In this document: piece after piece, positions 1 through 35,396 of the stretch
How positions within the stretch are numbered: position 1 is the first letter of the stretch
Layout of the letters: every line of letters begins with the position of its first letter
Source of the DNA: Rhizobium sp. Q54
Lineage (GTDB): Bacteria > Pseudomonadota > Alphaproteobacteria > ATCC43930 > CGMCC-115725
Length of the DNA stretch: 35,396 nt
Direction: 5' to 3'
Assembly: GCA_945861155.1 (NCBI GenBank)
Contig: CAMATN010000043.1
Location: forward strand, 1-35,396
Made by a program: the position numbers and the translations under genes
The notes under the pieces: generated by a model
What the model was told of the DNA's origin: nothing
The model's database searches: none
What the model saw: the letters and a program-made list of their open reading frames with translations, nothing else

Positions 1-44
1 TTCGCGATCCCGACCAAAACCTGATCGAGGTTTCGAATTATTGA
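1..44 (+). CDS. C-terminal end of a VOC (glyoxalase/dioxygenase) family protein, partial
   Basis: The third frame reads RDPDQNLIEVSNY and then stops with TGA at 42-44. The pattern of Arg-Asp-Pro-Asp, Asn, Leu-Ile-Glu is the usual last strand of vicinal-oxygen-chelate fold proteins, where the Glu of 'LIE' is often a metal ligand. The first two bases (tt) fit a preceding Phe codon, which is also typical. Everything upstream lies outside the window, so substrate and length are unknown. The next gene starts 10 nt later on the same strand, which suggests one transcript with the enolase-superfamily enzyme. The call rests on only 13 residues. Confidence 0.6.
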   Translation, partial: RDPDQNLIEVSNY

Positions 45-54
45 GGGATCGTCC

Positions 55-1164
55 GTGAAGATTCGCGACATCGAGATCTTCCAGGTCGCCTGGTCGCCCG
101 GCGACAATGCGTCGCAACACAGCGCCTGGGTTAAGGTCAATGGCGATGACGGGCTGTTCGGGATCGGCGAAGCCTCGCCCATGCAAGGCGGGCTCGCTTC
201 GCTCGGCATCGTCGCGCGCGATCTGGCTCCGGCGCTGATCGGCGAGGACCCGCTCGACCATGCGGTGCTGCACGATCGGCTGTTGCATCGCTTCGTCAAG
301 CTCGGCCCCGAGGGCGCGTTGACCGGCGCCCTCGCCGCCATTGATATCGCGTTGTGGGACCTGAAGGGCAAATTGCTCGGTCAGCCGATCTACAAGCTGT
401 TGGGCGGCGCCTGGCGGACAACCCTTCCGTTTTACGCCTCGATCGGCGGCAACGGCGAACGCAGCGTCGATCAGGTTCTGCGCGTTGTCGAGGAGCGGCT
501 GACGGACGCGCCGGCGGCCGTCAAGATCCGCTTCGACAACGACCGCACCCAGCTTGACAGCGACATACCGGGCGACATCGCCAAGGCGCGCGCGGTGCGC
601 CGGCTGGTCGGGGACACGATGCCGCTCGCCTTCGACGCCAATAACGGCTACTCGATCGGCGGCGCGATCCGGGTCGGGCGGGTGCTCGAGGAGCTCGGGT
701 ACTGGTGGTTCGAGGAGCCGGTGCAGCACTATCACGTCAAGGCGATGGGCGAGGTCGCCCGCCGCCTCGACATCACCGTCTCCGCCGGAGAACAGACCTA
801 CACCCTCTCCGGCCTCGCCGATCTGATCGATGCCGGCCTGCGCATGGTGCAGCCGGACATCGTCAAGATGGGCGGGATCACCGGGCTGCTGCGATGCGCG
901 GCCCTGGCGCAGGCCCACGGGGTCGAATTGGTGCCGCACCAGACCCAGCCGATGATCGGCCACATGGCGAGCCTGCATCTCGCGGCAAGCCAGCTCCACA
1001 TGACCAAACCCTGCGAGCTGAACGACCCCTCGCCGCGCATGCACGCGGTATTCGAGAACCCGCCGAGGCCGGTGGACGGCCTGTTCCACCTGTCGGCCGA
1101 GCCGGGCCTCGGGTTGCGCGTCAACGACGCCGAGCTGGCGACACGCCGCGTTCCGGTTCGCTGA
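55..1164 (+). CDS. Enolase-superfamily enzyme, mandelate racemase/muconate lactonizing (MR/MLE) type
   Basis: This 369-residue protein has the two-domain MR/MLE layout: an N-terminal capping domain (about 1-120) and a C-terminal barrel. Family residues can be placed. VKIR at 156-159 carries the base at the end of the second strand. The metal ligands are D194 (DANNG), E220 or E221 (FEEP) and E246 (SAGEQ). QPDIVK at 266-271 and H295 (VPHQTQP) form the other catalytic side. The family abstracts a proton alpha to a carboxylate of sugar acids, amino acids or muconates; the substrate cannot be read from sequence. It starts at GTG, 10 nt after a VOC-family gene, so a small catabolic operon is likely. 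Length is normal and the frame is intact. Confidence 0.85.
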   Translation: MKIRDIEIFQVAWSPGDNASQHSAWVKVNGDDGLFGIGEASPMQGGLASLGIVARDLAPALIGEDPLDHAVLHDRLLHRFVKLGPEGALTGALAAIDIALWDLKGKLLGQPIYKLLGGAWRTTLPFYASIGGNGERSVDQVLRVVEERLTDAPAAVKIRFDNDRTQLDSDIPGDIAKARAVRRLVGDTMPLAFDANNGYSIGGAIRVGRVLEELGYWWFEEPVQHYHVKAMGEVARRLDITVSAGEQTYTLSGLADLIDAGLRMVQPDIVKMGGITGLLRCAALAQAHGVELVPHQTQPMIGHMASLHLAASQLHMTKPCELNDPSPRMHAVFENPPRPVDGLFHLSAEPGLGLRVNDAELATRRVPVR

Positions 1165-1185
1165 CCGCAATTTGCGGCGACGAGC

Positions 1186-1240
1186 GCCGGGGGCGTCGTT
1201 TCGCTCGAACGCAACCCGCCCGGGTCCGACGACGCCCGGC
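1186..1240. terminator. GC-rich inverted repeat after the MR/MLE gene, possible terminator
   Basis: The 9-nt GGGCGTCGT at 1191-1199 is exactly complementary to ACGACGCCC at 1229-1237, with a further GCC/GGC match outside a two-base bulge. A third similar block (CGGGCGTCAT) follows at 1251-1260. The repeat lies between two convergent genes, where a bidirectional terminator is expected. The loop is long (29 nt) and there is no T-tract, so a Rho-independent terminator is only a possibility. Confidence 0.3.
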
Positions 1241-1291
1241 CGGGTTTAGCCGGGCGTCATGACCGCGAGCTGATCGGGGTGCTTGTCGGGT

Positions 1292-1573
1292 TTACCGCCG
1301 ATTAGGCGCGCAATGGGCGCGGACGAACCGGCCCATCCGGTTGTGATGCGCGCGGACCCAATGCCAACCCGGACCGCAGCGACCGCCCACGACCATCGGA
1401 GGCGGCGGGCCCGCCATCGGCGGCGGAGCCGCGTAGGGATAAGGCGCGGGAGCGGGCATCCCCATCGGCGGGGGCGGGGGTGGCGGCGGAGGCGGCGGAG
1501 GCGGAGCCACGCAAGCCGACAGGGCAAGCATCAGCACCGCGGCGAGCGCACCAGGTACAATGGCCGTTTTCAT
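1292..1573 (-). CDS. Small polyproline lipoprotein
   Basis: The 93-residue product begins with MKTAIVPGALAAVLMLALSA and Cys21, a lipoprotein signal peptide with lipobox LSAC, so it should be lipid-anchored in the envelope. Thirteen consecutive prolines follow directly, then a Pro/Ala/Tyr/Met stretch. The basic C-terminus contains GPGWHWVRAHHNRMGRFV, like the WHW...GRWV motifs of small envelope proteins of unknown function. The ATG at 1573 is chosen over an upstream start at 1714 because it opens the signal peptide and is preceded by an AGGAAGAG ribosome site. It stands alone and converges with the MR/MLE gene. The proline run predicts a need for elongation factor P. Function unknown. Confidence 0.75.
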   Translation of the reverse strand: MKTAIVPGALAAVLMLALSACVAPPPPPPPPPPPPPMGMPAPAPYPYAAPPPMAGPPPPMVVGGRCGPGWHWVRAHHNRMGRFVRAHCAPNRR

Positions 1574-1771
1574 CCGTCTCTTCCTTTCAGGCTGGGGCGC
1601 AACGCTGACGCGGTAAGCTGAACCACGCAAACGGCAACCGTATTCGATCATCCTACGGTCGTGCCGTTCGATCAAGTAATTGCTGGTGAAGATCCCGTCG
1701 TCAAACCGCGCCAATTTGGACCTTTGGACGGAGGATTTTTAGGCGGCTGCCGCGGGGCCGGTCGGTGAGGC

Positions 1772-2353
1772 CTATCCCTCCGCCGCCGGCGACGCCAAGC
1801 CATCGGGTGGCCAGACCTCCACCCCCTCGGCCAACGGTATGCGCAGGTTTCGAAACAGCATCGAAAACATCATCCAGTTGCCCATCGCGATGATGAATTC
1901 TACCTGCTGTCCCGGCTCGGCGACGTATTTTGCCACCTCTGCCCAGGCGGCATCCGAAATCGATTTGCCGGCAAGGCACTCGTCGGTGGCGGCCAGGATC
2001 GCCTTGTCCGCCGGCGTCAACCGCCCAGAGTTCTTTGGGTTCCGCCAGTCGCGCACCGCCAGAATATCCTCGGGCGGGATTCCGGCCGTGGTCGCCACCC
2101 GCCAGTGCTGCGTCCACTCATACGCCGAGCCGGTGACCCAGCCGATCCGCATGATCATCAGTTCGCGCAGCCGCGTGTCGAACTTGTTGTTCTCCAACAG
2201 CTGCATCAACTGGCTGAACGCCACCCGGGCCACACCGGGATTATTGGCCACGACGCGAAACGCCTCGCTTTGCGTACGACGCGCGGGCATGCCCATCGCG
2301 TCGCCGACATCGCGGGCGCGCTCCAGCGAGACCATTGGCACGCGTAAGGTCAT
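1772..2353 (-). CDS. Carboxymuconolactone decarboxylase (CMD/AhpD-like) family protein
   Basis: The 193-residue, mostly helical protein carries the CMD-domain block RLRELMIMRIGWVTGSAYEW at 61-80, followed by TQHWRVA. Family members are gamma-carboxymuconolactone decarboxylases or AhpD-like peroxidase partners. The redox CxxC of AhpD is absent here (AYEWTQHW occupies that place), so a thiol peroxidase role is unlikely. H83 and E79 are in the right region to be functional. It starts at ATG 2353 behind a strong GGGGAGGGG ribosome site. It is transcribed alone, divergent from the lipid kinase gene. Proteins of this type are common in catabolic loci, but the substrate is not known. Confidence 0.75.
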   Translation of the reverse strand: MTLRVPMVSLERARDVGDAMGMPARRTQSEAFRVVANNPGVARVAFSQLMQLLENNKFDTRLRELMIMRIGWVTGSAYEWTQHWRVATTAGIPPEDILAVRDWRNPKNSGRLTPADKAILAATDECLAGKSISDAAWAEVAKYVAEPGQQVEFIIAMGNWMMFSMLFRNLRIPLAEGVEVWPPDGLASPAAEG

Positions 2354-2469
2354 CGTTCCCCTCCCCTTGACATCGCGGAAACGCTACAGGCCGAACCTAC
2401 CTTGCGCAACATCCGCCCAACGCGCGTGATGGGCGGACGGGATGATTCCCGTCGCGACCGTGTTGAGTC

Positions 2470-3441
2470 GTGACGGCCTCGACGCGAGACGAAAATTTGT
2501 CAGACCGCCCCTCGATCTCCCGGCGATCCCAACCACTGACCTGCATCCTCAATGGCGCCGCCGGTTCCAGCCGCGCGCTCCAGGCGGAAAGCCAACTCGT
2601 CGATCTGTTCGGCCGACATGGTGCGGTTGCAAATATCGTCGTGGCCCGCGAGGGAAAGGACATCGCCGCGCTCGCTCGCCGCGCCGTCGAGGAAGGCAAC
2701 GCCGTCGTGGTCGGCGCCGGCGGCGACGGCACGATGAACGCCGTGGCGGGGGCCTTGGTCGGCACCGACACGGCGATGGGCATCCTGCCGCTCGGGACGC
2801 TCAATCATCTCGCCAAGGACCTCAACATCCCGCTGGACCTGGAAGCGGCGGTCGCCACGATCCTGACCGGGCGGGTAAAGCGCATCGATGTCGGCGAGGT
2901 CAATGGGCGCATTTTCTTGAACAATTCCAGCATCGGCATCTATCCCTGGATCGTGCATGAGCGGCAGAAGGAAGAGCGCAAAGGCTACGGCAAGTGGGGC
3001 GCGTTCTGGCGGGCGCTGATATCGGTGGCGCGGCGCTATTCGTTTTTTCACGTCCGCCTGGCGGTCGACAAACGGGAGGAACCCGAAGCCAGGACGCCTT
3101 TCGTATTCATCGGGAATAACAAATACGAGTCGGAAGGCCTCAGCATCGGCAGTCGCAAGGCATTGGACCGCGGCGAATTGTGGGTCTACCGCGGACCGCC
3201 GGCCAGCCGCAGCAGGCTCGCATTGCTCGCGTTGCAGCATCTCCTGGGAGCGACCGGCGCGGGCGGTCTCGCGATATCGGACGCGCAGCAAGTATGGGTC
3301 CGCACCAAGGCAGCGCGGCTGGCGGTCGCCACCGACGGCGAGGTGAATTTCCTCGACATGCCGCTGCGCTATCATACCCGCCCCGGCGCTCTCGGCGTCA
3401 TCGTCCCCGCGGATGACCGCGACACCCCGCCGGCTGAATAA
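2470..3441 (+). CDS. Diacylglycerol/lipid kinase family protein (YegS/DagK catalytic domain)
   Basis: The 323-residue protein has the DAGK catalytic domain. NGAAG at 28-32 is the first nucleotide-contact motif, GGDGT at 84-88 is the signature ATP-binding motif, and PLGTLNHLAKDL at 107-118 corresponds to the PxGTxNxxA block. NNSSIG at 151-156 opens the second lobe. Family members phosphorylate diacylglycerol, sphingoid bases or related lipids at the membrane; the lipid used here cannot be determined. It starts at GTG 2470. The metallophosphoesterase gene follows after 24 nt on the same strand, so a kinase and phosphoesterase pair is probably expressed together. The frame is intact and the length is typical. 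Confidence 0.85.
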   Translation: MTASTRDENLSDRPSISRRSQPLTCILNGAAGSSRALQAESQLVDLFGRHGAVANIVVAREGKDIAALARRAVEEGNAVVVGAGGDGTMNAVAGALVGTDTAMGILPLGTLNHLAKDLNIPLDLEAAVATILTGRVKRIDVGEVNGRIFLNNSSIGIYPWIVHERQKEERKGYGKWGAFWRALISVARRYSFFHVRLAVDKREEPEARTPFVFIGNNKYESEGLSIGSRKALDRGELWVYRGPPASRSRLALLALQHLLGATGAGGLAISDAQQVWVRTKAARLAVATDGEVNFLDMPLRYHTRPGALGVIVPADDRDTPPAE

Positions 3442-3465
3442 CCGGCTGAATAAAGGGCGCCGCCC

Positions 3466-4299
3466 TTGCGCATTTTGGCGCACATCTCGGATTTGCATTT
3501 CGGCCGGCTCAACCCCGGCGCCCCGCCGGCTCTGCGGGCCTCAATCGCCGCCTCCGGCGCCGATGTCGTCGTGGTGTCCGGCGACCTGACGCAACGCGCC
3601 CGAGCCCGCGAGTTTGCGGCGGCGCGGCGCTTCCTCGACAGCCTCTCGGTTCCCTGGATCGTCGTGCCGGGAAACCACGACGTGCCGCTCTACGACATTT
3701 TCTCTCGTTGGCTGAACCCGCTCGGGCGGTATCGGCAATATATCAGTGACGATGTCGAACCGTTTTATGCCGATCGCGAGATCGCCGTTCTCGGGATCAA
3801 CACGGCGCGCTCGTTGACCTTCAAGAACGGGCGCATCAACCGCGACCAGGTGCGGCGCGGCTGCGCGCTGCTTGGCGGATGCGCCGATACGGTGACGCGG
3901 ATCATCGTAACGCATCATCCCTTCGACCTCCCTGCCACAAACGGGCACGATGAAGTCGTCGGCCGCGCCTCGATGGCGATCGAGGGGTTCGCCAGATGCC
4001 GGGTGGATCTGATCCTCTCGGGCCACCTGCATCACAGCCAGACCGGCGCGACGACGCTGCGATACGGCGACACCGGCTATTCGGCGGTGCTCGTCCAGGC
4101 CGGCACGGCAACCTCGTCCCGGCAACGCACCGAGCTCAATTCATACAATGTGATCTCGATCGACCGACCGCGCCTCTCGATCGATCGCATGGTGTGGGAA
4201 GACCAAAGCGGAGCGTTCGCGGTGACCGGCAGCGATCATTTCCGGCTTGCGCCGCTCGGCTGGGCGCGATCCGCCAATACCGCCGAACCGGGGATGTGA
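3466..4299 (+). CDS. Calcineurin-like metallophosphoesterase (CpdA-like)
   Basis: The 277-residue protein has every metal-binding motif of class III phosphodiesterases: D9 and H11 (ISDLHFG), G39-D40 (SGD), G69-N70-H71-D72 (PGNHD), H150-H151 (VTHHP) and G186-H187-x-H189 (SGHLH). These bind a two-metal centre that hydrolyses phosphoesters. The arrangement resembles 3',5'-cyclic-nucleotide phosphodiesterases of the CpdA group, but lipid or UDP-sugar phosphoesters are also possible. The start is TTG at 3466, which places the DLH motif at residue 9 as usual. It follows the lipid kinase gene by 24 nt. A palindromic repeat element lies about 35 nt after its stop. Confidence 0.85.
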   Translation: MRILAHISDLHFGRLNPGAPPALRASIAASGADVVVVSGDLTQRARAREFAAARRFLDSLSVPWIVVPGNHDVPLYDIFSRWLNPLGRYRQYISDDVEPFYADREIAVLGINTARSLTFKNGRINRDQVRRGCALLGGCADTVTRIIVTHHPFDLPATNGHDEVVGRASMAIEGFARCRVDLILSGHLHHSQTGATTLRYGDTGYSAVLVQAGTATSSRQRTELNSYNVISIDRPRLSIDRMVWEDQSGAFAVTGSDHFRLAPLGWARSANTAEPGM

Positions 4300-4334
4300 G
4301 AAGGCGTGAACCGCTCGGCCCGGCGTCGTTCAAG

Positions 4335-4431
4335 CCCCCACCCCACCCTACCCTCCCCCGCTTGCGGGGGAGGGTTTTTCGGCGCCCGCGTGACCCCCTC
4401 CCCCGCAAGCGGGGGAGGGTTGGGGTGGGGG
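4335..4431. repeat. Intergenic double-hairpin repeat, family A, copy 1
   Basis: Two 24-nt palindromes, each CCCTCCCCCGC-x2-GCGGGGGAGGG in form, occupy 4351-4374 (centre TT) and 4396-4419 (centre AA). They are inverted to each other with a 21-nt spacer. Outer C-rich and G-rich flanks (4335-4350 and 4420-4431) are also complementary. A second copy of the same element lies at 15239-15334. It sits between the metallophosphoesterase and MlrC genes and has no T-tract. Confidence 0.85.
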
Positions 4432-4523
4432 TTTACTTTGAATTAGGCATTCAGCTGGCGTATTGCACTCGCCGTCTCGTCCCAGGCCTAATGCGCGTCC
4501 GACTCTTTTGACGGAGGCCCCCC

Positions 4524-6014
4524 GTGAAGCGCGTCCTGACCGGCCGGTTCATGCACGAGACCAACACCTTCAGCATCCAGAAGACCGATATGGCGCTGTG
4601 GCGGCGGCGCGATTTCCAGCTCGGCAACGAGATCCCGGCGGCGTTTCGCGGCACCCGCTCGGCCTTGGGCGCGACCTTCGAGGCGGCCGACAAATATGGT
4701 TGGACCCTGATCCACCCGGTATCGGCCAACGCCAACCCGTCGGGCATCGTCACCGACGACGCGTTCGAGCAGATCGGCGGCATTATCCTCGACGCGGCCG
4801 AGCGGCAGGGACCGATCGACGGGGTGTTGCTTCATTTGCACGGCGCGATGGTCGTCCAATCCTACGAGGACGGCGAGGGCGAATTGCTGGCCCGGCTCAG
4901 GCGCACGCTCGGCCCGGACGTGCCGGTCGTCGTGACGCTCGACCTGCACGCCAACGTCACGCAACAAATGGCCGACAATGCCAGCGCGCTGATCGCGTTT
5001 CGCACCTATCCGCATATCGACATGTACGAGCGGGCCTGGCAGGGCGCCGAATTGCTGCGGCGCGCGATGGACGGCGAGATCAGGCCGAAGACCGTCATCG
5101 CGCGGCGGCCGATGATCTACGGGCTCGACCGTGGCCGCCACCAGGCGGGGCCGATGGCCGAGCTAATCGCCCGCGGCGAGGCGCTCGAAGCATCGGGCGA
5201 GGCGCTTGCCGTCAGCATCTGCGCCGGGTTCAGCCGCGCCAATATCCGCGATGTCGGCCCCTCTGTGACGGTGACGGTCGATGCCCTGGCGGACGGTGCC
5301 AGCCCGCGCGGACAGGCGGTCGCCGAACAATTCATGGACCATGCCTGGGCGACCCGCGACTACGAGAGCTTTACGCTGCTGTCGGTGGCCGAAGCGGTCG
5401 CGCGCGCCCGCGCCGGCGAGCCCGGCGACAAGCCGCTGGTCATCGCCGACTACACCGACAACCCCGGCGGCGGCGGTTATGGCGACGCGACGGCATTGCT
5501 GAGGGGCCTGGTCGAGGCCGGGGTCGAGGGCGTCGCCTTTCACGCGATCTGCGACCCCGAGGCGGTGATGGAAGCGATGCGCGCCGGAATTGGCGTGCAA
5601 ACGACGATCACCCTCGGCGGCAAGACCGACCCAAAGATGGGCGGCGGGCCGGTGACCTTGACCGGCGAAGTCACCCATTTGAGCAACGGCAAATTCATTG
5701 CCCATGGCCCGATGGGCGGCGGGCTGGAGCGCCATTACGGGCCGTCGATGGTCTTCCGGGTCGGCGGCATCGACATCGTCGCGATCACCAATAACGGGCA
5801 GGCCGTCGATCTCGGCCAGTTCACCTCATTGGGCCTCGATCCGACCCGGTACGCGACGGTTTGCGTCAAGTCGATGCAGCATTTCCGGGCGGCCTTCGAG
5901 CCGATCGCGCGCGAGGTGATCCTCGTCGACACCGGCGCGCTGTGCTCGGAAATCTATACCCCGGAATTGTTCGACAAGGTCCGCCGCCCGGTCTGGCCGC
6001 TCGACCCGGCGTAG
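4524..6014 (+). CDS. M81 family metallopeptidase, MlrC (microcystinase C)-like
   Basis: The 496-residue protein matches the MlrC family along its length. Visible blocks are HETNTF at 11-16, LLHLHGAM at 102-109, a D140-L-H142-A-N144 metal-type motif and FRTYPHID at 159-166. The C-terminal domain has a glycine-rich DNPGGGG segment. MlrC in sphingomonads cleaves linearised microcystin fragments, but most homologues occur in bacteria with no link to that toxin and probably act on other peptides or amides. The start is GTG 4524 with GGAGG 6 nt upstream. It is monocistronic by position. No other mlr genes are nearby, so a microcystin role should not be assumed. Confidence 0.8.
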   Translation: MKRVLTGRFMHETNTFSIQKTDMALWRRRDFQLGNEIPAAFRGTRSALGATFEAADKYGWTLIHPVSANANPSGIVTDDAFEQIGGIILDAAERQGPIDGVLLHLHGAMVVQSYEDGEGELLARLRRTLGPDVPVVVTLDLHANVTQQMADNASALIAFRTYPHIDMYERAWQGAELLRRAMDGEIRPKTVIARRPMIYGLDRGRHQAGPMAELIARGEALEASGEALAVSICAGFSRANIRDVGPSVTVTVDALADGASPRGQAVAEQFMDHAWATRDYESFTLLSVAEAVARARAGEPGDKPLVIADYTDNPGGGGYGDATALLRGLVEAGVEGVAFHAICDPEAVMEAMRAGIGVQTTITLGGKTDPKMGGGPVTLTGEVTHLSNGKFIAHGPMGGGLERHYGPSMVFRVGGIDIVAITNNGQAVDLGQFTSLGLDPTRYATVCVKSMQHFRAAFEPIAREVILVDTGALCSEIYTPELFDKVRRPVWPLDPA

Positions 6015-6029
6015 GTTTGCAAGCGGCAA

Positions 6030-6578
6030 TTATGTCGGCTTAGCCACCCGCAGCTTGTCCAGGAACTGCGTGATGCTGGTCCTGATCGAGCCTTCATTTG
6101 CGCGTTTCAATCGCACAATTCCTATCGGAGCTTCCGAGAACTCAGCGGTGTACGCAGCGGAAATCGTCTCCAGGAGGATCGGCCGCCCGGTTGGATCGTA
6201 GACCTTGTAATTGACGTGCGAGGTAACCTCGAAGCTAAAACCCATTGAAGGCTGCGACAGTCCGAGAAGATTTACATCGACAGAATACTTGCACGCTCCG
6301 GCAGAAGCGGTCAGACCGGCGGCATCCAGTGATGCGGTCAGCGCGCCGCGGAAATCCTCGCTGCCAACTTTCGAGGCCCACAAAGGATTGGTGTCTTCGC
6401 CCCCGGTGACGCTCCGGACGCACACGGCACGCCGTAGCGCGTCGGGAAAGGCGCTGTTCACCGGTAGCGAGGCAACGGTCATCCGCGTCGGGTCGGCCGG
6501 TGTGGCGCAGCCAGCCAAGCCGCCGATCATACCGACGACAAGCACCAGCATAAATCTGCCATGTATTGCAGGGGTCAT
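6030..6578 (-). CDS. Putative lipoprotein of unknown function
   Basis: The 182-residue product begins MTPAIHGRFMLVLVVGMIGG followed by LAGC, a signal peptide with lipobox Cys at residue 24. It is therefore predicted to be anchored in the inner or outer membrane. The mature part is a mixed alpha/beta sequence without recognisable catalytic motifs. It includes a cysteine pair (C53, C97) and a central stretch (YSVDVNLLGLSQPSMGFSF) that looks like beta strands. The start ATG overlaps the TGA of the upstream lipoprotein gene (ATGA), so translation is probably coupled and the two products may work together. I do not recognise the family. Confidence 0.7.
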   Translation of the reverse strand: MTPAIHGRFMLVLVVGMIGGLAGCATPADPTRMTVASLPVNSAFPDALRRAVCVRSVTGGEDTNPLWASKVGSEDFRGALTASLDAAGLTASAGACKYSVDVNLLGLSQPSMGFSFEVTSHVNYKVYDPTGRPILLETISAAYTAEFSEAPIGIVRLKRANEGSIRTSITQFLDKLRVAKPT

Positions 6579-6931
6579 AGTCCGCTACATCCTTTCGACC
6601 GGGCCAAAAAGGTCAATCTCTCGTTACGATCGTTGACCGACCTGGCTTTCACCTGCTCTTCATTTGATAAGTCCATCAGCGCAGCTGCGAGCAAACCTCC
6701 GCCAAGCAGCACTCCTTTTGCGACGTTGCCTGCCGCGACGTCCTTGTCTTCAGCAAAAAGCTCGTTCGCGGCGGTCATATTTGCCTTGATATGTTCGTTT
6801 AGTTCCGCGCAGCTCAATTGCTCATCTCCTGGCATGGTCATGCTGATCGGTGTGACCGGACGCGCGGTGCACGCCACGAGGCAGAGGGCTCCAGCGATTG
6901 CTGACAAATTGCCGAGGGGTTTCGGGAACAA
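6575..6931 (-). CDS. Small putative lipoprotein with glycine-rich hydrophobic segment
   Basis: The frame is open back to 7036, but the best start is TTG at 6931. It lies behind GGAGG and gives the signal peptide MFPKPLGNLSAIAGALCLVA and then Cys21 (lipobox LVAC). The 118-residue product has an acidic helical stretch, a glycine-rich hydrophobic segment (GVLLGGGLLAAALMDL, like a glycine zipper), and a charged coil ending in a cysteine near the C-terminus. Small lipoproteins of this plan are widespread and mostly uncharacterised. Its TGA overlaps the ATG of the next lipoprotein gene, forming a two-gene unit. An ATG start at 7036 would bury the signal peptide and is less likely. Confidence 0.6.
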   Translation of the reverse strand: MFPKPLGNLSAIAGALCLVACTARPVTPISMTMPGDEQLSCAELNEHIKANMTAANELFAEDKDVAAGNVAKGVLLGGGLLAAALMDLSNEEQVKARSVNDRNERLTFLARSKGCSGL

Positions 6932-6953
6932 AGTTACGCCTCCACGCTGCGTG

Positions 6954-8040
6954 TCAGTCGTATGCACTGCCTTTGTCGTGCAATCCCGATGGTTGTGTGT
7001 TTGCCCCAATATGCGCGGTTTCTGCACCCCCGACAAGGCGCCGGAAGACGCAGACCGATCCTATAGCCGGGTGAGGCTCGGACCAGCGGAACGGCATCGG
7101 GGCGAATTCGAAGCTGCGCTTCCAGGCGGCGAGGCCGTCATTTCCGTGCTCGATCGCGCCGTAATGCAGGTAGCGCACACCCTCGACGCGCGGGTCCCGG
7201 CGGGCCAGCAGCCAAGCCCATCAAATCGTGAAACAGCAGTTTCATGACGTTGCGCGCGAGATAATCGCCGTGCGCCATGACCCCGCGGGTGCGCACGACA
7301 TTGCCGATCCGCTTCAGGAAGACATAGGCGACCAGGCGCTCGGCGATGATGGCCCCGTCCCTGCCCTGGACCGGGTCGTTGATGAAGGCGCCCCAGTCGA
7401 GCGCCCAATGGTGCATGCATTGCGGCGGCGGCGGCTCGGGGAACGCCACGCCTTGGGCAACTTCCGACAGCGGCCGCCCGAGATAGGCGGCAATGTCGGC
7501 CAGCGTAATGCCGGAGCCGAAATCGGCTGGTGGTGGCGGCTTGACGAAGGCGGCGAGCACCGGCCCCGAGCGGAACCGTTTAGACGCCTGTATCTCGAAA
7601 CATTGCCGTGCATGGAGATCGCGCAGCATCGTCTTGCTGTAAAACCCCTGCGTCCGGGCCTTCTTGACCTGCTGCAGGATGCCGCCCTTCGAATGGCGTT
7701 TCAGCGCGGCCCGATAGGCGTCGAAATCGGCGAAGCGGTCGAGATCGATGACGCTCGGAACGCCGCGCCAGCGCCACGACAGCGCCGGCCAGCCGTCGTC
7801 GCCGCGACACAGAAACGGCGCGAGCTGCGGGCGCTCATGCGCGACGAAGCGGGCGCAGGCCGGGTCGCAGCTTGCCGGATCGAGCTGGGAATCTAGGTCG
7901 GCACAGGGCAGATCGTCGAGGTCGGGGGCTCCAAAAAACTGCAGACGCCGCCGTTTCTTCGCCGCGATCAGCCACGGCTCGATCAGCGCGAGGTGCAACC
8001 GCCGCGTCGCCAGCTCGGCCGTGTCCCACCGGCTCGACAC
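6954..8040 (-). pseudogene. Acyltransferase-like protein, frame broken by a one-base insertion
   Basis: From GTG 8040 (15 nt after the purH stop) a protein reads on for about 275 residues. It includes DLDRFADFDAYRAALKRH, then RLVAYVFLKRIGNVVRTRG and MAHGDYLARNVMKLLFHDLM. The frame then runs into unrelated sequence and a TGA at 7138. The adjacent frame continues with LARRDPRVEGVRYLHYGAIE and GLAAWKRSFEF up to a stop at 6954. Removing one base from the AA at 7214-7215 joins the two halves with local sequence MGWLLARRDP. The layout vaguely resembles GNAT/FemAB-type acyltransferases, but that is a weak guess. Either the gene is inactivated or the assembly has an indel error. The true end may lie before 6954, because the last 35 or so codons look non-coding. 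Confidence 0.55.
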
Positions 8041-8056
8041 GGAAGGCGGGCCTCGC

Positions 8057-9649
8057 TCAGTGCCGGAAATGGCGGATGCCGGTGAACACCATCGCGATGC
8101 CGGCGGCATCGGCGGCGGCGATGATTTCGCCGTCACGGCGCGACCCGCCGGGCTGGATCGCCGCGGTGGCGCCGGCCGTGATCGCCGCTTCGAGCCCGTC
8201 GGCGAACGGGTAGAACGCGTCCGAGGCGACGACCGAGCCGCGCGTCGCGGGTTCCGGCCAGCCGGCATTGGCGGCGGTTTCGGCGGCCTTTTGGGCGGCG
8301 ATGCGGACGCTGTCGACCCGGCTCATCTGCCCGGCGCCGATGCCGACCGTGGCGCCGCCCTTGGCGAAAACGATCGCATTCGACTTGACGTGCTTGGCGA
8401 CCGTGTCGGCGAACAAGAGATCGGCGATCTCCGCCTCGCTGGGGCCTCGCCTGGTGACGACCGTGAGCATGTCCCGCCCCGCCGAGACCCGGTCGCGTTC
8501 CTGCACCAGCAGCCCACCGGCAACCGAGCGCAAGGTCCAGCCGGCCGCCTTCGGGTCGGGCAGGCCGCCGGTCAGTAGGAGGCGCAGCGCGCCCTTGCGC
8601 GCGAGCACTTCCTGGGCGGCCGGCTCCGCCTCCGGCGCGATGATCGCCTCGACGAAGATCTGGGCGATCGCCTCGGCGGTCGCCGCGTCGAGCGGGCGGT
8701 TCAGCGCGACGATGCCGCCAAAGGCGCTGACCGGATCGCAGGCGAGCGCTTTCGTCCAGGCATCGCGCAGGCTGTCGCCGATCGCGGCGCCGCACGGGTT
8801 GGCGTGCTTGACGATCGCGACCGCCGGCCCGGCGAATTCGGCGACCAGTTCGAAGGCCGCGTCGGTATCGGCGTAATTGTTGTAGGACAGCTCCTTGCCC
8901 TGCACCTGCCGCGCCGTCGCGACCCCGGCGCGGCTGTCGTCGGTGCGGTAGAAGGCACCTTCCTGATGCGGGTTCTCGCCATAGCGGGTCTGCTCGGCTA
9001 GGCGGGCGGCGATCGTCAGAGTCTCGGGAAAGGCGAGCCCCGCGTCGCGGGCGAACCACGCCGCGATCGCCGCATCATAGGAGGCGGTCAGCGCATAGGC
9101 CTTGCGCGCGAGTGTTTGGCGCGAGGCGAGGCCAACTTCACCCGACATCGCGATCTCGGCCAGCACGGTTTCGTAATCGGCCGGGTCGGTGACGACGGTC
9201 ACGAACTCATGATTCTTCGCCGCAGCCCGGATCAATGCCACGCCGCCGATGTCGATGTTCTCGATGCACTCCTCGCGCCCGGCGCCCGAAGAGACCGTTT
9301 CGGCGAACGGGTAGAGATTGCACACCAGGAGGTCGATCTCGGCGATGCCGTGCGCGGCGAGCGCCGCCAGATGGTCGGGCCGGTCGCGCCGCGCCAGGAG
9401 CCCGCCATGCACCGCCGGGTGCAGCGTCTTGACCCTGCCGTCGAGCATCTCGGGAAAGCCGGTCAGCGCGGCGATTTCGGTCACCGGCACCCCGGCCTCG
9501 GCGAGCGTGCGGGCCGAACCGCCGGTCGAGACCAGCGCGACGCCGCGTCCCGCCAGCGCGCGCGCGAACGGCACCAGCCCCGATTTGTCGCTGACCGAGA
9601 TCAGCGCCCGGCGGATCGCCCGGGGGATCGGTCGCGGCACGGCGGTCAT
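8057..9649 (-). CDS. purH: Bifunctional AICAR formyltransferase/IMP cyclohydrolase PurH
   Basis: The 530-residue enzyme catalyses the last two steps of de novo IMP synthesis in the cytoplasm. The N-terminal cyclohydrolase domain shows SVSDKSG at 18-24, STGG at 41-44, [13 protein letters not shown] at 71-83 and NLYPF at 111-115. The C-terminal transformylase domain shows RYGENPHQ at 222-229 and the catalytic K281-H282 in KHANPCG. The ATG at 9649 is preceded by AGGAGG at the usual distance; an upstream in-frame start at 9706 has no such support. It lies in a minus-strand series after the methyltransferase, GT4 and heparinase genes. In many alphaproteobacteria purH is close to rsmB and a heparinase-like gene, as here. 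Confidence 0.97.
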
Positions 9650-9695
9650 GCAACCTCCTGCAAGCGGTAACAGGGGCGGTATAGGCCGCCTCCCG

Positions 9696-10322
9696 CTATC
9701 CGGCAAGCGCGGGCACTCGCGCCGAAATCAGCTTGATTAGATCGTCGAACACAAAGCGCGACCCGATCAGTTCGAGCCCGGCCTCGGGGACATGCACCTC
9801 GGTATTGCGGTCGAAGCTGGCGCCATAGGCCCACGCGACCCAGGGCTCCCAGATTCGTGTGACGACACTCCGCATGGTCCCGGTCGGGCGCACATATTCC
9901 AACAGACGGATCGGCCCGCCCGGCTTGACCACCCGGCCCAGCTCGCGCAAGACGGGCGCCTGCAGCGCGTCGGGCAGCACGCAGAACAGAAACGTCGCGA
10001 CCGCGGCATCGAACGAGGCGTCCGGCAGATCGAGCGACGCGACGTCCATGGGGCGCAGCTCGACCGGGGCGGTCGCCTCGGCGCGGCGGCGCTCGGCGCG
10101 GCGCAGCATGGCCGGGCTGAGATCGATGCCGAGCACCATCGCGCCAGCGGGATAGAACGGGAAATTCCGCCCGGTGCCCACCCCGGCATCGAGGATATGG
10201 CCGGACAGACCCTCGAACAGCAGCGGGCGAATTCGCCGGTAACGCCGCTGCTCGAACGGAAGGTCGAGCAGATCGTAGAGCGGCGCTATCCGCTGATATC
10301 GAGCGAAATTGGCTGATGCCAA
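9696..10322 (-). CDS. Class I SAM-dependent methyltransferase (UbiE/PmtA-like)
   Basis: The 208-residue protein has the Rossmann methyltransferase order. [18 protein letters not shown] at 7-24 is the helix before motif [10 protein letters not shown] at 45-53 is motif I, and GIDLSPAML at 65-73 is motif II. The later [19 protein letters not shown] is the post-motif region. The pattern resembles the UbiE/COQ5 and phosphatidylethanolamine N-methyltransferase groups; the acceptor is unknown. The TTG start at 10322 follows AGGAGA by 6 nt and places the N-terminus where the family usually begins; longer in-frame starts would overlap the GT4 gene. It is 16 nt after the GT4 gene, so co-expression is likely. 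Confidence 0.8.
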
Positions 10323-10338
10323 GCGCGTTCTCCTGAAA

Positions 10339-11352
10339 TCAGGCAGGTCCGGGGCGCCGCCTGCCGGCGAGGCTCGCGAGCAGGGCCAGCACCACCGCCG
10401 TGGCGATGGCAAGGGCGGCGATGCCCCAGCCGTTTTCCGCCGCCCAGCCGCAACCGATCAGCACCAAATTGGCGGCGATCACCCGCCGCACAACAGCTTC
10501 ATGGCTCGACCCGCGCTGCACCGCGTGCTGGTAGAAATGCTGACGGTGCGGCTGCCAGACCCGCTCGCCGCGCGCCAGGCGGCGCAGCAGCGTGATTGTC
10601 GCATCGGCGAGGAAATACAGCGGCAGGATCAGCGCGATTTTCCAGTGCCCGCGCGCCGCCACATCGAGCAGCAGAAAACCGAGCAGGTAACCGAGCGGCA
10701 CGCTGCCGACATCGCCGAGGAAGATCCGGGCCGGCGCCCAGTTCCACACCAGAAAACCGAGCGATGCGGCGGCGACGCTGGCGGCGAGCGCGGCGAAACC
10801 GGGCTCGCCGCCGGCTCCGACCCCGGCGAACAGCGCCAGGCCGAGACCGATTGCCGCCGCCTCGCTGCCCGCGAGCCCGTCGATGCCGTCCATGAAGTTG
10901 AACAGGTTGACGAACCACACCCACAACAGCGCCACGGCGATCGCGTCGAGCGCAGGCGGCAGCCAGCCCTGGAACACCGACCCGGCCGGCATCAGCGTGA
11001 CCATGCCAAGTGCGACGGCGCCGAACTGCACCAAGAGCCGCGTCGCCGGCGGCAGGCCGCGACGGTCGTCTTGCCACGAGATCGCCGCGAGCAGCGCCGC
11101 CCCGCCCAGCGCCGCCAACAGACCCGGCCTGGCCGCGCCGATCGCGATCAGCGCGAGCCACGCCACGAGGACCGCGGCGACGACCGCGATGCCGCCGCCG
11201 CGCGGGGTCGGCGCCTGATGCAGCGAGCGCTCGTTCGGCCGGTCGAGCACCGCGGCGCGGCGCAACAGCGGGATCAGCGCGCGCGTGCCGAGCCAGGCGA
11301 TCAGGCCGGCTGCCGCGACAATCGCCGCCAGAAACAACGGATGTGTCATCAA
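10339..11352 (-). CDS. Glycosyltransferase family 4 / polyprenyl-phosphate sugar-1-phosphate transferase (MraY/WecA superfamily)
   Basis: The 337-residue, multi-membrane-segment protein carries the superfamily motifs: D95-D96 (WQDDRRG), NFMDGIDGL at 142-150 with D145 and D148, FLGDVGS at 201-207, and PHRQH at 258-262 on a cytoplasmic loop. Such enzymes move a sugar-1-phosphate from a UDP-sugar to undecaprenyl phosphate to start O-antigen, capsule or similar glycans. The combination resembles WecA/WbpL rather than MraY. It starts at ATG 11352. It lies between the heparinase-like gene and the methyltransferase, separated from the former by a repeat element. The neighbours hint at an envelope polysaccharide role. 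Confidence 0.88.
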   Translation of the reverse strand: MMTHPLFLAAIVAAAGLIAWLGTRALIPLLRRAAVLDRPNERSLHQAPTPRGGGIAVVAAVLVAWLALIAIGAARPGLLAALGGAALLAAISWQDDRRGLPPATRLLVQFGAVALGMVTLMPAGSVFQGWLPPALDAIAVALLWVWFVNLFNFMDGIDGLAGSEAAAIGLGLALFAGVGAGGEPGFAALAASVAAASLGFLVWNWAPARIFLGDVGSVPLGYLLGFLLLDVAARGHWKIALILPLYFLADATITLLRRLARGERVWQPHRQHFYQHAVQRGSSHEAVVRRVIAANLVLIGCGWAAENGWGIAALAIATAVVLALLASLAGRRRPGPA

Positions 11353-11360
11353 TTCAAACT

Positions 11361-11439
11361 GTCGTCCCGGCGAAGCCGGGACCCATCCATCCGCTTCCCG
11401 AGCGGCTGACCAACGGGTCCCGGCCTTAGCCGGGACGAC
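11361..11439. repeat. Intergenic double-hairpin repeat, family B, copy 1
   Basis: The left arm 11361-11385 and right arm 11415-11439 are inverted copies with a 29-nt spacer. Each arm contains its own hairpin, TCCCGGC...GCCGGGA, with loop GAA on the left and CTTA on the right. The outer ends GTCG and CGAC are complementary. A close relative occurs between nuoF and nuoG (21599-21678). It occupies the gap between the heparinase-like gene and the GT4 gene. Confidence 0.8.
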
Positions 11440-11485
11440 AACTCTACGCAGTCGAGGTCATCACCGGAACCCGGGAAGCGCCGCC

Positions 11486-13249
11486 CTACGCTCCGTCATC
11501 GGCGCCTTCTTCCGTCGGCCTCGGCTCAGAAATCGGCACCTCCGGCTCGGGCACATTCGACTCGCGCCGGAGCGCCCAGCGCACCGAGGCGCCGCTCGGC
11601 CCGGTTATGCCGCTCAGCACGATCTGCTGGGTCTTGCGCAATCCGCCGGACCCGAGATAGACGCTCTCGCCGAGGCTCATCGCGGCGCCCGCCGCGCGCA
11701 GCCGCCACCGCGCGCCGCTCGGCAGCAGCAGCAGCGCGCCGCCGCCGCCGGTCTCGACCAGCGAGGCCGCGACCGCCGGATGCAGGTGGAAACGCACCGC
11801 GAACTCGGCGCCGGAGCGGCCGGTCAGCTTGTCCTCGCCGCGCAGGTCGTCGCCGTCCGCCGCCAGATACAGTTCGCGCGAATAGGTCACGCCGAAGCGC
11901 GGGCGATAGCCGTCATGGGTCGCGGCGATCCATTGGTGCCCGCCGTCCTCGGCCCGCTCGCAGCGCACCGAGGCGGGCGCCCGGCCAAGCCCACCGTCGG
12001 CCTCGATCTCGACCGCGTTGGTGTCGCCGACGACCAGCACCGAATGCGCCGCGCTCGACCGCGCCACAAGCCGCCACGCCGGGTTCGCGCCGCGATAGCC
12101 GCCGCAATTGACGATGATCCGCTCGCGCCCCTGGCTCAGCTCGAAGGACAGGGTTCCGGCATGCGCCTCACCGTCGAAGCCGTGCGGCGGCGGCTTGCCG
12201 GTATCGGCGACAACCAGGCTCTGCCCGGCCTGCAATCGCTGAAAGCCCAAATGCGGCGCTTGCGAGGGGGCGGGGCCCCGCGTCTCCGACCGGGTCAGGG
12301 CGAGATCGACGACGACCCCATCCTCCTCGACCGAGTTGTTGAACAGCGCGAGGCGGCGGTCGCCATGGCGAAAAAACCGCAGCATCGGCGCCATGCGCTC
12401 GATCGCCTGCTGCAGTGGCGCGGGAATTTCGACCTTGCCGGCACGCAACGCGGCCCGAGCATCGATCAGGTCGCGCAGCACCGCCAGCTGGACCGCCGGA
12501 CTGCGGCTGCGATGACCGCCATCGGGCAGCACCTGGATCGGCAGCGCGCGCTCGAGCGCGCGCATTGCGCGGGCGATCCGTTGCTGCGAGCCGCCGAGCG
12601 CGACGAGCCCGCCGAGGAGGCCCTTCAACGCGCGCAGCCGGGCGGCGCCCGCCAGTTCCCAGGCGGCGGTGCGCCCGAGATGGCGCAGCTGTCGCGCGAT
12701 GCTCGCCAGCATCGCCCGGCGCAACGCGCGGTCGGCTTCGCGGCCGGCGATTTCCTCGAAATGCACGATCCAGGCAAAGACCCGCGTCGCAACGACATCG
12801 GATCGCCACGCGACCGGGTGCCATGCGGCGTTCTCGTCGAGCCAGCTTTGGACCAGCGCCCGCGCCGGATCGCGCGACGCGGCGCCGACGCTGATCAGAT
12901 CGGCGAGCCAGCCGAACCCGTGCCAGCTCGCCAGCCATTCCGGTCCGGCGCCCGCCGGGAACCACGCCGGGACCGGGTCGCGCACAAGCTCTCCGGCGAA
13001 TTCGATATCGCCGGCGAGGATCGCGGCGCCCCGGGCGGCATCGCCCGGCCAACGCTCGTTGAGCCGCACCGTCAGATCCGCCGGCGCCGGACCGATCAGC
13101 GTGTGGCGATAAAACGGCCCGGCCGTCAGCAGGCGCCACGCCGCGCGCCGCAACCGGGTCAACAGATCCGGCAGCTCACCGCCGGAGGGTGCGCCTTGCG
13201 CCAGGACGCCTCGTGACAAACGACCGCGGCGGAGCGGGACCGATTTCAT
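11486..13249 (-). CDS. Heparinase II/III family protein
   Basis: The 587-residue protein has the family plan: an alpha-helical toroid in the N-terminal half (WLASWHGFGWLADLISVG, then FAWIVHFEEIAG) and a beta-sandwich C-terminal half. The LPDGGHRSRSPAVQLAVLRD segment matches the active-site region in which a Tyr/His/Asn set acts in uronate polysaccharide lyases. NCGGYRG is the start of the heparinase II/III-like domain proper. No export signal is evident. Alphaproteobacterial members next to rsmB and purH are conserved but their substrate is unknown. ATG 13249 is chosen; the open frame extends to 13366 with a low-quality N-terminus, so the exact start is uncertain. Confidence 0.85.
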   Translation of the reverse strand: MKSVPLRRGRLSRGVLAQGAPSGGELPDLLTRLRRAAWRLLTAGPFYRHTLIGPAPADLTVRLNERWPGDAARGAAILAGDIEFAGELVRDPVPAWFPAGAGPEWLASWHGFGWLADLISVGAASRDPARALVQSWLDENAAWHPVAWRSDVVATRVFAWIVHFEEIAGREADRALRRAMLASIARQLRHLGRTAAWELAGAARLRALKGLLGGLVALGGSQQRIARAMRALERALPIQVLPDGGHRSRSPAVQLAVLRDLIDARAALRAGKVEIPAPLQQAIERMAPMLRFFRHGDRRLALFNNSVEEDGVVVDLALTRSETRGPAPSQAPHLGFQRLQAGQSLVVADTGKPPPHGFDGEAHAGTLSFELSQGRERIIVNCGGYRGANPAWRLVARSSAAHSVLVVGDTNAVEIEADGGLGRAPASVRCERAEDGGHQWIAATHDGYRPRFGVTYSRELYLAADGDDLRGEDKLTGRSGAEFAVRFHLHPAVAASLVETGGGGALLLLPSGARWRLRAAGAAMSLGESVYLGSGGLRKTQQIVLSGITGPSGASVRWALRRESNVPEPEVPISEPRPTEEGADDGA

Positions 13250-13426
13250 CGGGGCGACGCCGCCTTCGCTGCGCCCGCAAAAACGGCCGCCCGGCGGAAG
13301 CCCCGGACGGCTTGTCCGGCGGTTGCATCCATCCCGCTTCGTAACAAGGAACGGGACCGCCCGCAAGCAAGGCCCGGCAAGGTCGAGGCCGCCCGGCCCG
13401 CGATCGGTCCCGAACGGGCGGCGCGG

Positions 13427-14803
13427 CTAGCCCGGCGGCGAATCAGCCGGCGAATCAGGTCCACTCGCGCCGAGCTTGACCAGGCGCGCGGCATAGAAGC
13501 CGTCGACGCCGTCATATTCGGCCAGATGGCAGGGCAGCGTGCGCAGATCGCCAACCGGCGTCACCCAGTCGGGGGCGCCGATATCGTCGGCGCCGATCTC
13601 GTCGCGGCCGATCGGCCGACGCTCGACCGGCGCGCCCGAGCGCAGCAGCGCCTCGACCCGCTCCGGTCCCTCCTCCGGCTCCAACGAGCAGGTGCAATAG
13701 ACCAGTATCCCGCCGGGGCGCAAAATATCGACCGCCGCGCGCAGCAGGTTTTCCTGCACCACCGCGAGGCGGGCAACATCCTCGGGTTGCTTCAGATGCG
13801 GCACGTCCGGGTGGCGGCGGATCGCGCCGGTCGCGGTGCACGGCGCGTCGAGCAGCACGGCGTCGACGGGCTGCTCGGGGCGCCAGGTCAACGCATCGGC
13901 GGCAATCGCCGAAACCGGCAGCCCAAGGCGTTTCAAATTGGTCACGAGGCGGTCGAGACGCCGGCTCGACCGGTCGATCGCGGTGACCCGCGCGCCGGCG
14001 CTCGCGAGCTGCGCGGTCTTGCCGCCCGGCGCCGCGCACAGATCGACGATGTCGCGTCCGGCGACGGTTTCGAACAGGCGCACCGGCAGCGCCGCGGCGG
14101 CATCCTGGATCCACCAGGCGCCCTCGGCGTATCCCGGCAGGCTCGCCACCGAGCCGCCCGCCGTGCGGCGCAGCGACCCGGTCGGCAGCTTCATCGCCTG
14201 AAGTTTCTCGCACCACGATCCGTCATCGTCCCGCAGCGTCACGTCGAGCGGCGCTTCCTTCAAATGGGCGGTGGCGATGGCAAGGGTGCGCTCGGCGCCA
14301 TAGGCGCGGCTCCACGATTGCCACAGCCAATCGGGCGTGTTGAGGCGCGCGGCGTCCTGTTGTTCGACCCGCTCGGCGCCCTCGACGCTGAGGCGCCGCA
14401 GCACCGCGTTGACCAGGCCCTTATGGGTCAGAAATCCCCGGACATGGGCGAGATCGACGCTGGTCGCGACCGCGGCGTGCGGCGGGGTGCGCAGGAACAG
14501 CAGCTGGGCGATGCCGAGGCGCAGGATGTCGTGAATGATTGCGGCGCGCGGCGCCAGCGGCGTGTTCAGGCAATCGGCGATCAGCGCGTCGATCTGGCCG
14601 AGCCGGCGCAGCAGCGTCGCGACCAGCAATCGGGCGAAAGCGCGGTCGCGGGCCGCCAGCTCGGCCATCGCAGGATGGTCCTCGATCGCGTCGTCGAGCG
14701 GCCGTTTTCGGCGCAAGACCGCACCGACAAGATCGAGCGCCACCTGGCGCGCCGTCGGAACCGATGAGGCCAAGGTTCTGTCGTAAAGTTCTGCTGCTGT
14801 CAT
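13427..14803 (-). CDS. rsmB: 16S rRNA m5C967 methyltransferase RsmB family (Sun/Fmu)
   Basis: The 458-residue protein has an N-terminal NusB-like helical domain (about 15-140, with HDILRLGIAQLLFL) and a C-terminal Rossmann methyltransferase. DLCAAPGGKTAQLAS at 254-268 binds SAM, DAPCTATGAIRRHPD at 319-333 holds Cys322 (motif IV), and VYCTCSLEPEEG at 368-379 holds Cys372, the nucleophile position of m5C methyltransferases. It methylates C967 of 16S rRNA in E. coli; here it may be RsmB or a close NOL1/NOP2/Sun relative. ATG 14803 opens the conserved N-terminus; only a weak ribosome site precedes it. It is divergent from the DUF1674 gene. Confidence 0.92.
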   Translation of the reverse strand: MTAAELYDRTLASSVPTARQVALDLVGAVLRRKRPLDDAIEDHPAMAELAARDRAFARLLVATLLRRLGQIDALIADCLNTPLAPRAAIIHDILRLGIAQLLFLRTPPHAAVATSVDLAHVRGFLTHKGLVNAVLRRLSVEGAERVEQQDAARLNTPDWLWQSWSRAYGAERTLAIATAHLKEAPLDVTLRDDDGSWCEKLQAMKLPTGSLRRTAGGSVASLPGYAEGAWWIQDAAAALPVRLFETVAGRDIVDLCAAPGGKTAQLASAGARVTAIDRSSRRLDRLVTNLKRLGLPVSAIAADALTWRPEQPVDAVLLDAPCTATGAIRRHPDVPHLKQPEDVARLAVVQENLLRAAVDILRPGGILVYCTCSLEPEEGPERVEALLRSGAPVERRPIGRDEIGADDIGAPDWVTPVGDLRTLPCHLAEYDGVDGFYAARLVKLGASGPDSPADSPPG

Positions 14804-14967
14804 GTGCCAAAAGCTTTTATCGGGACCGAGGTTGCACGCGCAAACGCCTGCTGGCAAGGATCGTTCCGGCATCGGGCCGCCAGCGGGCCGGGCATCGGCG
14901 CTGGCTCGCCGGCGGACGTCGCGCCTCGACGGTTGAGCCTGGCGCGAACCCGAGCCATATTCTCGTC

Positions 14968-15177
14968 ATGCCTGAAAAACAGCTCGATCAGCCCAAAACC
15001 CCGTCCAAACCCCGGGTCCAATCGCAGCCGGGTGACAAGCCGGTGGTCGACGAGATCGTCGATAAGCCGGCGGTCGACAAGCCGGTGGCGCAGCCGCGGG
15101 AAATCGGCGGTCCCAAGGGACCCGAACCGACCCGTTACGGCGATTGGGAAGTCAACGGGCGATGCACCGATTTCTGA
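14968..15177 (+). CDS. DUF1674 / SDHAF4-type small protein
   Basis: The 69-residue protein ends with EIGGPKGPEPTRYGDWEVNG and RCTDF, the invariant C-terminal signature of the DUF1674 family. The mitochondrial member SDHAF4/Sdh8 helps flavinylated SdhA join succinate dehydrogenase, so a role in complex II assembly is inferred. The N-terminal half is low-complexity and rich in Lys, Pro, Val and Asp, with an irregular DKPVVDE / DKPAVDKPV repeat. The ATG at 14968 is the only sensible start. No sdh genes are in the window. In other alphaproteobacteria this gene is often next to rsmB, as here. A family A repeat follows about 60 nt after its stop. Confidence 0.85.
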   Translation: MPEKQLDQPKTPSKPRVQSQPGDKPVVDEIVDKPAVDKPVAQPREIGGPKGPEPTRYGDWEVNGRCTDF

Positions 15178-15238
15178 GCCGATTCGTCTAACCAGCATTG
15201 GCCTGGACACGGTTGCTCCCTGTTGGGACTGCCGGACA

Positions 15239-15334
15239 CCCCCACCCCACCCCTCCCCCGCTTGCGGGGGAGGGAGTTCGGCGGAGCCCCGGACACCCCC
15301 TCCCCCGCAAGCGGGGGAGGGGTGGGGTGGGGGG
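15239..15334. repeat. Intergenic double-hairpin repeat, family A, copy 2
   Basis: It has the same plan as 4335-4431. The palindromes CCCTCCCCCGC-TT-GCGGGGGAGGG at 15251-15274 and its AA-centred inverse at 15298-15321 are separated by 23 nt. The outer CCCCCACCCCAC and GTGGGGTGGGGG flanks pair. It fills the gap between the convergent DUF1674 gene and the selenoprotein gene, where it could also stop transcription, but there is no T-tract. Confidence 0.85.
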
Positions 15335-15354
15335 CTGTCGGATACGAAAGCTGC

Positions 15355-16569
15355 TTAGCCGGCGAGACGCAGAGCCGGGACCAGGAACATGCCGGCGATC
15401 TGCTTGGCGCGCTCGTCCTCACCGGCCACCAGCCGGCGCCGCAATTCGTGGATCGCCGCGCCGGTCGCGGTCTCGTTCCACAGCCAGTCGCCGAGCTGCC
15501 GGCTTGACGGACTGCCGCCGCCCGCGAGCGCCGCTTCTAAGGCGTAGGCCTTAAGGTCGTCGATCGCGAACCGCAGGCACAGGATCGGCGACAGGTCGGG
15601 CACCGGGCTCGGCGGCGCGTTGCCGGTCGAGGTGCCGCGCAGCCAGGCGGCGACGTATTCGCCGCAGGCGGCCGGCGCCAGAGTGCTGAGGCCGACCGTG
15701 CTGCGGCCGCGCGCGGTGCACGACGCGGCGTAGGCGGACGCCAGTTCCCACAACTCGGCCTGGACGGCGTCGGCAAGCGCTTCCGCCTCTCCATCGCGGT
15801 ATGCGCCCGCCTCGATCGGCGGTCGCCAGCCCGGATCGGGGGTCTCGCGCGGGTCGTCCGCCGGGAAATCGGTGAGCAGCACCGGCCCGGCGCCCGATTC
15901 CAGCAGGCCCAGCGCGGCGCGGATCACCCCGGTCTGAAACGCCGGGTCGCTCGGCGGCCCGAACGGTCGGCCTAGCTCGAACGGCACCCACAGCGCGCGC
16001 GGCGGCCGGGTGCGCTCGGCTTGCGGGCGCACCAGCGCGATCGCGACGGTCGCGATGCCTTCTTCCTCGATCAAATGCCCGAGCGCGCTCACGGCGCGCG
16101 TGCAGAGCGGTCAAACCGGCGGAAGGATGACCCCGTCGACGCCGTCCCGGCGCAAATTTCCGGCGACCTCGCGCGCCGCGTTTTCCATCTCGGCCGGATC
16201 GGTGGCGCCCATGAACGAATAATGGTTCGCCGCGACCGAGCCGATCGCCCCCATGGCCACGAGTTCGTTGAGCCGGTCGAGCGGGAACACGACATTCCAG
16301 TCTTCCTGGAAACCGGTACGGTCGAAATTGATCGAGATGTGGCTGCACAAGAGTTCGTTGGCCGGGGTCGTCGCCGGAATGACCCGGTAATCCGCCTCGC
16401 GTCCGCGGAACGGCCGCTCGCCGCGCCGGACCAGCCCGGCCGATGACACGATCGCGATACGGCGGGCGGCGAGCGGCGGGCCCTCGACCCATGGCGTCGT
16501 CGTGAAATCCGGGCATTCGAGCGCGCCGTAGCGCTCGGCCTGGGCGGGCGGAAGTCGATCGAGCCGCAT
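15355..16569 (-). CDS. PrdB/GrdB-like selenoprotein (glycine/sarcosine/betaine/D-proline reductase selenoprotein B family) with in-frame UGA
   Basis: From ATG 16569 the frame reads MRLDRLPPAQAERYGALECP through SINFDRTGFQEDWNVVFPLD and GVDGVILPPV, then meets TGA at 16113-16111. It continues in the same frame with PLCTRAVSALGHLIEEEGIA and on to a TAG stop at 15357-15355. With the TGA read as selenocysteine the product has 404 residues and a redox motif U153-P-L-C156, the position of the catalytic Sec in PrdB and GrdB. VLLTDFPADDPRETPDPGW and RALWVPFELGRPFG lie in the C-terminal part. In clostridia these proteins are reductase subunits; in proteobacteria the role of homologues is unknown. A hairpin just after the TGA fits a bacterial SECIS. 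It stands alone, with no reductase partners, and is divergent from tRNA-Asp. Confidence 0.85.
16083..16113 (-). promoter_or_regulatory. Candidate bacterial SECIS hairpin behind the in-frame UGA
   Basis: On the minus strand the UGA (16113-16111) is followed by 11 bases and then by a perfect six-base-pair stem GCGCGC/GCGCGC (16099-16094 with 16088-16083) closed by the five-base loop CGUGA. Bacterial SECIS hairpins that bind SelB lie directly after the UGA, with the apical stem-loop about 11 nt away and a GU in the loop; this one matches both. Additional weak CCG/CGG pairing could extend the base. This is a structural prediction only. Confidence 0.55.
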
Positions 16570-16666
16570 GGCATCGTCTCCGGGTTGTTCGGCGACAACA
16601 TTCCACGCCGGTACGGGGGCGAGTCAATCAGCGACCCGTAGGAAAGTGAGCCGCACGGGGAGTTGC

Positions 16667-16695
16667 TTGACACCCCTGGAGCGCCTAGGTAGGAG
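16667..16695 (+). promoter_or_regulatory. Putative sigma-70 promoter of tRNA-Asp (and perhaps the nuo operon)
   Basis: A perfect TTGACA lies at 16667-16672. After a 17-nt spacer, TAGGAG at 16690-16695 is a poor but usable -10 match. The mature tRNA begins 25 nt downstream of it. No other promoter-like sequence is obvious between the selenoprotein gene and nuoA, so transcription from here could continue into nuoA. Confidence 0.45.
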
Positions 16696-16719
16696 GTGGC
16701 GCCGCGATCGAGGGTTCGC

Positions 16720-16796
<77 letters not shown>

Positions 16797-16819
16797 TCGA
16801 TTGGACGGCGAGGTCGATA

Positions 16820-17185
16820 ATGCAAACCCTGCTCAGCGAGTACTTCCCGATCCTGGTGTTCCTGGTGATCGCCGGCGTGATCGCGGTCGCGATGATCGGC
16901 GCCTCGTTCGTGCTGGCCCGGCAGAACCCCAATTCCGAGAAGCTGTCGCCTTATGAATGCGGCTTCGAGCCGTTCGAGGATGCGCGGGTGCGCTTCGATG
17001 TGCGCTATTACCTGGTCGCGATCCTGTTCATCATCTTCGATCTCGAGGTTGCGTTCCTGTTCCCGTGGGCGGTCTCGCTCGGCGATATCGGGGTGTTCGG
17101 GTTCTGGTCGATGATCGTGTTTCTCGCGGTGTTGACGGTGGGCTTCGCCTACGAGTGGCGCAAAGGGGCGCTCGAATGGGAGTGA
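16820..17185 (+). CDS. nuoA: NADH-quinone oxidoreductase subunit A
   Basis: The 121-residue membrane protein has three hydrophobic segments: about 10-30 ([20 protein letters not shown]), about 63-85 and about 90-112. The family signature [20 protein letters not shown] covers about 41-60, and its cysteine loop contacts the quinone-site region of complex I. The ATG at 16820 has GAGG upstream. It is the first gene of the nuo operon, and its last codons overlap nuoB by 10 nt. It helps anchor the peripheral arm near subunits H and J. Length and sequence are ordinary. Confidence 0.97.
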
Positions 17186-17724
17186 TCGACGCGCCCGGCC
17201 GTGCGGGCGCCATTCCGCCGGGGCCGGAGCAGGATTTGCTGCTGCGCGCCGCGACCGAGGAGATCGAGGATCGCGGGTTTCTGCTGTCCAACGTCGATGC
17301 GCTGGTCGGCTGGGCGCGCAGCGGCTCCCTGTGGCCGATGACGTTCGGGCTGGCGTGCTGCGCCGTCGAGATGATGCATACCGGCGCGAGCCGCTATGAC
17401 CTCGACCGCTTTGGCGTCGTGTTCCGACCGAGCCCGCGCCAATCGGACGTGATGATCGTCGCCGGCACACTGTGCAACAAAATGGCGCCGGCCTTGCGCA
17501 AGGTCTACGACCAGATGGCCGAGCCGCGCTGGGTGATCTCGATGGGGTCGTGCGCCAATGGCGGCGGCTATTACCATTATTCCTATTCGGTGGTGCCCGG
17601 CTGCGACCGCATCGTGCCGGTCGACATCTACGTGCCCGGCTGCCCGCCAACCGCCGAGGCGCTGCTCTACGGCGTGCTGCTGTTGCAGAAGAAGATCAAG
17701 CGCACCCGCAGCTTCGCCCGCTGA
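17176..17724 (+). CDS. nuoB: NADH-quinone oxidoreductase subunit B
   Basis: The 182-residue peripheral subunit holds iron-sulfur cluster N2, which passes electrons to quinone. The four ligands are present: C61 and C62 ([10 protein letters not shown]), C126 (GSCANGGG) and C156 ([11 protein letters not shown]). The start ATG 17176 lies inside the end of nuoA (10-nt overlap), so translation is coupled. The N-terminal 25 residues are variable, as in other members. All key residues are intact and the protein is expected to be functional. Confidence 0.98.
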
Positions 17725-17733
17725 CCTGCCGCG

Positions 17734-18378
17734 ATGGACGAAAAGCTCAAAGCCTTGGCCGACTATTTCGCGGCGGCGCTGCCCGGCGCGGTAACCTCAA
17801 GCGAGATCCGGCACGGCGAACTCGCCTGCCGGATCGAGCCCGGTGCGCTGTTGCGGGTGCTCGGCTTTCTGCGCGACGACCGGCGATGCCGCTTCACCGT
17901 GCTGTGCGACATTTGCGGCGTCGACTATCCGGACCGCGCCAGGCGTTTCGACGTGGTCTATAACCTCCTCAGCATGAGCCTCAACCAGCGCATCCGGCTC
18001 AAGCTCGAGACCGACGAGGAAACGCCGGTCGCGTCCGCGGTCGGGCTGTTTTCCTGCGCCGGGTGGTGGGAGCGCGAGGCCTGGGACCTGTTCGGGATCT
18101 ACTTCAACGACAACCCCGATTTGCGCCGCATCCTGACCGATTACGGTTTCGAGGGGCATCCGCTGCGCAAGGATTTCCCGCTGACCGGCTATGTCGAATT
18201 GAAATACGACGAGGACCAGAAGCGCGTCGTCTACGAGCCGGTCAAGCTGAAGCAGGAATTCCGCAGCTTCGATTTCCTGTCGCCGTGGGAGGGCATGGAC
18301 AAGATCCTGCCGGGCGACGAGAAGGCGAGCGCGCCCGATGAGGTTCCGCCGGCCGGCGCCCCGGGGACCGCTCCGTGA
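17734..18378 (+). CDS. nuoC: NADH-quinone oxidoreductase subunit C
   Basis: The 214-residue peripheral-arm subunit shows the 30-kDa subunit pattern: [20 protein letters not shown], then [16 protein letters not shown], the signature [19 protein letters not shown], and [20 protein letters not shown] near the C-terminus. It has no cofactor and supports subunits B and D. It is a separate gene here, not the NuoCD fusion of E. coli. The ATG is 9 nt after nuoB. The last 20 or so residues are a low-complexity Pro/Ala tail. Its TGA overlaps the GTG of nuoD (GTGA). Confidence 0.97.
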
Positions 18379-19607
18379 GCGACCGCGCGACCCTCCCCTC
18401 CCCTGAAGCCGACCCGAGCGCCGACCTCGCCGGGGCGCCGGCGATCCGCAACTTCACGATGAATTTCGGGCCGCAGCACCCGGCCGCGCACGGCGTCATG
18501 CGGCTCGTCCTCGAAATGGACGGCGAGATCATCGAGCGCGCCGACCCGCATATCGGGCTCCTCCACCGCGGTACCGAAAAGCTGATCGAATACAAGACCT
18601 ATTTGCAGGCGATCCCCTATTTCGACCGGCTCGACTACGTGTCGCCGATGTGCCAGGAGCATTGTTTCGCGCTCGCCGTCGAGAAGCTGCTAGGAATAAC
18701 CCCGCCGCCGCGCGCGCAATACATCCGCGTGCTGTTCGCCGAGATCACCCGCATCCTCAATCATTTGCTGAACATTTGTGCGTTCGGCCTCGATGTCGGC
18801 GCGATCACGCCGTTCCTGTGGGGGTTCGAGGAGCGCGAGCGGCTGATGGAGTTCTACGAGCGCGCCTCGGGGGCGCGGCTCCACGCCAATTATTTCCGGC
18901 CCGGCGGCGTCCACATGGATTTGCCGCCCGGCCTGACCGACGACATCGCGGCGTTCTGCGAGACCTTCCCGAAGACGGTCGAGGACATCGAGCGGCTGTT
19001 GACCGACAACCGCATCTTCAAGCAGCGCACGGTCGATATCGGCGTGATCAGCGCCAAGGACGCGATGGATTGGGGCTTTAGCGGGCCGATGCTGCGCGGC
19101 TCAGGGGTCGCCTGGGATCTGCGCCGGGCGCAACCCTACGACGTCTACGACCAGATCGAGTTCGACGTGCCGATCGGGCTCAACGGCGATTGCTGGGACC
19201 GCTATCTGGTGCGCCTAGAGGAAATGCGGCAGTCGCTGCGCATCATCAAGCAGTGCCTGGCGCAGATGCCGGCGGGGCCGATCAAGGTCAACGACCGCAA
19301 GGTCGCGCCGCCGCCGCGGGCCGAGATGAAGCAGTCGATGGAAGCCCTGATCCATCATTTCAAGCTCTATACCGAGGGCTATCACGTGCCGGAGGGCGAG
19401 ACCTATACGGCGGTCGAGGCGCCGAAAGGCGAGTTCGGCGTCTATCTCGTCGCGGACGGCACCAACCGACCCTATCGCTGCAAAATCCGCGCGCCGGGGT
19501 TTGCCTTTCTGCAGGCGACCGACTTCATGTCGCGCGGCCACATGCTGGCCGATGTCGTCGCGATCATCGGCTCGATGGACATCGTCTTCGGCGAGATCGA
19601 CCGGTGA
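18375..19607 (+). CDS. nuoD: NADH-quinone oxidoreductase subunit D
   Basis: The 410-residue 49-kDa subunit lines the quinone pocket together with NuoB. Its hallmark sequences are present: [20 protein letters not shown] near the N-terminus with the quinone-site His, [40 protein letters not shown], and the C-terminal [20 protein letters not shown]. It starts at GTG 18375, overlapping the nuoC stop by 4 nt, and ends by overlapping nuoE's GTG by 4 nt. It is related to hydrogenase large subunits but lacks the nickel cysteines, as expected for complex I. Confidence 0.98.
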
Positions 19608-20287
19608 ATACCCACGCCGAGGGGGCACCGGTCGCACAGCCGGAAAGCTTCGCCTTCACCGCGGAGAACATCGAGCGGGCCAAGGCCCATATCGCCAAAT
19701 ACCCGAAAGGCCGGCAGCAGAGCGCGGTGTTGCCGCTGCTCGATCTGGCGCAGCGCCAATCGGGCGGCTGGCTGCCCTTGGCGGCGATGCACGCGGTCGC
19801 CGACATGCTGGAGATGCCGCGCATCCGGGTCTACGAGGTCGCCTCGTTCTACACGATGTTCAACCTGCGGCCGGTCGGGCGCTACCTGCTGCAAGCCTGC
19901 ACCACGACGCCGTGCTGGCTGCGCGGCTCGGATGCGGTGGTGGCCGCGTGCGAAAGTAAGCTCGGCATCGGAGTCGGCGGCACCAGCGCGGACGGCCTCT
20001 TTACCCTGGTCGAGGTCGAGTGCCTCGGCGGCTGCGTCAACGCGCCGATCCTGCAGGTCAACGACGATTTCTACGAGGATCTCGACGGAGCCTCGACCGA
20101 GGCTCTGATCGATGCGTTGCGCGCCGGCAAGACGCCGCCGCCCGGTACGGTGCTCGCGCGGCAGGGCTCGGCGCCGATCAAGGGCAAGACGACGCTGACC
20201 CTGATGCCGGAGCCGCCCGCGATGCAGGCGGCACTCCTGCCCGGCGCTGCCGGAGAGACGGCCAAGGAGACCGGCGATGCTGGCTGA
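19604..20287 (+). CDS. nuoE: NADH-quinone oxidoreductase subunit E
   Basis: The 227-residue 24-kDa subunit carries the [2Fe-2S] cluster N1a in a thioredoxin-like domain, with ligands C99, C104 ([13 protein letters not shown]), C140 and C144 ([11 protein letters not shown]). It sits in the NADH-dehydrogenase module with NuoF and NuoG. The start is GTG 19604, in a GTGA overlap with nuoD. The C-terminal 50 residues are an Ala/Pro/Lys-rich extension common in alphaproteobacteria. It overlaps nuoF by 11 nt. Confidence 0.97.
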
Positions 20288-21566
20288 CCGCGACCGGGTC
20301 TTCACCAATCTCTATGGCGAGCACGATTGGCGGCTCGCCGGCGCGCGCGCCCGCGGCGATTGGGACGGCACCAAGGCGGTGATCCAGAAGGGGCGCGACT
20401 GGATCGTCAACGAGGTCAAGGAATCGGGGCTGCGCGGCCGCGGCGGCGCCGGGTTTCCGACCGGGCTCAAATGGTCGTTCATGCCCAAGGAGAGCGCCCG
20501 CCCGACCTATCTCGTCGTCAACGCCGACGAGAGCGAGCCCGGCACCTGCAAGGACCGCGACATCCTGCGCAACGACCCGCACAAGCTGGTCGAGGGCTGC
20601 GTCCTGGCCGGGGCCGGGATGGGGGTCGGCGCCGCCTACATCTATATCCGCGGCGAGTTCTACAACGAGGCAACGCGGCTCCAGGCGGCGATCGACGAAG
20701 CCTACGCGGCCGGTCTCGTCGGCAAGAACGCCTGTGGCTCGGGCTACGACATCGACATCTACCTGCACCGCGGCGCCGGCGCCTATATCTGCGGCGAGGA
20801 AACCGGGCTCCTCGAAAGCCTCGAAGGCAAGAAGGGCCAGCCCCGGCTGAAGCCGCCGTTTCCAGCGCAGGTCGGGCTTTATGGCTGCCCGAGCACCGTC
20901 AACAACGTCGAGACGATCGCGGTCGCGCCGGCGATCCTGAAGCGCGGCGCAGCGTGGTTTGCCGGGATCGGCCGTCCGCGCAACACCGGCACCAAGATCT
21001 TCTGCATCTCGGGGCACGTCGAGCAGCCGTGCAATGTCGAAGAAGAGATGAGCATCCCGATGAAGGAGCTGATCGAGCGCCATGCCGGCGGCGTGCGCGG
21101 CGGCTGGGACAATCTGATGGCGGTCATTCCCGGCGGCTCGTCGACGCCGTGCCTGCCGAGCCCCATTTGCGGCGAGGTGCTGATGGATTTCGACAGCCTC
21201 GTCGCCCAGAAAAGCGGGCTCGGCACCGCGGCGCTGATCGTCATGGACAAATCGACCGACATCGTTCGCGCGATCACCCGGCTGTCGGCCTTTTACAAGC
21301 ACGAAAGCTGCGGCCAGTGCACGCCGTGCCGCGAGGGGCTTGGCTGGGTATGGCGGGTCATGGAGCGGATGGTCGCCGGCAACGCTACCGTCGCCGAACT
21401 CGACATGCTGCTCGACGTGACGCACGAGATCGAGGGCCACACGATCTGCGCGCTGGCCGACGGCGCGGTGTGGCCGGTGCAGGGCCTGATCCGTCACTTC
21501 CGGCCGGAGATGGAGCGCCGCATCCATGAATACCGCGCGGTCGCGACGCGCCAGGCGGCGGAATAG
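20277..21566 (+). CDS. nuoF: NADH-quinone oxidoreductase subunit F (FMN and NADH binding)
   Basis: The 429-residue subunit is the entry point of electrons into complex [17 protein letters not shown] at 51-66 is the NADH/FMN loop, [15 protein letters not shown] follows at 82-96, and [14 protein letters not shown] at 171-184 is the second FMN-site block. Cluster N3 is held by C345, C348 and C351 ([12 protein letters not shown]) and C391 (TICALADG). The ATG at 20277 lies within the end of nuoE. A 141-nt gap with a double-hairpin repeat separates it from nuoG. Confidence 0.98.
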
Positions 21567-21598
21567 GGATCGATACCGTGCTCTGTCCTTACAACACT

Positions 21599-21678
21599 GT
21601 CATCCCGGCGAAAGCCGGGATCCATCTGTCAAGCGCTCCGCCACCGGAACCATGGGTCCCGGCTTTCGCCGGGACGAC
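21599..21678. repeat. Intergenic double-hairpin repeat, family B, copy 2 (between nuoF and nuoG)
   Basis: The left arm 21599-21624 and right arm 21653-21678 are inverted copies with a 28-nt spacer. Each holds a hairpin of CCCGGC...GCCGGG type, with loop GAAA on the left and TTTC on the right. It is close in sequence to the element at 11361-11439. It interrupts an otherwise tightly packed operon and leaves 29 nt to the nuoG start. Confidence 0.85.
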
Positions 21679-21707
21679 ACCTGATCTTATGCGTTGAGGT
21701 CGCGCTG

Positions 21708-23777
21708 ATGCCCAAGGTGACGATCGACGGACAGGAATATGAGGTCGCGGCGGGCACGACGATCCTCCAGGCGTGCCAGCAGGCCGGGATCGAGATCCCG
21801 CATTTCTGCTACCACGAGCGGCTGATGATCGCCGGCAATTGCCGGATGTGCCTGGTTGAGGTCGAGAAATCGCCAAAGCCGGTGGCGTCCTGCGCGATGC
21901 CGGTCGCCGACGGCAACGTGATCCTGACGCAGTCCGAGAAGGCCAAAAAGGCGCGCAACGGCGTCATGGAGATGCTGCTGCTGAACCATCCGCTCGATTG
22001 CCCGATCTGCGACCAGGGCGGCGAGTGCGACCTGCAGGACCAGGCGATGGCCTACGGCTTCGACCGCGGCCGGTTCGAAGAAAACAAGCGCGCGGTCAGC
22101 GACAAGGATTTCGGCCCGCTCGTCGCGACCAGCATGAACCGGTGCATCCATTGCACCCGCTGCATCCGCTTTCTGACCGAGATCGCCGGGGTCGAGGAAT
22201 TGGGCGCGACCGGGCGCGGCGAAGCAATGGAAATCACGACCTATGTCGAGCGCGCGCTCGGCTCGGAATTGTCGGCCAACATCGTCGATCTGTGCCCGGT
22301 CGGCGCCTTGACCGCGAAACCCTACGCCTTTGTCGCGCGGCCCTGGGAATTGCGCAAAACCGAATCGGTCGACGTGCTCGACGCGGTCGGCAGCAACATC
22401 CGCATCGATTCGCGCGGCGCCCAGGTGCTGCGCGTATTGCCGCGGCTGCATGAAGACATCAACGAGGAGTGGATCGCCGACAAGACCCGCTTCGCCCATG
22501 ACGGGCTCGTCCGCCGCCGGCTGGACCGCCCCTACATCCGCCGCGCCGGCCGGCTGGTCGAAGCCGAATGGCCGGAAGCGCTCGATCTGGTCGCCGCTCG
22601 GCTTCGCTCGGTCCCGGGCGAGCGCATCGCGGCGATATCAGGCGATCTGTGCGACGCCGAATCGATGTACGCGCTAAAGGAATTGCTGCACGGGCTGGGC
22701 GTCGCCAACCTCGATTGCCGCCAGGACGGCGCCAAGCTCGATGGCGGCAACCGCGCCAGCTATCTGTTCAACACCACGATCGCCGGTATCGAGCGCGCCG
22801 ATGCCTGCCTGCTGGTCGGCGCCAACCCGCGCTGGGAAGCCCCGCTGATCAACGCGCGGCTGCGCAAGCGCCATCTGCAAGGCGGCTTTCGGGTGGCGAC
22901 GATCGGCCCGACGTTCGACTTGGGCTTCCCTGTTGAAATGCTGGGCAATGGCGGCGCGCTGCTCAATGCGATGGTGCGCGGCGAGCATTCCTGGGCAAAG
23001 GTGCTGCTCGGCGCCAAGGCGCCGATGATCGTGCTCGGCCAGGGCGCGCTGGCCCGCTCGGACGGCGCCCGCATTCTCGGCGCCGGAAGGGCGATCGCCG
23101 AAGGCTTTTCGATGGTGCGGCCGGATTGGAACGGCTTCAACGTGCTGCATCGCGCGGCGGCGCGGGTCGCGGGGCTCGATCTCGGCTTCCTGCCGGGCCC
23201 GGGCGGGAAGGCCGTCGCCGCCATGCTGGAGGGATGCCGCTCCGGCGCGGTCGAGGTGCTGTACCTGCTCGGCGCCGACGAAATCGACCTCAAGGACATC
23301 GGGTCGGCCTTTGTGATCTACCAGGGTCACCACGGCGACCGCGGCGCGGCGCGGGCCGATGTCGTGTTGCCGGGCGCCGCCTATACCGAAAAAGACGCAA
23401 CCTACGTCAATACCGAGGGACGGGTGCAGCTCGCCCGGCGCGCGGTGTTCCCACCCGGCGAGGCGCGCGAGGACTGGACGATCCTGCGGGCGTTGTCGGG
23501 CGCGCTGGGCCGGCCGTTGCCGTTCGATTCGCTGCCGGCCTTGCGCGAGCGGATGCGCGCCGCTCACCCGGTGTTAGCCCATATCGACCAAATCGTGCCG
23601 GCCGAATGGGGTAATTTCGGCGCGATCGGGACGGTGGGCTCCGCCTCGTTCCACTACCCGATCGGCGATTTCTACCGCACCGATCCGATCAGCCGCGCCA
23701 GCCCGACGATGGCCCAATGCAGCGAGGCATTCGGCGCCCTCCCCGACACCCAGCCCCGGACCGGCACGCATGGGTAG
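21708..23777 (+). CDS. nuoG: NADH-quinone oxidoreductase subunit G
   Basis: The 689-residue subunit carries the iron-sulfur chain. N1b is held by C34, C45, C48 and C62. N5 is held by H94, C98, C101 and C107 ([19 protein letters not shown]). N4 is held by C146, C149, C152 ([11 protein letters not shown]) and C196 (LCPVGAL). The rest is a molybdopterin-oxidoreductase-like domain without a molybdenum site; no extra N7 cysteine set is seen in it, as in most proteobacterial proteins of this length. The ATG at 21708 has GAGG upstream. The last 8 nt overlap nuoH. Confidence 0.97.
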
Positions 23778-24795
23778 CTTCTGGTGGGGCTACGCCTGGC
23801 CGACGATTATCATCGCGCTGCAATGCGTCGCGGTCATCGCGCCGCTGTTGCTGGTGGTCGCCTATTACACCTATGCCGAGCGCAAGGTGCTGGCCTTTTC
23901 GCAATTGCGCAAAGGACCGAACGTCGTCGGCCCGTTCGGCCTCCTACAGCCGATCGCCGACGGGCTGAAAATGTTCGTCAAGGAGACGATCATCCCGAGC
24001 AGCGCCAATCGAATCGTCTTTCTCGCGGCCCCGATGGTGACCCTGACCCTCGCGCTGGTCGCCTGGGCGGTGATCCCGTTCGACGACGGAATCGTGATCT
24101 CCAACATCAATGTCGGCATCCTCTATCTGTTCGCGATCAGCTCGCTGTCGGTCTACGGCGTCATCATGGCGGGCTGGGCATCGAATTCGCGCTATGCGTT
24201 CCTCGGCGCGCTGCGCTCGGCGGCGCAGATGGTGTCGTACGAAGTATCGATCGGCTTTGTGCTGGTGACCGTACTGCTGTGCGCCGGATCGCTCAACCTG
24301 ACCGAGATCGTCCTGGCGCAGCAAACTATCTGGTTCGTGATCCCGCTGTTGCCGATGGCGGTGATCTTCTTCATCTCCGGCCTTGCCGAGACCAACCGGG
24401 CGCCGTTCGACCTGCCCGAGGGCGAATCGGAGCTCGTCGCCGGGTATTTCGTCGAATACTCGTCGATGACGTTTCTGCTGTTCTTCATGGGCGAATACGC
24501 CAACATGGTCCTGGTCAGCGTGATGACCGCGCTCCTGTTCCTGGGAGGCTGGCTGCCGCCGTTCGGCATCGAGCCGTTTTCGGGCAGCTTGGTGCATGTC
24601 TGGCACGTGTTTTGGCTGCTCGCGAAAACCTTCTTCGTGATGTTCTTGATCCTGTGGGTGCGCGCGACGTTCCCGCGCTTCCGCTATGACCAGCTGATGC
24701 GGCTCGGCTGGAAGGTGTTTCTGCCGTTCTCGCTGTTCTGGCTGGTGCTGACGGCGGGCGTGCTGGTCGCCTTCGACTGGGTTCCGGCGCGGTGA
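23770..24795 (+). CDS. nuoH: NADH-quinone oxidoreductase subunit H
   Basis: The 341-residue membrane subunit joins the peripheral arm to the membrane arm and forms part of the quinone channel. It has about eight or nine hydrophobic segments and the conserved blocks [60 protein letters not shown] (acidic quinone-site loop) and [20 protein letters not shown]. The ATG at 23770 overlaps nuoG by 8 nt. It is an intact, normal-length gene. Confidence 0.98.
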
Positions 24796-24869
24796 GCCAA
24801 GGGTTGTGAAACCGCCGGTTGACTGGGCCGGGCGCGCGGCTATGGTGCGCCGGCTTTGAGGATAGAGCG

Positions 24870-25358
24870 ATGAACTCCCTGGCGCGCAGCGCCCGCGGCC
24901 TTCTGTTGATCGAGCTGATCTCGGGCATGGCGCTGACCTTGCGCTATATGTTCAAGCGCCCGGTCACGGTGAACTACCCCTATGAGAAGGGGCCGCTCAG
25001 CCCGCGTTTTCGCGGCGAGCACGTCTTGCGCCGCTACCCAAACGGCGAAGAGCGCTGCATCGCCTGCAAATTGTGCGAGGCGATCTGCCCGGCACTCGCG
25101 ATCACGATCGAAGCGGAACCGCGCGAGGACGGCAGCCGGCGCACGACGCGCTACGACATCGACATGACCAAATGCATCTATTGCGGCTATTGCCAGGAGG
25201 CCTGCCCGGTCGACGCGATCGTCGAGGGGCCGAATTTCGAGTTCGCCACCGAGACCCGCGAGGAATTGTTCTACGACAAGGAAAAGCTGCTCGCGAACGG
25301 CGACCGCTGGGAAGGCGAGATCGCCAACGCCCTCGCCCTCGAGGCGCCGTATCGATGA
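24870..25358 (+). CDS. nuoI: NADH-quinone oxidoreductase subunit I
   Basis: The 162-residue ferredoxin-like subunit holds clusters N6a and N6b with two CxxCxxCxxxCP motifs: C63, C66, C69, C73 ([13 protein letters not shown]) and C102, C105, C108, C112 ([13 protein letters not shown]). An amphipathic N-terminal helix ([18 protein letters not shown]) lies along the membrane. ATG 24870 is preferred over an open start at 24819 because GAGG precedes it and the family begins here. It is 74 nt after nuoH. A 193-nt gap with a repeat element follows. Confidence 0.97.
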
Positions 25359-25383
25359 GGGGATCGTTCGGGATCGACGCCGT

Positions 25384-25496
25384 GCGTCCTTCGAGACGCC
25401 CGCGTTGCGGGCTCCTCAGGATGACGACTTTTCTTAATGCCATCATAAACCTAATTCATGCTGAGGAGCGCCCAAAGGGCGCGTCTCGAAGCACGC
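25384..25496. repeat. Intergenic double-hairpin repeat, family D (between nuoI and nuoJ)
   Basis: The 41-nt arms at 25384-25424 and 25456-25496 are inverted copies separated by 31 nt. Shared blocks are CTTCGAGACG and CTCCTCAG. Inside each arm there is a small hairpin with different but self-complementary sequence: GCCCGC-GTT-GCGGGC on the left and GCGCCC-TTT-GGGCGC on the right (read inverted). The element fills the 193-nt nuoI-nuoJ gap, in which no gene was seen. Confidence 0.85.
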
Positions 25497-25551
25497 ACGC
25501 TGTTGATGCAGGTTTGCGGTACCGGCGGGTCTTTTCGGGCAGCCCGGTCTG

Positions 25552-26184
25552 ATGATCCTCCAGGCCATCATGTTCTATCTGTTCGCCGTGGTCACGGTGG
25601 CCTCGGGCGTGATGGTGGTGGCGGCGCGCAACCCGGTCCATTCGGTGCTGTTCCTGATCCTCGCCTTCTTCAACTCGGCGGGGCTCTTCGTGCTGCTCGG
25701 GGCCGAGTTCCTGGCGATGATCCTGGTGGTCGTCTATGTCGGGGCGGTCGCGGTCTTGTTCCTGTTCGTCGTGATGATGCTCGACATCGATTTCGCCGAG
25801 CTTCGCAGCGGGTTTATCCGCTATCTGCCGATCGGGGCCCTGATCGGGTTCGTCCTGCTGGCCGAGCTTGTGCTGATCTTCGGCAGCTCGGCGATCGCGC
25901 CCGGCATCGCCGGTCTTCCGGCCGCGCCGGCGCCGGCAAATGCCGTTGCGATGACCAACACGCGCGCGCTCGGCGCCCTGCTCTATACGCGCTACATCTT
26001 CGCGTTCCAGGCTGCGGGCGTCATTCTCCTCGTCGCGATGATCGGCGCGATCGTGTTGACGCTGCGCCGGCGGGTCGGGGTGCGCCGCCAGTCGATCCCG
26101 GACCAGCTCGCCCGCACCCGCGCCCAGGCGGTCGCGATCGTCAAGGTGCCGCTCGGCGCCGGCGCCGACATACCCGGAGACTGA
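25552..26184 (+). CDS. nuoJ: NADH-quinone oxidoreductase subunit J
   Basis: The 210-residue membrane subunit has five hydrophobic segments. Its signature runs through [20 protein letters not shown] and [20 protein letters not shown], the latter containing the pi-bulge helix near the quinone coupling region. The C-terminal part is a charged tail ([20 protein letters not shown]). It starts at ATG 25552 soon after the repeat, with only a weak ribosome site. nuoK follows after 10 nt. Confidence 0.97.
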
Positions 26185-26194
26185 GGCAGTGTCG

Positions 26195-26506
26195 ATGTCG
26201 GTGGGGCTGGCCCACTACCTGACGGTCGCGGCCGTGCTGTTCACGACGGGCGTGTTCGGCATCTTTCTGAACCGCAAGAACGTCATCATCATCATGATGT
26301 CGATCGAATTGATGCTGCTCGCGGTCAACATCAACTTCGTCGCCTTTTCGGTGCTGCTGGTCAACGATCTGGTCGGCCAGGTCTTCGCGATGTTCGTGCT
26401 GACCGTGGCCGCGGCGGAGGCGGCGATCGGCCTCGCGATCCTGGTCGTCTATTTCCGCAATCGCGGCACCATCCAGGTCGAAGACATCCACATGATGAGA
26501 GGCTGA
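26195..26506 (+). CDS. nuoK: NADH-quinone oxidoreductase subunit K
   Basis: The 103-residue membrane protein has three transmembrane helices. Conserved glutamates of the proton path lie in [19 protein letters not shown] and in [23 protein letters not shown] 26195 is chosen over GTG 26189 because GAGG sits about 8 nt before it and the family starts in this manner ([17 protein letters not shown]). It is tightly packed between nuoJ and nuoL (6-nt gap). Confidence 0.97.
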
Positions 26507-26512
26507 CGAAGC

Positions 26513-28438
26513 GTGGCTATCGCCGTCGTCTTCCTGCCGCTTCTCGCCGCGGTGATCGCCGGGTTCTTCGGGCGGGCGATCGGCGACCGCGCGGCGCAGC
26601 TCGTCACGTCGGGCGCGATGCTGCTGTCGATGGCGCTGGGCTTCGTGCTGTTCCGCGAGATCCTCTCGCATGAGGGGCCGCAGATCGTGAAGCTCGCCAG
26701 CTGGATCGTCGCCGGCGGGATCGATGTCAATTGGTCGTTGCGCCTCGACACGCTCTCCGGGGTGATGATCCTCGTCGTGACGATCGTCTCGGCGATGGTC
26801 CATGTCTACTCGGTCGGCTACATGGCGCATGACACGGGCATTCCCCGCTTCATGGCCTATCTGAGCCTCTTTACCTTCTTCATGCTGATGCTGGTGACGG
26901 CCGACAATTTCGTGCAGCTGTTTTTCGGCTGGGAGGGGGTCGGGCTCTCGTCGTATCTGCTGATCGGCTTCTGGTACGACCGCCCCTCGGCCAACGACGC
27001 GGCGATCAAGGCCTTTATCGTCAACCGGGTCGGCGATTTCGCCTTCGCGCTCGGCATTTTCGCGGTGTTCGTGATCTTCGGCTCGCTCGATTTCGACACC
27101 GTGTTCGCGAAGACGCCGGCGGCGGTCGGCACCACGATCAACTTCCTCGGCTGGCAGGCGCCGTCGCTGACCCTCGCCTGCATCCTCCTCTTCATCGGCG
27201 CGATGGGAAAATCGGCGCAGCTTGGCCTCCACACCTGGCTGCCCGACGCGATGGAGGGCCCGACCCCGGTCTCGGCCCTCATTCACGCCGCGACGATGGT
27301 GACGGCCGGCGTCTTCATGGTGGCCCGCCTGTCGCCGATGTTCGAATACGCCAGCGACGCGCTCGCCGTCGTCGGCGTGATCGGCGGCACGACCGCGATC
27401 TTCGCCGCCAGCGTCGGCATGGCGCAGAACGACATCAAGCGGGTCATCGCCTATTCGACCTGCTCGCAGCTCGGCTACATGTTCTTCGCCGCCGGGGTCT
27501 CGGCCTATAGCGCGGCGATGTTCCATTTGTTCACCCACGCGTTCTTCAAGGCTTTGTTGTTCCTCGGCGCCGGCTCGGTCATTCACGCGATGAGCGGGGA
27601 ACAGGACATGCGGCGCATGGGCGGGCTGTGGAGGAAGATCCCCTTTACCTATGCGCTGATGTGGATCGGCAGCCTGTCCTTGGCCGGCATCCCGTTCTTC
27701 GCCGGGTTTTATTCCAAGGATTCGATCCTGGTCGCGGCGTGGGCCTCGGGCAGCGCGGTCGGGCGCTATTCGTTTTGCCTCGGCATCTTCACCGCCTTTC
27801 TGACCGCGTTTTATTCATGGCGGCTGCTGCTGATGACCTTCCACGGCAAGCCGCGCGCCGACGAAGACACGATGCACCATGTGCATGAAAGCCCGTGGGT
27901 CATGCTCGCCCCGCTGTTCGTGCTCGCCGCCGGCGCGGTCCTCGCGGGTTACCTGGCCGAGGGATATTTCGTCGGCCACGACCGCGCCGCGTTCTGGAAG
28001 CAATCGATCCTGGTGTTGCCCGAACACGATTCGATCGCCGCTTCCGAGCACATGCACGGCATTCTCGAATTCCTGCCGCTGATCGCCGGGGTTCTCGGCA
28101 TCTCGACCGCCTATCTGTGCTATTCGATCGATCCGGGCATCCCGGCGCGGCTCGCGATGCAATACCGCTCGCTCTACCAGTTCCTGCTCAACAAATGGTA
28201 TTTCGACGAGCTCTACGACCGGCTCTTCGTGCGCACCGCCTTCTCGCTCGGCGAGGGGCTGTGGAAGACCGGCGACGGCAGGATCATCGACCGGTTCGGC
28301 CCCGACGGCATCGCCAACGCGACCCGCGAATTGGCGCGCGAGGCGAGCCGGCTGCAAACCGGCTACGTCTATCACTACGCCTTCGCCATGCTGATCGGCG
28401 TCGTCGCGCTGGTCACTTGGTACCTGCTGCCGCGATGA
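26513..28438 (+). CDS. nuoL: NADH-quinone oxidoreductase subunit L
   Basis: The 641-residue antiporter-like subunit is at the far end of the membrane arm, with about 16 hydrophobic helices. Conserved features include FFGWEGVGLSSYLLIGFWYD with the glutamate of helix 5, GKSAQLGLHTWLPDAMEGPT with the lysine of helix 7 and the following discontinuous helix, and IKRVIAYSTCSQLGYMFFA. The C-terminus carries the long lateral helix region (YVYHYAFAMLIGVVALVTWY at the end). The start is GTG 26513. A repeat fills most of the 136-nt gap to nuoM. Confidence 0.97.
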   Translation: MAIAVVFLPLLAAVIAGFFGRAIGDRAAQLVTSGAMLLSMALGFVLFREILSHEGPQIVKLASWIVAGGIDVNWSLRLDTLSGVMILVVTIVSAMVHVYSVGYMAHDTGIPRFMAYLSLFTFFMLMLVTADNFVQLFFGWEGVGLSSYLLIGFWYDRPSANDAAIKAFIVNRVGDFAFALGIFAVFVIFGSLDFDTVFAKTPAAVGTTINFLGWQAPSLTLACILLFIGAMGKSAQLGLHTWLPDAMEGPTPVSALIHAATMVTAGVFMVARLSPMFEYASDALAVVGVIGGTTAIFAASVGMAQNDIKRVIAYSTCSQLGYMFFAAGVSAYSAAMFHLFTHAFFKALLFLGAGSVIHAMSGEQDMRRMGGLWRKIPFTYALMWIGSLSLAGIPFFAGFYSKDSILVAAWASGSAVGRYSFCLGIFTAFLTAFYSWRLLLMTFHGKPRADEDTMHHVHESPWVMLAPLFVLAAGAVLAGYLAEGYFVGHDRAAFWKQSILVLPEHDSIAASEHMHGILEFLPLIAGVLGISTAYLCYSIDPGIPARLAMQYRSLYQFLLNKWYFDELYDRLFVRTAFSLGEGLWKTGDGRIIDRFGPDGIANATRELAREASRLQTGYVYHYAFAMLIGVVALVTWYLLPR

Positions 28439-28462
28439 TCCAACTTTCGTCCCAAAAAAAGC

Positions 28463-28546
28463 CGTCATGGCCGGGCTTGACCCGGCCATCCACGCCGTCC
28501 GGCGCTGAAAGCCCCGTGGATGCCCGGGTCAAGCCCGGGCATGACG
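28463..28546. repeat. Intergenic double-hairpin repeat, family C (between nuoL and nuoM)
   Basis: The 32-nt arms at 28463-28494 and 28515-28546 are inverted copies separated by 20 nt. They differ at two places: the left arm has GGCCGGG...CCCGGCC and the right arm (inverted) has GCCCGGG...CCCGGGC. Each change is matched by its partner within the same arm, so each arm keeps a perfect hairpin. The loop sequence is CTTGA or TCAAG. Confidence 0.85.
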
Positions 28547-28574
28547 AAAAAAATTGGACCGGGGGACGGCCGGC

Positions 28575-30134
28575 GTGACCCACTGGCCGCTGCTCTCGCT
28601 CGTCACTTTTCTGCCGCTGGTCGGCGTCGCGTTCATCATGACCGCGCGCGGCGACGAGGCGGTCGTTGCCCGCAACGCGCGCAACATCGCGCTGTCGACC
28701 TCGGTGATCGTCTTCCTGCTGTCGATCCTCCTGTGGGTCGGGTTCGACACGACCACCGCGGCGTTTCAGTTTGTCGAGCGGGCGCGCTGGATCACGATCG
28801 GCGGTTTTGCGATCAACTACCACATGGGCATCGACGGCATTTCGCTGTTCTTCGTGCTGCTGTCGACCTTGTTGACCGTGTTGTGCATCGCCGCCAGCTG
28901 GAACACCGTGCACAGCCAGGTCCGGGAATACATGATTTCCTTCCTCGTCCTCGAGACGATGATGGTCGGCATCTTCTGCGCCCTCGACTTCGTGCTGTTC
29001 TATGTGTTCTTCGAGGGCGTGCTGGTCCCGATGTTCCTGATCATCGGGATATGGGGCGGCGCGCGGCGGATCTACGCCGCGTTCAAGTTCTTTCTATACA
29101 CGCTGCTGGGCTCGGTGCTGTCGCTGCTGGCCATTCTCGCGGTCTATTTCCAGACCGGCAGCACCGATATCGAAGTGGCGCTGAACCATGCCTTCCCGCC
29201 CGATATGCAGAAATGGCTGTTTCTCGCCTTCTTCGCCTCGTTCGCGGTCAAGGTGCCGATGTGGCCGGTGCATACTTGGCTGCCCGACGCGCATGTCGAG
29301 GCGCCGACCGCCGGCTCGGTCATCCTCGCCGGGGTATTGTTGAAGATGGGCGGCTACGGGTTCGTGCGTTTTTCGCTGCCGATGTTTCCGCTCGCCTCGG
29401 ATTATTTCACGCCGCTGATGTTCGCGCTGTCGGCGATCGCGGTGATCTACACCTCGTTCGTGGCGCTCGCGCAGACCGATATGAAAAAGCTGATCGCCTA
29501 TTCGTCGATCGCCCATATGGGTTTTGTGACGATGGGCATCTTCGCCGCGAACAGCGAGGCGGTGCAGGGCGCGGTCATCCAGATGCTGAGCCACGGCCTC
29601 GTTTCGGCCGCGCTGTTCCTGGTCGTCGGCGTGGTCTATGACCGGCTGCACACGCGCGACATCGACCGCTATGGCGGGCTCGCCGAGCGCATGCCGGCTT
29701 ATGCCTTTGTGTTCATGGTGTTCATGCTGGCCTCGGTCGGGCTGCCCGGCACCAGCGGCTTTGTCGGCGAGTTCCTGATCCTCGTCGGCACCTTCCGGGT
29801 CAGCACGCTTGAGTGTTTTCTCGCAGCGACGGCGCTGGTCCTCGGCGCGATGTACATGCTCTATCTGTATCGTCGGGTCATTTTCGGGACGATCACCCGC
29901 GACGATCTGCGCGACATCGTCGATCTGACCCCACGCGAGAAGGCGATCTTCGCGCCGCTTTTGGTGCTGGTGGTGTGGATGGGGATCTACCCGAACTCGT
30001 TCCTGGCGCCGATCCGCGTTTCGGTCGACAATCTCGTCGAGCGGGTCGACGCGGCACAGAAATCCGCGGCGCGAGCGAGCGTCATCGAAATTGTCGTCCC
30101 GGCGCAGGCCGCGACGACAACCAAGAACCAATAA
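28575..30134 (+). CDS. nuoM: NADH-quinone oxidoreductase subunit M
   Basis: The 519-residue antiporter-like membrane subunit has about 14 helices. Motifs include [20 protein letters not shown] with the helix-5 glutamate, [20 protein letters not shown] with the helix-7 lysine, and [23 protein letters not shown] 28575 is selected because GGGGGACGG lies just upstream and it gives the normal N-terminus; a TTG at 28554 would reach back to the repeat. nuoN starts 7 nt after its stop. The C-terminal 25 residues are a variable Ala/Val-rich tail. Confidence 0.96.
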
Positions 30135-30141
30135 ACATCCG

Positions 30142-31593
30142 ATGCCCCTCCTGCCCGCTCCCGATCTCTCCCCGGCGCTCCCGGAAATCGCACTGGTCTG
30201 CGCGGCGATGGCGCTGTTGTTGGTCGGGGTGTTCCGCGGTGATGGGTCGGCCCGGCTGGTCTCGTGGCTGTCGGTCGCCGTGTTGGTCGCGGTCCTTGTC
30301 TTGTGCGGGCTGGTCGGGATCGAGCGGCGGGTCGGATTCTACGGCATGTTCGTCACCGACGCCTATGCCGTCTTTATGAAGGCGCTCGTGCTGATCGGCT
30401 CGGCGGTCAGCATCATCCTGGCATTGCGCTTCAACGAAGAGCACCGCATCGCGCGCTTCGAATTCCCGGTCCTGATACTGCTCGCGACCACCGGGATGAT
30501 GGTGATGGTCTCGGCCAACGATTTGATCACGCTCTATCTCGGCCTCGAATTGCAGAGCCTGGCGCTCTACGTCGTCGCCAGCTTCGACCGCGATTCGGTG
30601 CGCTCGACCGAGGCCGGGCTCAAGTATTTTGTCCTCGGCGCGCTGGCCTCGGGCATGCTGCTTTACGGCGCCTCGCTGATCTACGGGTTCGCCGGGACGA
30701 CCGAATTTACCGAACTCGCCAAGCTGTTCGGCCAGCCCACCAGGCCCTCGACCGGCCTCATCATCGGCATCGTTTTCGTCGCGGTCGGGCTCGCCTTCAA
30801 ATGCTCGGCGGTGCCGTTTCACATGTGGACCCCCGATGTCTACGAGGGGGCGCCGACCCCGGTGACCGCGTTCTTCTCGGTCGCGCCGAAGATCGCCGCG
30901 GTCGCGCTGTTCGTCCGCTTCCTGATCGAGCCGTTCGGCGGGCTCGTCGTCGAATGGCGGCAGGTCATCGTGTTCCTGTCGGTGGCCTCGATGGTCCTCG
31001 GCTCGGTCGCCGCGATCGCGCAGACCAACATCAAGCGGCTGATGGCCTACAGCTCGATCGGCCATGTCGGTTACGCGCTGATCGGACTGGCCGCCGCGAG
31101 CCCGAGCGGGGTGCGCGGGGTGCTCATCTACATGGCGATCTACCTGTTGATGAATCTGGGCACCTGGGCCGTTATTCTGTGCATGCGCCGCCAGGGGCAG
31201 ATGCTCGAAGGCATCGCCGACCTCTCCGGGCTCGGCCGCACCCAGCCGGGGCTGGCGCTGGCGCTCGGCATCTTCATGTTCGCCCTGGCCGGCATCCCGC
31301 CGACCGCCGGGTTTTTCGGCAAGCTCTACATCTTTCTCGCCGCGATCGACGCCGGTCTGGTCGGGCTCGCGGTGATCGGCGTCGTCGCCAGCGTCATCGG
31401 CGCGTTTTATTATCTGCGCATCGTCAAGGTGATGTATTTCGACGAGCCGCTCGCCAGCTTCGACCGGCCGCTCGCCCCCGAACTCAAGGGCGTGCTCCTG
31501 GTCAGCGCGTTGCTGACGATGCTGTTCATCCTGTGGCCCGATCCGATCGTCGGCGGCGCCGAATTGGCGGCAGCCTCGCTGTTCGCGCGATGA
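30142..31593 (+). CDS. nuoN: NADH-quinone oxidoreductase subunit N
   Basis: The 483-residue antiporter-like subunit lies next to NuoK in the membrane arm. It has the expected motifs: [20 protein letters not shown] with the helix-5 glutamate, [20 protein letters not shown] with the helix-7 lysine, and [23 protein letters not shown] 30142 is preferred over an open upstream start at 30091 inside nuoM. Its TGA overlaps the ATG of birA (ATGA), which ties the complex I genes to the following metabolic genes. Confidence 0.97.
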
Positions 31594-32360
31594 CGGCACC
31601 GGCGCTGCCCGAGGGCTTCCGGCTCATTCATTTCGACCGGGTCGGCAGCACCAATGACGAGGCAAAGAGCCTCGCCCGCGCCGGCGCCGCCGAAGGCACG
31701 CTGGTATGGGCCGACGAGCAGACCGCCGGACGCGGCCGCCGCGGCCGCGCCTGGCAGTCGCCGCCGGGCAATCTTTATATGTCGCTGGTTATGCGGCCCG
31801 AGGGCGCGCCGGCGCGCGCCGCGCAGCTCGGGTTCGTCGCGGCATTGGGTCTTGGCGACGCCCTGGCGGAGTTGACTGGCCAAGGGCTGACCGGACCGGC
31901 GCTGCAGCTGCGCTACAAATGGCCGAACGACCTGATCGCGGGCGGCCGCAAGCTCGCCGGCATCCTGCTCGAATCGGAGACGACCGCGAGCGGCGGCGTC
32001 GATTTCGTCGTGATCGGAGCCGGGGTCAATCTCGTTTCCCGGCCCACCGATGTCGAATTCCCCGCCACCTCGCTGGCCGAAGAGGGGTTTGCCGGCGTGA
32101 CCCCACCGCTGCTGCTCGAAGCGTTCGCCCGGCATTTCGAGCCCTGGACAAGGCGGTGGCGCGCGGACGGCTTTGCCCCGGTGCGCACCGCCTGGCTGGC
32201 GCGGGCCAGCGGCGTCGGCGAAGCGGTCCGCGTGCGGCTTGAGCACGATATCCTGCTCGGCCGTTTTTCCGACCTCGACGATGACGGCGCCCTGTTGCTC
32301 GACGCCGCTGACGGACGCCGGCGCATTGCCGCGGGCGAAGTCTTTCCGGGGCTCGGCTGA
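31590..32360 (+). CDS. birA: Biotin-[acetyl-CoA-carboxylase] ligase (BirA catalytic domain only)
   Basis: The 256-residue enzyme activates biotin to biotinyl-AMP and attaches it to biotin carboxyl carrier domains. S20-T21-N22 (GSTNDEA) and [15 protein letters not shown] at 41-55 are the biotin/AMP site, and KWPND at 110-114 plus [10 protein letters not shown] contains the catalytic lysine K110. There is no N-terminal helix-turn-helix, so it is a monofunctional ligase and not a repressor. The start ATG overlaps the nuoN stop by 4 nt. Placement after nuoN is a known alphaproteobacterial arrangement. Confidence 0.95.
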
Positions 32361-32371
32361 GGAGAACGCCG

Positions 32372-33145
32372 ATGCTGCTCGCGATCGATTCGGGTAACAC
32401 CAACGCCGTCTTCGCGGTCTATGACGGCGACGCGCTGCGCGCCTCGTGGCGGGTGTCGACCAATGCGCGGCGCACCGCCGACGAGTATGTGATCTGGCTG
32501 ACCCAGCTGATGAATTTGGCGGGGCTCGGGCAGAGCGACATCGACGCGAGCATCATCTCCAATGTCGTGCCGGAAGCGGATTTCAACCTGGTCCAGCTGT
32601 GCCAGCGTTATTTCAATACCGAGCCCCTGGTGATCGGCCGGCCGGAATGCCGGCTGCCGATCCGCATCGACATCGACCGCCCGGAGGAAGCCGGCGCCGA
32701 CCGCATCGCGGACGCCGTTGCCGCGCAGGATCGCCACGCGCTGCCGCTGATCGTCGTCGATTTCGGCACCGCCACGACCTTCGACGTCGTCGACAAATCA
32801 GGCAATTACTGCGGCGGGGTCATCGCTCCGGGGATCAACCTGTCGCTGCACGCGTTGGAAATGGCGGCGGCGCGATTGCCGCGCATCTCGATCGAGCGCC
32901 CGCCGAACGTGGTCGGGCGCAGCACCGTTTCGGCGATGCAATCGGGCGTATTCTGGGGCTATATCGGATTGATCGAGGGCATTGTGGGGCGCATCCGCGC
33001 CGAGCGCGGCGAGGCTATGGGCGTCGTCGGCACCGGCGGCCTCGCGCCGCTGTTCGCCGGCGCGACCGACGCGATCGACACGGTCGATCCCGACCTGACC
33101 TTGTGGGGGCTTCGCCTGATCTATCGCTGCAACAGCAACCGATGA
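32372..33145 (+). CDS. coaX: Type III pantothenate kinase
   Basis: The 257-residue enzyme catalyses the first step of coenzyme A synthesis and is of the CoaX type (ASKHA fold, not feedback-inhibited by CoA). Visible motifs are IDSGNTN at 5-11 (phosphate 1 loop), [14 protein letters not shown] (pantothenate/phosphate region), [13 protein letters not shown] (phosphate 2) and GGVIAPG. The C-terminal [12 protein letters not shown] is the adenosine motif. ATG 32372 follows GGAGA. It lies 11 nt after birA and overlaps rnj by 4 nt. Confidence 0.96.
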
Positions 33146-34851
33146 GCCGCTCCCCGGCGCGCCCAGTGGCGATGCAAAAGGCGATTCCAGCGGAGATTTC
33201 CGAGCACGATCCCGACGCGCTGTATTTCCTGCCGCTCGGCGGGTCGGGCGAAATCGGGATGAACCTCAACCTCTACGGCTATCGCGGCCAGTGGCTGATC
33301 GTCGATTGCGGAGTCACCTTCGGCGAGGAGGAGCACCAGCCCGGGGTCGACGTGATCATGGCCGACCCGTCTTTTATCGTCGAACGGCGCGACCAGCTGC
33401 TCGGCATCGTCGCGACCCACGCGCATGAAGACCACATCGGCGCGATCCCCTATCTGTGGCCGCAGCTGCAATGCCCGGTCTGGGCGACGCCGTTCACCGC
33501 CTCGCTGTTGCGCGCCAAGCTGGTCGAGGCGCAGCTTGCCAACAAGGTCACGATCCACACCGTGCCGCTATCCGGCCGCTTCACGATCGGGCCGTTCGAC
33601 CTCGAACTGGTCACCCTGACCCATTCGATCCCCGAGCCGAACGCGGTGGTGATCCGCACCTCGGCCGGAACGGTGCTGCATACCGGCGACTGGAAGCTCG
33701 ATCCCGATCCGCTGATCGGCGCGCCGACCGACGAGGCGCGGCTGCGCGAGATCGGCGACGAGGGGGTGCTGGCGATCGTCTGCGATTCGACCAACGCGCT
33801 GCGCGAAGGCACCTCAGGGTCCGAGGGCGAGCTGCGGCACTCGCTGACCGAGCTGATCGGGCAATATGACGGACGGGTCGCGGTCGCCTGCTTTGCCTCG
33901 AACGTCGCCCGCCTCGCGACGATCGCCCATGCCGCGCGCGCCAACGACCGCGACGTGGCCCTCGTCGGGCGCTCGCTGTGGCGTATCGACAAGGCGGCGC
34001 GCGAGAACGGCTATCTGGCCGAGTTGCCGCGCTTTCTGACCGAGGACGAGGCCGGCTACGTCCCGCGCGACAAGATCCTGCTGGTCTGCACCGGCAGCCA
34101 GGGCGAGCCGCGCGCGGCGCTGGCCCGCATCGCCCGCGAGGACCATCCGAACATCGCGCTGGAACAGGGCGATGTCGTGATCTTTTCGTCGCGCATCATA
34201 CCTGGCAACGAAAAATCGATCGGCCGGCTGCACAACGCGCTGCTGCGGCTGCGCGTCGGCGTGGTGACCGCCGAGGATCATTTCGTGCACGTCTCGGGCC
34301 ATCCGGCGCGCGACGAACTCGTAGCGATGTACCAGATGGTCCGGCCGCAGATCGCGATCCCGGTGCATGGCGAGGCGCGCCACCTGATTGGCCATGCCGA
34401 GCTCGCGCGGCAATGCCAGGTCGCGCAGGCGGTGGTGGTCGAGAACGGCGACATGGTCCGGCTCCACCGCGACGGCGCCGCGATCGTCGGCGAATTCCCG
34501 GCCGGGCGCATCGCCAGCGACGGCAAGAGCCTCCTACCGATCGGCGGCGCGGTTTTGCAGCAGCGCCGGCGCCTCGGCAATGACGGCACCGTCTTCACCT
34601 CGCTCGTCGTCGACCGCAAGGGACACCTGGCCGCACCGCCGCAGATCACCCTGATAGGGCTGGCCGAATCGACCGCCGAACCGGTAACGGCGTTGCGCGA
34701 GGCGTTGACCCAGGCGTTCGAGGCGCTGCCGGCGCCGCTCCGGCGCGACGACAACGCGCTGCGCGACGCGGCGCGCCGGGTGGTGCGGCGGGGCCTCAAC
34801 GAGCGTTTTGGCAAGCGCTCGCTGATCGAGATACAACTCGTGCGGTTGTAG
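33142..34851 (+). CDS. rnj: Ribonuclease J
   Basis: The 569-residue metallo-beta-lactamase/beta-CASP ribonuclease has the motif T92-H93-A-H95-E-D97-H98 (THAHEDHIG), further metal ligands H161 and H180 with D183 (HTGDWKLD), and a beta-CASP domain (about 220-370). The [20 protein letters not shown] region holds the RNA-end site. RNase J has 5'-exonuclease and endonuclease activities and takes part in rRNA and mRNA processing; alphaproteobacteria often carry it together with RNase E. ATG 33142 overlaps the coaX stop by 4 nt. The N-terminal 20 residues are variable. Confidence 0.95.
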
Positions 34852-34854
34852 GGC

Positions 34855-35259
34855 ATGATCGGCCGGCTCAATCATGTCGCGATCGTCGTGCCGGACCTGA
34901 ATGCCGCCGCTTCACTCTATCGCGACACGCTCGGCGCCCGCGTATCGCTTCCACATCCGCTGCCGGCGCATGGCGTCACGGTGGTCTTTGTCGAATTGCC
35001 CAACAGCAAGATCGAGCTTTTGGAGCCGCTCGGGCCGCGATCGCCGGTGCGCGGATTTCTCGACGACAACCCGCACGGCGGCATGCACCACGTCTGCTAC
35101 GAGGTCGACGACATCATCGCGGCGCGCGACTGGCTGCGCCACTCCGGCGCCCGCGTGCTCGGCGACGGCGAGCCGAAGATCGGGGCGCACGACAAGCCGG
35201 TGCTGTTCCTCCACCCGAAGGATTTCTGCGGCACGCTGATCGAACTGGAACAAGCGTGA
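34855..35259 (+). CDS. mce: Methylmalonyl-CoA epimerase (VOC fold)
   Basis: The 134-residue VOC-fold protein has the epimerase pattern LNHVAIVVPDLNAAASLYRD with metal ligand H7, ELPNSKIELLEPLG with the central glutamates at 54 and 57, GGMHHVCYEVDDI at 75-87 with H78/H79, and FCGTLIELEQ with terminal E130. It converts (2S)- to (2R)-methylmalonyl-CoA, linking propionyl-CoA to succinyl-CoA. The ATG is 3 nt after the rnj stop. It is the last gene of the long operon in the window; mutase and carboxylase genes are not here. Confidence 0.9.
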   Translation: MIGRLNHVAIVVPDLNAAASLYRDTLGARVSLPHPLPAHGVTVVFVELPNSKIELLEPLGPRSPVRGFLDDNPHGGMHHVCYEVDDIIAARDWLRHSGARVLGDGEPKIGAHDKPVLFLHPKDFCGTLIELEQA

Positions 35260-35301
35260 GAGGATGCCTCTCGACGACTGTTCGGATCACTCCAATAAAT
35301 T

Positions 35302-35396
35302 GTCATTCCGGGGCGCGCCGCAGGCGTGAACCCGGAATCCATAAACACAGGCCTCTGGAATATGGATTCCGGGTTCGCCGCTACACGGCGCCCCGG
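35302..35396. repeat. Intergenic double-hairpin repeat, family E, cut by the window end
   Basis: The left arm 35302-35342 and right arm 35362-35396 are inverted copies of a sequence bounded by ATTCCGGG and CCCGGAAT. Each arm again has an internal hairpin: CGCC-GCA-GGCG on the left and CGCCG-CTACA-CGGCG on the right. The right arm runs off the window, and a GTCAAT-like end complementary to the left end is expected just outside. It follows the last gene of the nuo-mce operon. Confidence 0.75.

Follow-up and report, generated by a model that had tools for sequence, protein, structure and literature searches.

The window, the whole stretch of 35,396 nucleotides from Rhizobium sp. Q54 (contig CAMATN010000043.1) that was analysed, carries on its minus strand a single reading frame at 16569-15355, which encodes a protein of 404 residues when its lone in-frame TGA is read through. 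The frame opens with an ATG at 16569, with GGAGA, a likely ribosome-binding site, 7 nt upstream (16577-16581), and closes with a TAA at 15357-15355. The TGA (16113-16111) lies between an upstream open frame of 152 codons plus TGA (16569-16111) and a downstream one of 251 codons followed by the TAA (16110-15355), which are in phase and touch each other, and it creates the motif U153-P-L-C156, whose Cys156 is encoded at 16104-16102. ORF calling with table 11 yields two ORFs across 16569-15355. An earlier sequence-only reading had described two in-phase frames parted only by a TGA, a read-through protein of 404 residues with this motif, and a gene that standard calling would split, and all three descriptions agree with the coordinates, the translation and the ORF calls. 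By itself, an open frame of 250 codons is weak evidence, because the DNA after the TGA is 74% G+C and its other five frames hold only 2-5 stops each; what takes the read-through frame beyond chance is its conservation in homologues.

Searching 39 genomes of the same family-level group recovered 12 full-length genes in 9 genomes, the window gene included, and the other 11 share 61-74% identity with the window gene and contain exactly one TGA each. Together with two named MAG loci they form alignment A1, in which all 14 genes (window gene plus 13 homologues) have one TGA, in one column, and no other internal stop. None of the 13 aligned homologues ends naturally at the TGA, an ending that had been named beforehand as speaking against a selenoprotein. 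Pairwise among the 14 genes, differences at the first, second and third codon positions amount to 0.226/0.145/0.486 before the TGA and 0.267/0.231/0.498 after it, and since they fall mainly at the third position on both sides, the frame after the TGA is under protein-level selection as well.

Searches of the order (43 genomes) and the phylum (398 genomes; best 4 candidates per genome) had given rise to the idea that the long form is limited to one family-level group, which was overturned when a profile of the C-terminal domain (A6), with up to 10 candidates scored per genome, matched at least 33 of 385 genomes of Alphaproteobacteria, the own genome included. Of the 384 other alphaproteobacterial genomes in the sample, at least 32 thus carry the long form, in the Sec version in 29 and in the Cys version in 3, and the 35 loci from these 32 genomes have a TGA at the site in 32 cases and a Cys codon in three (L186, L188 and L189). 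In total, 46 long genes carry the TGA (window gene included) and 3 carry Cys, while in a shorter subfamily this column holds Sec in 12 genes and Cys in 20 (9 and 8, respectively, in its 17-gene alignment A2). The proposed check of homologues for Sec or Cys at position 153 therefore found both, and the in-frame UGA is kept in a family whose members carry either UGA or a Cys codon, as is characteristic of selenoproteins. A quick tree places the three long Cys genes inside the Sec genes, together with L163 and L166 (support 96), and this nesting suggests that they arose by Sec-to-Cys replacement.

Several rules define these counts. Loci L010-L013, whose contigs match those of whole-genome loci in length, were taken as duplicates and counted once; the partial L016, an 82-residue fragment (G687:C14) and the fragments G005:C272, G006:C171 and G025:C96 were omitted; L177 contributed 45 nt at the TGA and was excluded from the tree; and the 32 later long Sec genes and 3 long Cys genes stand outside alignments A3 and A4 and were included in the site and hairpin tallies over all genes. 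The own genome also possesses a second long copy (contig C173, L036) with 66% identity, as well as a short PrdB-like paralogue (contig C72, L045; also L136) with an in-frame TGA and the same hairpin. L177 (G469:C4) combines the Sec TGA with an in-frame TAG 127 codons downstream, which reflects either decay or a sequencing error. Moreover, L150 (G006:C171) and L151 (G005:C272) retain the C-terminal domain in a degenerate, frame-broken state, apparently as extra copies that have decayed, and their presence in two related genomes indicates that such copies decay at times. Finally, L016, on a 3.2-kb contig of a MAG labelled Gemmatimonadetes, is 77% identical over residues 1-136 and becomes unrelated before the TGA site; the contig is likely misbinned or chimeric.

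The mRNA is predicted to form a SECIS-like hairpin close behind the UGA (16099-16083), with stem GCGCGC/GCGCGC and loop CGUGA (16093-16089), whose upper stem pairs nt 15-20 with nt 26-31 in a numbering that starts at the T of TGA. In alignment A3, which has 25 Sec rows after two identical genes were merged, 24 of them distinct, 98.6% of the stem cells are paired against 74.4% after shuffling, 38 cells are changed on both stem sides against 14.9, and the covariation score is 0.664 against 0.236 for shuffles and at most 0.173 when the stem is slid; RNAalifold recovers the same stem in the Sec sequences. The same columns in the 18 distinct short Cys genes of A4 (out of the 20 short Cys genes) are paired at shuffle level (63.9% versus 63.8%). 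Two further measures in A3 give no excess over shuffles, namely pairs changed on both sides (4 of 6 versus 3.9) and further pair types (6 versus 6.8). Independent covariation events are few, because most changes stem from one split between the long and the short subfamily: own-group long genes have the stem GCGCGC/GCGCGC and most short ones CCAGAC/GUCUGG, with additional paired stem changes in L120 and L124.

Across all 81 genes, the loop reads CGUNN in 58 of 58 Sec genes of the two subfamilies, whereas GU occupies loop positions 2-3 in 1 of 23 Cys genes; all six stem pairs form in 38 of the Sec genes and in none of the Cys genes, one or two pairs being unformed in the other 20 Sec genes, and these counts are not independent events because the genes are related. 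All 58 Sec genes encode Val at +7 from Sec, through the codon with the loop GU, and a single one of the 23 Cys genes does so, which suggests that the RNA signal dictates an amino acid. Against synonymous recodings of the same peptide, the 14 genes of A1 have no more than a mild advantage in folding energy (z -0.6 to -2.4), and the short Sec genes L026 and L124 fold worse. An Rfam search over the hairpin gave no match. For the E. coli SECIS, a review gives an upper stem-loop of nt 15-31 that carries a bulged U17 and has G23 and U24 in its loop (PMC8659212). The present hairpin occupies the same position and likewise bears a G and a U in its apical loop, but its GU lies one base earlier and the bulged U17 is absent, position 17 being G or A and pairing with 29 throughout A3.

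The own genome (4.88 Mb, 226 contigs, 96.9% complete) encodes the machinery of selenocysteine incorporation that the sequence-only reading had proposed to look for. SelB scores 391.5 bits (cut-off 242.25), SelA 559.6 (267.9) and SelD 300.1 (125); selD, selA and selB are consecutive on contig C40, and a tRNA-Sec with anticodon tca lies on C23, so that selA, selB, selD and tRNA-Sec(UCA) are all present. Among own-group genomes with the long form, selA exceeds its cut-off in 8 of 9; the exception, G003 (77% complete), has the TGA form and a tRNA-Sec. Outside the group, 28 of the 29 genomes that carry the TGA long form have selA over its cut-off, as do none of the three with the Cys long form (one of them 83% complete) and 2 of 15 genomes without the long form, which served as a convenience control (Fisher p 3e-8 for 28/29 versus 2/15). 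L159 (G673) has the TGA form, the loop CGTGA and 5 of 6 stem pairs in a genome that is listed as 100% complete and in which selA was not found. In the short subfamily, selA is present in 7 of 8 own-group genomes with a short Cys gene, in 1 of 12 such genomes outside the group (G331), and over cut-off in 6 of the 9 genomes in the own group that have a short Sec gene, the other three being 74-79% complete; the choice between Sec and Cys does not track selA in this subfamily.

The N-terminal part of the protein is a PrdB/GrdB-like alpha/beta domain (residues 31-238; 16479-15856), which is delimited by the structural model and its fold matches and which contains matches to PF07355 (GRDB; residues 34-149, 36.5 bits against a gathering cut-off of 22) and to the best-scoring NCBIfam model, PrdB TIGR04483 (residues 32-224, E 3.2e-30). 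When two clostridial proteins annotated as PrdB are included in an alignment of 7 rows, the U153 column coincides with the PrdB Sec (U151 of L147), and Cys156, which is also invariant in A1, is invariant together with H77, D83, D90, F95-P96, G171, T174, R191 and others. Unlike PrdB, which is about 240 residues long and 31% identical, the present protein bears an extra helical domain of about 150 residues (residues 252-404; 15816-15358), which is delimited by the model, by the matches of profile A6 and by the alignment, and which belongs to the long form and is lacking in the short form and PrdB. The short form (about 315 aa) shares the core and the site, with Sec or Cys, has an N-terminal extension and is about 30% identical to the long form; in Roseomonas and Haematobacter it is annotated as 'glycine/sarcosine/betaine reductase selenoprotein B family protein'. 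With GrdB, GrdF and GrdH the protein shares PF07355 above the gathering score, but the GrdB models match it by their C-terminal part only.

In the whole-protein model (pLDDT 76.4), Sec153 stands directly ahead of a helix (154-169) of the alpha/beta domain, and further helices follow between 262 and 395; the C-terminal domain modelled alone (pLDDT 87.5) is all-helical. Foldseek searches of PDB with the whole model and with the C-terminal domain returned nothing at E <= 0.001. VIA-align 2 found Rossmann-like and periplasmic-binding-like matches for residues 31-238 (Z up to 8.4) and matches with Z up to 4.4 for the C-terminal domain, no family being named in either case. A PDB sequence search at E <= 1 gave no match for the long-form alignment A1 and two chance-level matches for the short-form alignment A2. 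The missing structural match of the C-terminal domain is not proof of a new fold.

Proteins of this kind have been seen in other settings. UxxC selenoproteins called 'PrdB' were reported, in the portions of the sources at hand, to be abundant in the Sargasso Sea and GOS metagenomes (42 and 235 sequences; PMC1088965, PMC2398784), in both cases under the name proline reductase, and those from GOS were assigned to pfam07355 and accompanied by 110 Cys homologues (PMC2398784). Their likeness to the present family lies in the UxxC motif and pfam07355, as these excerpts offer no full-length architecture, context or host for comparison. FarB, a GrdB-like selenoprotein of a fluoroacetate operon in Synergistota, for which Sec attack on the C-F bond was proposed (PMC10838667, as far as consulted), is likened to it here by description, both being GrdB-like and cleavage next to the carboxylate being proposed for FarB, which has a GrdE-like partner, FarE. 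Searches of the open-licence literature turned up no paper that treats the long form of the PrdB-like protein or its location in sel clusters, and by its sequence the long form appears to be a new variant of a known selenoprotein family.

In the window, the gene is flanked on one side by the nuo operon (on the other strand) and a tRNA-Asp, and on the other by one ORF with no Pfam match and then an RsmB-type methyltransferase gene, an arrangement kept in G023 (L133) and partly in G024 (L129); these neighbours look like housekeeping genes and are uninformative on function. The gene had been described as isolated from any partner, which is true of the window but does not hold elsewhere, since relatives lie in the sel cluster or beside TetR, GST or CoA-transferase genes. 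In 12 of the 29 other Sec genomes, the long gene and selA are on one contig within about 20 kb, and tRNA-Sec was found in all six of these 12 selA-linked loci that were scanned. Loci L190-L201 and L172 place the long gene in or beside a selA/selB/selC/selD cluster in many Alphaproteobacteria, and the SelD of L197 is fused to an N-terminal Pyr_redox_2 domain. The neighbours vary between clades. A BLAST survey of 49 long genes (46 Sec, 3 Cys) with 14 identified neighbour proteins, which gives lower bounds as many loci are 3-5 kb long, found SelD within 300 bp of at least 9 of them, TetR within 1.1 kb of at least 7 (two family groups), GST within 300 bp of at least 5, CoA-transferase III within 150 bp of at least 3 (one family group), OsmC within 1.2 kb of at least 2 and HAD hydrolase within 30 bp of at least 2. 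As for the short form, CoA-transferase III adjoins the gene at three of nine loci (assigned by Pfam at L143 and L140, and at L138 by 97% identity to L143), and an AMP-binding enzyme lies near it in 2 of 9 (L142, and L136, the own genome's copy, where it is encoded about 0.9 kb upstream).

We consider, with a probability of about 0.93, that 16569-15355 is an intact, genuine selenoprotein gene, a long alphaproteobacterial member of the PF07355 UxxC family, and on the comparative evidence its TGA is very probably read as selenocysteine. If the TGA were an ordinary stop, the locus would encode a 152-residue protein followed by an unrelated frame, or a pseudogene made by a nonsense mutation, as might be supposed from the two table 11 ORFs and from the degenerate C-terminal remnants in two related genomes; this is extremely improbable, as 46 long genes share the TGA and keep the frame open before and after it (L177 having its later TAG), three long genes replace it by Cys in genomes where selA was not found, the third-position bias persists beyond it, and the hairpin covaries. 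On the Sec/Cys exchange, the hairpin and this bias, the stop or pseudogene was rejected. It is also very unlikely, if slightly less so, that the gene product serves a genuine D-proline reductase as its PrdB subunit, or acts as the GrdB of a reductase for glycine, betaine or sarcosine. The sequence-only reading was right about PrdB/GrdB-like kinship, in that PF07355 scores above its cut-off and the UxxC aligns with that of PrdB, the best NCBIfam match, but identity with PrdB itself did not survive: the protein reaches 105.3 bits where the PrdB equivalog model requires 300, the GrdB, GrdF and GrdH models (TIGR01917, TIGR01918, NF040794 and NF040795) stay below their cut-offs (38 versus 602.2 bits for TIGR01917 and 48.7 versus 65.45 for TIGR01918), and its 404 residues include the additional domain. 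A search that recovers PrdA from a Terrisporobacter plasmid with 976 bits did not find it in the draft genomes G000, G023 and G031; no prd gene occurs among the scanned ORFs of the window, whereas one annotated PrdB copy adjoins prdA and prdC. A genome search for GrdA (PF04723) gave no match, and its control gave none either. On the model scores and the failure to find PrdA, true PrdB or GrdB was rejected, and judged by sequence the protein is not the D-proline reductase PrdB.

What the selenoprotein does is a more tentative matter. The characterised relatives PrdB and GrdB have amino acids as substrates, on which they work beside the carboxylate. By analogy, the likeliest activity of the long form, though a tentative one, would be to cleave a bond adjacent to a carbonyl reductively with the help of thiols. 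After UGA decoding as selenocysteine, which the conserved hairpin 15-31 nt downstream would direct, Sec153, ahead of its helix in the Rossmann-like domain, would serve as the nucleophile and Cys156 as the resolving thiol. The selenolate may attack the carbon next to the carbonyl and cleave a C-N, C-S or C-halogen bond, by analogy with PrdB, GrdB and the reaction proposed for FarB, after which a Se-S bond would form with Cys156 and be re-reduced by a cellular thiol system. No PrdA-type partner is evident, because PrdA was not found in three group genomes in a search whose positive control was found, and since no such pyruvoyl subunit was found, the C-terminal helical domain would be the likeliest source of a substrate pocket or oligomer contact, its role in substrate binding being a guess. 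The TetR, GST and CoA-transferase III neighbours of some relatives point to the inducible handling of a carboxylic acid, a CoA ester or an electrophile. The protein could instead be a general thiol/selenol oxidoreductase for stress defence, which reduces peroxides, disulfides or glutathione adducts and does not cleave C-X bonds; UxxC is a common redox motif, and the GST, OsmC and TetR genes near some of the 49 long genes would suit such a role. However, the modelled domain looks Rossmann-like, with no thioredoxin-like entry among the 50 matches listed, some loci have CoA-transferase III or AMP-binding neighbours that hint at acid or CoA substrates, and the relatives PrdB and GrdB are known for their action beside the carboxylate of amino acids, whose chemistry is summarised in PMC13188914 (as far as that text was available). 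We regard the stress-defence role as doubtful in its own right, and about as likely as C-X cleavage.

If C-X cleavage is the activity, a chemistry of amino-acid-fermenting anaerobes would also serve bacteria of another lifestyle, and Alphaproteobacteria would have a second reason, beside formate dehydrogenase, to retain selenocysteine. Mukai 2021 described fdoGHI-sel clusters in Alphaproteobacteria and regarded formate dehydrogenase as what Sec is primarily used for (PMC8124441). A second selenoprotein that is often found in the sel cluster would change this formate-dehydrogenase-centred picture, and it raises the question of which reaction justifies keeping selenocysteine. It is conceivable, though we hold it only tentatively, that selA, selB, selC, a flavoprotein-fused selD and the long selenoprotein form an alphaproteobacterial cassette that is transferred and kept together, and that the selenoprotein is a stand-alone reductase which works without a pyruvoyl partner and removes a group next to a carbonyl. 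Since standard gene calling splits or truncates the gene, this little-studied family is presumably easily missed, or misnamed as a proline or glycine reductase.

Finally, the window also contains four perfect palindromes of the form CCCTCCCCCGC(TT/AA)GCGGGGGAGGG, arranged as two close pairs at 4351-4419 and 15251-15321, of which 100 shuffles produced none. The second pair lies within 15239-15333 and forms a 39-nt, REP-like inverted repeat directly 3' of the stop of the selenoprotein gene.
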